From: Ruania alkalisoli
Lineage (GTDB): Bacteria > Actinomycetota > Actinomycetes > Actinomycetales > Beutenbergiaceae
NCBI RefSeq assembly: GCF_014960965.1
Contig: NZ_CP063169.1
Location: 529,581-593,580, forward strand
Length of the DNA: 64,000 nucleotides
Direction: 5' to 3'
Position 1 is the stretch's first letter, and each line of letters starts with the position of its first letter. Position numbers and translations under genes: made by a program. Positions 1 to 64,000 of this stretch are shown here, one piece after another. The notes beneath the pieces are model-generated. The model saw only the letters and a list, made by a program, of their open reading frames with translations. It was not told the DNA's origin and made no database searches.

Positions 1-554
1 AGGGTTCGGCTGGCCCGTCCGGTTCGGGCCTGGTCGCTACGCATCGCGTACCGGGCCACGCGCTGGAAGCGATGTGGATCGCCCTCGAGGCGATGGATCT
101 GCTCGGCGATGTGACACATCGGGAGACCGCCCTGGCGAGCATCGCCCCACTGTGCGAACTCGGATGGGATGGCGAGTGTGGCGGGCTGTTCCGGTACGTC
201 GACGAGGCCGGCGGCCCGCCCACCGGTGCGGCCGGGACGAGCGATTACGAACGTCTGGTGCAGGCCACCTGGGACACCAGGTTGTGGTGGGTGCACACCG
301 AAGCGGCCGCCGTCGCCGCCACGGCGGCCTGGCGGTACGACCGCCCGGAGGTCGCGGCGTGGTTCGACCGGATCTGGCACTACACCCTGAACACGTTCCC
401 CGGCGGGGATGAGGGTGAGGAGTGGGTGCAGATCCGCAACCGGGACGGGTCGCCGCGCGATGCGGTGGTCGCACTGCCGGTGAAGGATCCGTTCCACATC
501 ACGCGCAACCTGATGCAACTGGTCGAGCTCGCAGCCGCGCGCGCCGGCCGCTGA
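1..554 (+). CDS. N-acylglucosamine 2-epimerase (AGE) family protein, C-terminal part
   Basis: The gene is cut by the window edge; the open frame runs from base 3 to the TGA at 552-554. The visible 183 residues match the C-terminal half of the AGE family (alpha/alpha barrel epimerases and isomerases acting on free sugars such as N-acetylglucosamine, mannose or cellobiose). The GHALEAMW segment near the start, QATWDTRLWWVHTEAA in the middle and KDPFHITRNLM near the end are the conserved His-containing blocks of this fold. The substrate cannot be told from the C-terminus. Mannose or cellobiose epimerisation would suit the sugar-degrading neighbourhood, but that is inference. Confidence 0.8.
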   Translation, partial: GSAGPSGSGLVATHRVPGHALEAMWIALEAMDLLGDVTHRETALASIAPLCELGWDGECGGLFRYVDEAGGPPTGAAGTSDYERLVQATWDTRLWWVHTEAAAVAATAAWRYDRPEVAAWFDRIWHYTLNTFPGGDEGEEWVQIRNRDGSPRDAVVALPVKDPFHITRNLMQLVELAAARAGR

Positions 555-701
555 GGACTAAGGCCAGGGCATCGCCCACATCGACGAGGGATTCTCTGGA
601 TGGCGTGGGGTCTGGGGTGAGACGTGGCCCCGATGACCGGGTGTCCACAACCCCTGGGGTGACGCCGGCAGGGTGGGGGTGGTCGCTTCTACGGTGCACG
701 G

Positions 702-1676
702 ATGGCGAGCAGAAATGAGCACCTGAACCCGCATGACGCGATGTTCCGCGCGGTGGTGGGTGTGCCGGCGAATGCGGCGTCGGTGCTGGCCTCGGTGCTT
801 CCCGCGGAGGTCGCGGGCGGGTTTGACCTGGGAGGTCTACGTCCCGAGCCGGGAAGTTTTGTCGATGCGGAGATGCGCCAGCGGCACACAGACCTCCTGT
901 TCAGTACCCACCTGAACGGGAAGCCGGCGCTGGTGTATGTGCTCGTGGAGCACCAGGCCAGCTCAGATCGGTGGATGGCGTTGCGCGTGCTGGAGTACGT
1001 CACGCGGATCTGTGACCGGTACCGCGCCCAGCATTCCCGTGAGCGAACCTTGCCGGCGGTGCTGCCGGTGGTCGTCTATCAGGGACGGCGCCGATGGAAT
1101 GCGCCCACCAGGCTGGAGGCACTGTACGACGTTGACGCCAAGCAGGCGCTGGGCGAGTTTCTGCCCCGGCATCAGTTCGTGTTGCAGGACTTGACGGGAG
1201 TGGAGGTGGAGGCGTTGCTGGCAGCACCGTTGACTCCGGCGGCCCGGTTGGCGTTGGCGATGCTGCGGTTCGCACCTGATCAGCAGCACCTGGCACAGGT
1301 GCTGGATCAGTTCATCGATGACCTGCTGATCCTGATCGGCAAGCACCCAGCGGATCGGATGTTCGCGACTATCATGGAGTACGCCTACCAGGTCAGCGAT
1401 ACGAACCCGGAAGAGTTGCAGACGTTCTTCCACGATCTCGGACCCCAGGCACAGGAGGCCTATATGTCCAACACACTTGAACGAGGCGTCGCACAGGGCG
1501 TCGCCAAGGGGCGCGCGGAGGGCGCAGCAGCCATGCTCACCCGTGTGCTGGCTGCTCAGTTCGGTGCCCTCACCCCCGAGCAGTCCGCCCGCATCCAGGC
1601 GGCGACACCCGACCAACTCGACGCCTGGGTCGACCGCTTCACCGACGCCACCAGCATCGACGACGTCCTCCGCTGA
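702..1676 (+). CDS. Rpn family recombination-promoting nuclease / putative transposase
   Basis: This 324-residue protein has the PD-(D/E)XK nuclease core of the Rpn (transposase_31) family. Its N-terminus carries the typical NPHDAMFR motif, then RHTDLLFS and ALVYVLVEHQAS around residues 60-85, which supply the catalytic Asp, Glu and Gln/Lys-like positions. The C-terminal third is helical, with a Gly/Ala-rich stretch (residues 255-270) usual for the family. Rpn proteins are known as RecA-independent recombination-promoting DNA endonucleases and often vary in copy number between strains. It stands alone, and no strong ribosome binding site precedes the ATG, so the start may be a few codons off. 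A palindromic repeat and an IS110 insertion follow directly. Confidence 0.85.
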   Translation: MASRNEHLNPHDAMFRAVVGVPANAASVLASVLPAEVAGGFDLGGLRPEPGSFVDAEMRQRHTDLLFSTHLNGKPALVYVLVEHQASSDRWMALRVLEYVTRICDRYRAQHSRERTLPAVLPVVVYQGRRRWNAPTRLEALYDVDAKQALGEFLPRHQFVLQDLTGVEVEALLAAPLTPAARLALAMLRFAPDQQHLAQVLDQFIDDLLILIGKHPADRMFATIMEYAYQVSDTNPEELQTFFHDLGPQAQEAYMSNTLERGVAQGVAKGRAEGAAAMLTRVLAAQFGALTPEQSARIQAATPDQLDAWVDRFTDATSIDDVLR

Positions 1677-1756
1677 CCTGCACGTTGGCGCCTGCGTGGG
1701 CGCCAGCCACCCGCTACACGTCTCACGTGTGCGTCCCTCACGCTTCGACGATCCAG

Positions 1757-1821
1757 GAAATTGCTCGTCGATCTGGCGGCCAAACTCGCACGTTGGAACC
1801 GCCAGATCGACGTGCAATTTC
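1757..1821. repeat. Palindromic intergenic repeat (type A), complete copy
   Basis: Two 23-base arms (1757-1779 and 1799-1821) are reverse complements except for one base, separated by a 19-base loop. The core arm reads GTCGATCTGGCGG. It lies between the Rpn gene and the first IS110 insertion. Parts of the same palindrome are found at the right ends of both IS110 copies and as a single arm near 26072, so it is an interspersed REP-like element. Its function is unknown; it could act as a transcription terminator. Confidence 0.8.
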
Positions 1822-1856
1822 GGGTAACTCGAATCGGACGACGCTCCTATGTTCTG

Positions 1857-2963
1857 TCAAGGGGTGTTTGTGGGGTTGTGGTGTTCGAGTTGTCGGTAGA
1901 TGTCGCGGGCTATGTAGCGTTTGAGGCAGCGGGTGATTTCGCGGTGGGTGCGGCCTTGGGTGGTGCGGCGTTGGGCGTAGGCGCGGGTGTGTGGGTCGTG
2001 GCGTAGTCGGGTCAGGACGATGACGTGGAGTGCTCGGTTGAGTTGGCGGTCGCCGTGGCGGTTGAGGCGGTGTCGGTTGGTGGTTCTGCCGCTGGTGGCT
2101 GGGATGGGGGCGACGCCGGCGAGCATGGCGAATGCGGCTTCGGAGTGGATGCGTCCGGGGTGGGACCAGGCGCACAGGATTCGTGCGGCCACGATGGGGC
2201 CGATGCCGGGCTGATCGAGCAGGTCGGCGCGCATGCTGGTCACGATGTGGTGGATCTGTTTCTTGTACTGGGCCGCTTGTGTGGTCAGGTCTTGGGCGCG
2301 GCGGGCCAGGTCGCGCAGGATGGTGATCGTGGTGGTGGTCTCGATGTCTTGACCGGGCCGGGTGCGTAGCCGGGCGGCGGTGGTGATCATCGCGGGCAGT
2401 TTCTTGCCGGCGAACTTCGCTCGCAGGGGTTCGGGGGCGGTGATGATGAGGTGGAACACTTGCCGTGCGGCGCGGCCTGCTTCGGTCACGAGGGAGTCTC
2501 GGGTGCTCAGCAGGATCGCGAGGGCGTGCCGGTTCCCGCCTGAGCGTGGGGTGGCGAGGTGCTCGCGGGTTAACGCTTCCCGTGCGGCGCGGACTGCGTC
2601 GATCGGGTCGGACTTGGCTCCACGGCGGCGCTTGGCCCGTTGCGGGCGGTCGATCTCGATGACCAGCTCACCACGAGCCTGTAGATGTCGGGTCAGACCC
2701 GCCCCGTGGGAGCGGGTGCCCTCGATCGCCCACGCCCGTCCACCAGTGGCGGCGCACGGATCGGTCTCGATATCAGCCTCATCCTCACCGCGTAGGTGGG
2801 TATCGACGAACTCGACCAGCTCGGCATACCCCGCCGGGGTGGCCGCGACCTGTACCTGGCCGAGCACCCCACCGGTGCCAGCATCGATGATCGCCGCGGT
2901 ATGGGTATCGACATGGGTGTCGACCCCGATGACAACCTCGACGAGATCACTCAGACTAGTCAT
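1857..2963 (-). CDS. IS110 family transposase (copy 1)
   Basis: This 368-residue recombinase has the DEDD RuvC-like domain at the N-terminus (VVIGVDTHVDTH, then WAIEGT and KSDPIDAVRAAR). The C-terminal Tnp_20 domain has a helix-hairpin-helix-like QPGIGPIVAARI and the ATSGRT motif that holds the family's nucleophilic Ser. I chose the ATG at 2963 because GGAGG lies 7 bases upstream; an earlier in-frame ATG would extend it by 28 residues into the non-coding end. IS110 enzymes are known to be guided by a structured bridge RNA from the element's own non-coding end. The coding region appears intact, so the element is probably active or recently active. Confidence 0.95.
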   Translation of the reverse strand: MTSLSDLVEVVIGVDTHVDTHTAAIIDAGTGGVLGQVQVAATPAGYAELVEFVDTHLRGEDEADIETDPCAATGGRAWAIEGTRSHGAGLTRHLQARGELVIEIDRPQRAKRRRGAKSDPIDAVRAAREALTREHLATPRSGGNRHALAILLSTRDSLVTEAGRAARQVFHLIITAPEPLRAKFAGKKLPAMITTAARLRTRPGQDIETTTTITILRDLARRAQDLTTQAAQYKKQIHHIVTSMRADLLDQPGIGPIVAARILCAWSHPGRIHSEAAFAMLAGVAPIPATSGRTTNRHRLNRHGDRQLNRALHVIVLTRLRHDPHTRAYAQRRTTQGRTHREITRCLKRYIARDIYRQLEHHNPTNTP

Positions 2964-3241
2964 GACGTTTCCTCCACTTCGGAACGGGACGGGACGTTGT
3001 TGCTTTCCGGTCCGGTAGGAGAATCGGCAGGACTGTAGATGGGACACGACGGGCGCTACTACGCCCGCCGGTCAAGCTCCTGATCAGGCCAGTCGCTCCG
3101 ACCGGGCCGGAGGCGGCGACCCGGAGCGGACAAGTCGTGCGAAAGGCACACACGGCCAGTCGATTAGCGAGTCACACTCCAAGCCACCACCCACAGCCCA
3201 TCACCACCAGGCTGCGAACACCACACTCACAGTCGATCTGG
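2964..3241 (-). ncRNA. Candidate bridge RNA region of IS110 copy 1
   Basis: This 278-base region lies between the transposase start and the element end and has no credible gene. It is identical in copy 2. In IS110-group elements the long upstream non-coding end is known to be transcribed as the bridge RNA. Local hairpins are visible, for example GGGCG/CGCCC near 3048-3063. The octamer CAGTCGAT occurs at 3157-3164 and again across the right junction at 3230-3237, as a guide loop matching the junction might. The RNA itself and its ends are inferred. Confidence 0.5.
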
Positions 3242-3285
3242 TTGTTCAGCACCTCTGCGCAGGCGCCAGATCGACGTGCGATATC
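3232..3285. repeat. Type A palindromic repeat split by IS110 copy 1
   Basis: The right end of the IS copy reads GTCGATCTGG (3232-3241). After a 21-base loop comes the opposite arm, 3263-3285, containing GCCAGATCGACGTGCGAT. It matches the complete palindrome at 1757-1821. The outer part of the left arm is missing here and appears displaced to the other side of the IS (GAATCG, 1831-1836). The right arm ends at the glpD stop codon, so the original repeat sat just downstream of glpD. Confidence 0.7.
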
Positions 3286-5020
3286 AGCTTTCGAGGTTGG
3301 CGAGCGGCACCAGGTCAGCCACGGCAAGCCTGGCCGCCTCGGCCTCGGCGTCGGTCATCGTGCCCAGCGCAGCCTCCTCGGCGGCGGCCATCTCGGCGTA
3401 GGCGCTCACCTCGCGGCGCACGGTCTGCTCGTCCCACCCGAGCCGGGGACCGACGATCTGCGCCAGCTCCTCCAACGCGCTCACGCCCCGGTCGCGCTGC
3501 TCGAAGAACAGCCGGATGCGACGCATCAGGATGTCCTCCAGGTGCAGTGCACCCTCGTACTCGACCGCCATCACAGCCTCAGCTCGCAGGTACGCTGGGG
3601 CGGAATCGAGCGGCTTGCCGAGTTCGGGATCCTCGTCCACCAGTGCCAGCAATGTCTGCAGGTCGGATCCGTATCGGCTCAGTAGATGCTCCATCCGGGC
3701 CTTGTCCCAGCCGTACTTGGCTGCGATCTGCGGTGCTTGTCGCGTGATCGCTTCCAGGCGGGGCGCACCGATGAGCGGGGTATCCGGGGTGACCGACGGC
3801 CGCTTGTGCGCATCCGCCTCGCCCAGCGCGTGGTCGACAGCGTGTTCGGCCATCAGCCGGTAGGAGGTCAGCTTGCCACCGGAGATCACGGTCAGGCCCG
3901 GTGCCGACTCGACCACCGTGTGGTCGCGGGAGACCTTCGTGGAGGCAGTTCCGCCGTCCTTGGTACCGGGCTGTACTAGCGGCCGCAGGCCCGCATACAC
4001 CCCGATCACGTCGTCGAAGGTGAGGTTCGAGGAGAGCACCGCGTTGGCGTGGTCGAGGATGTAGTCGATATCCGCCCGGGTGGCTACCGGGTGCAGGCGT
4101 TCCTCATCCCACGGGGTGTCGGTCGTGCCGATGATCCAGTACCGCTGCCACGGGATGATGAACAGCACGGACTTCTCGGTGCGCAAGAACAGCCCGACGT
4201 CGCCCTTGATGCGCTCCTTCGGGATCACCACGTGCGCGCCCTTGGAGGCGAGCACCTGCAGGCCGCCCTCGTTGCCGCCCAGTGCCTCGGTGTCCTCGGT
4301 CCATACGCCGGTGGCGTTGATGACCCGCTTGGCACGGATCGTGCGGCGGGTGCCGGTTTCCAGGTCCACCACCTCGGCACCGACCACGCGGCCGTCCTCC
4401 TTGAGGTAGTCGACGACCTGTGTGCGGGAGGCGGCGTGGGCCCCGAAGGATTGCGCAGTGCGCACGAGCGTCATCACGAGCCGGGCGTCGTCCACCCGCG
4501 CGTCGTAGAAGCGGATACCGCCGACGAGCTGGTCGCTGCGTACGTCGGGGAAGAGCTGCTCCACCCCGGCGCGGGAGTAATGCTTCTGTACTGGCACGGC
4601 CATGCCGCGGTGCCCGATCACGGCCATCGCGTCATACAGGCCGATGCCCAGAGCGCTGTAGGCGCGCTCGATCACCGGCGTCTTCAACGGCCACAGGAAC
4701 GGTTGCGCCTTCACCAGGTGCGGGGCGGTCTTGGTCAGCAGCAGCCCCCGCTCGCGCAGCCCTTCGGCCACCAGCTTGAAGTCGAGGTTGTAGAGGTAGC
4801 GCACCCCGCCGTGCACGAGCTTGGAGGACCATGACGACGTCCCCCCGGCCCAGTCCTGCATCTCCACAATGCCTGTGCTCAGGCCGCGCGTGACGGCGTC
4901 GAGCACGATGCCCGCTCCGGTGATGCCACCCCCGACGACCAGGACGTCCAGCGGCTCACCGCTGGTCATGGCGTCGAGTGCGGCAGCGCGGCTGTGCTTC
5001 GTCAACGCTGAACGTGTCAC
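3284..5020 (-). CDS. glpD: FAD-dependent glycerol-3-phosphate dehydrogenase (GlpD type)
   Basis: This 578-residue flavoprotein is of the GlpD/GlpA family, which oxidises sn-glycerol 3-phosphate to dihydroxyacetone phosphate at the membrane and passes electrons to quinone. The N-terminal FAD fold is clear (DVLVVGGGITGAGIVLDAV), followed by GGTSSWSSKLVHGGVRYL; the DAO C-terminal domain is also present. The GTG at 5020 is chosen because AGGAG sits 6 bases upstream; the open frame extends further but has no ribosome site. It is divergent from a DeoR-family regulator with 236 bases between them. Because the adjacent operon carries an FGGY kinase and an EryI-like isomerase, an EryB-like role (polyol-phosphate oxidation) is a possible alternative to plain glycerol use. 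Confidence 0.9.
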   Translation of the reverse strand: MTRSALTKHSRAAALDAMTSGEPLDVLVVGGGITGAGIVLDAVTRGLSTGIVEMQDWAGGTSSWSSKLVHGGVRYLYNLDFKLVAEGLRERGLLLTKTAPHLVKAQPFLWPLKTPVIERAYSALGIGLYDAMAVIGHRGMAVPVQKHYSRAGVEQLFPDVRSDQLVGGIRFYDARVDDARLVMTLVRTAQSFGAHAASRTQVVDYLKEDGRVVGAEVVDLETGTRRTIRAKRVINATGVWTEDTEALGGNEGGLQVLASKGAHVVIPKERIKGDVGLFLRTEKSVLFIIPWQRYWIIGTTDTPWDEERLHPVATRADIDYILDHANAVLSSNLTFDDVIGVYAGLRPLVQPGTKDGGTASTKVSRDHTVVESAPGLTVISGGKLTSYRLMAEHAVDHALGEADAHKRPSVTPDTPLIGAPRLEAITRQAPQIAAKYGWDKARMEHLLSRYGSDLQTLLALVDEDPELGKPLDSAPAYLRAEAVMAVEYEGALHLEDILMRRIRLFFEQRDRGVSALEELAQIVGPRLGWDEQTVRREVSAYAEMAAAEEAALGTMTDAEAEAARLAVADLVPLANLES

Positions 5021-5094
5021 AACATCTCCTGTGAGGTCCGAGGTCTTGCCTGGCTGTTCGATCCTCCCGTGTGCACGCACTGACGTGCAAACAC

Positions 5095-5106
5095 TTCACA
5101 CGAACG
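5095..5106. promoter_or_regulatory. Shared motif TTCACACGAACG upstream of glpD
   Basis: TTCACACGAACG lies 75 bases upstream of the glpD start, in the gap shared with the DeoR-type regulator. The same 12 bases occur upstream of the dihydroxyacetone kinase gene at 39550-39561, read in that gene's direction. The core is semi-palindromic (TTC/GAA half-sites around CACAC). A common operator, perhaps for the neighbouring DeoR/GlpR protein, is inferred. Two ACGTGCA words flank the motif (5083 and 5104). Confidence 0.4.
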
Positions 5107-5256
5107 TGCACCCCGTTCGAGGTCGGGCGCACGATCGAATGATCTGAGCCTACGACCGAACGGAAGCACGCGACCCTGCGTGCTCAGTGCGTGTCTGATC
5201 TGCAGTCCGGGCCGTAGGCTCAGGTGGGCAGATGTTGCCGATATCGAGGAGTCGCC

Positions 5257-6078
5257 GTGGCAGGTGCCAGCCGCAGCACCGGGGCGCGCAAGGGTCGCGC
5301 ACCCGCGGAGGTGACCGCCCGCCGCCGGAACCGGATCGTCGATCTCGTCCAGCGCGACGGGTCGGTGAGCATCGAGGAGCTCGGTGCCACCTTCGGGGTC
5401 TCGACGGTGACGATCTACCGCGACCTGGCCGATCTGGAGTCCCTCGGCATGATCGTGCGCCAGCGCGGGGTGGTCACGGCCGCCGGATCGAACCTCCAGG
5501 AGGCCCCGGCCCGGTTCAGGCTCGGTCAGAACGAGCCCGCCAAGCGCGCCATCGCCCGCCACGCCGCTGCCATGGTTCCGCGGGGGAGTGCCGTGATGCT
5601 CGACGACTCCACCACCGGTGTGCTCACCGCCCGCGAGCTGCGCGAGCAGACGCCGCTGACCGTCGTCACCAACTCCCTCCTGGTCGCCGAGGAGGTGCGA
5701 GCGAGTGCAGGAATGCGCCTCGTGCTCACCGGTGGCGAGTACGAGGCCTGGGCCGAGGCGCTCCTCGGCCCGATCGCGGCCGGGACTGTGGCCTCCCTTG
5801 CCGCTGACGTGTGCCTGGTCTCCGTCTCTGGGATTACCGACGGCGTCACCTACCACCCGTACGCCGAGGTCGCCGCCGTGAAGAAGGCGATGATGCGCGC
5901 TTCCGCGCGCAGTGTGGCCCTGATCGATCACACCAAGTTCCGCCGTCGTGCCTTGCACGAGGTGGCCCCGTTGACGGCGTTCGACACCGTGGTCACAGAC
6001 AGCGGCACCAGCCCTGAGGTGCTGGAGCGCTTGCGCGAGGGCGGCGTCAGCGTCGAGGTGGCGCCGGACGTCGGGTAG
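5257..6078 (+). CDS. DeoR/GlpR family transcriptional regulator
   Basis: This 273-residue protein has an N-terminal DeoR winged helix (RIVDLVQRDGSVSIEELG, then VSTVTIYRDLADLE, residues about 25-65). A sugar-phosphate sensing domain follows, with the usual TVVTNS, VLTGG and ALIDHTKF blocks. The GTG at 5257 has GAGGA 6 bases upstream and is preferred over an earlier in-frame ATG. DeoR proteins typically repress polyol or sugar catabolism and release DNA on binding a phosphorylated intermediate. It is divergent from glpD and 91 bases ahead of the isomerase operon, so it probably controls both. Confidence 0.9.
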   Translation: MAGASRSTGARKGRAPAEVTARRRNRIVDLVQRDGSVSIEELGATFGVSTVTIYRDLADLESLGMIVRQRGVVTAAGSNLQEAPARFRLGQNEPAKRAIARHAAAMVPRGSAVMLDDSTTGVLTARELREQTPLTVVTNSLLVAEEVRASAGMRLVLTGGEYEAWAEALLGPIAAGTVASLAADVCLVSVSGITDGVTYHPYAEVAAVKKAMMRASARSVALIDHTKFRRRALHEVAPLTAFDTVVTDSGTSPEVLERLREGGVSVEVAPDVG

Positions 6079-6169
6079 TTTTTCTCACAAACAGTGGAGT
6101 TTTCTGCATCTAGATTGATAATCTGGGGACAGTCGACGGCGCGTAGGAGCGCCGGGAAGCAGGGAGATC
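6079..6169 (+). promoter_or_regulatory. AT-rich promoter region of the isomerase/kinase operon
   Basis: The stretch 6079-6125 is much richer in A and T than its surroundings and includes GATTGATAAT, a good minus-10-like sequence around 6113-6122. No clear minus-35 box is visible. A strong GGGAG ribosome site stands just before the ATG at 6170. The Thr/Ala-poor gap contains no reading frame of note. The promoter assignment is inference from composition and position. Confidence 0.4.
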
Positions 6170-6628
6170 ATGGGACTTCGGATCATCGTCGGTGCCGACA
6201 GCGCCGGATACGACTACAAGGAAGCCATCAAGGCCGACTTCGAGGCGGACGAGCGGGTCGACTCCGTGGTTGATGTGGGCGTCGGGTCCGGGGAGGACGT
6301 CGACTACCCGCACGTGGCCGTCGACGCCGCCCGGAAGGTGGCGGCCGGTGAGGCCGACCGGGCCCTGCTGATCTGCGGCACCGGGATGGGTGTGGCGATC
6401 GCCGCCAACAAGGTGCCTGGGATCCGCGCCTCCGTCGCGCACGACAGCTTCTCCGTCGAGCGCCTCATCAAGTCCAACAACGCCCAGATCCTCACCTTCG
6501 GCCAGCGCGTGATCGGCCTCGAGCTGGCCCGCAAGCTGGCCGGGGAGTGGCTGGAGCACGCGTTCGACCCGACGTCGCCGTCGAAGCAGAAGGTGGACGC
6601 CATCTGCTCCTACGAGCCCGAGGGCTGA
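6170..6628 (+). CDS. RpiB/LacAB-type sugar-phosphate isomerase, EryI-like
   Basis: This 152-residue member of the RpiB/LacA/LacB family interconverts aldose and ketose phosphates. The catalytic-Cys block LLICGTGMG and the substrate loop [11 protein letters not shown] are present. The family's N-terminal HAGFELK-type motif reads DSAGYDYKE, with Ser where ribose-5-phosphate isomerases have His. That form, as I recall, is typical of actinobacterial tetrulose-phosphate isomerases (EryI/DerI2 type) rather than RpiB proper. It is first in an operon with a HAD-IIA phosphatase, an FGGY kinase and a glycerol-1-phosphate dehydrogenase-like protein. D-erythrulose 4-phosphate or another ketose phosphate is therefore the likelier substrate; this is inference. 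Confidence 0.8.
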
Positions 6629-6630
6629 GC

Positions 6631-7500
6631 GTGCCAGGTCCAGTCCTTTCCTCGGAGCCCGGCGATTCCGTCGAGCCCGACCAGCTCTACGACGCCTACG
6701 TCTTCGACCTCGACGGCACCATCTACCTCGGCGAGGAGTTCCTGCCGGGCGCCGAACGCCTCGTACGTGAGCTACGCCGTCGGGACATCCCGGTGCGGTT
6801 CCTGTCCAACAACCCCACCAAGGATCCGGCCCAGTACGCCGAGAAACTGGACCGCCTCGGCCTGCCCACCCCGGTGGCCGAGATCGCCAACACCGTGGTG
6901 GTGATGGTGCGCTGGCTGCTCGAGCACCACCCGGGGAAGACGGTCTACCCGATCGCCGAGGAACCGCTGGTGCGCGCGCTCGCCGAGGCCGGTGTCGCGA
7001 TGAGCGAGGACCCGGCCGAGATCGACATCGTCATCGCCAGCTACGACCGTGCCTTCGAGTACCGCAAGCTGCAGATCGCCTTCGACGCCATCTGGTTCCA
7101 CCAGCGCGCCATCCTCGTCACCACCAACCCCGATCGTTACTGCCCCTTCCCGGGCGGGCGTGGTGAGCCCGACGCCGCCGCCATCGTCGCTGCGATCGAG
7201 GCCTGCACGGGCGCCACGCTGGCCAAGAACGTGGGCAAACCCGACCCGGACATGCTCACCGCGGCGCTCGCCGGCGTGGACGTCGACCCCCGCCGGGCCA
7301 TGATGATCGGCGACCGGCTCGGCACCGACATCCAGATGGCCGTCAACACGCAGATGGCCTCCACCCTCGTGCTCACCGGCGACTCCACCCGGGCCGAGGC
7401 CGAGGCGCTGCCGGAGGCCAACCAGCCCACATACATTCTCGAGCGCGTCGACCACCTGATCCCGGCGCCCCTGCGCGCCGAGCTCGGCTGGACAGACTGA
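6631..7500 (+). CDS. HAD-IIA family sugar-phosphate phosphatase (NagD-like)
   Basis: This 289-residue HAD superfamily hydrolase has motif I in DAYVFDLDGTIYLG and motif II in RFLSNNPTKDPAQY. The large C2-type cap follows, with motif III/IV near KNVGKPDPDML and MIGDRLGTDIQMA. This is the NagD/phosphoglycolate/glycerol-phosphate phosphatase subclass. The GTG at 6631 starts 2 bases after the isomerase stop; in-frame ATGs further upstream would overlap the isomerase heavily. Its place between an isomerase and a kinase suggests clearing of a sugar- or polyol-phosphate intermediate or by-product, for example glycerol phosphate made with the last gene of the operon. The substrate is not shown. Confidence 0.85.
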   Translation: MPGPVLSSEPGDSVEPDQLYDAYVFDLDGTIYLGEEFLPGAERLVRELRRRDIPVRFLSNNPTKDPAQYAEKLDRLGLPTPVAEIANTVVVMVRWLLEHHPGKTVYPIAEEPLVRALAEAGVAMSEDPAEIDIVIASYDRAFEYRKLQIAFDAIWFHQRAILVTTNPDRYCPFPGGRGEPDAAAIVAAIEACTGATLAKNVGKPDPDMLTAALAGVDVDPRRAMMIGDRLGTDIQMAVNTQMASTLVLTGDSTRAEAEALPEANQPTYILERVDHLIPAPLRAELGWTD

Positions 7501-7506
7501 GCGGGC

Positions 7507-7542
7507 CGACTGACTGAGCCGGATCGACTGACTGGGCTGGAT
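7507..7542. repeat. Tandem 18-base duplication
   Basis: The 51-base gap between the phosphatase and the kinase consists mostly of two head-to-tail 18-base units beginning CGACTGACTG (7507-7524 and 7525-7542), differing at two bases. It probably arose by slippage and sets the spacing between two co-transcribed genes. Confidence 0.7.
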
Positions 7543-7551
7543 GAACTGATC

Positions 7552-9116
<1,565 letters not shown>

Positions 9117-9120
<4 letters not shown>

Positions 9121-10466
9121 GCCTCATCGACCAAGCCCTCGCCGACGCCACCGACACCCGGGCGATCGTGGTGGGCACCGACGTGCTGGACCGCACCGGC
9201 GCTGTGTTCACCGAGTTGTTCGGCACGCGCACGGCGATCGTGGTGGCCGACGAGAACACGTGGGCGGTGGCCGGTGCGGCGGTGACCTCGTCGCTGGAGT
9301 CGGCCGGAGTTCCGTTGGCCGAGCCGTTCATCTTCCCCGGGGTGCCGACGCTGTACGCCAGCTACGAGAATGTGGAGACGCTGCGCGAGCACCTGCGCCC
9401 GCTGGACGTGATCGCCGTCTCCATCGCCTCCGGAACCCTCAACGACCTCACCAAGCTCGCCTCCGGCGAGCTCGAGCGTGAGTACATGAACGTGGCGACT
9501 GCGGCCTCGATGGACGGCTACACCGCGTACGGCTCGTCCATCACCAAGGACGGCTTCAAGCAGACCATCTTCTGCCCAGCACCCGCCGGACTCGTGGCCG
9601 ACCGGCGTGTGCTCGCCGCCGCGCCTGCCCGGCTCACGGCCACCGGTGTGGGAGACCTGATCGAGAAGGTGCCCGCCGGCGCCGACTGGATCATCGCCGA
9701 TGAGCTCGGGATCGAACCGATCGAGTCCGGTGTCTGGGATCTCGTGCAGGGGCCGCTGCGGGAGTCGTTGAGTAACCCGGAGGGGCTACGTGACGGCGAT
9801 ATCGGCGCGATCTCCGGCCTCACCGAGGGGTTGATCATGTCCGGGTTGAGCATGCAGGCCTACCAGTCCTCCCGGCCCGCATCGGGTGCGGGACACCAGT
9901 TCTCCCACCTGTGGGAGATGGAGAAGCTCGGCATGCACGATGAGCCGCCGCTCTCGCACGGGATGAAGGTGGGGCTCGGGACGATCTCGCTGTGCGCCCT
10001 GTATGAGGTGGTGCTCCGGCGTGACCTGGGCGCTGTGGACGTCGAGGCTGCCGTGGCCGCGTGGCCCAGCTGGCCCGAGCGGGAGGCGCAGATCCGCTCT
10101 ACCTTCCCCGACGACCTGGTCGAGGCGACGGTGGCCCAGAGCAAGGCCAAGCATCTCGAGCCCGCGCAGTTGCGGGAACGGTTGGAGCTGATCGCGCAGC
10201 AATGGCCGCGGATCGCTGCGCGTGTGCGTGAGCAGTTGCTGCCTGCCGCCGAGATCGAGCGGATCCTCGGCGTGGTCGGTGCGGTGACCCACCCGGCGCA
10301 GATCGGGGTGGATCGGGCGCGGTTCCGTGAGACGTATTTCCGCGCGCAGGCCATCCGCAGCCGGTACACGCTGCTCGACCTGCTGTTCGAGACGAACCTG
10401 CTGACCGAGTGCGTGGATGAGCTGTTCGCCGATGGAGGCTTCTGGGCCACCCGCCCCTGGTCCTGA
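9117..10466 (+). CDS. sn-glycerol-1-phosphate dehydrogenase-like protein (AraM/EgsA family)
   Basis: This 449-residue member of the iron-containing alcohol dehydrogenase superfamily is of the G1PDH/AraM branch, which reduces dihydroxyacetone phosphate to sn-glycerol 1-phosphate. The NAD-binding SIASGTLNDLTKL block (residues about 102-114), SMDGYTAYGSS, and the metal-binding region around GAGHQFSHLWEM and LSHGMKVGLGT are all recognisable. AAGGAGAACG precedes the start, which overlaps the kinase stop. In Bacillus AraM lies in the arabinose operon and serves glycerophospholipid synthesis. Here it closes a kinase operon, so a ketose- or polyol-phosphate dehydrogenase role is also possible. IS110 copy 2 begins only about 7 bases after the stop. 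Confidence 0.8.
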
Positions 10467-10491
10467 AATCCAACGACGCTCCTATGTTCTG

Positions 10492-11598
10492 TCAAGGGGT
10501 GTTTGTGGGGTTGTGGTGTTCGAGTTGTCGGTAGATGTCGCGGGCTATGTAGCGTTTGAGGCAGCGGGTGATTTCGCGGTGGGTGCGGCCTTGGGTGGTG
10601 CGGCGTTGGGCGTAGGCGCGGGTGTGTGGGTCGTGGCGTAGTCGGGTCAGGACGATGACGTGGAGTGCTCGGTTGAGTTGGCGGTCGCCGTGGCGGTTGA
10701 GGCGGTGTCGGTTGGTGGTTCTGCCGCTGGTGGCTGGGATGGGGGCGACGCCGGCGAGCATGGCGAATGCGGCTTCGGAGTGGATGCGTCCGGGGTGGGA
10801 CCAGGCGCACAGGATTCGTGCGGCCACGATGGGGCCGATGCCGGGCTGATCGAGCAGGTCGGCGCGCATGCTGGTCACGATGTGGTGGATCTGTTTCTTG
10901 TACTGGGCCGCTTGTGTGGTCAGGTCTTGGGCGCGGCGGGCCAGGTCGCGCAGGATGGTGATCGTGGTGGTGGTCTCGATGTCTTGACCGGGCCGGGTGC
11001 GTAGCCGGGCGGCGGTGGTGATCATCGCGGGCAGTTTCTTGCCGGCGAACTTCGCTCGCAGGGGTTCGGGGGCGGTGATGATGAGGTGGAACACTTGCCG
11101 TGCGGCGCGGCCTGCTTCGGTCACGAGGGAGTCTCGGGTGCTCAGCAGGATCGCGAGGGCGTGCCGGTTCCCGCCTGAGCGTGGGGTGGCTAGGTGCTCG
11201 CGGGTTAACGCTTCCCGTGCGGCGCGGACTGCGTCGATCGGGTCGGACTTGGCTCCACGGCGGCGCTTGGCCCGTTGCGGGCGGTCGATCTCGATGACCA
11301 GCTCACCACGAGCCTGTAGATGTCGGGTCAGACCCGCCCCGTGGGAGCGGGTGCCCTCGATCGCCCACGCCCGTCCACCAGTGGCGGCGCACGGATCGGT
11401 CTCGATATCAGCCTCATCCTCACCGCGTAGGTGGGTATCGACGAACTCGACCAGCTCGGCATACCCCGCCGGGGTGGCCGCGACCTGTACCTGGCCGAGC
11501 ACCCCACCGGTGCCAGCATCGATGATCGCCGCGGTATGGGTATCGACATGGGTGTCGACCCCGATGACAACCTCGACGAGATCACTCAGACTAGTCAT
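10492..11598 (-). CDS. IS110 family transposase (copy 2)
   Basis: The 368-residue protein is identical in sequence to the copy 1 transposase; the only nucleotide difference is a silent CTC-to-CTA change in a Leu codon (base 11191). The same ATG with GGAGG 7 bases upstream is used. The DEDD residues and the Ser motif ATSGRT are intact. Confidence 0.95.
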   Translation of the reverse strand: MTSLSDLVEVVIGVDTHVDTHTAAIIDAGTGGVLGQVQVAATPAGYAELVEFVDTHLRGEDEADIETDPCAATGGRAWAIEGTRSHGAGLTRHLQARGELVIEIDRPQRAKRRRGAKSDPIDAVRAAREALTREHLATPRSGGNRHALAILLSTRDSLVTEAGRAARQVFHLIITAPEPLRAKFAGKKLPAMITTAARLRTRPGQDIETTTTITILRDLARRAQDLTTQAAQYKKQIHHIVTSMRADLLDQPGIGPIVAARILCAWSHPGRIHSEAAFAMLAGVAPIPATSGRTTNRHRLNRHGDRQLNRALHVIVLTRLRHDPHTRAYAQRRTTQGRTHREITRCLKRYIARDIYRQLEHHNPTNTP

Positions 11599-11876
11599 GA
11601 CGTTTCCTCCACTTCGGAACGGGACGGGACGTTGTTGCTTTCCGGTCCGGTAGGAGAATCGGCAGGACTGTAGATGGGACACGACGGGCGCTACTACGCC
11701 CGCCGGTCAAGCTCCTGATCAGGCCAGTCGCTCCGACCGGGCCGGAGGCGGCGACCCGGAGCGGACAAGTCGTGCGAAAGGCACACACGGCCAGTCGATT
11801 AGCGAGTCACACTCCAAGCCACCACCCACAGCCCATCACCACCAGGCTGCGAACACCACACTCACAGTCGATCTGG
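11599..11876 (-). ncRNA. Candidate bridge RNA region of IS110 copy 2
   Basis: This is the identical 278-base non-coding end of the second copy, upstream of the transposase. If copy 1 encodes a functional bridge RNA, so does this one, with the same guides. That agrees with both copies sitting in the same kind of target. Confidence 0.5.
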
Positions 11877-11920
11877 CGGTCGGCCGAGCGGGGCGAGTGA
11901 CCATATCGACGTGCGATTTC
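11867..11920. repeat. Type A palindromic repeat at the right junction of IS110 copy 2
   Basis: The left arm GTCGATCTGGCGGT (11867-11880) is followed by a spacer and then by ATCGACGTGCGATTTC (11905-11920), the opposite arm. Joining this to GAAATC left of the element (10465-10470) rebuilds a nearly complete type A palindrome, showing that the IS interrupted it. Confidence 0.7.
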
Positions 11921-11999
11921 CGGGAATGAACGCCGGACGGCGCGGGGTTACTCCCACGGGCGATCAGCCCATCACCCGTCTGTCACGAAAGGGGCACCC

Positions 12000-12977
12000 A
12001 TGCCGCCGATTCTCTCCCTGCTGGATCTCGCCGTCGTCGGACGGGAGCAGACCACCCGGGAGAGCCTGGAGGGCACGGTGGCCCTGGCGAGAGCGGCCGA
12101 GCAGGCCGGGTACGAGCGCGTCTGGTATGCCGAGCACCACAACAACCCGGCGATCGCCTCCTCCGCCACGAGCGTGCTGATCGCGCACGTGGCAGCGCAC
12201 ACGCGCTCGATCCGACTCGGAGCCGGTGGCGTGATGCTGCCGAACCACGCACCGCTGGTGATCGCCGAGCAGTTCGGCACCCTGGCCACGCTGCACCCGG
12301 GCCGGATCGACCTGGGCTTGGGCCGGGCACCCGGTACCGACCAGAACACGCTGCTCGCGCTGCGACGGGACGCGCGTGCGGCCGACACGTTCCCCGCCGA
12401 TGTGGCTGAGCTGGATGGGTACTTGCGTGGGCGCACCACGATCGAGGGTGTGAACGCCTACCCGGGGATCGGGACGAACGTGCCCCTGTACATCCTCGGC
12501 TCCTCGTTGTTCGGTGCCCAGCTCGCGGCGAAGCTCGGGCTTCCGTATGCCTTCGCCTCGCACTTCGCACCGGCCGCACTCGAGCAAGCGGTGGCGACCT
12601 ACCGAGCCGAATTCACGCCATCGGACCAGCTCGCCGAGCCCTACGTGATCGCGGCCGTGGGTGTGGTGGCGGCGGACAGCGCGGCCGAGGCGGCCGATCA
12701 ACTGCTGACGGCGCAGCGCCGCCGCGTGGGTCTACTGCTGCCTCCCGGTCGCACGGTCACAGACGAGGAAGCTGACATGGTGCTCGGCACCGCCCAGGGC
12801 CGGCAGTTGCTGGAGATGATGAGATACACCGCAGTTGGGACGAAGGACGAGGTGGGGGAGTACCTGCGCTCCTTCGCCGGCCATGCCGACGCCGATGAGC
12901 TGATGATCGCACTGCACGCCGACGGGGTGACCGAGCGCGTACGAGCAGCGGAGATCGTCGCCGACGCGATGGCCTGA
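12000..12977 (+). CDS. LLM class flavin-dependent oxidoreductase
   Basis: This 325-residue luciferase-like TIM-barrel protein is of the MsnO8/YhbW type. Recognisable blocks are [10 protein letters not shown] at the start, [40 protein letters not shown] and [13 protein letters not shown], which together form the FMN/F420-type binding barrel. GAAAGGGG stands 6 bases before the ATG. The substrate is unknown; members are flavin-dependent monooxygenases or reductases. It appears to be a single-gene unit, separated from the upstream IS110 by a palindrome and followed by a short hairpin before the convergent YceI gene. Confidence 0.9.
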
Positions 12978-12999
12978 CTGATAACCGGGTCAGGAGGCC

Positions 13000-13719
13000 T
13001 CACGCCTGCTCGAGCACAAGGCTGAACTCCACCTGCCCGTCCTCCTCGACCGTGACGAACCCGAGGTCGGGAGCCGTCACGTCGAAGTCGGCGAACGTGA
13101 TCGGAATGATCCCGACCACCTGGATCTCGGCCCCGGAGGCCGCGATCTCGGCATCGACGGTCACCTCCCGGGTGACGCCGTGGATGGTCATGTCACCGAC
13201 CAGCTCGACCTCGGTCGTCTCAGTCAGCAGGACCGGGCTGGTGAGCTCGAACGTCGCCGTCGGAAAGGTGTCCGTCTCCAGCGCGCTGCTGCGGAAGTAA
13301 GCGTCGCGCTGGGACTCGTCGGTGGAGACGGAGGCCATGTCCACCTCCAGGCTCGCATCCGTCAGGGTGTCCTCGTCGATGGTGATCTCGCCGGTGACGG
13401 ACTCGGTGCGGCCGGTCACCGTGATGTCCTCACCACTGAGCACCTCCTCCACCCGGTAACCGGCGTAGGAACCGTCGCTGATCGACCACTCTCCGGTCAG
13501 GGCCGAGCCGGGATTTGTCGTGCTCGGAGTGTCCGTGGACTCGGTGGAGTCTGCCGGATCGCTTTCAGTGGACTCCGCCGAACGGTCGAGCGCCGGTTCC
13601 TCAGCAGCGGAGGCGTTGACCCAGTCGGCGTACATTCCCGGACCGAGTAACGCGCCGGCCCCTCCGAGAACCACGAGTCCAGCGACGGTGCCGGTCAGGA
13701 CCTTCGTACGTGTCTTCAT
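13000..13719 (-). CDS. YceI family protein with N-terminal membrane anchor
   Basis: This 239-residue protein has an N-terminal hydrophobic segment (residues 8-29) that should anchor or export it, then a Ser/Thr/Glu/Asp-rich linker (residues 40-72). A YceI beta-barrel domain follows (GEWSISDGSYAGYRVEEVL to the end), a lipocalin-like fold that binds polyisoprenoid or amphiphilic ligands. GGAG lies 7 bases before the ATG. YceI proteins are widespread and linked to isoprenoid or stress functions; the ligand here is unknown. The gene converges on the LLM oxidoreductase with only 22 bases between them. Confidence 0.9.
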   Translation of the reverse strand: MKTRTKVLTGTVAGLVVLGGAGALLGPGMYADWVNASAAEEPALDRSAESTESDPADSTESTDTPSTTNPGSALTGEWSISDGSYAGYRVEEVLSGEDITVTGRTESVTGEITIDEDTLTDASLEVDMASVSTDESQRDAYFRSSALETDTFPTATFELTSPVLLTETTEVELVGDMTIHGVTREVTVDAEIAASGAEIQVVGIIPITFADFDVTAPDLGFVTVEEDGQVEFSLVLEQA

Positions 13720-13927
13720 GGGTGCTCCGTTGGTGAGAGGGTGCTGAGCCGGTCTGGGTGAAGCCGTGACAGTGTTGCGCCCGCCGCTGAGGGTTCGTGG
13801 GGAAGTTCCTGGGAAACTCCTGAGAACCGCTCACGGCCGTGTACCGCATCAGTGGATTCGCCGACGCACTGCCGCATTGGGCATTCGTAGCCACGGCCAC
13901 GACGGATGGTGATGGCATGCTGGACCC

Positions 13928-14764
13928 GTGACTGCCGTGCCACCCGCAGCCCAGACGGACGTGAAGAACTCGGTACCGTCCCTGAGTACTGTGCTCCCCG
14001 CCGTCGGGGTGTCCCTCTCGGCGTTCTTGCTGTTCGGTCTGATGCTCCCCGGATGGGGGCACGGCCTGCTCGTGGTCAGTTTGGCCGCGGCGTGGTGGGT
14101 CTCGCGCGAGCTGGGTAAGGACCTCAGCCTGATCGGGATCGGCATCGCGATCGTCTCGATCACCTCGGTCGAGGCGGACGTGCACTGGGACCGGTTCTTC
14201 ACCATCGGCATCGTGCTCATCCTGGCGGTCCTGACCCCCTCGCTCATCGACCGCCTCGTGTACAAGCGCCACGCCATCCGCTTCCCGTGGCGCACCGGGC
14301 AGAAGTGGGCGCCGATCGAGAAGGGCTACATCGTGGCCGTGCCCGTGCTGGGCTGGCTGATCCTTCCGTTCTACTTCATCACCTCCGGTGCCTACCTGAA
14401 CTGGCCACACATCACCGACGGCAGCGAGCTGGCGCGCTTCTTTGTCGGCGTGAACTTCGTGGGCACCTGGGATGAGCTGTTCTTCATCTGCACGTGTTTC
14501 GCGCTGCTGCGCCGGCACTTCCCGGTGTGGCTGGCCAACCTGCTGCAGGCCACGATCTTCGTTTCGTTCCTGTGGGAGCTGGGCTATCGGGAGTGGGGTC
14601 CGTTCCTGACCGCCCCGTTCGCGCTGCTGCAGGGGTGGATCTTCACCAAGACCGGGTCGCTGACCTACGTGCTGATCGTGCACCTGCTGTTCGATGTGGT
14701 GGTGTTCCTCGCCATCGTGCATGCGCACAACCCCGGGGTGATGGGCTTCTTCTTGGTGGGGTGA
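13928..14764 (+). CDS. CPBP-like intramembrane protease family membrane protein
   Basis: This 278-residue polytopic protein has about seven or eight hydrophobic segments. The segment TWDELFFICTCFALLRR resembles the first CPBP (CAAX protease/bacteriocin-processing) motif but has Asp-Glu in place of Glu-Glu and lacks the following Arg. HLLFDVVVF near the end fits the His/Asp motif. The match is therefore partial, and activity as a protease is uncertain. The start is a GTG with no clear ribosome site, and a leaderless message is possible. A long hairpin follows the stop. Confidence 0.5.
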   Translation: MTAVPPAAQTDVKNSVPSLSTVLPAVGVSLSAFLLFGLMLPGWGHGLLVVSLAAAWWVSRELGKDLSLIGIGIAIVSITSVEADVHWDRFFTIGIVLILAVLTPSLIDRLVYKRHAIRFPWRTGQKWAPIEKGYIVAVPVLGWLILPFYFITSGAYLNWPHITDGSELARFFVGVNFVGTWDELFFICTCFALLRRHFPVWLANLLQATIFVSFLWELGYREWGPFLTAPFALLQGWIFTKTGSLTYVLIVHLLFDVVVFLAIVHAHNPGVMGFFLVG

Positions 14765-14790
14765 GGTCGACCGTCGCTCACGCTTGGGGT

Positions 14791-14870
14791 CGCTCCATCA
14801 CCACCGGGGGTGAAGTTGACGTCGGTTATGGGCCGATCATCGACGTCAAGTTCACCCCCGGTGGTGCGAG
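14791..14870. terminator. Long inverted repeat between convergent genes
   Basis: The 26-base arms at 14799-14824 and 14841-14866 are complementary except for one base, around a 16-base loop; short complementary sequence (CGCTC/GAGCG) extends the stem outward. It lies between the CPBP-like gene and the convergent SDR gene, so it probably serves as a bidirectional terminator. Its arm sequence (CACCACCGGGGGTGAA) differs from the type A palindromes. Confidence 0.7.
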
Positions 14871-14894
14871 CGTCGGTGGTTCAGAGTGACGGCG

Positions 14895-15641
14895 CTACTG
14901 GCGGTGGGTCGCCCCGCCGTCGACGTGCAGCACTTGGCCGGTGAGGTGGCCGGCCTGAGGCGATGCCAGGAACGCCACCGTGGCTGCGATGTCCTCCGGA
15001 CGGCCTGCGCGCTTGGTCATGGTGGCGGCAACGAGCCGGTCGCGACGTTCGTCCGTCATCGAGTCGCCGAAGAACTCGGTCTCGGTCACCAGCCCCGGCG
15101 CCACGACATTGGCGGTGATGCCGCGCGGGCCAAGCTGGCGCGCGAGCCCAACGATCCAGGACTCCAGTGCCGCCTTCGCCGCTCCGTAGGCGCCGCTTCC
15201 CTGAGCACCGGCGATCGACCCGATCGCCACCACGCGGCCGCCCTCGCCCAGGCGGTCGGCCAGCACGGTCACCGGCACGACGGCGGTCAGCACGTTGCGC
15301 ACGAACGTCGCCGTCCAGGTGGTGGCCGTCCGGCGGGCAGCTGCCTCGACCGGGTGATCGGCCGCGTCGCTGGCTGGCGTGGGAGGGTTCCCGCCGGCAT
15401 TGGCGACAAGGACGTCGATGCGTTCAGGGAGGGAGTCGGCGAGGCGGGCGATATCGGCTGGGTCCTCAAGGTCTGCCGCCACGGCACGAACGCCGAGCTT
15501 GGCGGCCGTGTGCTCGAGCACCTCGATGCGGCGTCCCACGATCGTCACGTCGTGGCCTGAAGCGACCAGATCGGCAGCGATCGCACGCCCGATCCCAGTT
15601 CCTCCACCCGTCACAACGGCGGTACGTCCAGAGTCGGTCAT
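14895..15641 (-). CDS. SDR family NAD(P)-dependent oxidoreductase
   Basis: This 248-residue short-chain dehydrogenase has the cofactor motif TGGGTGIG at residues 10-17 and NAGG, then Ser before YGAAKAA (the catalytic Tyr-Lys pair), and PGLVTE downstream. The chosen ATG at 15641 has GGAGGAG upstream; the longer frame lacks one. It is divergent from a MarR regulator with only 29 bases between the starts. A perfect palindrome lies in that gap, so it is very likely a target of that regulator. The substrate is unknown. Confidence 0.9.
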   Translation of the reverse strand: MTDSGRTAVVTGGGTGIGRAIAADLVASGHDVTIVGRRIEVLEHTAAKLGVRAVAADLEDPADIARLADSLPERIDVLVANAGGNPPTPASDAADHPVEAAARRTATTWTATFVRNVLTAVVPVTVLADRLGEGGRVVAIGSIAGAQGSGAYGAAKAALESWIVGLARQLGPRGITANVVAPGLVTETEFFGDSMTDERRDRLVAATMTKRAGRPEDIAATVAFLASPQAGHLTGQVLHVDGGATHRQ

Positions 15642-15649
15642 CTCTCCTC

Positions 15650-15663
15650 CTTTAGGGCTAAAG
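15650..15663. promoter_or_regulatory. Probable MarR operator CTTTAG-GG-CTAAAG
   Basis: A perfect 6-2-6 palindrome, CTTTAGGGCTAAAG, overlaps the ribosome site of the SDR gene and ends 7 bases before the MarR start. AT-rich palindromes of this size are typical MarR sites. Binding here would block both genes, giving autorepression. Confidence 0.65.
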
Positions 15664-15670
15664 TAGTTCC

Positions 15671-16198
15671 ATGGTGGCATACGAGGACGACCTGCGCGAC
15701 GCCGTCGATGAGATTGCTGATGCCTGGCGGCGTGAGCTCCCCGGTGCACCGGTGGACTCGATCGGGGTGATCACGCGGGTCTGGCGAATCGCCCACCTGC
15801 TCGACGCCGATCGCCGCGACACCATGCAACGCCTCGGTATGGAGATATCCACACGGAACCTGCTCGCCACCCTGCGCCGCGCGGGGGCTCCCTACGAGCT
15901 GGCGCCCTCGGAGATCGCACGACGGGCCGGTGTCAGCGCCGGGGCAGTGTCGCAGTGGGTGGCCCGTGCCGAGCGGGACGGCTGGGTCGCGCGCCGCCGC
16001 GGGGAGGGTGACGGTCGTGCCGTCACCGTGACTCTCACCGACCAGGGCCGGGAACGGATCGACGCCGTGGTCGGGGAGTTGCTCGCGCACGAGGCAACGC
16101 TGGTAGCCGGGCTGGAGGAGGGTGAAGTGAACCAGCTCGCGGGGCTGCTGCGGCGGTTGATGGCGGGACTGGAGGGGCGATCTGAGGGTTCGCCGTAG
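15671..16198 (+). CDS. MarR family transcriptional regulator
   Basis: This 175-residue winged-helix protein has a helix-turn-helix in LAPSEIARRAGVSAGAVSQWV and a wing with DGRAVTVTLTDQGRERID. MarR proteins are dimeric repressors that respond to small phenolic or oxidising ligands. It is divergent from the SDR gene and shares the 14-base palindrome described above. The C-terminal helix LAGLLRRLMAGLE is the usual dimerisation element. Confidence 0.9.
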   Translation: MVAYEDDLRDAVDEIADAWRRELPGAPVDSIGVITRVWRIAHLLDADRRDTMQRLGMEISTRNLLATLRRAGAPYELAPSEIARRAGVSAGAVSQWVARAERDGWVARRRGEGDGRAVTVTLTDQGRERIDAVVGELLAHEATLVAGLEEGEVNQLAGLLRRLMAGLEGRSEGSP

Positions 16199-16622
16199 GA
16201 CGGGCTATGCCCGCCGGATCCCGCTCAGGTCGCGCGCCCCCCTCGAGTGTTCACATCGTGAGATCCAGGTCGTGTATCTCAAATGTGATGACCCGATGAG
16301 GTGACCCGGCCAGGCCGTTGTCAGCACACTCGCAGCTGATTGCGCCGCCCGTGTGATGCACCCGGCGCAAGGTGCGCTGTGGCCTCCCGCACCCGGGTAA
16401 CCCGCCACTGCGCGGGCTCCGGCGAACGACAACCGCCATGACAGCGAAGCGGACACCGGACGTGACCGCGACAAGCCCGTCAGGACAAGGCGAGACACGA
16501 CTGGACAAGTGCTCCAGCGATCTCCTGGACAACGTCGAACCGGCACGGTGGAGCCGGTTGACTGGCGTGATCCGACAGGCCTCTACTAGCCGTCGACTCG
16601 ATGCCCAGGAAGGGATGAAGCG
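16199..16622 (+). promoter_or_regulatory. Promoter region of the sugar ABC operon
   Basis: No gene is visible in this 424-base gap. Close to the operon there is an inverted repeat, AACCGGC (16538-16544) and GCCGGTT (16553-16559), extended outward by GTC/GAC. It partly overlaps a minus-35-like TTGACT at 16558-16563. A weak minus-10 candidate, CTCTAC, follows after 17 bases. The ribosome site AAGGGA lies before the ATG at 16623. The repeat is a candidate operator, perhaps for the LacI protein encoded at 21965-23008. Confidence 0.4.
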
Positions 16623-17972
16623 ATGACGCTTCGACGCACACTCTGTTTCGGCTCCGCTGCTGTAGCCGCCTCGTTGCTGGCGGCCTGCGCCGGTGGAGCC
16701 ACCGAATCACCGGACGACGGAGCTGGCGGCACCACCGGATCTGGTGATGCAGGCTCGGCCACCGTCTCGTTCCGATCATGGAGCCCGATCGAACAGACCA
16801 CCGCACAGATGGTGGCCACGTTCGAGGAAGCGAATCCGGGGACACAGATCGACACGACGATCTTCAACTATCCCGAGTACATCGTCGACCTGCAGACCCG
16901 TGCCTCCTCCGGCACGATGCCGGACATCGTCGGGCTGCAACCCGGTGCCCTCACCCAGCAGTACCGCGACCATCTGATGCCACTGCAGCAGTGCGCCGAA
17001 GACGCCTGGGGACCGGACTGGCAGGACATGTTCTACCCGATCGGGTTGGACCAGGCCCGGATGGGCAACCCTGAAGGCGACGAGAACTTCTACGCACTGC
17101 CGATCCTCGTGCAGACCGTCAACCTCTGGGCGAACACGCAGATCCTGGAGGACCACGGCGTCGAGCCACCACGGACGTGGGACGAGCTCGTAGCCGCGGT
17201 CGACACCATGTCGGGGAACGAATTCGCACCGTTCCTACTGCCCGCCAAAGACTCCTGGCTGCGCAACGTGGTCTTCCTGCAGATCGCCAACAATGTCGCA
17301 CCTGGCCTCGTCTACGAGGCGGAGGAGGGTGCCGCGTCCTGGACCGACGACGGCATCGTGACGGCCTTCGAATACTGGGGCCGCCTGTTCTCCGACGGGA
17401 TCGCCCAGGATGGTGCCCTCGCTCTCGACGCCTACCCGAACGGTGCCAACCAGTTCGAGTCAGGAACCGCCGCGATGATCCCGCTGGGCGCGTGGTGGAT
17501 CCAGCAGTCCGACCCCTCGCGCAGCGAGGTCCCGCCCCTCTCGGAGGGAATGGCAGGCTTCGAGCCCTTCCTGTTCCCGACGATCCCCGGCGGTGCGCAG
17601 GAATCTCAGTTTGTCGGGGGTATCGACGTCGCCCTCGGGATCGCCGCCGACTCCGAGAACCCGGAACTGGCTTGCCAGGTCCTGACCGACTGGATCGCCG
17701 GCGATGGCGCACAGGATCTCATCAACACCTTCAACGATCTTCCGGCCGTGACCGGGCTGAACCCGGAGGAGTTCACCTCTGACCGCCAGCAGCGGATCTG
17801 GTCCACCTTCACCGAGGACTGGATGCCGCAGGTGCAGTACTCGCGCTACCTGCAGAGCCCGGAGATGGACTCCGCTCTCGCCGATGCGCTCGCAGCCGTC
17901 GCGGCGGGCGACTCCACACCGGCGGAGGCTGCTGCGGCCGTCCAGGAAGTCCAGGACAGCGTCAACTCATGA
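16623..17972 (+). CDS. Sugar ABC transporter substrate-binding lipoprotein
   Basis: This 449-residue extracellular solute-binding protein is of the family 1 type. The signal peptide ends in the lipobox SLLAAC with Cys22 as the lipidated residue, followed by a Gly/Ser/Asp linker. Mature-part blocks such as VSFRSWSPIEQTTAQMVATFEEANPG and the C-terminal WMPQVQYSRYLQ are typical of oligosaccharide or sugar binders. It is the first gene of a five-gene operon; its stop overlaps the next start by ATGA. The sugar is unknown. Confidence 0.9.
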   Translation: MTLRRTLCFGSAAVAASLLAACAGGATESPDDGAGGTTGSGDAGSATVSFRSWSPIEQTTAQMVATFEEANPGTQIDTTIFNYPEYIVDLQTRASSGTMPDIVGLQPGALTQQYRDHLMPLQQCAEDAWGPDWQDMFYPIGLDQARMGNPEGDENFYALPILVQTVNLWANTQILEDHGVEPPRTWDELVAAVDTMSGNEFAPFLLPAKDSWLRNVVFLQIANNVAPGLVYEAEEGAASWTDDGIVTAFEYWGRLFSDGIAQDGALALDAYPNGANQFESGTAAMIPLGAWWIQQSDPSRSEVPPLSEGMAGFEPFLFPTIPGGAQESQFVGGIDVALGIAADSENPELACQVLTDWIAGDGAQDLINTFNDLPAVTGLNPEEFTSDRQQRIWSTFTEDWMPQVQYSRYLQSPEMDSALADALAAVAAGDSTPAEAAAAVQEVQDSVNS

Positions 17973-18922
17973 GCCAGGCCGTCAGTGCAGCCGGGGCTGT
18001 GACCGCTGGATCCAGCACGCAGCCCCGGCGGCGGCCGTCCCGCCCTCGGGAGCGAGCGTCCGCCATCGCCTTCATCGCTCCCACAGCGCTGCTCTTCGCG
18101 ATCTTCGTGGTGTACCCGATCGTGTACAACCTGCAGGCATCCACGCTCGACTGGGATGGCATCAACGCCGGTACCTGGGTCGGCCTGGGCAACTACGAGC
18201 GGCTCCTGAGTGACCCGGTCTTCGGCCTCACGATGCGCAACTCGGCCTGGTGGATCCTGCTGACGGTCTTCCCGCAGGCGGTGATCGGGTTCGCCCTCGC
18301 GTGGCTGCTGAACACCAAGCTTCGCGGCCGCACCGTCTACCGCGCGATCTTCTTCGTGCCGGCCATCCTCTCCCCAGTTGTGGTCGGGATCGTCTGGCAG
18401 CGCCTGCTCGACCCGTTCAACGGCGTGCTGGCGCAGGTCGGCCGGGCGGTCGGCATCGAAGCGCTGACCCGTCCCTATCTGGCCGAGCCGAGCACGGCCA
18501 TCTTCGCGGTGATTGCCGTCAACGTCTGGATGTGGAGCGGCTTCTCGATGCTCTTCTATCTCGCTGGCCTGCAGTTGCTCGACCGGGCGGTGCTGGAAGC
18601 GGCTCGCATCGACGGCGCCACCGGGTTCCAGCTCATCAGTCGCGTAGTCCTGCCCTTGCTGAAGCCCACCCACCTCTCGCTGGTGCTGCTCGGCATCATC
18701 GGCTCGCTGAAGACGTTCGAACTGGTCTACATGCTGACCGAGGGTGGTCCCAACCACGCCTCGGAGATGCTCCCCACCTACACGTTCAAGCAAGCCTTCC
18801 AGCTGCAGAGCGTGGGATACGGGTCCACCATCTCGGTCGTCTTGCTCGTCGTGGCGATCGGATCATCGCTGACGATGTTGCGCGTGTTCGGCGCCGGCTT
18901 CATCACCGGGGAGCAAAAATGA
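17969..18922 (+). CDS. Sugar ABC transporter permease (MalF/UgpA type)
   Basis: This 317-residue inner-membrane permease has six predicted membrane helices. The EAA loop LEAARIDGATGFQLISRVVLPLLKP (its first part LEAARIDGATG) docks on the ATPase. It starts inside the stop of the binding-protein gene and its own stop overlaps the next permease start, so all are translationally coupled. No ATPase gene is in the operon, which suggests a shared MsmK/MalK-type ATPase encoded elsewhere. Confidence 0.92.
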   Translation: MSQAVSAAGAVTAGSSTQPRRRPSRPRERASAIAFIAPTALLFAIFVVYPIVYNLQASTLDWDGINAGTWVGLGNYERLLSDPVFGLTMRNSAWWILLTVFPQAVIGFALAWLLNTKLRGRTVYRAIFFVPAILSPVVVGIVWQRLLDPFNGVLAQVGRAVGIEALTRPYLAEPSTAIFAVIAVNVWMWSGFSMLFYLAGLQLLDRAVLEAARIDGATGFQLISRVVLPLLKPTHLSLVLLGIIGSLKTFELVYMLTEGGPNHASEMLPTYTFKQAFQLQSVGYGSTISVVLLVVAIGSSLTMLRVFGAGFITGEQK

Positions 18923-19770
18923 CCCGGCCGCACACCAAGCGCCGCAGCGGCAATGTCGACGCCCCACCGCGCTGGGCCCATCCGGTGTTGATCCCGCTCG
19001 CCGCTGTGTGGCTGGTGCCGGTGGTGATGGTGGTGGGTCTCTCCCTGCTCCCGACCGCACGGCCCGGAACGACCGCCTTCGGCCTGTTCCCCGCGCACCC
19101 GTCGCTGCGCAACTACCTCACGATCTGGCAGGACAACCCGATTCTGGGCCACCTGGGCAACAGCGTCCTCATCTCGGCTCCCTCGATCATCCTGGTCCTC
19201 GCCTTCGGATCCATGACGGCGTTCGCTCTGGCACGCCTGCGGGTTCCGTTCAAAGCGGTGGTCTTCAGCGGGCTGCTCCTCGCCCTGGTGCTCCCGATGG
19301 CCTCCATCGTGGTGGCGACCTTCAAGATCCTGCAGACCATCGGGCTCTACAACAGTCTGCTCGGGCTGGTGCTGGCGTACACGGCGCTCGGGCTCCCCTT
19401 CGCTGTCATCATGATCCGCACCACCTATCTGGCGATTCCGGACGAGACCTACGAGGCAGCGCTGGTCGACGGGGCCGGGCCGTGGCGCATCTTCTGGCGG
19501 ATCTACTTCCCACTCGGGAAGGCCGCCGCGGCGGTGGTGGTGATCTGGCAGCTCATGATGACCTGGAACGACTTCCTGCTTCCGCTGGTGTCGTTGAGCG
19601 ACAACGCCCTCAAGCCACTCACCTTGGTGCCGCTCGCCTACCGCGGGATATACCTCAGCCAGCCCGGCGCCTTGTTCGCCGTCCTGGTGCTGATCTCTGT
19701 TCCGATCGTCGTGGTCTACATCGCGGTCCAGCGGTACCTGGTCAACGGACTCGCGGGGTCGGTGAAGTGA
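18919..19770 (+). CDS. Sugar ABC transporter permease (MalG/UgpE type)
   Basis: This is the 283-residue second permease of the pair, with six membrane helices and the EAA motif YEAALVDGAGPWRIFWRIYF. The ATG at 18919 overlaps the upstream stop and follows GGGGAGC. The open frame extends far upstream, but that part only shadows the first permease. Its stop overlaps the GTG of the kinase gene. Confidence 0.92.
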   Translation: MTRPHTKRRSGNVDAPPRWAHPVLIPLAAVWLVPVVMVVGLSLLPTARPGTTAFGLFPAHPSLRNYLTIWQDNPILGHLGNSVLISAPSIILVLAFGSMTAFALARLRVPFKAVVFSGLLLALVLPMASIVVATFKILQTIGLYNSLLGLVLAYTALGLPFAVIMIRTTYLAIPDETYEAALVDGAGPWRIFWRIYFPLGKAAAAVVVIWQLMMTWNDFLLPLVSLSDNALKPLTLVPLAYRGIYLSQPGALFAVLVLISVPIVVVYIAVQRYLVNGLAGSVK

Positions 19771-21227
19771 GCCTGCTCGGGATCGACCTAGGCACCTCCG
19801 GGGTGCGCGTGGCCGCCTACGATCTGGCAGGAGGCGAGATCGCGGCTGCCAGCGCTGGCACCACACTGCATCGACCTGCGCCAGGCCTGGCCGAGCTGGA
19901 TGCCGAGGAGGTGATGGCGGCCGTCATCCGGTTGTGCGCCGAGGTCACGGCCAGTGCACCCGTGCGGGCCGACCCGGTGGAGTCACTCTCGTTCGCCGTC
20001 CTCGGCGAGGCAGTGCTCCCGGTCGATGGCGCAGGTAAGGCGCTCGCACCAGCGCCGGTGAGCATGGACCGGCGTGGAGAGACCACGGCGGCATGCCTCG
20101 CAGACGTGCTCGGGAATCGGGTCGTGCAGGAGATCACGGGCCAGCCGCTGCACCCGATGTTCGCCGTGCATAAGATCAGCGCCTCCGCGCAATGGCCAGT
20201 GGCAGCCCAGTACCAGTCTCTCGGGGAGTATGTGGCCGGGCAGCTCGGTGCCCGGCCCGCAGTTGATCTGACCATGGCTGCCCGCACTGGCGCGTTCGAC
20301 GTCCAGCGCCGGCAGTGGAGTCCGGACATCCTCGATGCGCTCGGCGTGAACGCGACCACGCTGGCGGAGGTGGTCTCAGCCGGCACGGTCGTCGGCGCCG
20401 TCAGCACTGAGGCAGCAGCATGGACCGGAGTGCGGGCGGGGACGCCGATCATCGCCGGTTTGCACGACCAAGCTGCGTCCTTCGTGGGCGGAGGCGGTCG
20501 AGCGGCCACCTCGTGCGTGGTCTCCTTCGGATCCAGCGACTGCCTGACCGTGGGCACCGCCAGTCGTCCGATCGGCTTGGACGGAACCGGTTTTGCCAGC
20601 TATCCCGTGCGCGAGAACCTCTGGGTGACTCTCGCGGGCACCGCCGCCGGAGGGTGGGCGCTCACGTGGTTGGCCGACCTCGTCCGGGCCACCGGCCAGG
20701 AGTGGGAGGCGCTGTACGACGTCAGCGCCCAGGCGCCTCCTGGGCTGCTGGTGATGCCCTACTTCGCCGGATCCGGCACGCTCGACAATGACCCGGACGC
20801 CCGCGCCGCGGTGCTGGGGCTCACCCTGGAGACGAGCCGTTCGGATCTGGCCAGGGCCTTCCTGGAGGCCTCCGGCTTCGAAATCGCGAAGATCGCTGAC
20901 GCACTGGCCAGGTCGGGTGTCCCTCCCACCCAGGCCTACGCCGTCGGGGGTGGCGCCCGTTCCGTGAGCGCACTTCAGGTGCGTGCGGACGCTGCGGGAA
21001 TCCCGCTGACGGGCGTCGCCGCCAACGCCTCGACGAGAGGCGCTGCCATGGTGGCCGGGCTCGGCATCGGTGCCTTCGGCACTGTGACGGATGTCCCCCT
21101 CCCGCCGGTCGGCTTCCGCGCGGAACCACGTCACGAACACACCTCCTGGTACGCCGCCCAACGGGCGACCTTCGCCGCCACCTACCAGACCTTGCGCCCG
21201 GTGAACCAGGCGCTCGCCGCCCTCTGA
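19767..21227 (+). CDS. FGGY-family carbohydrate kinase (xylulokinase-like)
   Basis: This 486-residue sugar kinase has N-terminal LLGIDLGTSGVRVAAYDLAG as its first phosphate loop and the second-domain SFGSSDCLTVG and AVGGGARSVSALQVRADAAG blocks. The GTG at 19767 overlaps the permease stop (GTGA). It lies between the transporter and a class II aldolase, so the imported sugar, probably a ketose, is phosphorylated and then cleaved. It is distinct from the FGGY kinase at 7552-9120. Confidence 0.88.
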   Translation: MSLLGIDLGTSGVRVAAYDLAGGEIAAASAGTTLHRPAPGLAELDAEEVMAAVIRLCAEVTASAPVRADPVESLSFAVLGEAVLPVDGAGKALAPAPVSMDRRGETTAACLADVLGNRVVQEITGQPLHPMFAVHKISASAQWPVAAQYQSLGEYVAGQLGARPAVDLTMAARTGAFDVQRRQWSPDILDALGVNATTLAEVVSAGTVVGAVSTEAAAWTGVRAGTPIIAGLHDQAASFVGGGGRAATSCVVSFGSSDCLTVGTASRPIGLDGTGFASYPVRENLWVTLAGTAAGGWALTWLADLVRATGQEWEALYDVSAQAPPGLLVMPYFAGSGTLDNDPDARAAVLGLTLETSRSDLARAFLEASGFEIAKIADALARSGVPPTQAYAVGGGARSVSALQVRADAAGIPLTGVAANASTRGAAMVAGLGIGAFGTVTDVPLPPVGFRAEPRHEHTSWYAAQRATFAATYQTLRPVNQALAAL

Positions 21228-21251
21228 CCCCGACCACCTCTGAGGAGAACG

Positions 21252-21887
21252 ATGACCACCTTCGACCTGCAGTCCGCCAAGCGGGACGTGCTCGACTACT
21301 GCCTCGAATCCGTCAAGCACGGGCTGAATTTCAACACCCAGGGCAACATCAGCATCCGCATTCCGGGTACTGAGACCTTCCTGATCACCCCCACCGACCT
21401 TGAGTATGACCGTATGACGGTCGATGACCTGGTGGTCGTCGATGCGGATGCGAATGTCGTCGAGGGTCATCTTCAGCCCTCATCCGAGGTCACCGTGCAT
21501 CTCGCGGTCTACGCGCACCGGCCCGACGTCCAGGCCATCGTGCACACCGAACCGGTGTTCGCGAACGTCTTCGGCGTGCTCGGGGAGCCGATCCGCGGCG
21601 CCCTGGTGAACATGGTGATCTACACCAAGGGCGACGTGCCGATCATGCCGTTCGCGCTCAGCAACTCCACCCGGTTCGGCGAGGACATGGTGGCCTACCT
21701 GGGTGAGAAGAACGCCGTCGTGTGGGCCAATCACGGTTTGCTGACTGTGGGGGAGAACCTGCGGGATGCGTTCAAGACCTCCATCGCCGTGGAGAGCGCC
21801 GCGCAGGTGCTGCTGCACGCACGGTCGGTCACCGAAGCCCCCATCGTGCTGGACTACGAGTCCCTCGGGATCACGCGGGCGCTGTGA
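21252..21887 (+). CDS. Class II aldolase/adducin family protein (FucA/AraD-like) with altered metal site
   Basis: This 211-residue zinc-dependent aldolase or epimerase fold protein should split a ketose 1-phosphate or epimerise a pentulose phosphate. The expected acid and metal residues are visible as Glu79 (SSEVTVHLA), His98 and His161 (WANHGLL). The usual HxH zinc pair, however, reads HTE, so the second ligand is Glu100 instead of His. This may mark a separate subfamily with different chemistry. GAGGAGAACG precedes the ATG. It is the last gene of the ABC-kinase operon. Confidence 0.82.
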   Translation: MTTFDLQSAKRDVLDYCLESVKHGLNFNTQGNISIRIPGTETFLITPTDLEYDRMTVDDLVVVDADANVVEGHLQPSSEVTVHLAVYAHRPDVQAIVHTEPVFANVFGVLGEPIRGALVNMVIYTKGDVPIMPFALSNSTRFGEDMVAYLGEKNAVVWANHGLLTVGENLRDAFKTSIAVESAAQVLLHARSVTEAPIVLDYESLGITRAL

Positions 21888-21964
21888 TGCTCCGATGGCC
21901 GACGGCGCCGGTCACCGTGGTCTCGGGCGCCCGGCCGGGATCGTGGTCCGGTAGGTACGCCTGC

Positions 21965-23008
21965 TCAGCCGAGGACGTTGCGCTCCGGGTCGATGGGGAT
22001 GCATCCGCAGCTGGTGCCGTAGGTGATGTCGTAGTCGATCTCCACCATCCGGGGTGGAAGCCGCGGGTTGTGGGTGCGCTCGGTGAGCAGCTGCACCGTG
22101 CGGGCGGCGAGCGTCGTGGCGGGGGCTACGGCGTTCGTGGGGATGAGGCCGGTGTTCCCGATCCCCGGGATCGCGTCGAAGGTCGTCAGCACGACGTCGG
22201 TGGGGATTCGCAACCCCAGGCGCGCCACCGCGGAGACGGTGCCCCAGAACATCAGCGCGTTGGTCGCGAGCACGCCGAACGGCGGTTCCACCTCCCTGAA
22301 CAGGGCGTACGCGGCCGACTCGGCATCGTCGATGCTGGTCATCCCGGCGGCGACGTGGTTGGTGGTGCCGGTGCGCGCGACCACACGCTGGAAGGCGAGA
22401 TGGCGGTTGTGCAGGGTGGAGATGTTGAGGTTCCCGGCTATCAGGCACACCCGGTCCAGCTGATGCTGGTCAATCATGTGCAGTGTCAGCGCCTCGGCGG
22501 CACGTCGGCTGTCGGGCAGTACATGGTCCACCTTGCCGCGGATTGCCGGTACGGTCCGGTCGACCACGACCGTAGGGGTGGTGCGGGCGAAGTCCGGCAG
22601 GCTCGGTGCTCCGGTCGGGAAGATGACCAGCCCGTCGAGCTCCTGCCGTCGCATCGCCTGCAGCAGCCGCTCTTCGGTGTGGACGTCGTCGTCGGAGTCG
22701 CCCGAGAGCAGGACCGGGGCGAACGTCGACAGGCGCGCCTGCAAGGCGCGGCTGCAGGCGGCGAAGTAGTCGTTGCGCACGTCCGGGAAGATCAGTCCGA
22801 CGGTGCCCGAGCGGCGGGTGCTGGCCGACCGGGCGGGTGCGGGATTGTTCTGCCCCATCTCCACGATGGTGCGCTGAATCAGTTCCCGGGTGGTGTCGGC
22901 CACGTGGGGTTCGCCGTTGACGACCCGCGACACCGTCTTGATGGACACACCGGCCCTGCGCGCGATATCGACGAGCCGTATGCCCGGTGGCAGCGCGTGT
23001 CCATCCAC
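21965..23008 (-). CDS. LacI family transcriptional regulator
   Basis: This 347-residue protein has a LacI HTH at residues 12-35 (LVDIARRAGVSIKTVSRVVNG) and hinge LPARS-like ASTRRSGTVGLIFP. A periplasmic-binding-type effector domain follows, ending in an IDYDITYGTSCGC tail. The start is a GTG, convergent with the aldolase operon and divergent from the second aldolase. A palindrome centred on ATCGAT lies in the 55-base gap upstream and is a likely self-operator. It probably responds to the sugar taken up by the neighbouring transporter. Confidence 0.9.
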   Translation of the reverse strand: MDGHALPPGIRLVDIARRAGVSIKTVSRVVNGEPHVADTTRELIQRTIVEMGQNNPAPARSASTRRSGTVGLIFPDVRNDYFAACSRALQARLSTFAPVLLSGDSDDDVHTEERLLQAMRRQELDGLVIFPTGAPSLPDFARTTPTVVVDRTVPAIRGKVDHVLPDSRRAAEALTLHMIDQHQLDRVCLIAGNLNISTLHNRHLAFQRVVARTGTTNHVAAGMTSIDDAESAAYALFREVEPPFGVLATNALMFWGTVSAVARLGLRIPTDVVLTTFDAIPGIGNTGLIPTNAVAPATTLAARTVQLLTERTHNPRLPPRMVEIDYDITYGTSCGCIPIDPERNVLG

Positions 23009-23015
23009 ACGACCA

Positions 23016-23031
23016 GAGTAATCGATTCGTC
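23016..23031. promoter_or_regulatory. Probable LacI-family operator
   Basis: The 16 bases centred on AATCGATT (23020-23027) are symmetric at 12 positions and have the central CG typical of LacI operators. The site sits between the divergent LacI and class II aldolase starts. Confidence 0.5.
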
Positions 23032-23063
23032 TCTGACTCAGAGTTCCATCCGAGAGGACCCCC

Positions 23064-24044
23064 GTGCCCCTGCTGACTACACGCCACCTTCTCGACGCCG
23101 CTGCAGCCGGTAGCTATGGAGTGGGCGCCTTCAATGTGGCGGACCTCGTGCAGACCCAGGCGGTGCTCGACGCGGCCCGGGCCACGCGCTCGCCGGTGAT
23201 CATCGAGACCCTTGCCGGCGGTCACCCCTACTCCAGCGACGAGTTCTTCTGGACGATGCTGCTGCGGGCGATCGACACCTACGACGACATTCCGGTGGCG
23301 TTGCACCTGGATCATGGACCGGACTTCGACACCTGTGCGCGCGCGGTGGATGCCGGGTTCACCAGCGTCATGATCGACGGATCGCTCGATTCGGCCGGCC
23401 GGCCCGCAGCGTTTGAGGACAACGTGGCTGTCACGGCCCGGGTGGTCGCCTATGCGCGCGAGCGGGGTGTCTCCGTGGAGGGAGAGCTAGGCACCATCGG
23501 TGGGTCGAAGGACGGTGCCAGCCACGCTCAGATCGTGCTCGCCGACCCGGACCAGGCGGCCGAGTTCGTGGCGGCCACCGGGGTTGACGCACTGGCGGTG
23601 GCGATCGGCACATCGCATGGCGCGTACAAGTTCACGTCTCCGCCCGACGGCTCGGTGCTGCACATGGACCTGATCGAGCGCATCGCCGCGAAGGTTCCGG
23701 GCGTGCACCTGGTGATGCACGGGTCGTCCGGGTTGCCGGCTGACCTGCGCGAGACGATCAATGCGCATGGTGGGCGACTGCCCGAGTCCTGGGGTGTGCC
23801 CGACGAGGAGAAAGGGCGCGCCGCCGGCTTGGGCATCCGCAAGATCAACCAGGGTATGGATCACTACATGGCCTTCACAGCCGGCCTTCGGGTTGCGCTG
23901 GCCGAGGATCCGATGAGCGTCGACCCGGCGGTCTACCTGGGTGAGGCTCGCGAGTGGAGCCAGCGACTGCTGGAGGAGCGGATGGCTCTGTTCGGGCAGG
24001 CCGGCAGGGCCGAGGATGTGCTCACCCACGTTCCGAGGGTCTGA
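23064..24044 (+). CDS. Class II fructose/tagatose-bisphosphate aldolase family protein
   Basis: This 326-residue zinc-dependent TIM-barrel aldolase has the metal/catalytic blocks ALHLDHGPDF (around residue 75), VEGELGTIGG, and VMHGSSGLP. A GTG start follows GAGAGGA. Members cleave ketose bisphosphates or ketose 1-phosphates to dihydroxyacetone phosphate and an aldehyde. It diverges from the LacI gene and probably works in the same pathway as the ABC operon. That would give the locus two aldolases of different fold. Confidence 0.88.
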   Translation: MPLLTTRHLLDAAAAGSYGVGAFNVADLVQTQAVLDAARATRSPVIIETLAGGHPYSSDEFFWTMLLRAIDTYDDIPVALHLDHGPDFDTCARAVDAGFTSVMIDGSLDSAGRPAAFEDNVAVTARVVAYARERGVSVEGELGTIGGSKDGASHAQIVLADPDQAAEFVAATGVDALAVAIGTSHGAYKFTSPPDGSVLHMDLIERIAAKVPGVHLVMHGSSGLPADLRETINAHGGRLPESWGVPDEEKGRAAGLGIRKINQGMDHYMAFTAGLRVALAEDPMSVDPAVYLGEAREWSQRLLEERMALFGQAGRAEDVLTHVPRV

Positions 24045-24053
24045 CCGACGTGC

Positions 24054-24093
24054 CAGTTCCGGCCCGTCCGGTGAACCCGGCGGGCCGGAACTG
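24054..24093. terminator. Hairpin between convergent genes
   Basis: Perfect 13-base arms CAGTTCCGGCCCG (24054-24066) and its complement (24081-24093) around a 14-base loop lie between the aldolase and the convergent QorB-like gene. This is a probable bidirectional terminator. Confidence 0.65.
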
Positions 24094-24103
24094 ACCCCTC
24101 AGA

Positions 24104-24961
24104 TCAGTCCAGGGCCTCACGCAGCCCGTCTACCAGGGGCGTGCTCGGACGTCCGATCAGGCGCGTCAGGTCGCTGGTGACCTCGGCGAGCAGGCCCGCC
24201 TTGATGTTCTGATCGAGCGCGACGACGAAGCCGGCGGTCCCTTCGTCGAGTCCGGCCTCGCGCAGTGTCGCCTCGTGCTCGGCGGGGCTCAGGTCCCGGT
24301 AGGTCACCTCCCGGCCCACGACGGCGGAGGCCGCCTCGGCGAGATCGGCGTGCGTCCACGCCACATTGCCAGTGAGTTCATAGATGGCGTCGTCGTGTCC
24401 GTCAGTGGTCAGCGCCGCTGCTGCCGCCTCGGCGAAGTCCTTGCGGGAGGCGCTCGCGACCCGTCCCTCACCCACCGATCCCACCAGCTCACCAGTCTCG
24501 CGAGCTCGGGCGACGGCGTCGGTGTAGTTCTCGGTGTACCAGTTGTTCCGCAGGATCGTGGTGGTCACGGGTGCGGCGGACAACATCTCCTCGGTGGCCT
24601 TGTGCTCGGGTGCGAGCACGAGAGCGGAGGTGTCCGCGTGCGGGGCCGAGGTGTAGACGATCCGCTGCACGCCGGCGGCGACGGCAGCGTCGATGACGTT
24701 GCGGTGCTGACGGGCTCGCTCGCCCACGGCATCGCTGGAGACCAGCAGTAGCGTCTCGACCCCGGCGAACGCGGTGCTCAGCGTGGACGGGGCGTCGTAG
24801 TCGGCCACGCGGGTCTGCACACCGGCGCCGGCGAGATCAGCGACCGCCTCGAGCCTGCGGGAGGTGGCGATGATCTGATCGGCGGGGACGCCGCGATCGA
24901 TCAAGGCGAGGACGGTGAGGCGGCCGAGGTGGCCGGATGCTCCGGTGACGGCGAGGGACAT
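24104..24961 (-). CDS. NmrA/QorB-like NAD(P)H-dependent oxidoreductase
   Basis: This 285-residue atypical SDR has N-terminal VTGASGHLGRLT as its nucleotide-binding motif, then YTSAPHADTS and LRNNWYTENY as in quinone reductase QorB/NmrA proteins. Members use NAD(P)H to reduce quinones or sense redox state. A ribosome site AAGGAG lies 6 bases before the ATG. The gene diverges from an HxlR regulator, a common pairing for quinone or electrophile resistance. Confidence 0.88.
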   Translation of the reverse strand: MSLAVTGASGHLGRLTVLALIDRGVPADQIIATSRRLEAVADLAGAGVQTRVADYDAPSTLSTAFAGVETLLLVSSDAVGERARQHRNVIDAAVAAGVQRIVYTSAPHADTSALVLAPEHKATEEMLSAAPVTTTILRNNWYTENYTDAVARARETGELVGSVGEGRVASASRKDFAEAAAAALTTDGHDDAIYELTGNVAWTHADLAEAASAVVGREVTYRDLSPAEHEATLREAGLDEGTAGFVVALDQNIKAGLLAEVTSDLTRLIGRPSTPLVDGLREALD

Positions 24962-25031
24962 GGACTTCTCCTTGGGTTGGTGGATGTCGTAGCCGTCAAC
25001 GTCGACGCCATGCGGCTGCTTCCCAGACGAA

Positions 25032-25056
25032 GGTACCCACTTTCTAGTAAGGTACT
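25032..25056. promoter_or_regulatory. Probable HxlR operator
   Basis: Direct GGTAC words at 25032-25036 and 25051-25055 flank CTTTCTAGTAAG, an imperfect inverted repeat. The site is just upstream of the HxlR start and within the shared promoter gap. Such spaced repeats are usual for HxlR dimers. Confidence 0.45.
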
Positions 25057-25059
25057 GTC

Positions 25060-25434
25060 ATGCAGGTAAGTTCCCAGGTCATACCGGACATTCTGGATCT
25101 CAGTCCCGGAACCTATACCGAGAACTGCCCGACCCGGGTGGTGCTGGATCACGTCACCAGCAAGTGGGGTGTGCTGGTGCTTGTCGCTCTGACCGGCGGA
25201 CGGCTGCGCTGGGGTGAGCTGCGCCGCGCGGTCGACGGGATCAGCGAGAAGATGCTCGCCCAGACCTTGCGCACCCTCGAGCGCGACGGACTGGTCCACC
25301 GGGAGGCTCAGCCCACGATCCCGCCCCGGGTCGACTACGAGCTCACCCTGCTGGGACATGAACTGGCTGAGCACCTCACGCCGTTGCTGCGGTGGATAGC
25401 CGGCCACGCCGAGGAGATGCTCGCTGACGGGTGA
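25060..25434 (+). CDS. HxlR family transcriptional regulator
   Basis: This 124-residue winged-helix protein of the HxlR type has the N-terminal Cys in TENCPTRVVLDHVTSKW that in relatives senses quinones or aldehydes, then GRLRWGELRRAVDGISEKMLAQTLR as the recognition region. It is divergent from the QorB-like gene and probably represses it until an electrophile modifies the Cys. No clear ribosome site; the ATG is close to the operator. Confidence 0.9.
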   Translation: MQVSSQVIPDILDLSPGTYTENCPTRVVLDHVTSKWGVLVLVALTGGRLRWGELRRAVDGISEKMLAQTLRTLERDGLVHREAQPTIPPRVDYELTLLGHELAEHLTPLLRWIAGHAEEMLADG

Positions 25435-25460
25435 GCGCCGTGCCACGAGGGTGGCATAGG

Positions 25461-25486
25461 TGTCGAGAATCGCCGAGATCTCGACA
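25461..25486. terminator. Short hairpin between convergent genes
   Basis: TGTCGAGA (25461-25468) and TCTCGACA (25479-25486) form a perfect 8-base stem with a 10-base loop. It lies between the HxlR gene and the convergent SRPBCC gene. A second small stem (TGCCAC/GTGGCA) lies just before it. Confidence 0.5.
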
Positions 25487-25542
25487 TTCACCGCACCGTC
25501 GTGAACCGGGCCCGGCGAGTCGGGTGTCGTCTCAGCCGCCAC

Positions 25543-26007
25543 TCACAGCGAACTCAGTACCTCAGGGTCGGCACACCCCGCCGCGAACCCATCGATCCGG
25601 CGGCGTAGGTCTCGCCCGAGTGCCCAGGTGCCGATCTGCTCGGCGAGCGGAGCGAGCCAGCGTGGCCGGCACCGGAAGTTGTACTTCCACACGGCTCGCG
25701 TTCCGCCGTCGACGGCTTCGAACCGCCAGCCAGCAGCGAGCATCTCGAAGAACCACGGCCCGTCCACCATCCGCATTCCCGCATTCCGCGGCGGGGCGTA
25801 GGAGACGTACTCGCTGACCATTCGCAGCCCGCTACGGTGCACGGTCAGCGTGCGCACGCCCTTGGCGGGCGCCGTGGCGCCGTCGAGGAACCGCTGACGG
25901 CGGATGAACGGGTCCCAGCGCAGTCGTACCTCTCCCGTGGTCTGGGAGACGGCGAACGCTGTCGCAGGGTCGACCTCGACGGTCACCTCCGCCTCCACCA
26001 TGGGCAT
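25543..26007 (-). CDS. SRPBCC family protein
   Basis: This 154-residue START-like lipid or ligand binding fold has the N-terminal strand EAEVTVEVDPATAFAV, the WDPFIRRQRFL turn and a C-terminal long helix (APLAEQIGTWALGRDLRRRIDGF). Members bind hydrophobic ligands or act as cyclases. The ligand is not evident. It stands alone, convergent with HxlR and divergent from the amidohydrolase. Confidence 0.8.
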   Translation of the reverse strand: MPMVEAEVTVEVDPATAFAVSQTTGEVRLRWDPFIRRQRFLDGATAPAKGVRTLTVHRSGLRMVSEYVSYAPPRNAGMRMVDGPWFFEMLAAGWRFEAVDGGTRAVWKYNFRCRPRWLAPLAEQIGTWALGRDLRRRIDGFAAGCADPEVLSSL

Positions 26008-26071
26008 GGGGGCAGTCTGCCAGCCGCCGCCCCGACGTGCGCGAGGGCAGTGGGTACCTGCCCCGATTCAA

Positions 26072-26094
26072 CCGCCAAATCAACGAGGGATTTC
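26072..26094. repeat. Single-arm variant of the type A palindromic repeat
   Basis: CCGCCAAATCAACGAGGGAT (followed by TTTC) resembles the right arm of the palindrome at 1799-1821 with several changes. No opposite arm is visible nearby. A weaker resemblance also occurs at 576-594. These look like decayed copies. Confidence 0.4.
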
Positions 26095-26111
26095 TGGTTT
26101 AGGGTCGCCGG

Positions 26112-27689
26112 GTGAGTGAACCGCCTCCGCTGTTGCTCCGGCGCGTGCGCCGCCCGGGCAGCGACGACTTGCTGGACGTGCTGATCGCCGATGGGCGGGT
26201 TGCCCGGATCGCCCCGACCGGCACCGTGGATTGCAGCATCGCCGGCACGCCCGCCGAGCCGACTGCAGCCGCACTGCCCACCGCCGAGCAGGTCGACGCT
26301 GACGGCGCTGTGCTCCTGCCCGGGCTGTGGGACTCGCACGTGCACTTCCGGCAGTGGGCACTACGGCGTGAGCGCCTCGACCTCACCCGCGCCGCCTCCG
26401 CAGCCGACGTACTACAGATCGTGCGCGCGGCCACTGACGATTCGACAACCTCGGACCCGCTCGTCGGCTACGGATTCCGCGATGCGACCTGGCCGCAGCC
26501 ACCGACCCAGGAGTCGCTCGACCGGGCCGCCGGGGGCCGGCCCGTGGTGTTGATCGCCTGGGATCTGCACTGTGCCTGGCTGTCCACCCCGGCCGCCCGG
26601 TGGCTCGGCGTGCACCCCGACCCCGACGGCGTGGTCCGCGAGGCCGAGTGGTTCGCCACCTCCCGCAGTCTCGACTCACAGACTGAGAACCTGGAGCGAA
26701 CCGATGCCGGCCCACTGCGCCGCGCCGCCGACGCTGCCGCAGCGCGAGGCGTCGTCGGCATCGTCGATCTGGAGATGGCCGACAACCTCGCCACCTGGCC
26801 GGGCCGGATCGCGGCCGGCGTGCGCTCGCTCCGGGTCCGCGCCGGCTTCTACCCTGACCGTCTCGACGATGTCATCGACGCCGGCCTGCGCACGGGTGAG
26901 ATTCTCCCCGGCACCGACGGCCTGGTCACCGTCGGACCGCTGAAGATCATCGCCGACGGCTCGCTCAACACCAGGACGGCGTACTGCCGGCACCCGTACG
27001 CCGGTCACCTGGCCGAACCGCACCTCGCCGGGGACGTTCCGGGCGAGCACGGCCACCTCGAGTACGACGTCGACGCCCTGGTCGGTCTCATCTCCCGCGC
27101 CCGCCGGGCAGGTCTGGGTACTGCCGTGCACGCCATCGGCGACGCAGCCGTGACGGCAGCCCTGGACGCCTACGCGAACGCACGCTCCGCCGTCGGGAAT
27201 CCCGGCCTGCCGGCCACGATCGAGCACGCCCAGCTCGTGCACCCCACAGACCTACCCCGGTTCGCCCAGCTGGGGGTCGCCGCCAGTGTGCAGCCCGAGC
27301 ATGCGATGGACGATCGCGACATCGCCGAGGAGTACTGGCCCGACCAGACCGGGCGAGCATTCGCGCTGCGCTCGCTGCTGGACGCCGGGGCCGGGCTGCG
27401 ACTGGGTTCCGACGCGCCGGTGGCGCCGCTGGACCCGTGGGCTGCGATCGCCGCCGCAGTCACACGCGGCCGGGACGGTCGCGCCCCGTGGCACCCGGAG
27501 CAGCGGATCAGCGCCCGGGAGGCGCTGAGCGCGTCAACGGGGCGCTCCGGACTCGACCTGCGGGCGGGCGATCCCGCAGACCTGGTGCTCGTGGCCGAGG
27601 ATCCGCTGCGTACCGACCCGGACGCGCTGCGCGGTACGGACGTCCTCGCCACCCTGCTTGGCGGGCGGTGGACGCACCGCGCACTGTGA
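26112..27689 (+). CDS. Amidohydrolase family protein (YtcJ-like)
   Basis: This 525-residue metal-dependent hydrolase is of the amidohydrolase_3 group. The HxH pair is in LWDSHVHFRQW (about residue 75), later metal ligands are in AVHAIGDAAV and IEHAQLV, and the final Asp in LGSDAPVAPLDP. The start is a GTG. These enzymes hydrolyse amide or ester bonds of small molecules; the substrate is not predictable. The gene ends 52 bases before the DUF421 gene on the same strand. Confidence 0.85.
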   Translation: MSEPPPLLLRRVRRPGSDDLLDVLIADGRVARIAPTGTVDCSIAGTPAEPTAAALPTAEQVDADGAVLLPGLWDSHVHFRQWALRRERLDLTRAASAADVLQIVRAATDDSTTSDPLVGYGFRDATWPQPPTQESLDRAAGGRPVVLIAWDLHCAWLSTPAARWLGVHPDPDGVVREAEWFATSRSLDSQTENLERTDAGPLRRAADAAAARGVVGIVDLEMADNLATWPGRIAAGVRSLRVRAGFYPDRLDDVIDAGLRTGEILPGTDGLVTVGPLKIIADGSLNTRTAYCRHPYAGHLAEPHLAGDVPGEHGHLEYDVDALVGLISRARRAGLGTAVHAIGDAAVTAALDAYANARSAVGNPGLPATIEHAQLVHPTDLPRFAQLGVAASVQPEHAMDDRDIAEEYWPDQTGRAFALRSLLDAGAGLRLGSDAPVAPLDPWAAIAAAVTRGRDGRAPWHPEQRISAREALSASTGRSGLDLRAGDPADLVLVAEDPLRTDPDALRGTDVLATLLGGRWTHRAL

Positions 27690-27741
27690 GTCGCTCCTCG
27701 CTACTGTCGACGGCGAGCCGAACCGCGCGAGAAAGGGCACC

Positions 27742-28284
27742 ATGGACGAGCTGCTGCTGATCACACCGACCGAAGCGCTGGCCGTCGTGGCGGGGACGGT
27801 GGGGATGTACGTCGCGATGGTCGTCCTGGTCAAGGTGCTCGGACAGCGCATGCTCGCCACGATGTCCAGCTATGACCTTGCTGCCGTGGTCGCCTTCGGT
27901 GCGATCATCGGCCGGGCCAGTCTGGGTGAGGTGCCCCGGCTGGCAGCGGGTGTGCTCGCGCTGGCCACCCTGATCCTGCTGCAGGCGATCGCAGGCATGA
28001 TCCGGGTGACCCGCTCGGGCAACCACGCCGTCGCCGTTCCACCGGTGGTCCTGATGGCCGGCTCGACGGTGATCGAGGAGAACATGAAGCGCTGCCACGT
28101 GGTCCAGCACGAGCTGGCCTCCCGGCTGCGCCAGGCGGGTATCCGGCACCGCGGTGAGGTGGCGGCGGTCGTCTTCGAGCCGTCTGGTGCGATCAGCGTG
28201 CTGCGCCGTGGGGACGGGATCGAGCCCCAGCTGCTGGAGGGGGTACGAGGGGCCGATCTGGTGCCGCGGGAGCTGCTGCGCTGA
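27742..28284 (+). CDS. DUF421 domain membrane protein (YetF-like)
   Basis: This 180-residue protein has three N-terminal membrane helices (residues about 12-85) and a small C-terminal cytoplasmic DUF421 domain (MKRCHVVQHELASRLRQAGI onward). The LVKVLGQRMLATMSSYDLAAVVAFG block is the family signature. GAAAGGG precedes the ATG at 27742. Function unknown; relatives occur in spore and stress contexts. Confidence 0.85.
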   Translation: MDELLLITPTEALAVVAGTVGMYVAMVVLVKVLGQRMLATMSSYDLAAVVAFGAIIGRASLGEVPRLAAGVLALATLILLQAIAGMIRVTRSGNHAVAVPPVVLMAGSTVIEENMKRCHVVQHELASRLRQAGIRHRGEVAAVVFEPSGAISVLRRGDGIEPQLLEGVRGADLVPRELLR

Positions 28285-28468
28285 CCGGCCCTGACAGGGG
28301 TCGTGCCAGTCGTCAACACGATTTTGTTTCTCGGCGGCACAGAATTCTTCGGTAGGTCATGTGGCGTTCACGATCGGCTGGTCGGATGTACAACGTCCCG
28401 TTTCGACCCTGGGGCCGACGCGCGCCTGAAGCGGTGCAGGCGTCGGCTGGTTGGAGAGCAACGCCTTC

Positions 28469-31400
28469 ATGTCCTCAGTTTCCCTGCGCACGCCTCGTCG
28501 TGGCGCTCGTGCCCTCGCTTCCGCGGTAGCAGCCGCGTTGCTTGCGGGTCTCGGCTCGGGCGCCGTCGCAGCCCCGGCCTCGGCTGCCGGTCTTGCGCCC
28601 TTCGACGCGGTCGACCCGTTCATCGGCACCCAGCTCGACCTCAGCGAGAACAAGAGCAACGACGCCTACGGCAACACCTTCCCCAGCGGCGCACTCCCGT
28701 TCGGGATGGTCCAGCCCAGCCCGACGACGTACAACACCGACCCCGACGCTCACCACCTGGTGCGTGAGAAGGGCGGGTACGAGTACACCGCGGACCAGAT
28801 CCGTGGCTTCGGGATGACCCGGTACTCCGGCACCGGCTGCCACGAACGCTTCGGCGGGTACGAGTTCCCGACCACGCCGTACGTGGGCGGGCTGGAGGAG
28901 GGTGTGCTCCCGGTGAGCCCGGCAGTCGACCACCGCAGCTACTACCTTGACTTCAGCCACGAGAACGAGGTGGCTGAGCCCGGTTACTACTCGGTCGAGA
29001 CCGACAATGGTGTGCAGACTGAACTGACCGCCACGACGCGCACCGCCGTCAGCCGGTTCGCCTTTCCCGAAGGCAGTGACAGTGCCACCGTGCTCGTGGA
29101 CGCCTCGGGTGCGAACAACCGGATCCACGACGTCGCACTGGAGATCGACCCGGAGAACCAGACCGTCAGCGGATGGACCTACGGTGCCGACGTCTGCGAC
29201 GACGGCACCCACTACCGCGCGTACTTTTCCACCACCTACGACCAGCCGTTCGAGTCCTGGGGTACCTGGGACGGTGCGACGATGACGGCGGAGGGCACCG
29301 GGGCAGAACGCGTCACCGGGGACGAGGGGATGGACCTGCGGCACCAGGTCGGCGGCTGGATCACCTTCGCTGACGGCGCCGATGTCACCGCCCGTACTGG
29401 CTTCAGCTACGTGAGCGTCGAGAACGCCGCACTGAACCGGCAGACCGAGGCGGCCGACCTCTCCTTCGACCAGGCGAGGGCTCAGGCGCAGGACGCTTGG
29501 GAGAGCGCGCTCGGTGTGGTCGACGTCGACGGCGGCAGTGACGAGCAGCGGATCCAGCTGTACACGGCGCTCTACCATTCACTCCTGCACCCGAACGTGC
29601 ACCAGGACGTCAACGGCGAGTATCGCGGCAAGGACGGCGAGATCCACACTGTCGAGGCAGGGCAGAACCACTACAAGATCTTCGCCGGTGGCGGCTGGGA
29701 CATGGTGCGAAGTCACGCCCAGCTGCTCGCGATGCTCTTCCCCGAGGTCGCTGACGACATCACCCAGACGATCGTCGAGCAGGTCCAGCAGCGCGGTGCG
29801 TGGGACGCGTTCCGCGGCGTGGACAGTTACCAGAACCTCATCGCCACCTTGGATGCGTTCGGTGCCACCGACTACGACCGCCAGTGGGTGCTCGACTCCA
29901 TCGCATCCTCGCAGGGCTTGCCCTCGAACGATTCCGGCCGGTTCCAGGCCTTCCAGTACTTCGCCACCGGCATGATCGAGAACGGCAAGGGTGGCGACGC
30001 TACCTCGCGCATCCTGGACCACGCAGTCACCGACTTCTCCGTGGCCCAGTTGGCGGCCCGGTTGGGCGAGGAGGACGTTCACGACACGTTCATGGCGCGG
30101 GCGCAGAACTGGCGGATGGTGTTCGACCCCGAGACGCAGGAGATCCGCCCGCGCTCACGCAACAGCTTCGACCGCGGCTTTAACCTGGCCGAACGCGGCA
30201 ACCAGTTCCACCAGTCCACCGGCTACCAATGGAACTGGCACGTGCAGCACAACCTCGGGTCTCTGATCGAGATGCGCGGCGGCGCACAGGCATCCGAAGC
30301 CGTGCTCGACCGTTTGATGGCCGATCTCGACGCCGGCGCCTATGACCAGACCGGCAACTACCTGTCGAACCAGCCCGCGCTGAGCACGCCGTGGGTCTAC
30401 CACTGGCTCGGTAAGCCCCACGAGACCACTGACGTGCTGTACCGGGCCATCGACGAGATGTACGGCACTGACCCGGCCGGTCTGCCCGGCAACGACGACC
30501 AGGGATCGCTCAGCTCCTGGGTGGTGTTCGCTCACCTCGGCCTCTACCCGGCCATCTACGGCACGGCGAATCTCTTGGTGAGCGCGCCCATGTTCGATGC
30601 CATCACGATCTCCAGCGCCGGTTCGGAGCGCGTGTACCAGATCGAGGCGCCCGGCGTCTCCGACGGTGCCCGCTACACCACTGGCCTGAGCGTCAACGGC
30701 ACACCTCAGACTGCCTCGTGGGTGGGGGAGGGCGTTGCACGTGACGGCGGAACGCTGACCTTCGAGATGTCCGCCACCCCGGGGGCTTGGGGTACTGGCG
30801 AGAACGACGTGCCGCCGTCGTACACGGACGGGATGAACGCACGCAACAACGTCGGCACGGTGCCGCACGGCACGGCCAACATGGGCTCGATGGACCTCAG
30901 CGACTGGGCGTTCTCGCGTGAGGGCTTGGCGGCCGTGGGCGCCGAACAGGGCGCCCAGCTGCCGCACCCCGACCACGAGAGCCTCGTCTTCACCTGGCCC
31001 GCCACTGAACCCGGTGAGCCTGACAACTGGATTCCGCACGGCCAGAGGATCGAGGTCGAACCGCAGCAGGCGGCGACGATCTCCTTCCTGGGCCTGGCCA
31101 CCAACGGTCCGTCCGAGGCAGCCGCGACCGTCATCTATACCGACGGATCCACTCAGGACGTGCCGGTCTTCCTCACCGACTGGGCGCAGAGCCCTGGCGG
31201 GGGCAACAGTGTCGTCGTCGAAGTGGGCAACCGGGTCAATCGCAACGGTGGTCAGGGCGGTGGTACGTTCCGCGTGTTCGGAACGCGGCCGGCCGCGCTG
31301 GATCCGGACAAGACCGTCGAGGCTGTCACGCTTCCGGGCGCCGACCACGGCGGCTTGATGCACGTCTTCGATGTGGCTCTCTCACCCGAGAGCTGGACGG

Positions 31401-34009
31401 ACCCGAACGCTCCTCTCGGGGACCCGGAACGGATCGTGCTCAACCCCAGCGAGGACCCCTCGAGTTCGCAGTACGTCACCTGGCGCTCACGCAGCCAGGG
31501 CCCGCTCACGGGGTCGGTCGAGGTGCGACCGGCTGCGGGTGGCGAAACTGTGACCGTCGCCGCTGAGCAGAAGCCCGAGCGGTCCGTGGGCGGTTACCCG
31601 TCCCGCAGTCACAGTGCCCTGCTCAACGGTCTGGAGCCAGGGACGACGTACGAGTACCGGGTGGCCTCCGGCGACCGCTGGAGCGAGTGGTTCAGCTTCA
31701 CCACCGCGGCCGACTCGTTCGAGCCCTACACGTTCCTCTACTTCGGAGACGCGCAGAACGGGATCCCAACGATCTTCCCGCGTGCCATCGACGCGGCCGT
31801 GGCCGACCACCCCGACGCGGAGCTCGGGCTCTACGCCGGCGATCTGATCGACCATGCGCCGAACGACCAGCAGTGGACCGACTGGTTTGACGCCACTGAG
31901 CCGCTGCGCACGGACCGGCAGGTGCTGACCACACTCGGCAACCACGAGATCGGTGGCCAGCCGTTCATCGAGGCGTTCACCGACAGCTTCGAGTTCGCCT
32001 CGAACGGTCCGGTCCCGGCTGATGCGCGTGAGTACGCCGCCACCCACGGCGAGCACCTCGCACAGGTACTGCAGGACACGGCGTACGTCACGGACTATCA
32101 GGGTGTCCGCTTCGTGACCCTCAACGCCAACCACGACGACATCTGCCCTATCTCTCGCCCCCCGGGCCAGCCGGACGACTGTGAGGTGAACCGCCATGCC
32201 TGGTTCACGGCGCAGGCGCACTGGCTCGAGCGCGTGCTGCAGGAGAACCCGCACCAGTGGTCGGTGGTTCTGGCCCATCAGCCGGTCTTCTCGGTCGGAG
32301 TCTCCAGCGGTGGTCTGCGCAACGAGGTCATGTACCGCGAGCACATCCTCCCCGTGCTCGAGCGCAACGACGTGGACCTGGTGCTGCAGGGCCATGACCA
32401 CACCTACGGGCGGGGCGTGCACAACTCCTCGACCACCGATATCGACGGTGTCAACGCCGGGCCGGTCTACGTGGTCGCGAATGCCGGGGAGAAGATGTAC
32501 GACCTCCCCTCGGATGAGGACAACCGCTGGACGCAGAACCATGCGGACCTGCAGGTGCGGGTGCAGGACGTAGCGACCTACCAGTCGATCCGGGTGGAGG
32601 AGAACACACTCACGTTCGAGTCGATCGCGACCTGGGTGGCGCCGCGCGGCGCCGGTGGGCCGGTCGCTGCCGGAGACGTCGTGGACGCCTTCACGGTGAC
32701 CCGCTATGACGACGGCACCAAGTGGGTGACCGACGCCGGAGTTGATGCCCCGGGCGAGGACGAGCCGGCGCAGAACTTGCCGTTGCCCACGCCCGAGGAA
32801 TTCGATGCCGACACCTACGGAGAGGTCTCCTGGGAGGACGACTTCTCCGAGGACCGGATCGAGGAGTACACGGTCTACGCTGCCGGCTCGGAGCCGGCAG
32901 CCGAGGTCGCGGTCGACAGCGAGTCGGGTCTGCTTACCATGTCTGCGGACGACCGCGCATGGACGCAGCTCGCTCTGCCGGTGGATGCCGCCGAGCAGTT
33001 CGCCCTCGTGGTCGAGCCGGAGGCATTCCTCGACTCCGATGTGGCCGAGGACAGCCTCTTCCTGGGCATGACTGCCGGCCCGGACGAGCGCGTGCACTCC
33101 TGGTACAACCACAGCCGGGGCGAGCACGGGATCGATGTGCGGCTCGGTGGCGGTAACGATGGGCTCGCGGCCGGACCCGGCCGTCCCTATCCACTCACGT
33201 GGGCGCCCGGTGACCGGTTCGCCATCCGGGTTGATCACGGCGAGCTGACGGTCTGGCTGGAGCAGGAGGGTGAGTGGGAGCTGATCCGGCGCGGTCTGCT
33301 GGACCTCACGATCGACGCCGAGGCCTATGCCGACTGGGCTCCGTCCGTGGCGGTCCGCCAGGATGGTGGCGAGTTGAGTCTGGATCGGATCACGCTGCTG
33401 CTGCCATCGGACGACCCGGATCCAACTGACCCGGATCCGACTGACCCGGATCCGACTGACCCGACGGACCCGGACCCCACTGACCCCACTGACCCGGATC
33501 CGACTGACCCGACGGACCCGGACCCCACTGACCCCACTGACCCGGGCGAGCAGCCGGGCACTGAGCCGTCCGAGTCCGATCTGGTGGACGAGCTCCGCGA
33601 CACCATCGAGGTGCCCGCCACGATCGTCCGCGGTGGCGATGTGACAGTCGGTCTCGCGCAGGGGGTCGCCGGCGACGTGACCGGCTACCTCTTCTCCGAC
33701 CCGGTAGCGCTGGGGACGCGGACCGTCGAGGACGCCTCGGTCAGCTTCGCGGTGCCCTCCGACGCCACGCTGGGCGAGCACCGTCTGGCCGTTTACGACG
33801 CGGACGGCGCTCTCATCGGCTGGTCGCAGACCAGGGTGATCGACGCCGTCGGAGATCAGGGTCCGGGACAGGACGAGGGCCCCGGACTTGACCTTCCCTC
33901 CACCGGCGCCAGCATCGTGGGCGCTCTGGGACTGGCGCTGCTGCTGCTGATGATCGGAGCGCTGCTGGTGCTCCGCCGTCGACGGCTCCTGACGACCTCG
34001 CAGGGTTGA
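28469..34009 (+). CDS. Cell-wall-anchored GH92 mannosidase - purple acid phosphatase-like fusion
   Basis: This 1846-residue surface enzyme has, in order: a signal peptide (1-40); a GH92 alpha-mannosidase module from VDPFIGT (48-54) to about 770, including GNDDQG with the base Asp residues 676-677; a beta-sandwich sugar-binding-like region (about 790-980); and a purple acid phosphatase N-domain (from 987). The metallophosphatase follows, with metal ligands visible at Asp1094, GD1125/Asp1128, GNHE (Asn1158, His1159), His1270 and GHDH (His1309, His1311). After it come a lectin-like domain (about 1450-1645), an Asp-Pro-Thr repeat linker, and an LPSTG sorting motif at 1809-1813 with a membrane helix and Arg tail. 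The GH92 general-acid Glu is Gln582 (FHQSTGYQW). Known GH92 enzymes trim mannan and N-glycans; those with Gln here cleave mannose-1-phospho-6-mannose, so stepwise removal of phosphomannan caps is inferred. ATG 28469 is preferred over TTG 28451. Confidence 0.9.
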   Translation: MSSVSLRTPRRGARALASAVAAALLAGLGSGAVAAPASAAGLAPFDAVDPFIGTQLDLSENKSNDAYGNTFPSGALPFGMVQPSPTTYNTDPDAHHLVREKGGYEYTADQIRGFGMTRYSGTGCHERFGGYEFPTTPYVGGLEEGVLPVSPAVDHRSYYLDFSHENEVAEPGYYSVETDNGVQTELTATTRTAVSRFAFPEGSDSATVLVDASGANNRIHDVALEIDPENQTVSGWTYGADVCDDGTHYRAYFSTTYDQPFESWGTWDGATMTAEGTGAERVTGDEGMDLRHQVGGWITFADGADVTARTGFSYVSVENAALNRQTEAADLSFDQARAQAQDAWESALGVVDVDGGSDEQRIQLYTALYHSLLHPNVHQDVNGEYRGKDGEIHTVEAGQNHYKIFAGGGWDMVRSHAQLLAMLFPEVADDITQTIVEQVQQRGAWDAFRGVDSYQNLIATLDAFGATDYDRQWVLDSIASSQGLPSNDSGRFQAFQYFATGMIENGKGGDATSRILDHAVTDFSVAQLAARLGEEDVHDTFMARAQNWRMVFDPETQEIRPRSRNSFDRGFNLAERGNQFHQSTGYQWNWHVQHNLGSLIEMRGGAQASEAVLDRLMADLDAGAYDQTGNYLSNQPALSTPWVYHWLGKPHETTDVLYRAIDEMYGTDPAGLPGNDDQGSLSSWVVFAHLGLYPAIYGTANLLVSAPMFDAITISSAGSERVYQIEAPGVSDGARYTTGLSVNGTPQTASWVGEGVARDGGTLTFEMSATPGAWGTGENDVPPSYTDGMNARNNVGTVPHGTANMGSMDLSDWAFSREGLAAVGAEQGAQLPHPDHESLVFTWPATEPGEPDNWIPHGQRIEVEPQQAATISFLGLATNGPSEAAATVIYTDGSTQDVPVFLTDWAQSPGGGNSVVVEVGNRVNRNGGQGGGTFRVFGTRPAALDPDKTVEAVTLPGADHGGLMHVFDVALSPESWTDPNAPLGDPERIVLNPSEDPSSSQYVTWRSRSQGPLTGSVEVRPAAGGETVTVAAEQKPERSVGGYPSRSHSALLNGLEPGTTYEYRVASGDRWSEWFSFTTAADSFEPYTFLYFGDAQNGIPTIFPRAIDAAVADHPDAELGLYAGDLIDHAPNDQQWTDWFDATEPLRTDRQVLTTLGNHEIGGQPFIEAFTDSFEFASNGPVPADAREYAATHGEHLAQVLQDTAYVTDYQGVRFVTLNANHDDICPISRPPGQPDDCEVNRHAWFTAQAHWLERVLQENPHQWSVVLAHQPVFSVGVSSGGLRNEVMYREHILPVLERNDVDLVLQGHDHTYGRGVHNSSTTDIDGVNAGPVYVVANAGEKMYDLPSDEDNRWTQNHADLQVRVQDVATYQSIRVEENTLTFESIATWVAPRGAGGPVAAGDVVDAFTVTRYDDGTKWVTDAGVDAPGEDEPAQNLPLPTPEEFDADTYGEVSWEDDFSEDRIEEYTVYAAGSEPAAEVAVDSESGLLTMSADDRAWTQLALPVDAAEQFALVVEPEAFLDSDVAEDSLFLGMTAGPDERVHSWYNHSRGEHGIDVRLGGGNDGLAAGPGRPYPLTWAPGDRFAIRVDHGELTVWLEQEGEWELIRRGLLDLTIDAEAYADWAPSVAVRQDGGELSLDRITLLLPSDDPDPTDPDPTDPDPTDPTDPDPTDPTDPDPTDPTDPDPTDPTDPGEQPGTEPSESDLVDELRDTIEVPATIVRGGDVTVGLAQGVAGDVTGYLFSDPVALGTRTVEDASVSFAVPSDATLGEHRLAVYDADGALIGWSQTRVIDAVGDQGPGQDEGPGLDLPSTGASIVGALGLALLLLMIGALLVLRRRRLLTTSQG
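33417..33545 (+). repeat. Tandem coding repeat for the Asp-Pro-Thr linker
   Basis: Short units of the form GACCCGGATCCGACT and GACCCCACT are repeated about a dozen times and encode DPDPTDP-type repeats. They separate the lectin-like domain from the LPSTG anchor of the GH92-phosphatase protein and probably act as a stalk spanning the cell wall. Length variation between strains is likely. Confidence 0.85.
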
Positions 34010-34018
34010 GCGACGCGG

Positions 34019-34058
34019 CCGGCTGCCGCATGCGGAACTCACCGCGCGCGGCAGCCGG
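34019..34058 (+). terminator. Hairpin after the GH92-phosphatase gene
   Basis: Perfect 11-base arms CCGGCTGCCGC (34019-34029) and GCGGCAGCCGG (34048-34058) around an 18-base loop begin 10 bases after the stop. No T-run follows, as is common in high-GC genomes. Confidence 0.6.
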
Positions 34059-34078
34059 ACTGTCCTAGGCTCTCCGGT

Positions 34079-34930
34079 ATGCACCAGGGGTTCAGGCTCG
34101 TGGCCGCCGGAGCTGCGATAGCGATGGGGACGGCGATGGTCGTCGCGTGCTCGGTGATCGGGATCGAGCAGCAGGAACCGATCACGTGTGAGGGGGAGTC
34201 GCCTCCCGCGACGGCACCTGGCGAGTCGTTCCCGTTGCTCACCATCGCGCAGGGGGAAAGCCCCTGGGCCCTGGTGACGGTCGTCTACGCCGACGGAGTG
34301 GTAGTCCAGGCCGAGAACGGTTCCAGTGCGGTGGAGCCGGTGACTGAGAGTGCCGGCGAGAGGACAGACGACAGTGCCGATAGCCCTGGCCGGGTCAGAC
34401 CGGATGATGCGGCTGGGCCCTGGCGGACCGGCTACCTGCTCCCGTGCGCGGTCTCCGAACTGCGGGAGGTGGCCGAGCGGGCGCTCTACGGCGGCCCCGA
34501 GTTCGGCCGCATCGATCGCCCGGACCTGGACTGGACCTACCTGCGCTACGACAACGGGGTCTCCACCGCTTCGGCCGAGGTGCACGGGCACGGGACCGGC
34601 TTCTCCGACGGTCTGAGCTGGTCCGAGCGTCGCGCCCGCGACGCGCTGCGGGAGGTCAGCGACCTGCTTCGCGTCAACATCGTCTCCACCGGCGAAGCCG
34701 TGCCTATCGCTGCCGTCCAGCTGGACGGTGAACTTCCCGACGGCGCAGCCCTCCCCTCCACGTGGCCTGGGCCACCTGCTGCCGAGGTGCTCGGGGAGGC
34801 CGGGTGCGGGGTGCTGCCCGAGGACGTCGCCGAGGAGGCGATCCGGTACGGGGTCGAGCAGGGCCTGGGCGACGCGGGAGCCGCACTGAACCTGCGGGCG
34901 CTGCCCCCTGGTGTGGCCGGCTGCGAGTGA
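34079..34930 (+). CDS. Hypothetical lipoprotein
   Basis: I do not recognise the family of this 283-residue protein. The N-terminus is a lipoprotein signal with lipobox MVVAC (Cys24). The mature part is acidic, with a low-complexity stretch at residues 80-105 and four or five Cys residues (for example CEGE, LLPCAV and the final GCE) that could form disulfides. It lies between the GH92-phosphatase gene and another lipoprotein gene, without obvious link to either. Confidence 0.65.
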   Translation: MHQGFRLVAAGAAIAMGTAMVVACSVIGIEQQEPITCEGESPPATAPGESFPLLTIAQGESPWALVTVVYADGVVVQAENGSSAVEPVTESAGERTDDSADSPGRVRPDDAAGPWRTGYLLPCAVSELREVAERALYGGPEFGRIDRPDLDWTYLRYDNGVSTASAEVHGHGTGFSDGLSWSERRARDALREVSDLLRVNIVSTGEAVPIAAVQLDGELPDGAALPSTWPGPPAAEVLGEAGCGVLPEDVAEEAIRYGVEQGLGDAGAALNLRALPPGVAGCE

Positions 34931-35069
34931 TCGTCCGCGGACGACGTCCGGGCAACTGAGGGTACGTGAGCAGGCACACACGGGCACCGCTGCCCATTCC
35001 CGCCGTACCGCGCCGCGCCTAGCGTCGACGATGTGAGCCGGGGAGGTCCCGGTACGAGGGAGAACACCG

Positions 35070-35750
35070 TTGAAGAACGTCACCACGATCCGGGTCCGTC
35101 ACGCTGCTGTCGCAGCCGGAATGGGGCTGCTGCTGGCACTGACCGCGTGCAGCGAGCCGGCGAACGAGGACGCTGCGGCCACCGGTTCCGAGGAGAGCGG
35201 TGCCGAAGCAGCCGCCGACGACGGCGAGGACACGGCGACCGAGGAGAGCGGCGAAGCAGAGGACGAAGGGGCTGAAGACGAGGGCGCTGAGGACAGCGAC
35301 GAGCAGGAGCAGCCCAGTGGCGATGTCGTGGCCCCCGCCGCGGACTTCGACCCGTGCACTGTGGTCTCCGCCGAGCAGGCCGGCGATGCTGTCGGGTTCG
35401 CCGTCGGGGACGGGGAGTCGGACGAGCTGATGGGATCGCAGACCTGCACGTTCACCTCCAGCGAGGGCCTCGCCGCGAGCGTGCTCGTGCAGTGGATCCC
35501 TGTCGAGGATGACTTCGACACCACGGTCGCCTCGGCGACGAGCGCCTACGACGACGTCAGCGAACCGGAAGACGTGGTGGTGGCCGGAACTGCCCGCACG
35601 GTCGCACTGACCGGGGAGACCATGGGCATGCCCGCAGCCGTGGTCCTCTCGCAGGTCGAGGGCGGCTTCTTCCAGGTGGTGGTGATCGGTGAGGACGGCC
35701 AGACCGATCAGGCCGTGGCCCTCACCGAACTCACCGTGAGCCAGGTCTGA
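35070..35750 (+). CDS. Acidic lipoprotein with DUF3558-like domain
   Basis: This 226-residue predicted lipoprotein has lipobox ALTAC with Cys27, followed by a very acidic low-complexity linker (residues 31-85, mostly Glu, Asp, Ala). A compact domain starts at FDPCTVVSAEQAGDAVGF and includes QTCTFTS, the paired Cys pattern of DUF3558-type actinobacterial lipoproteins. The start is TTG at 35070 after GAGGGAGAAC. Function unknown; relatives are surface lipoproteins. Confidence 0.7.
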   Translation: MKNVTTIRVRHAAVAAGMGLLLALTACSEPANEDAAATGSEESGAEAAADDGEDTATEESGEAEDEGAEDEGAEDSDEQEQPSGDVVAPAADFDPCTVVSAEQAGDAVGFAVGDGESDELMGSQTCTFTSSEGLAASVLVQWIPVEDDFDTTVASATSAYDDVSEPEDVVVAGTARTVALTGETMGMPAAVVLSQVEGGFFQVVVIGEDGQTDQAVALTELTVSQV

Positions 35751-35766
35751 GACATCGTGACGGCGC

Positions 35767-35815
35767 CGGTGGGGGAGGTGCTCGCGTCAGCGGACGCCAG
35801 CATCTCCCCCCACCG
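35767..35815. terminator. Hairpin between convergent genes
   Basis: Arms CGGTGGGGGAGGTGCT (35767-35782) and AGCATCTCCCCCCACCG (35799-35815) pair almost fully around a 16-base loop. They lie between the lipoprotein and photolyase genes, which converge. Confidence 0.65.
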
Positions 35816-35818
35816 CGC

Positions 35819-37177
35819 TCATGACCGCTTCACCAGCTCGTAGGCATCGAGTGCAGTGCGCCGGCTCTCGGCCAGATCTACGATGGGCTCGGGATAGTCG
35901 TCCGACTCTGCCTCCGGCACCCAACGCCGCACGTACTGCCCGCCCGGGTCGAACTTCTGCGCTTGGGTGAGCGGGTTGAAGATGCGGAAGTACGGTGCGG
36001 CATCCGCCCCGGAACCTGCGACCCACTGCCAGTTGCCCGGATTGTTCGCCTCGTCGGCGTCGACGAGCGTGTCCCAGAACCACTGTTCCCCGACACGCCA
36101 ATCCACCAGCAGGTTCTTCACCAGGAACGATGCGGTCACCATCCGCACGCGGTTGTGCATGGAACCGGTGTGCCACAGTTCGCGCATACCCGCGTCGACC
36201 AGCGGGATCCCCGTCTGGCCGTAGCGCCACCGGTCCAGCTCCTCCTCGGGTGCCTCGCCCCAGGGGAAGGCGTCGAACTGGCGCCGGATGTTGACCTGGG
36301 CCAGGTCCTCGGCGTGGAAGGCGACGTGATGGTGGAACTCGCGCCAGCCCACCTCGCTGAGGAACTTTCCCTGATTCTGCCGTGCGCCGTCGGGAAGGTC
36401 CTGGTGCAGACGGTGCCAGATCTGGAACGGGCTGATCTCCCCGAACGCCAGCGAGGGTGAGAGCCGGGAAGTGCCCTCAACTGCTGGTTCATCGCGTCGG
36501 TGGTACTCGGCCAGCGCGCCGGTGGCGAACTCCTCCAGCCGGCGGGCGGCGTCCACCTCGCCCGGCTCCCAGGTCTCGCGGAGCCCTCCCGCCCAGTCCG
36601 GCCGCGTCGGCAGGAGGCCCCAGTCCGCGAGTTGGTCCGTGGCGGGCCGGATGGACGGTGCGGGAATATCCGCTGGTTCCGGCAGGGGAACCCGCGGCTC
36701 GGGTCCTGCCAGGAACGCCTTCCAGAATGGGGTGAATACCTGGTACGGCCTTCCCTCGCCGGTACGGATCGTCCACGGTTCGCTGAGCAGATTGGCGGCG
36801 AAGCTCTCGACCTCCACGCCGCCGGCGCGCAGCCCCTCCTTCAGCTCGGCGTCGGCGTGGCGCCCGTGGCCGTACCGCCGGTTCCAGAACACCCGGGTGG
36901 CTCCGGCCGCGCCGACGACGTCTCGCACCTGCTCAGGTCCGTTCCCCCGCCGTAGCACCAGCGTCCCGCCACGGTCCGCCAGCCGGGCCGCGAGCTGGGT
37001 CAGGCTGTGGTGCAACCACCAACGGGAGGCTCCGCCCAGTGGCCGGACCCCCGGCGTATCGTCCTCCAGCACGTAGACCGCGATCACAGGTGCTTCGCGC
37101 TCGGCGGCGGCGAGAAGCGCCGGGTTGTCGGCCAGTCGGAGGTCGCGGCGCAGCCAGACCACGGTGGAGGAGTCCAT
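35819..37177 (-). CDS. phr: Deoxyribodipyrimidine photolyase
   Basis: This 452-residue light-driven DNA repair flavoprotein splits cyclobutane pyrimidine dimers. The N-terminal antenna domain begins TVVWLRRDLRLADNPAL. The C-terminal FAD domain has TSRLSPSLAFGEISPFQIW, EVGWREFHHHVAFH and the signature WHTGSMHNRVRMVTASFLVK, then LVDADEANNPGNWQW. All residues expected for a class I photolyase are visible. It is divergent from the nitroreductase-like gene with 83 bases between them. Confidence 0.93.
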   Translation of the reverse strand: MDSSTVVWLRRDLRLADNPALLAAAEREAPVIAVYVLEDDTPGVRPLGGASRWWLHHSLTQLAARLADRGGTLVLRRGNGPEQVRDVVGAAGATRVFWNRRYGHGRHADAELKEGLRAGGVEVESFAANLLSEPWTIRTGEGRPYQVFTPFWKAFLAGPEPRVPLPEPADIPAPSIRPATDQLADWGLLPTRPDWAGGLRETWEPGEVDAARRLEEFATGALAEYHRRDEPAVEGTSRLSPSLAFGEISPFQIWHRLHQDLPDGARQNQGKFLSEVGWREFHHHVAFHAEDLAQVNIRRQFDAFPWGEAPEEELDRWRYGQTGIPLVDAGMRELWHTGSMHNRVRMVTASFLVKNLLVDWRVGEQWFWDTLVDADEANNPGNWQWVAGSGADAAPYFRIFNPLTQAQKFDPGGQYVRRWVPEAESDDYPEPIVDLAESRRTALDAYELVKRS

Positions 37178-37260
37178 GCGGAACCTTCCGCTCGGGGCGC
37201 GCCGATCTGCGGGTGGCGCGGATACGGAATCACCCTAAACACATATGCGTTGTGGCGAGC

Positions 37261-37719
37261 ATGAGACTTCACGGAGAGTACGAGCCCAGCACCACCGCGT
37301 GGGTGCGCGAGCAGGTCGAGGCCTACGAGACCAGCGGAGGGCAGGAGGCGAATACCCTGAGAGGGCGAGCGGAGTGGCCGATCGTGGTGGTCACCTCTCG
37401 TGGGGCCAGATCCGGGAAACTCCGCAAGAACCCTGTGATGCGGGTGGAGTCCGGCGGCGTCTATGCCGCGGTCGCCTCCAAGGGCGGTGCTCCCGAGCAC
37501 CCGGTCTGGTACTACAACTTCCTCGCCGACCCGGTGGTCGAGGTTCAGGACGGTGCCGAGCCGCGGTTGTACCGCGCACGGCTCGCCGAAGGCGCCGAGC
37601 GCGAGGAGTGGTGGGAGCGGTCGGTGGCTCTCTACGCCCCGTACGCGGAGTACCAGGAGAAGACGGACCGGCTGATCCCGGTGTTCCTGCTGGAGCCGGT
37701 CGACGAGCAGGAGCGCTGA
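37261..37719 (+). CDS. Deazaflavin-dependent nitroreductase family protein
   Basis: This 152-residue split-barrel protein is of the DDN/FDOR type. VVVTSRGARSGKLRKNPVMRVE holds the basic cofactor-binding segment and HPVWYYNFLADPVVEV is the family hallmark. Members use F420 or similar cofactors to reduce quinones. The ATG at 37261 is preferred; no ribosome site is evident and the promoter-like TATGCG lies close upstream, so a leaderless message is possible. Confidence 0.88.
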   Translation: MRLHGEYEPSTTAWVREQVEAYETSGGQEANTLRGRAEWPIVVVTSRGARSGKLRKNPVMRVESGGVYAAVASKGGAPEHPVWYYNFLADPVVEVQDGAEPRLYRARLAEGAEREEWWERSVALYAPYAEYQEKTDRLIPVFLLEPVDEQER

Positions 37720-37722
37720 GGC

Positions 37723-37789
37723 GGGAGCGACACGGCTACGTCGGTCTGCCGCAGTGGAGTGCCGCAGACCGACGTGTCCGTGTCGCTCC
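37723..37789. terminator. Long inverted repeat between convergent genes
   Basis: About 30-base arms starting GGAGCGACACGG pair with only a few mismatches across a loop near 37755. The whole gap between the nitroreductase-like gene and the dihydroxyacetone kinase is taken up by it. A bidirectional terminator is likely. Confidence 0.7.
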
Positions 37790-37791
37790 GG

Positions 37792-39477
37792 TCAGCGAGC
37801 GGCGGTGCGCATCACCAGGGCGAGGGAGATCGCTCCGGGGTCGGGGTGCCCGATGCTCCGCTCGGCCAGCGGCCGGGCGCGCCCGATGCGCGGGGTGAGG
37901 TCCGCCGTCGCGTCCGCTTCCGTGGTGGCGACCTGGGCGGCGGCAGCCCACGCCTGCGCCAGCTCGCTCTCGTCCTGCTCGAGCGCCTCGGTGAACGGGA
38001 TCAGCGCGTCGAGGAGGGTCTTGTCGCCTCGCTCTGCCTTGCCGTAGGAGAGGATGTGCTCCAGCGCCGCCCGAACCGCTGTGCGCACCTGGGCTCCGGT
38101 GACGGCGGAGTCGTCCGCGAGTGCGCCTGCTGCGGCCCGTAGCCCCGCACCCCACAGGGCGCCGGAGGTGCCGCCGGCGCGATCCCCCCAGGCATCCCCG
38201 GCGGCCGCCAGGGCGGATGCGGCCCCAGCCCCGGCCTCGACGGCTTCGGTGAGGGCTTTCAGGGCTGCGTCGGCGCCGTTCGTCATGCCGCGCCCGTGGT
38301 CGCCGTCGCCGGCGATTGAGTCCAGCTTGCCCAGTTCGGTCTCGTGCTCGTGCAGGGCAGCCGCCACGCGCTGGCCGATCGCGAGCAGTGCCCGCGCGCT
38401 CGCCTGGGACTCGGTAGTGGCCTCCGGGTAGGTGACGGCGGTGGCATCCTCGATCGCGGCAGGGTCGCGGCGGGTGGTGGTGATGGCGCTGCCACGCCGG
38501 AATGCGGGCGTCTGGGCGGGAGCCACCCAGAGCCTCTCCAGCTCCTCGTCCAGCCAGAACAGGGTGAGCGAGACCCCGGCCATGTCCAGGCTGGTGATGA
38601 GCTCACCGACCTCGGGTGCCACGATCTCCACGCCCGCGTCCTCCAGGAGCGGGGCGATGTCGTTCCACAGCACGAACATCTCTTCGTACTTGGTCCCCCC
38701 GAGGCCGTTCACGAGCACGGCAGCCCGGCGTGCGCCGTCGGGACGTTCGGTCAGGACCTTCTCCACGAGCATGCGGGCCAGGTCCGCTGCAGGCAGCACG
38801 TCCTCCTCGGCGATACCCGGCTCGCCGTGGACACCCATGCCGACGCCCATCCGTCCCTTCGGCACCGTGAACAACGGGTCCGGATCGCCCGGAAGAGTGC
38901 AGCCCGCGAAGGCGACCGCGAACGAGTAGGTGGCATCGTTCGCGCGCTGAGCCACCTCCACCACGCCGTCCAGGTCGTAGCCGGCCTCGGCAGCGGCTCC
39001 GGCGATCTTGAAGACCACCAGATCTCCGGTGGTACCGCGGCGCTTGTGCCGCTCCTCGGCGCTCGCGGACGTGATGTCGTCAGCCACCACTACGGTGCGG
39101 GTGGGGATGCCCTCGGCGTTCAGGCGCTCCTGGGCGAGGTTGAAGTTCAGCACGTCCCCGGCGTAGTTGCCGTAGGAGAGGAACACCCCGCCTCCGCGCT
39201 GGGCGGCCTTGGCCACAGCGTGCACCTGCTGAGCGGACGGGGAGGCGAAGACGTTGCCCACGACGGCGCCGTCGGCCATGCCAGGACCCACCCAGCCGGC
39301 GAAGGCCGGGTAGTGGCCGCTGCCGCCGCCGATGACGACGGCGACCTTGCCCTCGGGTGTCTCGGTCGCGCGCACGCACCCACCGGTGACGGGTTGCACG
39401 GTGTCGGCGTGCAACCGGCAGAAGCCGGAGAGCATCTCCTGGGCGAACTGGGTGGGATCGTTGAACACCGTTGTCAT
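37792..39477 (-). CDS. Single-chain dihydroxyacetone kinase family protein (DhaK-DhaL fusion)
   Basis: This 561-residue protein joins DhaK (residues 1-330) and DhaL (about 360-555). DhaK has GGGSGHYPAFAGW and His217 in VHGEPG, the residue that binds the keto substrate covalently. DhaL has the ATP-binding SIAGDGDHGRGM. It is the ATP-dependent form, as in dihydroxyacetone and erythrulose kinases. The ATG at 39477 follows GAGGAG. Its promoter shares a 12-base motif with glpD, so it may belong to the same polyol regulon. D-erythrulose kinase activity is an alternative worth considering given the EryI-like isomerase at 6170. Confidence 0.9.
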   Translation of the reverse strand: MTTVFNDPTQFAQEMLSGFCRLHADTVQPVTGGCVRATETPEGKVAVVIGGGSGHYPAFAGWVGPGMADGAVVGNVFASPSAQQVHAVAKAAQRGGGVFLSYGNYAGDVLNFNLAQERLNAEGIPTRTVVVADDITSASAEERHKRRGTTGDLVVFKIAGAAAEAGYDLDGVVEVAQRANDATYSFAVAFAGCTLPGDPDPLFTVPKGRMGVGMGVHGEPGIAEEDVLPAADLARMLVEKVLTERPDGARRAAVLVNGLGGTKYEEMFVLWNDIAPLLEDAGVEIVAPEVGELITSLDMAGVSLTLFWLDEELERLWVAPAQTPAFRRGSAITTTRRDPAAIEDATAVTYPEATTESQASARALLAIGQRVAAALHEHETELGKLDSIAGDGDHGRGMTNGADAALKALTEAVEAGAGAASALAAAGDAWGDRAGGTSGALWGAGLRAAAGALADDSAVTGAQVRTAVRAALEHILSYGKAERGDKTLLDALIPFTEALEQDESELAQAWAAAAQVATTEADATADLTPRIGRARPLAERSIGHPDPGAISLALVMRTAAR

Positions 39478-39549
39478 CGCAGACTCCTCGAGGTCGCGCC
39501 AGCTTCGATCGGGCGACGTCTGGGGTCGGGCGACGGCGCCACGTTCAGT

Positions 39550-39561
39550 CGTTCGTGTGAA
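39550..39561. promoter_or_regulatory. Shared motif (complement of TTCACACGAACG) upstream of the DHA kinase
   Basis: CGTTCGTGTGAA here is the exact reverse complement of the motif at 5095-5106. It lies 73 bases before the kinase start, almost the same distance as at glpD (75). With one more base on each side it forms GTTC-GTGT-GAAC, an inverted repeat. A common repressor site is inferred. Confidence 0.45.
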
Positions 39562-39685
39562 CGCTCTCAATCCTGCCGTGTTCGTGCTCGTGTTGTCATC
39601 GGTGTGCTCATCGTGAGACGCCGGCCAGCGCGCACCCGCTGGCTGACGCGCCACCCGCCGAGCGACTGCGTCGTCGGTGTGGCCC

Positions 39686-42109
39686 CTACCGCTGCGGGAC
39701 GCGCCGGGTCGGTGCGCGGCGGGCCGGGTGCGTCACCGGCAGCACACCCGTGGGGGCGGGGATCGCGAGGCGGACTGGCTCCTCTCCGGCCAGTTCGACT
39801 GGCGTGCCGTGGTGCGAGGTGCTGAGCGACTCTCCTTCGACCAGCCGGTAGGTCGCGGTGTCGGTGCCGTCCTCGCGGCGAACGTCCACCTCGACCACCG
39901 CACCGTTCCACCGGATGCGGAAACGCAGGCGGGTCAGCTCCTTCGGCAGCCGGGGCGCGAAGGTCACCTGCCCGCCGTGATCGCGCATACCGCCGAACCC
40001 GGAGACAGCGACCTGCCACGATCCACCCATGGAGGCAATGTGCAGGCCGTCGTCGACGTTGCCGTGCAGATCGCCTAGGTCCACCAGCGCCACTTCGGCC
40101 CAGTAGTCGTAGGCGAGTTCCAGGTGGCCGGTCTCGGCTGCCAGCACTGCTTGTGTGGCTGCAGACAGCGAGGAGTCCCGGACGGTCCGGGCCTCGTAGT
40201 AGGCAAAGTTCCGTGCCTTCTGCTCGGGAGTGAACAGGTCCCCCCGCAGTTGCATCGCCAGCACGAGGTCGGCCTGCTTGATCACCTGCTTGCGGTAGAT
40301 CTGGAAGTAGGGGAAGTTCAGCAGCAGCGGGTAGAAGTCATCCGATGTGCCCTCGAAGTCCCACTCGTCCCTTCGGGTGAATCCCTCCGACTGGGCGTGA
40401 ACCTGCAACTCCTCGTCGTAGGGGATCGCCATGGCAGCAGCAGCCCGGCGCCACCCGGCCACTTCCTCCTCCGTCACCCCGAGCGCGGCGGCGCTCTCCG
40501 GGTTGCGCTCGCACGCGGCAGCGGCAGCGGTGAAGTTCGCCTGGGCCATGACATTCGTGTACAGGTTGTCGTCCACGATCGCCGTGTACTCGTCCGGCCC
40601 GGTGACCCCATCGATGTGGAACGACCCGTCGGTGTTGAAGTGCCCCAAGGACATCCACAACCGGGCGGTCTCGGTGAGCAGCTCCGTCCCAGGCCCGCGG
40701 TCGAACTCGCCGTCGCCCGTCGCGGCCACGTACCGGGCGGTCGCGTCCGCCACCGCGGAGTTGACGTGGAAGGCCGCCGTTCCCGCCGGCCAGTAGCCCG
40801 AGCACTCCTTCCCGGTGATCGTGCGCCACGGGAATGCCGCCCCGTGTAGCCCCAGTTCGGTCGCCCGCTCGCGTGCTTGTGGCAGGGTGTCGCGCCGCCA
40901 CGTGAGGTGGTCGCGGGCCGCCTGCGGCTTGGTGTAGGTCAGCATCGGGAGCGCGAAGAGGTCGGCGTCCCAGAAGGTGTGCCCGTCGTACCCGATGCCG
41001 CTGAGTCCCTTGGCGCCCAGACCCTGACCCTCGGCACGGGCCGAGCACTGCAGCACGTGGAACATCGAGATCCGTACTGCCTGCTGCAGCCCGGGATCGC
41101 CGTCGATCTCCACGTCGGCGTGCTCCCAGAAGTCGTCGAGGTACGCGCGCTGCTTCGCGGCGAGCTCGTCCCAGCCGATGAGCTTTCCGACGGCCAGCGC
41201 TGCCTCCACCTGGTCACGCAGGGCGGGACCGGACCGGCGGTGTGACCAGCCGTACGCCAGATACTTGACCATCCGCAGCTTCGACCCCTTGGGCAGCTGC
41301 GCCGTCACCGTGTATCGGGCGAGGTCCTTGTCCGCCTCGATCGTGGTCCGCGCGCCCTGGGGCACTTCCAGCACGTGGTCCATCCCGACCGCCATCCGCA
41401 ACTTGCTGCGCCGGGTCCGGTGCACCAGCACCGCCTGCTGGTCGCGTGCCGCGGATGCCTCTGATTTGAGCGGACGCTCGAGTACGGCCGCGTCCCGCGG
41501 GTCCGAGGAAGGGGCCGCGTTCTGCTCGTTGGCGAGCAGGTCGGAGTACAGAGCGACGTAGACGTTGTCGTCCAGTGCTTCGACCTCATAGTGGATCGCG
41601 GCGAGTGACCGGTGGGCGAAGGAGACCAGCCGGCGGGAGGTGACCCGCACCGACTGCCCGTTCGGTGATGTCCACTCGGTTGAGCGGTCGAGGGTGCCGG
41701 TGCGCAGATCCAGGGCGCGTTCGTGGGAATGGGTGGTCCCATACCGCAGATCGAAGGGGGAGTCGCCGACGAACAACCGGATGAGCTTGCCGTCGGTGAC
41801 GTTCACGACCGTCTCACCGGACTCGGGGAACCCGTAGCCGGACTCGGCGTGCGGCAGAGGACGCTCTTCGTAGAAGCCGTTGATGTATGTCCCGGGCACT
41901 GCCCGCGGTTCGCCTTCTTCCAGGGTGCCGCGCATGCCGAAGTGCCCGTTCGAGAGGGTGAAGAGCGTTTCGCTCGCCGCGATCTCGTCCGGCATGAGAC
42001 CGGAGCGTGTCAGCTTCCAAGGGTGGATGGCGTAGCCGTGCCGGGTAGTGGCGTAGGTGGTCGAGTCGCCGCTCTCACTGGTGGTGTGCTGACCGTGTCC
42101 GTTGGTCAT
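39686..42109 (-). CDS. Glycoside hydrolase family 65 disaccharide phosphorylase
   Basis: This 807-residue GH65 enzyme has an N-terminal beta-sandwich (to about 290), linker helices, an (alpha/alpha)6 catalytic barrel and a C-terminal sheet. Motifs include GHTFWDADLFALPML and VTGPDEYT with Glu507 as general acid. Family members phosphorolyse maltose, trehalose, kojibiose or nigerose to beta-glucose 1-phosphate and glucose. The start overlaps the stop of the upstream beta-phosphoglucomutase gene (42107-42111), so the pair forms an operon turning a glucose disaccharide into glucose 6-phosphate. Which disaccharide is not decided. Confidence 0.92.
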   Translation of the reverse strand: MTNGHGQHTTSESGDSTTYATTRHGYAIHPWKLTRSGLMPDEIAASETLFTLSNGHFGMRGTLEEGEPRAVPGTYINGFYEERPLPHAESGYGFPESGETVVNVTDGKLIRLFVGDSPFDLRYGTTHSHERALDLRTGTLDRSTEWTSPNGQSVRVTSRRLVSFAHRSLAAIHYEVEALDDNVYVALYSDLLANEQNAAPSSDPRDAAVLERPLKSEASAARDQQAVLVHRTRRSKLRMAVGMDHVLEVPQGARTTIEADKDLARYTVTAQLPKGSKLRMVKYLAYGWSHRRSGPALRDQVEAALAVGKLIGWDELAAKQRAYLDDFWEHADVEIDGDPGLQQAVRISMFHVLQCSARAEGQGLGAKGLSGIGYDGHTFWDADLFALPMLTYTKPQAARDHLTWRRDTLPQARERATELGLHGAAFPWRTITGKECSGYWPAGTAAFHVNSAVADATARYVAATGDGEFDRGPGTELLTETARLWMSLGHFNTDGSFHIDGVTGPDEYTAIVDDNLYTNVMAQANFTAAAAACERNPESAAALGVTEEEVAGWRRAAAAMAIPYDEELQVHAQSEGFTRRDEWDFEGTSDDFYPLLLNFPYFQIYRKQVIKQADLVLAMQLRGDLFTPEQKARNFAYYEARTVRDSSLSAATQAVLAAETGHLELAYDYWAEVALVDLGDLHGNVDDGLHIASMGGSWQVAVSGFGGMRDHGGQVTFAPRLPKELTRLRFRIRWNGAVVEVDVRREDGTDTATYRLVEGESLSTSHHGTPVELAGEEPVRLAIPAPTGVLPVTHPARRAPTRRVPQR

Positions 42110-42909
42110 CAGGACTCCTCGTTGGTCGATGTCTGGGGATGGCTGGGTGTCTGCTCGAGCGAGGAGCCGTTCGGGAGGAGCTCGCCGAGGTCGGCCACCA
42201 CGACGTCGGCGCCAGCCTCGGCCAGTGCGTGGGCGTGACCGAGGCGATCCACGCCGATCACGTAGCCGAAGTCGCCGGCGCGCCCGGCCTGGACCCCGGC
42301 GATCGCATCCTCGATCACGACCGCCTCACTCGGGGCCACCCCGAGTGCTTCGGCTCCGGCGAGGAAGGTGTCGGGCGCAGGCTTGCCCGGCAGGGAGCGA
42401 TCCGCGGCGATCACGCCGTCGATGCGCGCGTCGAAGAGGTCGATCAGCCCGGCGGCCGTGAGCACGGCTACTGCGTTGGCGGACGCGGTCACCACTGCCG
42501 CGGGAATCCCCGCCTCGCGAACGGATTCCAGGTAGGACACCGAGCCGGGGAAAGTCTCCACGCCGCGCTCGTCGAGGATGCGGCGCACATCGGCGTCCTT
42601 GCGGTTGCCGATCCCGCAGACCGTCTCAGCTTCCGGCGGGTCCTGCGGCGTTCCCTCCTCGGGGTGGATGTCACGCGAGGCGAGGAAGGTGCGCACGCCG
42701 TCGTACCGCCGTCGGCCATCGACGTGGGCGGCGTAGTCCGCCTCGGTGAACTCCGGCAGGCCACGCTCGGCCAGGATGGCGTCGAACGTCTCCTTCCAGG
42801 CAGCGAAGTGCAGCGTCGCGGTGCGCGTTAGCACGCCGTCGAGGTCGAACAGGCACGCACGCACGTGGGCAGGCAGACCGAGAGCGGCGAGAGTCTGGGG
42901 GGAGGGCAT
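42109..42909 (-). CDS. Beta-phosphoglucomutase family HAD hydrolase
   Basis: This 266-residue HAD protein has LFDLDGVLTRTATLHFAAWKETF as motif I with the beta-PGM type cap, then VVTASANAVAVL, GKPAPDTFLAGAEALG and VIEDAIAGVQAGRAG. It interconverts beta-glucose 1-phosphate and glucose 6-phosphate. The ATG at 42909 is chosen from the start of the conserved fold; no ribosome site is clear. The gene overlaps the GH65 phosphorylase, whose product is its substrate. Confidence 0.9.
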   Translation of the reverse strand: MPSPQTLAALGLPAHVRACLFDLDGVLTRTATLHFAAWKETFDAILAERGLPEFTEADYAAHVDGRRRYDGVRTFLASRDIHPEEGTPQDPPEAETVCGIGNRKDADVRRILDERGVETFPGSVSYLESVREAGIPAAVVTASANAVAVLTAAGLIDLFDARIDGVIAADRSLPGKPAPDTFLAGAEALGVAPSEAVVIEDAIAGVQAGRAGDFGYVIGVDRLGHAHALAEAGADVVVADLGELLPNGSSLEQTPSHPQTSTNEES

Positions 42910-43072
42910 GACGAGCACGCTAGTGCCGACGGGTGGGTGCATGTCGAGCCCTGGGCCGGGTTTCGTCGATCGTTGCTCTCCTGCAACATCGCCGCCACGC
43001 AGCCCGCGGCCGCCGAGGAGCCCGGCTGCGACGATTTGCCACCACGTCGCCGAGCCCGCACGCCCCGCTCCA

Positions 43073-43123
43073 CGGGCCGAAAGATTGACCCTTTGACCGC
43101 TCACGGGTCGATTTTTCGGCCCG
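43073..43123. repeat. Inverted repeat upstream of the phosphoglucomutase gene
   Basis: Arms CGGGCCGAAAGATTGACCC (43073-43091) and the complement at 43105-43123 pair with two mismatches. Related words (GGTCGACCCT, GGGCCCGTGGGCC) continue to about 43180, suggesting a second, partly decayed palindrome. The 327-base gap between the mutase and BCCT genes contains no gene. Confidence 0.55.
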
Positions 43124-43185
43124 CGGAGCGGGTCGACCCTGAATGTCGGGCCCGTGGGCCAACGGCCCAGGGCAGATTCAACCCA

Positions 43186-43231
43186 CGACGGCGGAAGGTG
43201 CCCTGCGATGTGAGCGCACCTTCCGCCGTCG
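43186..43231 (-). terminator. Hairpin after the BCCT transporter gene
   Basis: Perfect 16-base arms CGACGGCGGAAGGTGC (43186-43201) and GCACCTTCCGCCGTCG (43216-43231) around a 14-base loop start 6 bases after the transporter stop on the minus strand. Strong intrinsic terminator candidate. Confidence 0.7.
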
Positions 43232-43236
43232 GGGCT

Positions 43237-44874
43237 CTACATGCCGCCGGTCACCCGGGCGAGGGCTTCCTCCTGCGCTTTGACGCGCCGATCCTGCTGG
43301 ATGCCCCGGGCGAGGGCAAACAGCATCGCGAACACCATGATGAAGATCGGCAGGCCCACCACGGTGATCACCTGCTGCAGAGCGAACAGCCCCGCATCGC
43401 CGGCCAGCACGATCAGCGAGGCCGCGAGCACACCTTCGGCAATACCCCAGAACATCCGCTGCCCGACCGGGCCGGAGCCGGCGTCACCTGTGCAGAGCAT
43501 GTCCACCACCAGGGAGGCGGAGTCGGAGGAGGTCGCGAAGAAGATCGCCACGATGAGCACTGCTAGACCCTGGATGAGTGTGATCACTCCGTCGGGTACA
43601 GCGAACTGATCGAAGAAGGTGAACATGGCTAGCGGTATGTTCTCCTCGGTGACGACCTTCTGAGTGATCTCGCCGCCGCTGCCACCGATGCCATCGAAGT
43701 CAAGTGCGGACCAGCCGAAGATCGAGAACCAGATGATCGTGAAGAGAGTCGGAGCCACGAGCACGCCGATGATGTACTCGCGGATGGTGCGTCCCTTGGA
43801 GATGCGGGCGAGGAAGATGCCCATGAACGGCGACCAGGTGACCGTCCAGGCCCAGTAGAAGACGGTCCAGCCCGCCTGCCAGCCCCAGCCCTCAGGATCG
43901 GTGTACGGCGCCATCGCGTCGTTCCAGAACGACAACGGGATCAGTTGCTGCCCGTAGATCCCGATGGTCTCGATGATCTGCCGGGCGAGGAAGACTGTGG
44001 ACCCGAAGATGAACACGAACACCATCAGGCCCACGGCCATGCCGATGTTGATGTTGGAGAGGGTCTTCACGCCCTTGTCCAGGCCCCGCACGATCGAGGT
44101 CACGGCGACCGCTGTCAGGGTGACGATGATCAGTACCTTCACCCAGACCGCGTCTGGCAGCGCGGTCAGCTCGGACAGGCCGGCGTTGATCTGGGAGGTG
44201 CCCAGGCCGATCGAGACCGCCACGCCGAACAAGGTGCCGAGGATGGCGAAGATGTCGATGGTCTTGCCGATCGGGCCGTAGATCTTCTTCTTCAGGAAGG
44301 GATAGAACACCGAGCTGACGCGCATGGGCAGCTTGTACCGGTAGACGAAGAAGCCGAACGCCAGCCCGGGCAGGGTGAAGATCGTCCAGGTGTGCAGCCC
44401 GAAGTGGTAGAGCGCGAACGCCATCGCATCCTCGGCAGCCTGCACCGAGTGCGGCTCCACCCCGGCCCGCGGCGGTTGCGCGGAGTGGTAGATGGGCTCA
44501 GCCACACCCCAGAACATGAGGATCGTCCCGATACCACCGGCGAAGAGCATCGTGAACCACGAGACATTGCTGTATTCGGGCCGGGCATCGTCGGAGCCGA
44601 GCCGGATCCTCCCGTACTTGCTGAGCGCCAGGATCACCAGGAACAACAACCACAGGCTCACCCCCATGATGAAGAACCATCCGAGGTTGGTCACGATCCA
44701 GGTGCGGGCTGCCGTGAACGCCTCAGCGGTCTGCGACGGCAGGAGCAGCAGCACGATCAGGAAGAAGACCATGCAGGCCGCCGCGACGAAGAAGATGGTC
44801 GGGTCCGTCTTCAGCCGCAGGGCAGCGGCCCAGCGTTCCAGTGTTCCGGTCGGTGTGGAGGATCCTTCGGACAT
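43237..44874 (-). CDS. BCCT family transporter (betaine/choline/carnitine type)
   Basis: This 545-residue sodium- or proton-coupled symporter has 12 membrane helices. The family signature WAWTVTWSPFMGIFLARISKG lies near residue 345, and the preceding FYWAWT supplies the aromatic box that binds trimethylammonium groups. The N-terminal tail is short and the C-terminal tail lacks a long osmosensing helix, unlike BetP. It probably imports glycine betaine, choline or carnitine. No related enzymes lie nearby. Confidence 0.92.
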   Translation of the reverse strand: MSEGSSTPTGTLERWAAALRLKTDPTIFFVAAACMVFFLIVLLLLPSQTAEAFTAARTWIVTNLGWFFIMGVSLWLLFLVILALSKYGRIRLGSDDARPEYSNVSWFTMLFAGGIGTILMFWGVAEPIYHSAQPPRAGVEPHSVQAAEDAMAFALYHFGLHTWTIFTLPGLAFGFFVYRYKLPMRVSSVFYPFLKKKIYGPIGKTIDIFAILGTLFGVAVSIGLGTSQINAGLSELTALPDAVWVKVLIIVTLTAVAVTSIVRGLDKGVKTLSNINIGMAVGLMVFVFIFGSTVFLARQIIETIGIYGQQLIPLSFWNDAMAPYTDPEGWGWQAGWTVFYWAWTVTWSPFMGIFLARISKGRTIREYIIGVLVAPTLFTIIWFSIFGWSALDFDGIGGSGGEITQKVVTEENIPLAMFTFFDQFAVPDGVITLIQGLAVLIVAIFFATSSDSASLVVDMLCTGDAGSGPVGQRMFWGIAEGVLAASLIVLAGDAGLFALQQVITVVGLPIFIMVFAMLFALARGIQQDRRVKAQEEALARVTGGM

Positions 44875-44958
44875 GGTGCGCCTTTCGGTCGGCCGACAGC
44901 AGCAGTGACGGCCAGGAAGGCGCGAACGTTCTGCCCGCCCTACCGAGCCGATCGATCC

Positions 44959-44973
44959 GCACCACTGTGGTGC
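44959..44973. promoter_or_regulatory. Palindrome upstream of the BCCT gene
   Basis: GCACCAC-T-GTGGTGC is a perfect 7-1-7 inverted repeat 85 bases upstream of the transporter start. It is a plausible operator, but no cognate regulator is in the window. Confidence 0.35.
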
Positions 44974-45037
44974 AGATCACGGTCGGCGGCAACCGGAATG
45001 GGACACGAGATGTCACAGGAGTTCTTCACGATCGTGT

Positions 45038-45511
45038 TCACATTCCTGAAATGCCGGGATTCGCAGCCAGGATCTGATCCAGGCGGAACATCCGCTCCTC
45101 GCCCTTGGAGTGACAGAAGCCCAGCAGGTGTGATCCAGTGACCGTCATCTCGGAGACCAACCGCACACTGGTGCGCCCGGAGGCGTTGCAGTAGCGGATC
45201 TGCACCGGCCGCCCAGCACGAACGGCGTCGGCCAGTTCGTGTGATTCGGCGGAGGACCGGTGACGTGCCTGGGCGGCCACTGCCTCCTCCAGCTCGTCCG
45301 TGCCGTGGTCGGCGGAGCTCTCGACTACTTGCGGTAGCTCTTTGGGCGGCGACATATCGCGCAGTGCGGCGAGAGGGTTGTCGCCCGGGAGCACCTCGAC
45401 CGGCACTCCATGGCAGAGGTCGGGTGTGCGGGTGGGCACGGGTGGCGTGCTGAGGGCGGTGGGGACCGTTGGCGTCGTGCTGTCAGTGGTGCGCTGTGAG
45501 TGGTCTTGCAT
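45038..45511 (-). CDS. Small WYL-domain-like protein
   Basis: In this 157-residue protein, residues about 95-155 (LADAVRAGRPVQIRYCNASG to MFRLDQILA) resemble the WYL-type C-terminal domain found in helicase-associated and regulatory proteins. The first 60 residues are low in complexity (Thr/Pro/Ser). No DNA-binding or helicase part is visible, so this could be a remnant or a small stand-alone ligand-binding protein. It is divergent from the HNH endonuclease gene with 30 bases between. Confidence 0.55.
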   Translation of the reverse strand: MQDHSQRTTDSTTPTVPTALSTPPVPTRTPDLCHGVPVEVLPGDNPLAALRDMSPPKELPQVVESSADHGTDELEEAVAAQARHRSSAESHELADAVRAGRPVQIRYCNASGRTSVRLVSEMTVTGSHLLGFCHSKGEERMFRLDQILAANPGISGM

Positions 45512-45541
45512 GGTGTGGGCACATCACCTAGTGTGGAACAC

Positions 45542-47245
45542 ATGTTCGACGCATGGTGGGAGGAAGTTCCCGGGTCGCAGGAGACCCGGGAACGCCTGCT
45601 GCGCGAGCTGGGACGGTCCGAGGCCGAGCTCTCGGGTATCGAGGCGGGCATGCTGGCGACCCTGGTTGCTCACGAGACCCCGTGGCAGGACCGGTTACAT
45701 GCCCAGGCTGGTAGCGCGGGGTTGCTGGCCGATCTGGAGGGCCTGGACCTGGAACAGCTGGACGAAGCAGGCCTGGTGGAGGTCGCCGCTGCCGCGCAAC
45801 GGGTGGCATCCCGTGCCCAGCAGATCCAGCTGCGGGCTGCAGCGACACTCACCAGCCGTGAGCCGATGAATCCACAGGTGCTGGCCGAGCACACCACGGG
45901 CCCGGCTGGGGTGGCCGGTGACTGCCTGGCACTGCGGTTGCGGTGCAGCAAGCGTCAGGGGCATGACCTGGTCCGGCGTGGGCACCAGTTGTCGACCTAC
46001 CTGACCCGGACCGAGGAGGCGCTCGCGGCCGGGGTGATCGATCAGGCCCGGGCAGTCGTGATCGCCGACGGGGTGGAGCACGTGCCCTGGCAGGTCGCTA
46101 TCGCGGTCGAGGGCGAGGTGATCGAGCGTGCCCCGGGCCGCACCCCGGCGCAGCTACGTGCCGACGTCGCAGCCGCGTTGATCGCGGTCGACCCGGATGA
46201 GGCTCACGCGCGTGCCCAGCGGCGCCGCCACGAGCGGCGCGTCACTCGCCCCCGTGCCCACCCCGACGGCGTCGCCTCGCTGCGGGTGGAAGGCCCCGTT
46301 GGGGACGTGCTCGCCCTCGACCTTGCCCTGGACGGCGCCGCCCGAGCTGCGAAGGCCAGCGGGGATACCCGCACCCTGGACCAACTACGCTTCGACGCCC
46401 TGACCGGCCTCGGCCACCACGCCCTCGCCACCGGCACCCTCCAGACCGGTGCCCTCGATACACCCACCGCACCCACACCACCCACCGAGCAGAGCGGGCA
46501 GAACGAGCAGAGCGGGCGGAGCGGGTCGAATGCAGGGTGGCCGGTCGCGACCCGTAACGGGCACCGGCCCAGTGTTCACGTCACGATGAGCCTGGAACAG
46601 CTCCTGCCCGAACCTCTCGAGGGTGCTACCGGCCACCAGGGCGGTAGCAGCGCCAGCCACCGGCCCGAGCACACCACCGGACGCCCACCCGAGGACGCCA
46701 CCGGACGCACGCTCGAGGGTGCCACCGATCCCGGGGCGCCGATCCCGATCGGTCAGGTACCCGTGATCGAGGGGTACGGTCCGATCGACCCGGCTACCGC
46801 CCGCGCCCTGGCGGCCGGTGGGATCTGGCGACGCCTGGTCACCGACCCCTTGACCGGTTCCCCGGTCGATATCGGCACCACCCGCTACACACCACCCGCG
46901 GCCATGGCTGACCGGATCCGCGCCCGTGACCGTACCTGCGTGCGCCCCGGCTGCACCCACCCTGCCAGCGAGGCCCAACTCGACCACACCACCGCTTACA
47001 ACGACGGCGGCCACACCAGCGACGCCAACCTCGGCGCGTTGTGCACCCGTGACCACCTGATCAAAACCCACGGCGACTTCACCCTCACCCAACCCGAACC
47101 CGGCATCTTCGAATGGACCACCCCCACCGGCCACCGCTACCGACGAGAACGCGACGGCACCACCACCGACCTCACACCCGGCGGGCCACGCACCCCAGGA
47201 CCCACACCAGCCCAACCCGGGGATGACGAGGACCCACCCTTCTAA
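45542..47245 (+). CDS. DUF222 / HNH endonuclease domain protein
   Basis: This 567-residue protein is of the 13E12-type family abundant in actinobacteria. DUF222 covers residues about 20-300, then a Pro/Gly/Thr-rich variable linker (330-430), then an HNH nuclease near residue 470 (RDRTCVRPGCTHPASEAQLDHTTAYNDGG), followed by LCTRDHLIKTHGDF. The Cys and His residues should bind zinc. Function is unknown; copies are often multicopy and mobile-like. The ATG at 45542 has no clear ribosome site. Confidence 0.9.
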   Translation: MFDAWWEEVPGSQETRERLLRELGRSEAELSGIEAGMLATLVAHETPWQDRLHAQAGSAGLLADLEGLDLEQLDEAGLVEVAAAAQRVASRAQQIQLRAAATLTSREPMNPQVLAEHTTGPAGVAGDCLALRLRCSKRQGHDLVRRGHQLSTYLTRTEEALAAGVIDQARAVVIADGVEHVPWQVAIAVEGEVIERAPGRTPAQLRADVAAALIAVDPDEAHARAQRRRHERRVTRPRAHPDGVASLRVEGPVGDVLALDLALDGAARAAKASGDTRTLDQLRFDALTGLGHHALATGTLQTGALDTPTAPTPPTEQSGQNEQSGRSGSNAGWPVATRNGHRPSVHVTMSLEQLLPEPLEGATGHQGGSSASHRPEHTTGRPPEDATGRTLEGATDPGAPIPIGQVPVIEGYGPIDPATARALAAGGIWRRLVTDPLTGSPVDIGTTRYTPPAAMADRIRARDRTCVRPGCTHPASEAQLDHTTAYNDGGHTSDANLGALCTRDHLIKTHGDFTLTQPEPGIFEWTTPTGHRYRRERDGTTTDLTPGGPRTPGPTPAQPGDDEDPPF

Positions 47246-47282
47246 GCGGAACCTCGCACTAGCACGCCGCACCACGAGCACG

Positions 47283-47322
47283 CCGCACCGCACCGCACCG
47301 CACCGTGCCGTGCCGTGCCGTG
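47283..47322. repeat. Pentanucleotide tandem repeat
   Basis: Four CCGCA units are followed directly by four CCGTG units. The array lies 37 bases after the HNH gene stop. Slippage-prone; no reading frame crosses it convincingly. Confidence 0.85.
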
Positions 47323-47493
47323 CCGCCGGCCGCCCACCGTCGACCGTCGACCGCCAGGAGTGCCCTGGCCGTCGCGATTCCTTCTCGTCCCCACCCGGGT
47401 TCGGTCACCGGCCCGTCGCGCGCCTGGAGCCCTCCCCGCGCGCACCGGACCCCACCGCACTATCGTCACCACCACAGGCGTGAGGAGGTCGCG

Positions 47494-47634
47494 ATGTCCA
47501 CACCAGCCGATCCGGCCGAGTACGACGAGGTGCAGCTGCTGGAGGAAGACGAGAACATCCCACCGCGGCCCGAGGAGGAGGCGGCCGACCTCTTGCGATC
47601 CGAGCCCGCGGATCGGACGCCGGACCAGCACTGA
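47494..47634 (+). CDS. Small acidic hypothetical protein
   Basis: This 46-residue protein starts MSTPADPAEYDEVQLLEEDE and is rich in Glu, Asp and Pro. I do not recognise it. The strong ribosome site GAGGAGG 6 bases before the ATG supports translation. No membrane or Cys motifs. Confidence 0.5.
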   Translation: MSTPADPAEYDEVQLLEEDENIPPRPEEEAADLLRSEPADRTPDQH

Positions 47635-47647
47635 CCAACCTCACGAC

Positions 47648-47688
47648 TGCAGATCCGCACGCTCAGTGTTCAGTTGTGTGCAGATCCG
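47648..47688. promoter_or_regulatory. Paired direct repeats TGCAGATCCG in the lyase promoter
   Basis: TGCAGATCCG occurs at 47648-47657 and 47679-47688, 31 bases apart, or about three helix turns, upstream of the secreted lyase gene. Such spacing suits two dimers bound on the same DNA face. The hybrid regulator encoded after the lyase is a candidate binder. Confidence 0.4.
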
Positions 47689-47753
47689 TGCACTCCGGTC
47701 GAACGGGTGCCAGAGTCGGGTCGCCGACCTTCCTCTGCAAGGAGATCCCACCG

Positions 47754-50700
47754 ATGTCGATATCCCTGCGCCCCCGACTCCGAACCGCGGCCGCGACCGT
47801 CCTCACTGCGGCGCTGCTGGCGGCGATCACTTCACTGGCACCGACGGCGGCCCAGGCTGCCGAACTCCCAGCCCTCACCAACCCCACCTTCGCCGACGTC
47901 AGTCCGAACGGAGTCCCGGCCGGCTGGGGAACCTGGGCACCTGCAGGCGCCGCCACGGTCACCGTGGACCAGAGCGCCGGCCCCGAGGGTGGCCCTGCGG
48001 TCGCGATCGCCTCGGACTCCGGCCCCGACGCCCGCCTCGCTCTCACCCAGCGCATCGACGTCGACTCCTCGACCGCCCGTGAACTCACCTTGACCGGCTG
48101 GGTCCGCGGCGATGGCCTGACCGGCGGCTTCAGCATGTTGCGGATCCAGGCCTATGACGCGGCCGGGAACGTGGTCGTGCCCGTCAACTCCGGGCCGTAC
48201 CTCACCGGCACCTTCGACTGGCGCACCTACTTCACCGACATCGTGCTGCCCGAGAACGCGGCTCGGATCTCGGTCGAACCGATCCTCGACCGGGCCGGCG
48301 GCACCATCTGGTTCGCCGACCTCTCGATCACCGAGACCGTCGACGACGGCGCCACCCTCACCGCCTCCCCGAACGAACGCGGTCCGGTCGAGCTGTCGTG
48401 GGCCTTCGAGGACGTCCAGGCCGACCGCTACGCGGTTCACCGCACCGAGGGGACCACGCCGCCGACGGCGTCCCCCGAGACCCGCCTCAAGGTCGCCCTG
48501 GCGCCGACCACCGCCGACGCCACCGCCGAGCCCGGCACCACCTACACCTACCTCGTGCTCGCCCTCGACGCCGAGGGCGAGGTGCTCGCGACCAGCCCGT
48601 CCGCCACCACCACGACCGCCGGCACCTTCGCCGACCGGACCGTGCTGAGCCTGGTCACAGCCCTGGTCACCGACGACGGCACCCACATCAGCTGGGCGGT
48701 CGCTGATGGCGAACCCACCTCCGACCTGACCGTTCAGGTCGGGAGCGCGGGGCCGACCTCGGTCGAAGGTTACGAGGGCAGCGTTCAGGCGGCTGCCGCG
48801 AGCCCAGGCACGGAGGTCGTGTTGCGCTCGGGCGGTACCGAGCTCGCACGCGCCGAGGTCGGTGCCTCCCAGCATCCCCGCTCACTCGTCGACGCCGATG
48901 TCGCCGCCCGAATCCAGGCGGATCTCGCCGCCGGCGAGCCGACGATCACCGGTGCCTGGAATGCCCTCACCGCCCGCCTCGACGGGACCGGATCCGCCTA
49001 CCCCGGCTCGGCCACCGAGCTCTACCGTGCCCGCGATGCCGCCTTCGCCTACGCCGTCACCGGCGAGCAGTCCTACGCCCAGGACGCCTACGACGCCATC
49101 ATGGCCGGTGCCGACTGGATCACTGCGCGCGAGACGAACATGGGCCTCGAACTTGGGCGCGGGGCGCTGAATCTGGCACCCGCCTACGATCTGGCCCACG
49201 CGGGCTGGACCGAGGCCCAGAGCGCCGACGTACGCGACCTCATGACCCGCACCACCGACCTGCTCTCGACCTATCACCACGACACCCTCGACGGCGCCGA
49301 CCGGGCCTCCAACTGGGTGGCCGTGACCCACGGCACCGAGCTCGCGCTGCTGCTCGCCGCCCGCGGCGACGGCGACTTCGGCACCCATGACGAGCGGATC
49401 ACGTACCTGATCAACCAGGTGGCACGCCACCTGCAGGACGGCTACACCGAGACCGGATGGACCCAGGAGGGGTGGGACTACTTCCACTACGCCCAGCTCT
49501 ACCTGTTCCCCTCCCTTTTCATGGCTCAGGATGCCGGAGTACGCGCCCTCGATCCGGTGCTGGCCGACGTCGACTTCTGGAACCTCGCCCTGCACGTGGT
49601 CTCCTCCAGGGCTGACGGCGATGTCTCCCAGTTCGGCGTCTCGGGGCCCGCGAACCAGGTCAGCGGCACCTTTCCGCTGCTGTTCTCGACCGCGCCCGAC
49701 GGCGTCCTGCCGGGCCTGAAGCACCTGTACGACCACGTTCAGGGCGTCGCCACCGCCGAACCCCGCTTCGACGACGTGCACAGCATGTTCGCCGTCCTCT
49801 ACTACCCGTCCGAGGTGAGCAGCGACCCGGCCGACATGAGCGGCGAGGCCGTGCAGCAGGCCCAGCAGGCGCTGCTCGACGACGAGGCGGGCTTCTACGC
49901 CTTCCGCTCCGACGTGGCCGGCACAGACGACACCCTTATCTCCACGTCCAACCGCAACACCCAGCACAAGGGCTGGGCCGCGGCGGAGACCTTCGCCCTC
50001 TCCTGGATGGGGCACGACACCACCTGGGCGCAGCAAGGCAGCAAATCTCATGACCCGCTGCTGTGGAGCAAACCGCTCGTCGACGGCGAGCTGGAGCCCT
50101 TCGAGAACCAGTACAACACCGTGCGCGGGGAGGGCGTGAGCCTGGCCTCCCGGGCATTCGAGGGGCAGGGTGGCGGGTACGTCCAGCTCGACGGCTCAGC
50201 CAATTTCGAGGTCACCACCGCTGAGCGCGAGCAGGTCGTCGACCTCGCACCGGGCGGAGACGCCGACGCGATCGTGGCCATCCACGACACCTTTGCCGAC
50301 ACCACCTCCCACAGTTGGGACTGGCAGCTACGCCCGGACGAGACCGTCACCATCGCCGCCTTCCCCGACGGCGCAGCCCACGAACCGCTCTTCACCTTCA
50401 CCGGCACCGACGGAGCCACGCTGTCCGGATTCGTGCCCGATCGGGAGGACTTGACGGTCCAGGTCATCGACCAGACCCTGCGGCTGACCCGCACCGGCGC
50501 CACTGCGGAGTTCGGGATCGTGCTCGCCACCTCTGCCAGCGGAGCGTTGGAGGCAGAACTCCTCGACGGAGTCCTGCTACTCGACGGCCGCGTCATCGAC
50601 CTGGCCGCCCTCGCCTCAGTCGAGGACGGTTTCCCCACGGAAACTGACGATGCGACGCAACCCCCCGCCGTCGGCGTCCTCAGCTCGGACAACGGCTGGG

Positions 50701-51233
50701 ACACCGGTCTGCGCGACGGTGACTACACCATCACCATGAACATGTGGTGGGGCAGCAACGCGAGCCGGGTGCACCTGTATGAGGACGGCACGCTGATCGC
50801 CTCCGAGCGCCTCGACGCGGCGAGCCCGGCGGCTCAGGAGGTGGAGTTCGACCTCACCGGCCGCACCGACGGCGACTACGTCTACACCGCCACGCTCGTC
50901 AACAGTGCAGGATCCACCACGACGGCGCCCCTCACCGTTGCCGTGACCGATGCCTCTCCCGGGGTCCCCGTGCTCAGTCACGACAACTGGGACGGCGACG
51001 GTTCGTTCACACTCACCGCCGACCTGTGGTGGGGGACCAACGCCGACCGCTACCGGCTCTACCAGGGCGAGGAGCTCATCGCGAACGGCGAGCTCGAGAC
51101 CGCAACCCCCGGCCACCAGCGGATGGCGCACGAGGTCGCCTCCCTTGAACCGGGCAGCCACGTCTACCGGGTGGAGTGGATCAACGATGCGGGGTCCACC
51201 TCGTCGCGGGAGCTGACCGTGCGCGTGCGCTGA
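47754..51233 (+). CDS. Secreted heparinase-like polysaccharide lyase with Ig-like modules
   Basis: This 1159-residue protein has a signal peptide ending near residue 36 (AAQAAE). A carbohydrate-binding-like beta domain (residues 38-195) and Fn3-like domains (to about 385) follow. The alpha/alpha toroid (about 400-700) has SNWVAVTHG (Asn520, His526) and TQEGWDYFHY (Glu572, Tyr576), in the pattern of heparinase II/III-type lyases. A beta-sandwich (about 720-950) and two C-terminal repeats (SSDNGWDTG and SHDNWDGDG starts) like Ig modules of chitinases come last. AAGGAG precedes the ATG at 47754. Probably degrades an acidic polysaccharide outside the cell; the polymer is unknown. Confidence 0.75.
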   Translation: MSISLRPRLRTAAATVLTAALLAAITSLAPTAAQAAELPALTNPTFADVSPNGVPAGWGTWAPAGAATVTVDQSAGPEGGPAVAIASDSGPDARLALTQRIDVDSSTARELTLTGWVRGDGLTGGFSMLRIQAYDAAGNVVVPVNSGPYLTGTFDWRTYFTDIVLPENAARISVEPILDRAGGTIWFADLSITETVDDGATLTASPNERGPVELSWAFEDVQADRYAVHRTEGTTPPTASPETRLKVALAPTTADATAEPGTTYTYLVLALDAEGEVLATSPSATTTTAGTFADRTVLSLVTALVTDDGTHISWAVADGEPTSDLTVQVGSAGPTSVEGYEGSVQAAAASPGTEVVLRSGGTELARAEVGASQHPRSLVDADVAARIQADLAAGEPTITGAWNALTARLDGTGSAYPGSATELYRARDAAFAYAVTGEQSYAQDAYDAIMAGADWITARETNMGLELGRGALNLAPAYDLAHAGWTEAQSADVRDLMTRTTDLLSTYHHDTLDGADRASNWVAVTHGTELALLLAARGDGDFGTHDERITYLINQVARHLQDGYTETGWTQEGWDYFHYAQLYLFPSLFMAQDAGVRALDPVLADVDFWNLALHVVSSRADGDVSQFGVSGPANQVSGTFPLLFSTAPDGVLPGLKHLYDHVQGVATAEPRFDDVHSMFAVLYYPSEVSSDPADMSGEAVQQAQQALLDDEAGFYAFRSDVAGTDDTLISTSNRNTQHKGWAAAETFALSWMGHDTTWAQQGSKSHDPLLWSKPLVDGELEPFENQYNTVRGEGVSLASRAFEGQGGGYVQLDGSANFEVTTAEREQVVDLAPGGDADAIVAIHDTFADTTSHSWDWQLRPDETVTIAAFPDGAAHEPLFTFTGTDGATLSGFVPDREDLTVQVIDQTLRLTRTGATAEFGIVLATSASGALEAELLDGVLLLDGRVIDLAALASVEDGFPTETDDATQPPAVGVLSSDNGWDTGLRDGDYTITMNMWWGSNASRVHLYEDGTLIASERLDAASPAAQEVEFDLTGRTDGDYVYTATLVNSAGSTTTAPLTVAVTDASPGVPVLSHDNWDGDGSFTLTADLWWGTNADRYRLYQGEELIANGELETATPGHQRMAHEVASLEPGSHVYRVEWINDAGSTSSRELTVRVR

Positions 51234-51268
51234 CGGGCGGGCGCTGACGGCACTGACGGCGGGGCACA

Positions 51269-52342
51269 ATGGGCGCCATGCTCCCGACCGAGCGGCGCGC
51301 CCGGCTCCTGCGTGAGTTGCGGGTGCACGGCACCGTGCGCACCGAGGAGTTCGCGCTCAGGGTCGGCGCCTCCGGGATGACCCTCCGCCGCGATCTGGCC
51401 GAGCTCGAGCAACAGGGACTCCTCAGGCGGGTCCATGGTGGCGCGGTCTCATCGAGTGAACCCGCCACGTCACCCCGGTCCAGCGCACCCGTGGCCACGA
51501 TCGGGATGGTCATCCCCTCGGCCAGCTACTACTTCCCTGACGTGATCCGCGGTGCGCAGGCTGCGATCACTGCCGCCGGGAGCAGGATGATCCTCGCCGT
51601 CTCGGAGTACTCACCCACGCGTGAGCGCGAGCAGATCACCCGGCTGCTGGACCGTGGAGTGGACGGGCTGCTCGTCGCACCTGCCTCGCACGCCACCGAG
51701 GACCCGGAGACCTACCGACTGCTCGCAAACGCTCCGGCGGCGGTGGTGGTGCTCGAGCGGAGCCTGGAGGGCTCGCCATGGCAGGGAGAGCTCGACGTGG
51801 TCCGATGTGATCACGAGGTGGGCGGACAGCGGGCGGCGACGCACCTTCTCGAGTCGGGCTGCACCCGGCTGCTCGTCGCCACTCGGCGCGGCCCGACGGC
51901 GCCACTGGTTCGAGCGGGCGCGCGCCAGGTCGCGCAGGCGGCCGGCCTGAAGCTGGAGGTGCTCACCCTGCCGCCGGCCACCGCACCGGGGGCGGAGCTG
52001 CACCAGGCATTGGCGGCGATCGCCGACCGGGCACGCACGGGGGACGTTGACGGAGTGATCGTCGTCCCCGACGAGGTGGCGATCGGTCTGGTCGACCTGG
52101 CCGAAGATGCGGGTCTGGCGGTACCTGGCGATCTGGCCGTCGTCGCCTATGACGATGAGGTGGCTGCACTGTGCGCGACACCGCTGACCGCCGTAGCGCC
52201 CCCTCGCCGCGACGCCGGCACGTCCGGCGCCGAACTGTGCCTGCGACGGGTGATGGCCCGCCTCAGATCCGACGTCGCTCCGGCACGGTCGAACCTGGCG
52301 CTGTCTCCCGCGCTGAAGATCCGGGAGACGACGATCAGCTAG
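51269..52342 (+). CDS. Hybrid regulator: DeoR-type HTH with LacI-type ligand domain
   Basis: In this 357-residue protein, residues 1-60 form a DeoR winged helix (RLLRELRVHGTVRTEEFALR, then ASGMTLRRDLAELEQQGLLRRVHGG). From about 75 onward the protein is a LacI/periplasmic-binding effector domain (TIGMVIPSASYYFPDVIRGAQ, VDGVIVVPDEVAIGL, LAVVAYDDE). It lies 35 bases after the lyase gene on the same strand, so it likely controls that gene in response to a sugar released by it. Confidence 0.88.
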   Translation: MGAMLPTERRARLLRELRVHGTVRTEEFALRVGASGMTLRRDLAELEQQGLLRRVHGGAVSSSEPATSPRSSAPVATIGMVIPSASYYFPDVIRGAQAAITAAGSRMILAVSEYSPTREREQITRLLDRGVDGLLVAPASHATEDPETYRLLANAPAAVVVLERSLEGSPWQGELDVVRCDHEVGGQRAATHLLESGCTRLLVATRRGPTAPLVRAGARQVAQAAGLKLEVLTLPPATAPGAELHQALAAIADRARTGDVDGVIVVPDEVAIGLVDLAEDAGLAVPGDLAVVAYDDEVAALCATPLTAVAPPRRDAGTSGAELCLRRVMARLRSDVAPARSNLALSPALKIRETTIS

Positions 52343-52397
52343 TCGCATGTTCGACGCCGTAGTCACTGCCACCGCGCAGAGGGCCGCGACCCCTCGA

Positions 52398-53528
52398 TCA
52401 CCGCAACCGCGCCGCGCGCTTCAGCAGATGCACCCGCTCAGCCTCACTGCTGGCCGCATCCGCGGCCTCCACGTACAGCTCACTCGCCCGGTGGGCGTCG
52501 CCTGCGTGCTCGTGCAGCCAGGCGGCGACAGCGGCTCGGCGAGGGACGCCGTCGGGAACCTCCGCCAGGGCCCGCAGGCCCGCGGGTGGGCCGTCCACCT
52601 GCGCGACGGCCACGGCCCGGTTCATGACGATCGCCGGATTCCGCGGCACCAGGCGCGCCAACTCGTCGTACCAGGAGAGCACCTGCAGCCAGTCGGTCTC
52701 CTCTGCCCGGGTAGCGTCGTCGTGCAGTGCCGCGATGGCCGCCTGCACCTGATACTCACCGAGCCTGTCGCGGGTCAGCGCACCCTGCAGGATCTGCACA
52801 CCCTCGGCGATCATCGCCGTGTCCCAGCGGGTGCGGTCCTGCTCGTCCAGCGGCACCAGTTCGCCGGTCGAGGTCAACCGTGCGGCCCGGCGTGCATGAT
52901 GCAGCAGCATCAGTGCCAGCAGCCCGTCGATCTCCGGATGTCGGTCGGCATTGGCGAGCTGGCGTGTGAGGCGGATGGCCTCCTCGGCCACGTCCACCGG
53001 ACCGGTGAACCCGTGGTCGAACATCAGGTACAGCACCCGCAGTACCGCAGCGGCGTGGCCGACCCGGTCAAACCGGGCATCACGCAGGGTGCGTTTGGCC
53101 CGGCTGATCCGCTGCGCCATCGTCGCCTCCGGCACCAGGTACGCGCGGGCGATCTGCGCCGTCGTCAGCCCGGCCACCGCACGCAATGTCAACGCGACCG
53201 CCGACGCCGGGCTCAACTCCGGGTGGCAGCAACGCGTCAGCAGCAGGAGAGTGTCGTCCGCCTGCTCCGCAGGCCCGGTAGGAGGCTCGACGGCGACTCT
53301 CACCTCCCGCTGCCGGCGCGCCTGCTCCGAGCGCACCTGATCGAGGAACTTGCGCCAGGCCACCCGCACCAGCCACGCGGGCGGGTCCTCCGGCATCCGT
53401 TCGGGCCAGCGGCGCACTGCCTCGATCAACGCCTCCTGAACCGCGTCCTCCGCGGCTGTGAACTCGGCCCCGCGCCGCACCAGCACTGCCAGCGTGCGGG
53501 GGCCGAGTTCGCGCAGCAGACCCTCCAT
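52398..53528 (-). CDS. RNA polymerase sigma factor, ECF42-type
   Basis: This 376-residue ECF sigma factor has region 2 (AAEDAVQEALIEAVRRWPE), region 4 (AGLTTAQIARAYLVPEATMAQRISRAKRTLRD) and a long C-terminal helical extension with TPR-like repeats, typical of ECF42. Such factors lack an anti-sigma factor and are paired with YCII/DGPF proteins. Its ATG overlaps the stop of the YCII gene, confirming the pair. Confidence 0.93.
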   Translation of the reverse strand: MEGLLRELGPRTLAVLVRRGAEFTAAEDAVQEALIEAVRRWPERMPEDPPAWLVRVAWRKFLDQVRSEQARRQREVRVAVEPPTGPAEQADDTLLLLTRCCHPELSPASAVALTLRAVAGLTTAQIARAYLVPEATMAQRISRAKRTLRDARFDRVGHAAAVLRVLYLMFDHGFTGPVDVAEEAIRLTRQLANADRHPEIDGLLALMLLHHARRAARLTSTGELVPLDEQDRTRWDTAMIAEGVQILQGALTRDRLGEYQVQAAIAALHDDATRAEETDWLQVLSWYDELARLVPRNPAIVMNRAVAVAQVDGPPAGLRALAEVPDGVPRRAAVAAWLHEHAGDAHRASELYVEAADAASSEAERVHLLKRAARLR

Positions 53529-53938
53529 CAGGCGATGGCAGGCGGTTCAGACATGAACGGCCGCACCTCGATCCACTCCCCGATCGGACGTCCACCGGGT
53601 CCGGGGGCCGAGGAGAGGAACGCCGCCGCCTCGTGCGCTCGCTCGGTCGAGTCGACGTCGATGATCATCCAGCCGGCGATCAGATCCTTCGACTCCGCGA
53701 ACGGGCCGTCGGTGAGCGGCGGCCTGCCCTCGCCGTCGAAGCGCACGAAGGTCCCCTCCGGGGAGAGCGCCTGAGCATCGACGAACTCGCCACGCTCGCG
53801 CAGCGTGTCGGCTACGTGGTTCATGAAGGTGATGTGCGCGTCGATCTCCTCCGGGGTCCACTGGTCCATCGGCACAAAGTCCTCGCAGGCAGGTTCCGGT
53901 GCGCCGCGGTAGTGCTTCAGCAACAGGTACTTCGCCAT
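53528..53938 (-). CDS. YCII/DGPF-domain protein
   Basis: This 136-residue protein starts MAKYLLLKHYRGAPE and carries the DGPFAESKDLIAGWMIID motif that names the DGPF family. It has the ferredoxin-like YciI fold. GAGAGAG precedes the ATG at 53938. Co-encoded with the ECF42 sigma factor and thought to affect its function in an unknown way. Confidence 0.92.
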   Translation of the reverse strand: MAKYLLLKHYRGAPEPACEDFVPMDQWTPEEIDAHITFMNHVADTLRERGEFVDAQALSPEGTFVRFDGEGRPPLTDGPFAESKDLIAGWMIIDVDSTERAHEAAAFLSSAPGPGGRPIGEWIEVRPFMSEPPAIA

Positions 53939-54104
53939 GACTCTCTCCTCTGTCGTCCTTGCCGGCCGGTCCACCGACACCCAGGAGACGGAGCCGGGCC
54001 ACCGTTCTCGACATCGTCGCTCGATGACCTCTCCGTCGGCGCCCGCTCGTCTCCGGATACGACTCCGACGTGGGTAGCCAGCGTTGAGCGCGTAGGTTGC
54101 GGGG

Positions 54105-54794
54105 ATGCACTCCTTCCACCTGGTGCAGGTGCCTGCTCGAGTCACGGTACGGGCGATCACACGCCCGCCACGTGAGATTCCCGGGTTGCGGCACCTCGAG
54201 TGCCTGGCCACGATGCGACTTGGCGCGCCTGTCGTATCACCGGACCGGATGCAGGTGCGACGGTTGGCAGTGTTCGCTGCGTGGGAGACGGAGGCGGCGC
54301 TGGAGCGCTTCCTCCGTGAGCACCCCTGGGGTGAGCGACTTGCCACGGGCTGGCATGTGCGGTTGGAGTTCCTTCGCCGCTGGGGCCATGTCGCTGAGAT
54401 GGGGGACCTGCCCGAGATCGCCGCCAGGTCCGATCCCGGTGAACCTGCTGTTGCGGTCACCCTCGCGCGCATGCGGATGCCTGAGCTGCCCCGCTTCGTC
54501 CGCTGGGGCCGGCCCGTGGAACGACTCGTCCGTGACCACCCGGGAACCACATTGGCGCTCGCAGCCGTACGCCCCCCACGGACGGTCTCGACGTTCTCGG
54601 TGTGGCGCTCGACGCGGGAGATGACCGACATGGTGCATGGCCGCAGCGATGTGGACGCCGCGGCGCGCCATGCCGACGCCATGGGTGAGCGTGAGCGTCG
54701 TGACTTCCACCACGAGTTCACCACCCTGCGGTTCCGGCCTCTCTCCGAGCACGGCGTCTGGGAGGGCAGAGGCGACTACACCGCGAGGCGCTGA
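54105..54794 (+). CDS. Spheroidene monooxygenase (CrtA)-like protein
   Basis: This 229-residue protein starts MHSFHLVQVPARVTVRAI. The blocks PGLRHLECLATMRLG, VFAAWETEAALERFLREHP, GWHVRLEFLRRWG and the C-terminal ERRDFHHEFTTLRFRP match the CrtA-like family, a dimeric alpha+beta barrel fold. No carotenoid genes are nearby, so the substrate is uncertain; many actinobacterial relatives are called spheroidene monooxygenase only by homology. Confidence 0.65.
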   Translation: MHSFHLVQVPARVTVRAITRPPREIPGLRHLECLATMRLGAPVVSPDRMQVRRLAVFAAWETEAALERFLREHPWGERLATGWHVRLEFLRRWGHVAEMGDLPEIAARSDPGEPAVAVTLARMRMPELPRFVRWGRPVERLVRDHPGTTLALAAVRPPRTVSTFSVWRSTREMTDMVHGRSDVDAAARHADAMGERERRDFHHEFTTLRFRPLSEHGVWEGRGDYTARR

Positions 54795-54832
54795 GCTTCG
54801 CACGTGCCGGAGAAGCGCGACGTGGAAAGTGA

Positions 54833-54874
54833 CACGACGGGGCACCCACCGCGAACGGTGGGTGCCCCGTCGTG
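54833..54874. terminator. Hairpin between convergent genes
   Basis: Perfect 18-base arms CACGACGGGGCACCCACC (54833-54850) and complement (54857-54874) around a 6-base loop. It separates the CrtA-like gene from the convergent channel-like gene. Confidence 0.75.
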
Positions 54875-54910
54875 CCCTGTCACGTGGTGGCGCAGCCGCG
54901 CCGGGCATCT

Positions 54911-56185
54911 TTACGGCCCAGTGGGAGGCTGCGGCGTCGAGGTCGGGTTCGAGGGCGGGGGAGTGTGACTCCCGTCGGATTTCTTCTCGTCGAGTTTCGC
55001 CAGCGTCCGGGCAGCCGCGTCCCGGCCGCCGAGACCGAAGGCGAGTGCCGCTGCCAGCGCGCCACCCACGACCACCGCACCGAAGGCGAGGTTGATGATC
55101 GAGTCGGCGATCTCCATGTACTTCAGGCCCATGGCTGTGAAGAGGGCGATCGTCACCCACTTGATCACCGTGCTGGCAGTGCCGCTGCCGACGAGGCGCG
55201 AGAGGAGACTCGCCACCAGGAAGCCGGCTGCGATGATCACGCCACCGAAGAGCACCTTGCCACCGAGCTCGAGCACCTCGTTCAGGATCGCGGTGACCTC
55301 GGGGAAGTCCAGCGCCCGCGCGGCCATGATGGCGAAGAACACCATGATCGCCACCTGAGCGATGCGGGTGATGATCGTCGATGCGCTCTGACCCTCCGGC
55401 ACGATCTCCAGCTTGGCGATCGCACGGTCGGTGCCCAGGCCCTGCAGTGTGGACTCGAGCAGATTGCCGACGAAGGTGGAGATCAGGTACCCGAGGCCGA
55501 GAATGATGGCGGCCGCGATGATCGCCGGGATCGCGTTCAGAATGAGACTGAGCATCTGCTCGGCCGGATCGGAGATCGCGGAGATTCCCAGGATCTGCAG
55601 TGCGGCGATCGAGACGACGATCAGGATGATCGCGAAGACGAGGTTGCCGACGAGGCCGGCGATCTTGTTGGCGTCGAACCCGCTGCTCGGTTCCTGCGGC
55701 TGGCTCGTGGGTGCACCCGACTCGCTGCCCCTCGCCTCGTCGAGCACCGTATCGGTCCCCGACTTCACTTTCTCACTGAGCTTCGAGAAGTTGACCGCCC
55801 GGATCGCGGTCTCGACCAACTGGCGCACGATCTTCGCCAGGACGTAACCGATCACGAAGACGAATGCGGCTCCGATGAGATTCGGCAGGAACCCGAGAAT
55901 GCCGCTGAGCAGCGACTGTATCGGAGCCAGCACCTGGGTGAGGGCGAACAGCTGCAGGATTGCTGTCAGGCCGAACAGCCAGACCAGCAGCGAAGCGACC
56001 GTGCCGATCGATTCCCCGAGTGATTGTCCATCTTGACCCTGCCGTTGCAGGAAGGACACCTTCCCGACAAGTTTGCCGATCGCCCATCTGACGACCCGGG
56101 CAAGGATCCATGTCACCAGAATGATGACGATCGCGAGAAGCACCTTCCCGAGAATCCCCCACCAGTCGATATTGTCGAAATCCAT
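54911..56185 (-). CDS. Conserved-TM-helix (CmpX/mechanosensitive channel-like) membrane protein
   Basis: This 424-residue protein has about ten hydrophobic segments arranged as repeats of a conserved TM helix unit: GILGFLPNLIGAAFVFVIGY, then LILNAIPAIIAAAIILGLGY, then a third near residue 290. Each starts with the Pro-Ile/Leu-hinge typical of the TM_helix family related to small mechanosensitive channels. No MscS beta domain is visible. It probably affects membrane tension or ion balance. Confidence 0.8.
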   Translation of the reverse strand: MDFDNIDWWGILGKVLLAIVIILVTWILARVVRWAIGKLVGKVSFLQRQGQDGQSLGESIGTVASLLVWLFGLTAILQLFALTQVLAPIQSLLSGILGFLPNLIGAAFVFVIGYVLAKIVRQLVETAIRAVNFSKLSEKVKSGTDTVLDEARGSESGAPTSQPQEPSSGFDANKIAGLVGNLVFAIILIVVSIAALQILGISAISDPAEQMLSLILNAIPAIIAAAIILGLGYLISTFVGNLLESTLQGLGTDRAIAKLEIVPEGQSASTIITRIAQVAIMVFFAIMAARALDFPEVTAILNEVLELGGKVLFGGVIIAAGFLVASLLSRLVGSGTASTVIKWVTIALFTAMGLKYMEIADSIINLAFGAVVVGGALAAALAFGLGGRDAAARTLAKLDEKKSDGSHTPPPSNPTSTPQPPTGP

Positions 56186-56443
56186 CGCCTACTCCTTTGT
56201 CACGTGTCTGACGCCGCTGAGGCATTGGTACGCGTCTGAGACGCTAGCAGTGGTCGGTGGCGGCTGCATATGGTGCGTTGTACATCCGGTCAAGCTCTTC
56301 GGCGGTGTTCAGGCCGTGGTGTTGCTCTCATTTGCTAGCGGGAGATTCGATTCGTTCGTAGCCTCGGGCAGAGAGTCAGCGCCCGAGGGCGGCGTGCAGC
56401 TGCAACGACGCCCGGCGCGCAAGCCCCCAGAAAGTGGACATCC

Positions 56444-58309
56444 ATGTCACTCGCGCACGATGAGCCTGCTACGGCGGAGCCTGGTTCCGATCAGGCGATC
56501 GTCGACGCCGTGCGCGCCGGCCGCATCAGCGAGTTCGCTCTGTTGTACGAGCGTTACCGCGCAGAGGCCATGCGCATTGCCCGCCGCAGCGCCGCATCTG
56601 ACGACGCGGCCGACCTCGTGCAGGAGACGTTCGCTCGGGTGCTGCGCGCGATCCGCAACGGTGGCGGCCCCACGCAGGATGTCGCCGGCTACATCTTCCG
56701 CACCTTGCGCAACCTCCGGATCGACCGGGGTGGGCGTCGTGAGGCCCCCTCTGACGACGTCGAGGCGCTCGGTCCTCCCGGACTGTGGGTGGTCGACGGC
56801 GAGGCAGAGCGCTCGATCGACCGGCGGTTGGTCGCCGAGGCGTTCGGAGAGCTGCCACCTCGGTGGCGTGAGGTGCTGTGGCTCACCGAGGTCGAGGGAA
56901 TGGGCCCGGGTGAGCTTTCCGGCCGTATGGGAATGAAGCCGACGGCGATCGCCACCCTGTCCTCGCGAGCTCGCCGGGGCTTTCGGTCGGCGTGGCTGCA
57001 GGCTCACGTGCGCACGGGTGGCGTGCCGATCGCGTGCCGGCCGTTCGCTGCCCGGCTCGGTGACTATGAGACCGGCCGGCTCTCTCCGCGGCGTCGGCTC
57101 GAGGTGGAGCGTCACCTTGAGTCGTGTGATCGGTGCCCGGCCGTGGTCGCCGAGCTGGCTGCGGTCTCCGAGCGTCTCGGGGCGGCCATCCTCCCGGTTG
57201 TCCTCCTCGCTCCCACCTCCTTGTGGTGGGTCTTTGGCGGTGTCACCAAGGTCGGGCTCGTGCTGGCGGGGACTGTCAAGGCGGCGGCCTGGACGCTACG
57301 TGACCCGAAAGTTGCGCTCGGCGCCGGGGCGGGGACGGGGACCACGCTCATTGCCGCCGCGGCGTTGGCTGTCGCGCTCACCGGCGAGCCCCCGGTGGAG
57401 ACCATCACCACCCCGCCCGCCCCCACCCCCAGTGCCAGCGCGTCGCCAGCGCCCTCCCGCCCGGACCCCGATCCTGTGGAGGATCCGACCCCCGTCGAGA
57501 ACGCGACACCGGATGCGGAATCGCCGGCCGAACCGCCATCTCCCGATCCTGCCTCCCCGAGCCCGGAGCCGGTGGCGCCAACCCAGCCCTCGTCCGAACT
57601 GTCCGCACCCGCGGTCGAACCCAGCCCGGTCGCGCTGCACGCCCCTCCTGAAAGTCCGGACGCCGGGGCAGCCGCCGAGCCGGTGGACCCGGTAGACCCG
57701 GTGGACCCGGTAGACCCGGTCGAGGAACTGACGGTGCCGCCACCCCCGGTGATCACCACTATGCCCGCATCTGGCCTGCTCGTGGCGCCCACGATCACAG
57801 GCACGGCGCTTCCTGGTGCGCTGATCGCCCTTACGGGTGATGACGGATCCTCCACCACGACGGTCGTCGCCGGCGAGGACGGCGGATGGACTCTCGTCCC
57901 GTCGTCACCCGCTATGAACTACCACGCGACTCAGCTCATGGAAGCCGGTGGTTCGGAGCAGTACGAGGGTGAGTCCGAGCCCAGTGGGCCCGCCGGGCCG
58001 TTCGACTACTTGGTGCCGACCTGGCAACAGCCCGCCCCGGGAAGTACTGCTGTGCTGGAGGACCTCGACCAGGATGGTGAGGAGGATGACCTCCGGATCC
58101 TGGTCATGGGTGAGAGCGGTGCTCAAGTCGAGGTGAGGACCGATGGCAGTCTGCTCGGTGGTGTGGCCATCGGACCCGGTGTGGTCGGCCACCACGTCAT
58201 CCCCGATGCCGAAGTTGGTGAACGCACCTTCGAGATCCGCTATGTCGATACGGAGACCGGTGCCGTAGGTCAGGTGGTTTCCGTGACGGTCACCGTCGTC
58301 GAACCCTGA
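56444..58309 (+). CDS. ECF sigma factor fused to zinc-finger anti-sigma, membrane and extracellular region
   Basis: In this 621-residue protein, residues 15-190 are an ECF sigma factor (DDAADLVQETFARVLRAI region 2; PPRWREVLWLTEVEG region 4). An anti-sigma zinc-binding motif follows, His224xxxCys228xxCys231. Hydrophobic segments lie near 245-280 and 292-313. A Pro/Glu/Ser-rich extracellular linker has four VDP repeats (from about 414), and a beta-rich Ig-like end ranges to 621. This places sigma and anti-sigma parts in one membrane-spanning chain with an outer sensor. Signal release would need proteolysis or conformational change. Similar multi-domain ECF groups are known in actinobacteria. 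Confidence 0.85.
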   Translation: MSLAHDEPATAEPGSDQAIVDAVRAGRISEFALLYERYRAEAMRIARRSAASDDAADLVQETFARVLRAIRNGGGPTQDVAGYIFRTLRNLRIDRGGRREAPSDDVEALGPPGLWVVDGEAERSIDRRLVAEAFGELPPRWREVLWLTEVEGMGPGELSGRMGMKPTAIATLSSRARRGFRSAWLQAHVRTGGVPIACRPFAARLGDYETGRLSPRRRLEVERHLESCDRCPAVVAELAAVSERLGAAILPVVLLAPTSLWWVFGGVTKVGLVLAGTVKAAAWTLRDPKVALGAGAGTGTTLIAAAALAVALTGEPPVETITTPPAPTPSASASPAPSRPDPDPVEDPTPVENATPDAESPAEPPSPDPASPSPEPVAPTQPSSELSAPAVEPSPVALHAPPESPDAGAAAEPVDPVDPVDPVDPVEELTVPPPPVITTMPASGLLVAPTITGTALPGALIALTGDDGSSTTTVVAGEDGGWTLVPSSPAMNYHATQLMEAGGSEQYEGESEPSGPAGPFDYLVPTWQQPAPGSTAVLEDLDQDGEEDDLRILVMGESGAQVEVRTDGSLLGGVAIGPGVVGHHVIPDAEVGERTFEIRYVDTETGAVGQVVSVTVTVVEP

Positions 58310-58383
58310 CGTCGTTCTGGTCGCGTCACCTGGCCCTGTGCGACGACCAACTCCCGTTGCTGTGACGTAGTTCACAATCTGGA

Positions 58384-58394
58384 TGCGTGACGCA
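58384..58394. promoter_or_regulatory. Candidate operator upstream of ald
   Basis: TGCGT-G-ACGCA is a 5-1-5 palindrome 245 bases upstream of the alanine dehydrogenase start. Lrp/AsnC-type regulators often control ald. Without a second site this is weak. The 329-base gap has no gene and otherwise holds the hairpin at 58459-58499. Confidence 0.3.
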
Positions 58395-58458
58395 TGCCCT
58401 CCTTCTGGGTCGTACTCCATGTGCGCGGGTCCTTCGCCGCACTGCCGCTCACGAGCGG

Positions 58459-58499
58459 CCCGGGTGCGGAACGCCGCAGGGGGGTGTTCCGCACCCGGG
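58459..58499. terminator. Hairpin in the leader region before ald
   Basis: Perfect 14-base arms CCCGGGTGCGGAAC (58459-58472) and GTTCCGCACCCGGG (58486-58499) around a 13-base loop. It lies 150 bases after the sigma factor gene and 140 before ald, so it may end the first message or act as an attenuator for the second. Confidence 0.55.
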
Positions 58500-58638
58500 G
58501 CAGGGGCGAGCTGGTCGAGGACGAGCCAGCACCTGCGTGCGGTGGCGCTGGGACGTGGCCGGTGCGACGCTGTCCATGCCCGGACCTGGGCGCCGGAGTT
58601 CGTAGGCCCCTCACCCCGGGCCCGGAGAGCGAGTGCTG

Positions 58639-59760
58639 ATGCGCGTCGGTGTCGTCACCGAGATCAAGAACAACGAGTACCGAGTATCGGCCACCCCGGC
58701 CGGTGTCCACGAGCTGGTCGGCCACGGTCACGAGGTGCGGGTACAGGCCGGTGCTGGCCTCGGATCCGCTTTCGACGACGAGGTCTACCGGCTGGCAGGA
58801 GCCGAGATCGTTGCCGAGGCAGGCGCGGTCTGGGAGTGGGCCGACCTGGTGCTCAAGGTGAAGGAGCCGGTGGCAAGTGAGTACGGCTACCTGCGTGAGG
58901 GGCTGACGCTCTTCACCTACCTGCATCTGGCAGCCGATGAGGATCTGACCCGGGCGTTGCTCGACTCCGGCGCGACCGCTATCGCCTACGAGACTGTCCA
59001 GGCGCCGGGTGGGGCGCTCCCGCTGCTGGCGCCGATGAGCGAGGTTGCCGGACGTCTGGCCACCCAGGTCGGTTCCTTCCACCTCATGCGCCCCCACCGT
59101 GGCCGGGGCCAGTTGCTGGGCGGAGTCCCTGGTACCCCGCGCGGTGAGGTGCTGATCATCGGCGGCGGTGTCGCCGGCGAGCAGGCGGCGACGATCGCGG
59201 TCGGCATGCAGGCCCGCGTCACCATCGTCGACGTCTCCCTTCCCCGGCTGCGGGCGCTCGACGATCGGTTCGGTACCCGGATTCAGACTGCCCGCTCCAG
59301 CCCATACATCATCGCCGAGCAGATCCGTCAGGCGGACCTGGTTATCGGGGCGGCGCTCGTCCCAGGGGCGCACACACCCACCCTGGTCACTGACGAGATG
59401 GTGGCCACGATGCGCCCTGGGTCGGTTCTCGTCGACGTCGCGATCGATCAGGGCGGCTGCTTCGAGGGGTCCCGGCCCACGACCCATGACGACCCGATCT
59501 TCTCCGTGCATGAGTCGCTCTACTACTGCGTGGCGAACATGCCCGGAGCAGTTCCGATCACCTCCACCATCGCGTTGACGAACTCCACCCTTCCCTACGC
59601 TCTGGCCATCGCCGATGCGGGATGGGCGGGTGCCGTCGACGCCGATCCTGCGCTCGCGGGCGGTGTGAACGTGACCGCCGGCAGCCTCGTCAATGCAGCG
59701 GTCGGCGAGGCGCACGGGATCCCGGCTGAGTCGCTCGCCGATCTGAACCTTCCCCGGTGA
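58639..59760 (+). CDS. ald: Alanine dehydrogenase
   Basis: This 373-residue NAD-dependent enzyme converts L-alanine to pyruvate and ammonia and back. RVGVVTEIKNNEYRVSATPAG at the start, KVKEPVASEY with the catalytic Lys, LIIGGGVAGEQAATIAVGM as NAD loop, and VDVAIDQGGCFEGSRPT with the catalytic Asp region are all present. The ATG at 58639 has GGAGAGCG upstream; a GTG two codons earlier is possible. Single gene. Confidence 0.95.
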   Translation: MRVGVVTEIKNNEYRVSATPAGVHELVGHGHEVRVQAGAGLGSAFDDEVYRLAGAEIVAEAGAVWEWADLVLKVKEPVASEYGYLREGLTLFTYLHLAADEDLTRALLDSGATAIAYETVQAPGGALPLLAPMSEVAGRLATQVGSFHLMRPHRGRGQLLGGVPGTPRGEVLIIGGGVAGEQAATIAVGMQARVTIVDVSLPRLRALDDRFGTRIQTARSSPYIIAEQIRQADLVIGAALVPGAHTPTLVTDEMVATMRPGSVLVDVAIDQGGCFEGSRPTTHDDPIFSVHESLYYCVANMPGAVPITSTIALTNSTLPYALAIADAGWAGAVDADPALAGGVNVTAGSLVNAAVGEAHGIPAESLADLNLPR

Positions 59761-59829
59761 CCGTTGGGCCTGCGGCGCCGCGTCCGGCGGGCCAGAATAC
59801 GCGTGTACCCGAGTCCGAGAGGATGCATC

Positions 59830-60315
59830 ATGACCACGTTCACTGCATGGAAGTTCGCCACCGTCGAGGGCGGGGAGACCGCCGCGCAGACGCTCAAGCA
59901 GGCATGGGGCGAGGGGCTGGTGAAGGTCGAGGACTACGCCGTCGTGGAGTGGCCCATCGGCGCTGACCACCCGAAGGTCAAGTACGAGGACCGGGACAAC
60001 TGGCGCGCGGCCGGCTGGGGTGCGCTCATCGGCGCCGTGCTGGGCTCGTTGTTCTTCCTGCCCGCGGTCGGCGCCGCTGCCGGCGCGGCGATCAACCTGC
60101 TGCGCAAGCGCGCCGAGGGCATCGGCATCACCTCCGATCAGCTCGACGCGATCGGCAAGGAGGTCGTGCCAGGCACGTCGGCGCTGTTCGTCGTCACCTC
60201 CGATGCCGACCGCGACCGGCTCGCCGAGCGCTTCCACGGGCAGCAGGCCGAACTGGTCGCGAGCAACCTCGTGCAGGGTGAGGCCCGCGATGTCGAGCGG
60301 GCCTTCGAGAACTGA
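59830..60315 (+). CDS. DUF1269-like membrane protein
   Basis: This 161-residue protein starts MTTFTAWKFATVEGGETAAQ. It has a short hydrophobic hairpin (residues 56-82, GWGALIGAVLGSLFFLPAVGAAAG) in the middle and a C-terminal SALFVVTSDADRDRLAERF typical of DUF1269. GAGAGGA precedes the ATG at 59830. Relatives are general stress or membrane-associated proteins of unknown role. Confidence 0.8.
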   Translation: MTTFTAWKFATVEGGETAAQTLKQAWGEGLVKVEDYAVVEWPIGADHPKVKYEDRDNWRAAGWGALIGAVLGSLFFLPAVGAAAGAAINLLRKRAEGIGITSDQLDAIGKEVVPGTSALFVVTSDADRDRLAERFHGQQAELVASNLVQGEARDVERAFEN

Positions 60316-60334
60316 GGAACCGCCTCGTCGCGGC

Positions 60335-61309
60335 TCAGCCGTGCACAGCCGCCTCGTGCCGGACGTGGCCGACCGGTTCGATCTGGAACGTACAGTGCTC
60401 GACGTCGAAGTGTCCTTCCAGGCACTCGGCGAGACCGTCCAGAACCCGGCACTCGAGGTCGCGGTCGAGGTCGCGGCCAGCCTCGACGACCACGTGCGCG
60501 GAGAGCACCGGCACCCCACTGGTGATCGTCCAGGCGTGCAGGTCGTGCACGTCGACGACCTCCTCGATCGCCGTGATGTGCGCTCGCACCTCGTCCAGGT
60601 CGATCCCCCGTGGGGTCGACTCGAGCAGTACGTCGGCTACGTCCTTGAGCAACATCAGGGCGCGGGGCAGGATCAGTAGCCCGATCGCGAACGACGCGAT
60701 CGCGTCGGCCCGGGCCCACCCGGTCGTCATGATCACCACCCCCGCCGTGATCACCGCAATCGAGCCGAGGAGGTCGCCGAACACCTCCAGATAGGCACCG
60801 CGCATGTTGAGGCTTTCGCCGCGGGAGCTCGTCAGCAGCAGCAAGGACACCAGGTTGGCCACGGCTCCGATCGCGGCCGCCACCAGCATCGGCGTGGTCT
60901 GAATCTCCGGCTCGCTGCCCCAGCGGGTGAGTGCCTCGCGGATCACCAGCACTCCGACGGCGCACAGGACCAGTGCATTGACCATCGCCGCAAGTACCTC
61001 GGCCCGCTGCCACCCGAACGTCCTCGCCCGTGTCGGCGGGCGCGTTGCCAGGTGGGCGGCGACGAGCGCGATCGCTACGCCCGCCGCGTCGGTGAGCATG
61101 TGCCCGGCGTCGGCCAGGAGTGAGAGCGATCCTGAGATCCACGCGCCGAACGCCTGGGCGACCATCGCTGTCAGCGTGATGCCCAGCACCAGCTGGAGCC
61201 GGCGCCGGTTCGCCTGTGTCGCGGTGATGGCGTGGTCGTGGTGGCGGCGGTTCTCGCGGGAGTGGCCGCCGTCGCCCGCCGCGTCGTCGTCATGGCCTGC
61301 GTGTGCCAT
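60335..61309 (-). CDS. Cation diffusion facilitator family transporter
   Basis: This 324-residue metal/proton antiporter has a His/Asp-rich N-terminus (residues 1-30), six membrane helices with the metal site HMLTDAAG, and a C-terminal cytoplasmic domain with VDVHDLHAWTI. It exports zinc, cobalt or similar ions. The ATG at 61309 follows GGAAGGA. It is divergent from the copper ATPase gene with two CsoR-like palindromes between them, which raises the possibility of joint copper-responsive control. Confidence 0.92.
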   Translation of the reverse strand: MAHAGHDDDAAGDGGHSRENRRHHDHAITATQANRRRLQLVLGITLTAMVAQAFGAWISGSLSLLADAGHMLTDAAGVAIALVAAHLATRPPTRARTFGWQRAEVLAAMVNALVLCAVGVLVIREALTRWGSEPEIQTTPMLVAAAIGAVANLVSLLLLTSSRGESLNMRGAYLEVFGDLLGSIAVITAGVVIMTTGWARADAIASFAIGLLILPRALMLLKDVADVLLESTPRGIDLDEVRAHITAIEEVVDVHDLHAWTITSGVPVLSAHVVVEAGRDLDRDLECRVLDGLAECLEGHFDVEHCTFQIEPVGHVRHEAAVHG

Positions 61310-61348
61310 CTCGTCCTTCCGCGATCGGCTGCTCGGTCCTTGCAAACT

Positions 61349-61365
61349 ATACCGCCTAGGGGTAT
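61349..61365. promoter_or_regulatory. CsoR-like operator 1
   Basis: ATACCGCCTAGGGGTAT matches the known CsoR pattern of TACC/GGTA ends around a G/C-rich centre. It lies 44 bases before the CDF start and 53 before copA. Confidence 0.7.
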
Positions 61366-61372
61366 CTTTTCC

Positions 61373-61389
61373 ATACCCCCTGGAGGTAT
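61373..61389. promoter_or_regulatory. CsoR-like operator 2
   Basis: ATACCCCCTGGAGGTAT is a second, better match, 24 bases from the first centre to centre. It lies 28 bases before the copA ATG. Two sites suggest cooperative repression relieved by Cu(I). No csoR gene is in the window. Confidence 0.75.
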
Positions 61390-61417
61390 CTGTTTGGGGC
61401 TGTGAAGGAGACAAACG

Positions 61418-63715
61418 ATGAGCACCACTGACCAGACGCAGGGCGAGCTTCAGCGCATCGAGCTGGGGATCGGCGGGATGACCTGCGCCTCCTGCGCGGC
61501 ACGGGTTGAGAAGCGCCTCAACCGGCTCGCGGGAGCCAGCGCGAGCGTCAACTACGCCACGGAGAAGGCCCGGATCTTCCACCCGCCGAGCATCACGGTC
61601 CCCGAGCTCATCGCAGCAGTCGAGCAGGCCGGATACAGCGCCCATGAGGTCCATGCTCCCGGAGCCTCCGACGGCGGAGCTTCAGCCGCCGAGTCAGGTG
61701 CGGCCGGGCAGCAGGAGGAGCAGGAGCAGACCGGCCCGCACAGTCTCGCCGCGATGCGTCACCGTCTCATCATCAGCGCCCTGCTCTCGGTCCCGGTGAT
61801 CGTGCTCGCCATGGTGCCCGCGCTGCAGTTCACGAACTGGCAGTGGCTCTCCCTCGTGCTGGCCGCCCCGGTGGTGGTGTGGGGAGCTGCTCCTTTCCAC
61901 CGCGCCGCCTGGACCAATCTCAAGCACGGTGCCGCCACGATGGACACTCTCATCTCGATGGGCACCTCGGCGGCGTTCGCCTGGTCACTGTGGGCGTTGT
62001 TCTTCGGCACCGCCGGCCACCCCGGGATGACGCACCCGTTCTCCTTCACGCTCGGATCCGCCGATCCCTCCGGTGCCCTCTATCTCGAGGTGGCGGCCGG
62101 CGTGACCACCTTCATCCTTGCCGGCCGGTACTTCGAGCTGCGCGCCCGCCGCAACGCCGGTGCGGCCCTGCGAGCGCTGCTCGATCTGGGCGCCAAGGAC
62201 GTCGCGATCCGGCACGGCGGTCAGGAGATCCGCCGCCCGGTGAGTGAGCTGGCCGTCGGAGACGAGTTCGTGGTCCGCCCGGGCGAGACCATTGCCACCG
62301 ACGGTCAGGTGGTCGAGGGACGCTCCGCCGTCGACGTCTCGATGCTGACCGGAGAATCGGTGCCGGCCGAGGTGGAGGCGGGGGACGCCGTCGTGGGTGC
62401 CTCGGTGAACGTGGGCGGCCGGCTCGTGGTGCGTGCGACCCGGATCGGAGCGGACACCCAGCTCGCCCGGATCGCCGCGCTGGTTGAGGAAGCGCAGAAC
62501 GGCAAGGCGGCCGTGCAGCGGCTCGCCGATCGCATCTCCGCAGTCTTCGTGCCGATCGTCATCCTGATCGCGTTGGCGACGCTGATCGTGTGGTGGGCCG
62601 TCTCGGGCGAACCCGCCAGTGCATTCACAGCGGCGGTGGCCGTGCTCATCATCGCTTGCCCGTGTGCACTCGGACTAGCCACCCCGACGGCGCTGCTCGT
62701 CGGTACCGGGAGAGGCGCCCAGCTCGGCATCCTGATCCGCGGCCCCGAGGTGCTCGAGTCCACCCGCGCTGTCGACACTGTCGTCCTGGACAAGACCGGC
62801 ACCGTGACCACGGGTGCGATGGCGGTGCGCAGCGTGCACCCGCTCGCCGGCACCAGCGAGGAGGAGGTGCTGCGTCTGGCCGGTGCCGTTGAGCACGCCT
62901 CCGAGCACCCGATCGGAGCGGCCGTGGCGCGGGAGGCGCAGGAACGGCTGGGTGAGCTGCCCGCCGTCGCCGACTTCGAGAACCTTGCCGGGCGAGGTGT
63001 GCGCGGAGCGGTGGATGGCACGACGGTGCTCGTCGGGCGGCCGTCGGTGCTCACCGACGAAGGATGGGATGTCACCGGTCTTGACGCTGCCTTCGCACAG
63101 GCATCGACCGGTGGGGCGACCGTTGTCGCGGTCGGTGCCGACGGCGTGCTGCGCGGGCTCATCGAGGTGGGCGACACCGTCAAGGAGACATCCGCCGAGG
63201 CTGTGCGGATGTTGCGCGGGCTCGGGCTCACACCTGTGCTGCTGACGGGTGACAACACGCGCGCCGCCGAGCAGGTGGCGGCCGAGGTGGGGATCGAGGA
63301 GGTCATCGCCGAGGTGCTCCCCGAGGAGAAGGTGAACGAGGTGCGGCGCCTGCAGGAGTCGGGCCGGGTGGTTGCGATGGTCGGTGACGGGGTGAACGAT
63401 GCCGCGGCGCTCGCCACCGCCGACCTGGGGCTGGCGATGGGCACCGGAACGGACGCTGCGATCGAGGCCAGCGACATCACCCTCGTGCGCGGCGACCTGC
63501 GGGCCGCCACCGACGCGGTCCGCCTCTCCCGTCGTACCCTGGGCACCATCAAGGGCAATCTGTTCTGGGCGTTCGCCTACAACGTGGCGGCCATCCCGGT
63601 GGCTGCGCTGGGGTTGCTCAACCCGATGATCGCCGGCGCGGCGATGGCGTTCTCCTCGGTGTTCGTGGTGACGAACAGCCTGCGGTTGCGCGGCTTCCGG
63701 TCCGTCACGCGCTGA
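61418..63715 (+). CDS. copA: Copper-translocating P-type ATPase
   Basis: This 765-residue P1B-type ATPase exports Cu(I). The N-terminal metal-binding domain has MTCASC (Cys23, Cys26). Eight membrane helices include the CPC motif (Cys414-Pro-Cys416). The phosphorylation site is DKTGT (Asp458), followed by HP in EHASEHPIG and the hinge [18 protein letters not shown] precedes the ATG. Divergent from the CDF gene and likely CsoR-controlled. Confidence 0.95.
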
Positions 63716-63913
63716 CGAGTTGCCGCCGCGTGCGGCGCTGCCCAGGCGGGATCGCGGACTGCCATCGAGGTATTCGCCAGCCGTATGCCAGGCGGACAGG
63801 TGCCGGACATCTTCCCTGTATTGACTACCGGGGTTGCCCGCGCATTCCAGCACCCCTGTCGCGCCGATCACCAGCGCGTGGGCGACGTCGTGGCCGGCGC
63901 TGTGGAGATCTTG

Positions 63914-64000
63914 ATGCGTCGCCTTGCCACCTCCGCGATCGGTCTGGCACTCGCTGCAGGCTTGGTTGTGGGCGCTCTCACTCCTGCCGCGGCTGCCGAC
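63914..64000 (+). CDS. N-terminus of a secreted protein (partial)
   Basis: The first 29 codons before the window edge encode MRRLATSAIGLALAAGLVVG followed by ALTPAAAAD, a clear signal peptide with a likely cleavage at AAA-D. GGAG lies 6 bases before the ATG. The mature protein is not in the window. The 198 bases between copA and this gene show no other feature. Confidence 0.7.
   Translation, partial: MRRLATSAIGLALAAGLVVGALTPAAAAD

Follow-up and report, generated by a model that had tools for sequence, protein, structure and literature searches.

A GH92-metallophosphatase fusion of Ruania alkalisoli as a candidate two-step phosphomannan enzyme

Results and Discussion

A single chain carrying a GH92 module and a metallophosphatase

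In the stretch of Ruania alkalisoli DNA analyzed here (64,000 nucleotides, hereafter the window), the open reading frame at 28469-34009 (plus strand; ATG start, TGA stop, 1846 aa) encodes a GH92 module, a beta module, a metallophosphatase resembling purple acid phosphatases (PAPs), a lectin-like module, a DPT stalk and an LPSTG anchor, as established by domain searches and full-length relatives. We propose, with a probability of about 0.72, that this protein is a secreted, wall-anchored enzyme working in two steps, namely the uncapping of phosphomannan followed by its dephosphorylation. Having Gln at the site of the catalytic Glu, the GH92 module would hydrolyse mannosyl-1-phosphodiesters; the likeliest are the Man-alpha-1-P-6-Man caps found on fungal phosphomannan, in which the leaving group, a phosphate, would need no protonation. 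Uncapping would expose a 6-phosphomonoester, which the metallophosphatase of the same chain would take off, yielding mannose, inorganic phosphate and a neutral chain end open to ordinary mannosidases. The cell may thereby gain sugar, phosphate or both.

A signal peptide, judged by eye, occupies 28469..28591 (all features are on the plus strand). It is followed by the GH92 N-terminal domain (28610..29407; Pfam PF17678, aa 48-313, E 1.4e-55) and the GH92 catalytic domain (29423..30772; PF07971, aa 319-768, E 7.8e-104; also found by Foldseek), both scoring above the curated cut-offs, which assigns the module to glycoside hydrolase family 92. The beta module (30839..31423; aa 791-985) was recognized in the AlphaFold model, and similar stretches follow many GH92 domains; an earlier note on this DNA had taken it for a sugar-binding-like region, and the module is indeed present but matches no Pfam family. 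The phosphatase part comprises a PAP N-terminal, fn3-like domain (31424..31705; PF16656, Pur_ac_phosph_N, aa 986-1079, E 4.6e-20) and the metallophosphatase domain proper (31736..32407; PF00149, aa 1090-1313, E 5.3e-13). Towards the C-terminus lie the lectin-like, jelly-roll module (32789..33463, from the AlphaFold model), the DPT repeat stalk read from the sequence (33410..33544; aa 1648-1692), and the LPSTG motif (aa 1809-1813) with its hydrophobic span and basic tail (33890..33985). The NCBIfam match to the LPXTG anchor (aa 1809-1839) is marginal, its 16.4 bits lying just above the cut-off of 15.9; a genome search for sortases gave three matches, so that motif, hydrophobic span, basic tail and a genomic sortase are all present. 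Hence, the searches of the full protein bear out the claim of a GH92 module and a metallophosphatase on one chain with a DPT stalk and LPSTG.

The AlphaFold models of the GH92 and beta modules (aa 41-985; pLDDT 87.8) and of the phosphatase and lectin-like part (aa 970-1665; pLDDT 87.3) are both confident. Foldseek searches with the former returned GH92 structures, with BT3130 at the top and CcMan5 included, while the latter returned plant purple acid phosphatases and PhoD and, more weakly, GH43 and ERGIC-53 chains. These weaker matches probably stem from the lectin-like sandwich, and it is on them that the lectin-like identity suggested in the earlier note draws. A chance or artefactual frame was rejected: the plus-frame protein can be aligned with 22 relatives encoded at other loci, which share 42-87% identity with it across the GH92-phosphatase stretch; for the same reason, the overlapping minus-strand frame at 31487-35086 (1199 aa) was taken as a high-GC shadow.

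A glutamine at the general-acid position

We then focused our attention on the GH92 active site. Gln582 (codon 30212..30214, placed by alignments) aligns with the GH92 general acid, where the Glu of ordinary alpha-mannosidases is thus missing. The same residue is seen in CcMan5 from Cellulosimicrobium cellulans (PDB 2xsg, 4aq0), whose chains read LYQGTLW at the aligned site, the Gln being residue 536 of 2xsg as counted from the alignment. The CcMan5 study of Tiels et al. (2012) reportedly described Gln at the acid position. Glu is the reported general acid of ordinary GH92 enzymes (PMC5930347, PMC12858847), and exchanging it for Gln is reported to leave the fungal enzyme AnGH92A completely inactive on mannooligosaccharides (PMC12858847), which argues against ordinary mannosidase action of the window module and in favor of a substrate whose leaving group is a good one. 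CcMan5, in turn, is reported to target Man-PO4-Man (PMC5930347) and to uncap Man-P-Man (PMC9246025), the substrate of this precedent being yeast-type phosphomannan (PMC5930347, PMC9246025). The CcMan5-like Gln582 therefore supports the two-step reading.

Apart from the shared GH92 fold and Gln, the two proteins are distant: in a search of PDB sequences, the window GH92 scored 108.5 bits with CcMan5 and 240.7 bits with BT3130. The CcMan5 ortholog, itself flagged as a long branch, falls outside the window clade, in another part of the GH92 tree, where the Gln of the window type and that of CcMan5 appear to have arisen separately. This lack of close kinship speaks against the two-step reading. 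The link from Gln to uncapping is drawn from one reported enzyme, distant in sequence. Moreover, the CcMan5 PDB construct covers the GH92 part only, and the relatives of CcMan5 have CBM6 attached, joined in two genomes by a PAP2 phosphatase, whereas the window protein has a metallophosphatase. The guess that Cellulosimicrobium GH92 proteins may have similar tails holds, therefore, only in spirit.

In fold and overall sequence, the window GH92 is closer to the Bacteroides thetaiotaomicron enzymes (BT3130, BT3990 and others), BT3130 being its best PDB match, but these have Glu as general acid and their solved chains are listed without a phosphatase, whereas the window protein has both Gln and a phosphatase. 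The yeast-mannan pathway of this bacterium was reportedly described by Cuskin et al. (2015). There, phosphate-linked mannose is reported to be removed first, after which phosphatases remove the phosphate (PMC10154615); the same order of steps, with separate enzymes, favors the two-step reading. B. thetaiotaomicron is reported to use a GH38 and separate phosphatases inside the cell (PMC10154615), whereas the window protein would bring both modules together in one surface chain. The single-chain fusion, of whose description as one functional unit the earlier note was not aware, was not found described in the open-licence papers searched.

Genomic context and the likely substrate

No mannan operon was seen around the window gene in a scan of ten neighbouring window proteins, and searches of the genome gave five matches to GH38, a single weak one to GH76 and none to GH125. 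The weak GH76 and missing GH125 make trimming or phosphate harvest as plausible as growth on the whole polymer, and the earlier note's idea that the cell eats phosphorylated fungal mannan finds no support, as far as the whole polymer is concerned, in a GH76/GH125 set of this genome. These observations count against the two-step reading, and they would suit the same two activities acting on a natural substrate other than fungal mannan, such as glycans or lipids, bacterial or other, that contain mannosyl-1-phosphate linkages. We regard such a substrate as unlikely, given the yeast-type phosphomannan of the CcMan5 precedent, the five GH38 matches, and a GH81 gene, of a fungal-wall-glucan type family, close to the fusion of genome G610, which fits fungal walls. 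That gene was found by scanning ten neighbour proteins of the relatives' fusions, most of which, besides those of G610 and G005, were uninformative.

Directly upstream of the G005 fusion lies a 1681-aa protein of the 5'-nucleotidase/metallophosphatase type (L073:1862-6907, plus strand), with Lamin tail, weak endonuclease/phosphatase, metallophosphatase, 5'-nucleotidase and SLH domains, a neighbour that fits phosphate harvest. In G006, a frame of similar length sits in the same place. In addition, the only other GH92 of the Ruania genome lies outside the window (G000:C1:3338460-3343141, minus strand), has Glu at the acid position and is located about 2.4 kb from a GH38 match; it likely marks an ordinary mannoside locus.

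Fusions among relatives and their phylogeny

The family sample comprised 24 genomes. Besides the window genome, those with the full fusion are two congeners out of seven (84 and 89% identity) and two genomes of another genus (55 and 57%); its absence from the remaining five congeners weighs against the two-step reading. Wider scans revealed further fusions in G285, G580 and G610, and a frameshifted one in G588. Named records add Myceligenerans (two), Streptomyces (eight, one frameshifted), Phycicoccus, Cellulomonas triticagri and Sediminivirga luteola, a list that may overlap with the numbered genomes. A contig scan with one protein as query yielded no relative, and one with six fusions yielded 47 loci: 13 fusions with the window-type phosphatase (PAP-A), two with a distant metallophosphatase family of Microbacteriaceae (PAP-B), five unfused Gln-type GH92s, 24 Glu-type GH92s and three pieces lacking the acid position. 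The PAP-B fusions (L113, L114 and L070, the last from G264), of the Microbacteriaceae type, combine a window-type GH92 with a CBM-like domain and a different metallophosphatase. The earlier note had proposed counting GH92-metallophosphatase fusions: 23 intact ones were aligned (20 PAP-A, three PAP-B), with the frameshifted L119 and L225 left out, and two fusions with the non-homologous PAP2 come in addition.

The wall anchor is less constant than the enzymes, so that the proposed anchoring holds for the window protein, with its LPSTG and genomic sortases, but not across the family: Streptomyces fusions end directly after the phosphatase, without a wall anchor. The C-terminus of the G005 fusion (L006), as read from its translation, has S-layer-homology-like repeats instead of LPXTG; judged on this translation, the anchor is different there while the enzyme pair is kept.

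In a GH92 tree calculated with the acid column masked, the 31 window-type GH92s group together on a single branch (SH-aLRT 100); every one of them has Gln, and 20 are fused and 11 unfused. Over the whole tree of 106 rows, three changes are needed for Gln/Glu and seven for the phosphatase state, counts that cannot separate gain from loss. The tree was a quick one, calculated under LG+G4, and several of its branches were flagged as long, including that of the CcMan5 ortholog (L087); six Xanthomonas/Brevundimonas-type rows were kept, and L106, L110, L118 and L143 were left out. A quick tree of the phosphatases had 84 rows once pieces from eight loci that were short, truncated, duplicate or frameshifted had been removed. 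In it, the 21 PAP-A and three PAP-B fusion rows fall in two different starred branches, each among stand-alone phosphatases. From these separate branches, the phosphatase seems to have been joined to GH92, or replaced by another, more than once. Overall, related bacteria appear to have built the same pairing repeatedly, with different phosphatases.

In the census, in-frame phosphatases accompany Gln-type GH92s only

To avoid query bias, we surveyed GH92 places in 246 Actinomycetes genomes, 71 of which had a match. Among 117 frame pieces, 112 show the acid position (four pieces without the acid column and one short fragment were dropped), Gln being present in 16 and Glu in 96. Phosphatases share the frame in 5/16 Gln-type and 0/96 Glu-type frames (Fisher p 3.3e-5, uncorrected for kinship), and in 4/15 versus 0/95 when the window genome is left out. 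The five census fusions are those of the window, G580 and G610 (PAP-A) and of G579 and G491 (PAP2); the frameshifted G588 was counted as lacking a phosphatase, and frames at contig edges could hide one. The 55 Glu-type frames of at least 950 aa showed no phosphatase family in a Pfam scan, and the 41 shorter ones showed none by phmmer with three phosphatase queries. In a larger but query-biased set of 128 GH92 rows (spans under 600 aa and duplicates left out), 23 of 44 Gln rows and none of 84 Glu rows are fused. One Glu-type frame, among 17 rescanned with Pfam, also holds a GH76 domain; this different fusion would suit alpha-mannan breakdown.

That in-frame phosphatases accompany Gln-type GH92s only in the census, and come from three lineages, gives the two-step reading, together with the CcMan5-like Gln582, strong if indirect support. 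On the other side stand the 11 Gln frames of the census without a phosphatase, namely seven of the FAQGT type, two of the CcMan5 type, G588 and L243. The FAQGT-motif clade is a second Gln-acid group without a phosphatase in frame (L158, L159, L164, L168, L268, L276 and L294; also L051, L053, L054 and L175), and shows that Gln alone does not predict a phosphatase; it is a puzzle as to substrate and a good control for the Gln rule. Also against the two-step reading, no PAP-A or PAP-B gene was found beside unfused window-clade GH92s at 13 loci (L063-L069, L071, L109-L112, L120), within about 5-8 kb of flank where the contig allowed.

The CcMan5-type genes, present in five of 394 genomes of the class, all have Gln at the acid position. 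Two of them, in G579 (2342 aa) and G491 (2218 aa), combine a GH92 with CBM6 and, at the C-terminus, a domain of the PAP2 superfamily (34.9 and 41.5 bits, cut-off 27.2), which is a fold family different from that of PAP-A and PAP-B. This domain keeps K-x6-RP and PSGH, and R-x5-H-x3-D is readable with Asn before the Arg; we take these three elements to be the PAP2 motif, in which Ser usually precedes the Arg. The CcMan5-type GH92 of G203 has as its immediate upstream neighbour, on the same strand and with a gap under about 0.5 kb, a PAP-B gene with CBM6, an arrangement that again favors the two-step reading. In G532, the distance to the PAP-B gene, which is likewise upstream and on the same strand, is about 4.9 kb, and the stretch between contains other predicted genes, two of them on the opposite strand. 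No PAP-B gene was found near the CcMan5-type GH92 of G541, and no PAP-A, PAP-B or PAP2-type gene near the CcMan5 ortholog of G002 (order sample). A general proximity of PAP-B genes to GH92 was rejected (0/11 loci, L249-L259), so that G203 and G532 stand out.

It is also conceivable that the modules are uncoupled, the phosphatase being a general phosphate scavenger that shares the GH92 chain only for surface display. PAP-A is mostly stand-alone (31 rows versus 21 fused), a 5'-nucleotidase/metallophosphatase protein precedes the G005 fusion, and PAP-type phosphatases are often broad in substrate. The restriction of in-frame phosphatases to Gln-type GH92s in the census, from three lineages, speaks against this, and we rate such uncoupling a little below the already unlikely non-fungal substrate.

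Returning to coupled action, convergent domain fusion points to two steps of one pathway. Phosphatases of three lineages, one of which is not homologous to the other two, have been joined to Gln-acid GH92s, and the latter themselves seem to have more than one origin. We thus find it somewhat probable that the coupled removal of mannose and then phosphate from phosphomannan has recurred as a trait among bacteria. If so, the combination of a Gln-acid GH92 with a phosphatase would allow phosphomannan mining to be recognized from genomes, a mining that may serve to obtain phosphate no less than sugar, and GH92 specificity might follow a testable rule, read from one residue plus the attached phosphatase. 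Such proteins would also be candidates where mannose-6-phosphate on glycoproteins made in yeast is to be uncapped or erased; the making of lysosomal enzymes is reported to employ uncapping (PMC9246025).

Conservation of catalytic residues

Gln582 is invariant in all 23 aligned fusions, as are Asp676 and Asp677 (30494..30499), the conserved pair at the general-base site, a role assigned by comparison with published GH92 enzymes (PMC5930347, PMC12858847). That the GH92 module is a dead enzyme serving to bind mannose, as the inactive AnGH92A E-to-Q mutant (PMC12858847) might suggest, is highly improbable, because the base aspartates are invariant and CcMan5, reported active (PMC5930347), has the same Gln.

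The phosphatase module contains GD (1093-1094), GDLID (1124-1128), GNHE (1157-1160), H1270 and GHDH (1308-1311). Within these, D1094, D1125, N1158, H1270, H1309 and H1311, which we take to be metal ligands, are invariant in 23/23 fusions and match the D, GD, GNH, H, GHxH pattern. Invariance of the base aspartates and of these positions supports the two-step reading. The motif set, claimed to be complete and PAP-like, is so except for one residue: the fifth-position Tyr of GDxxY is a ligand that defines purple acid phosphatases, and it is Asp1128 here and Asp, Asn or Glu across all 23 fusions. The PAP N-terminal domain and the metallophosphatase fold of that family are present (Pfam, AlphaFold, Foldseek), but with Asp1128 in place of Tyr the enzyme is not expected to be purple, and the missing Tyr counts as a point against the two-step reading. 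The best Foldseek match of aa 970-1665, kidney bean purple acid phosphatase 4dhl (E 1.3e-21; TM 0.74 by target length), shares the fold with its N-terminal fn3-like domain, but identity is about 16% and the GDxxY Tyr of 4dhl corresponds to Asp1128.

Other observations in and near the window

A frame starting at about 63785 (plus strand) and running past the window end (L265:3366-10001, plus strand; at least 2212 aa) encodes another PAP-like metallophosphatase, with 96.9 bits to the PAP-B query; the match was also placed in a 2638-aa frame there. Moreover, a GH65 gene within 39686-43104 (minus strand) meets a HAD-hydrolase gene at its end; the two together recall a disaccharide phosphorylase and its phosphoglucomutase-like partner.
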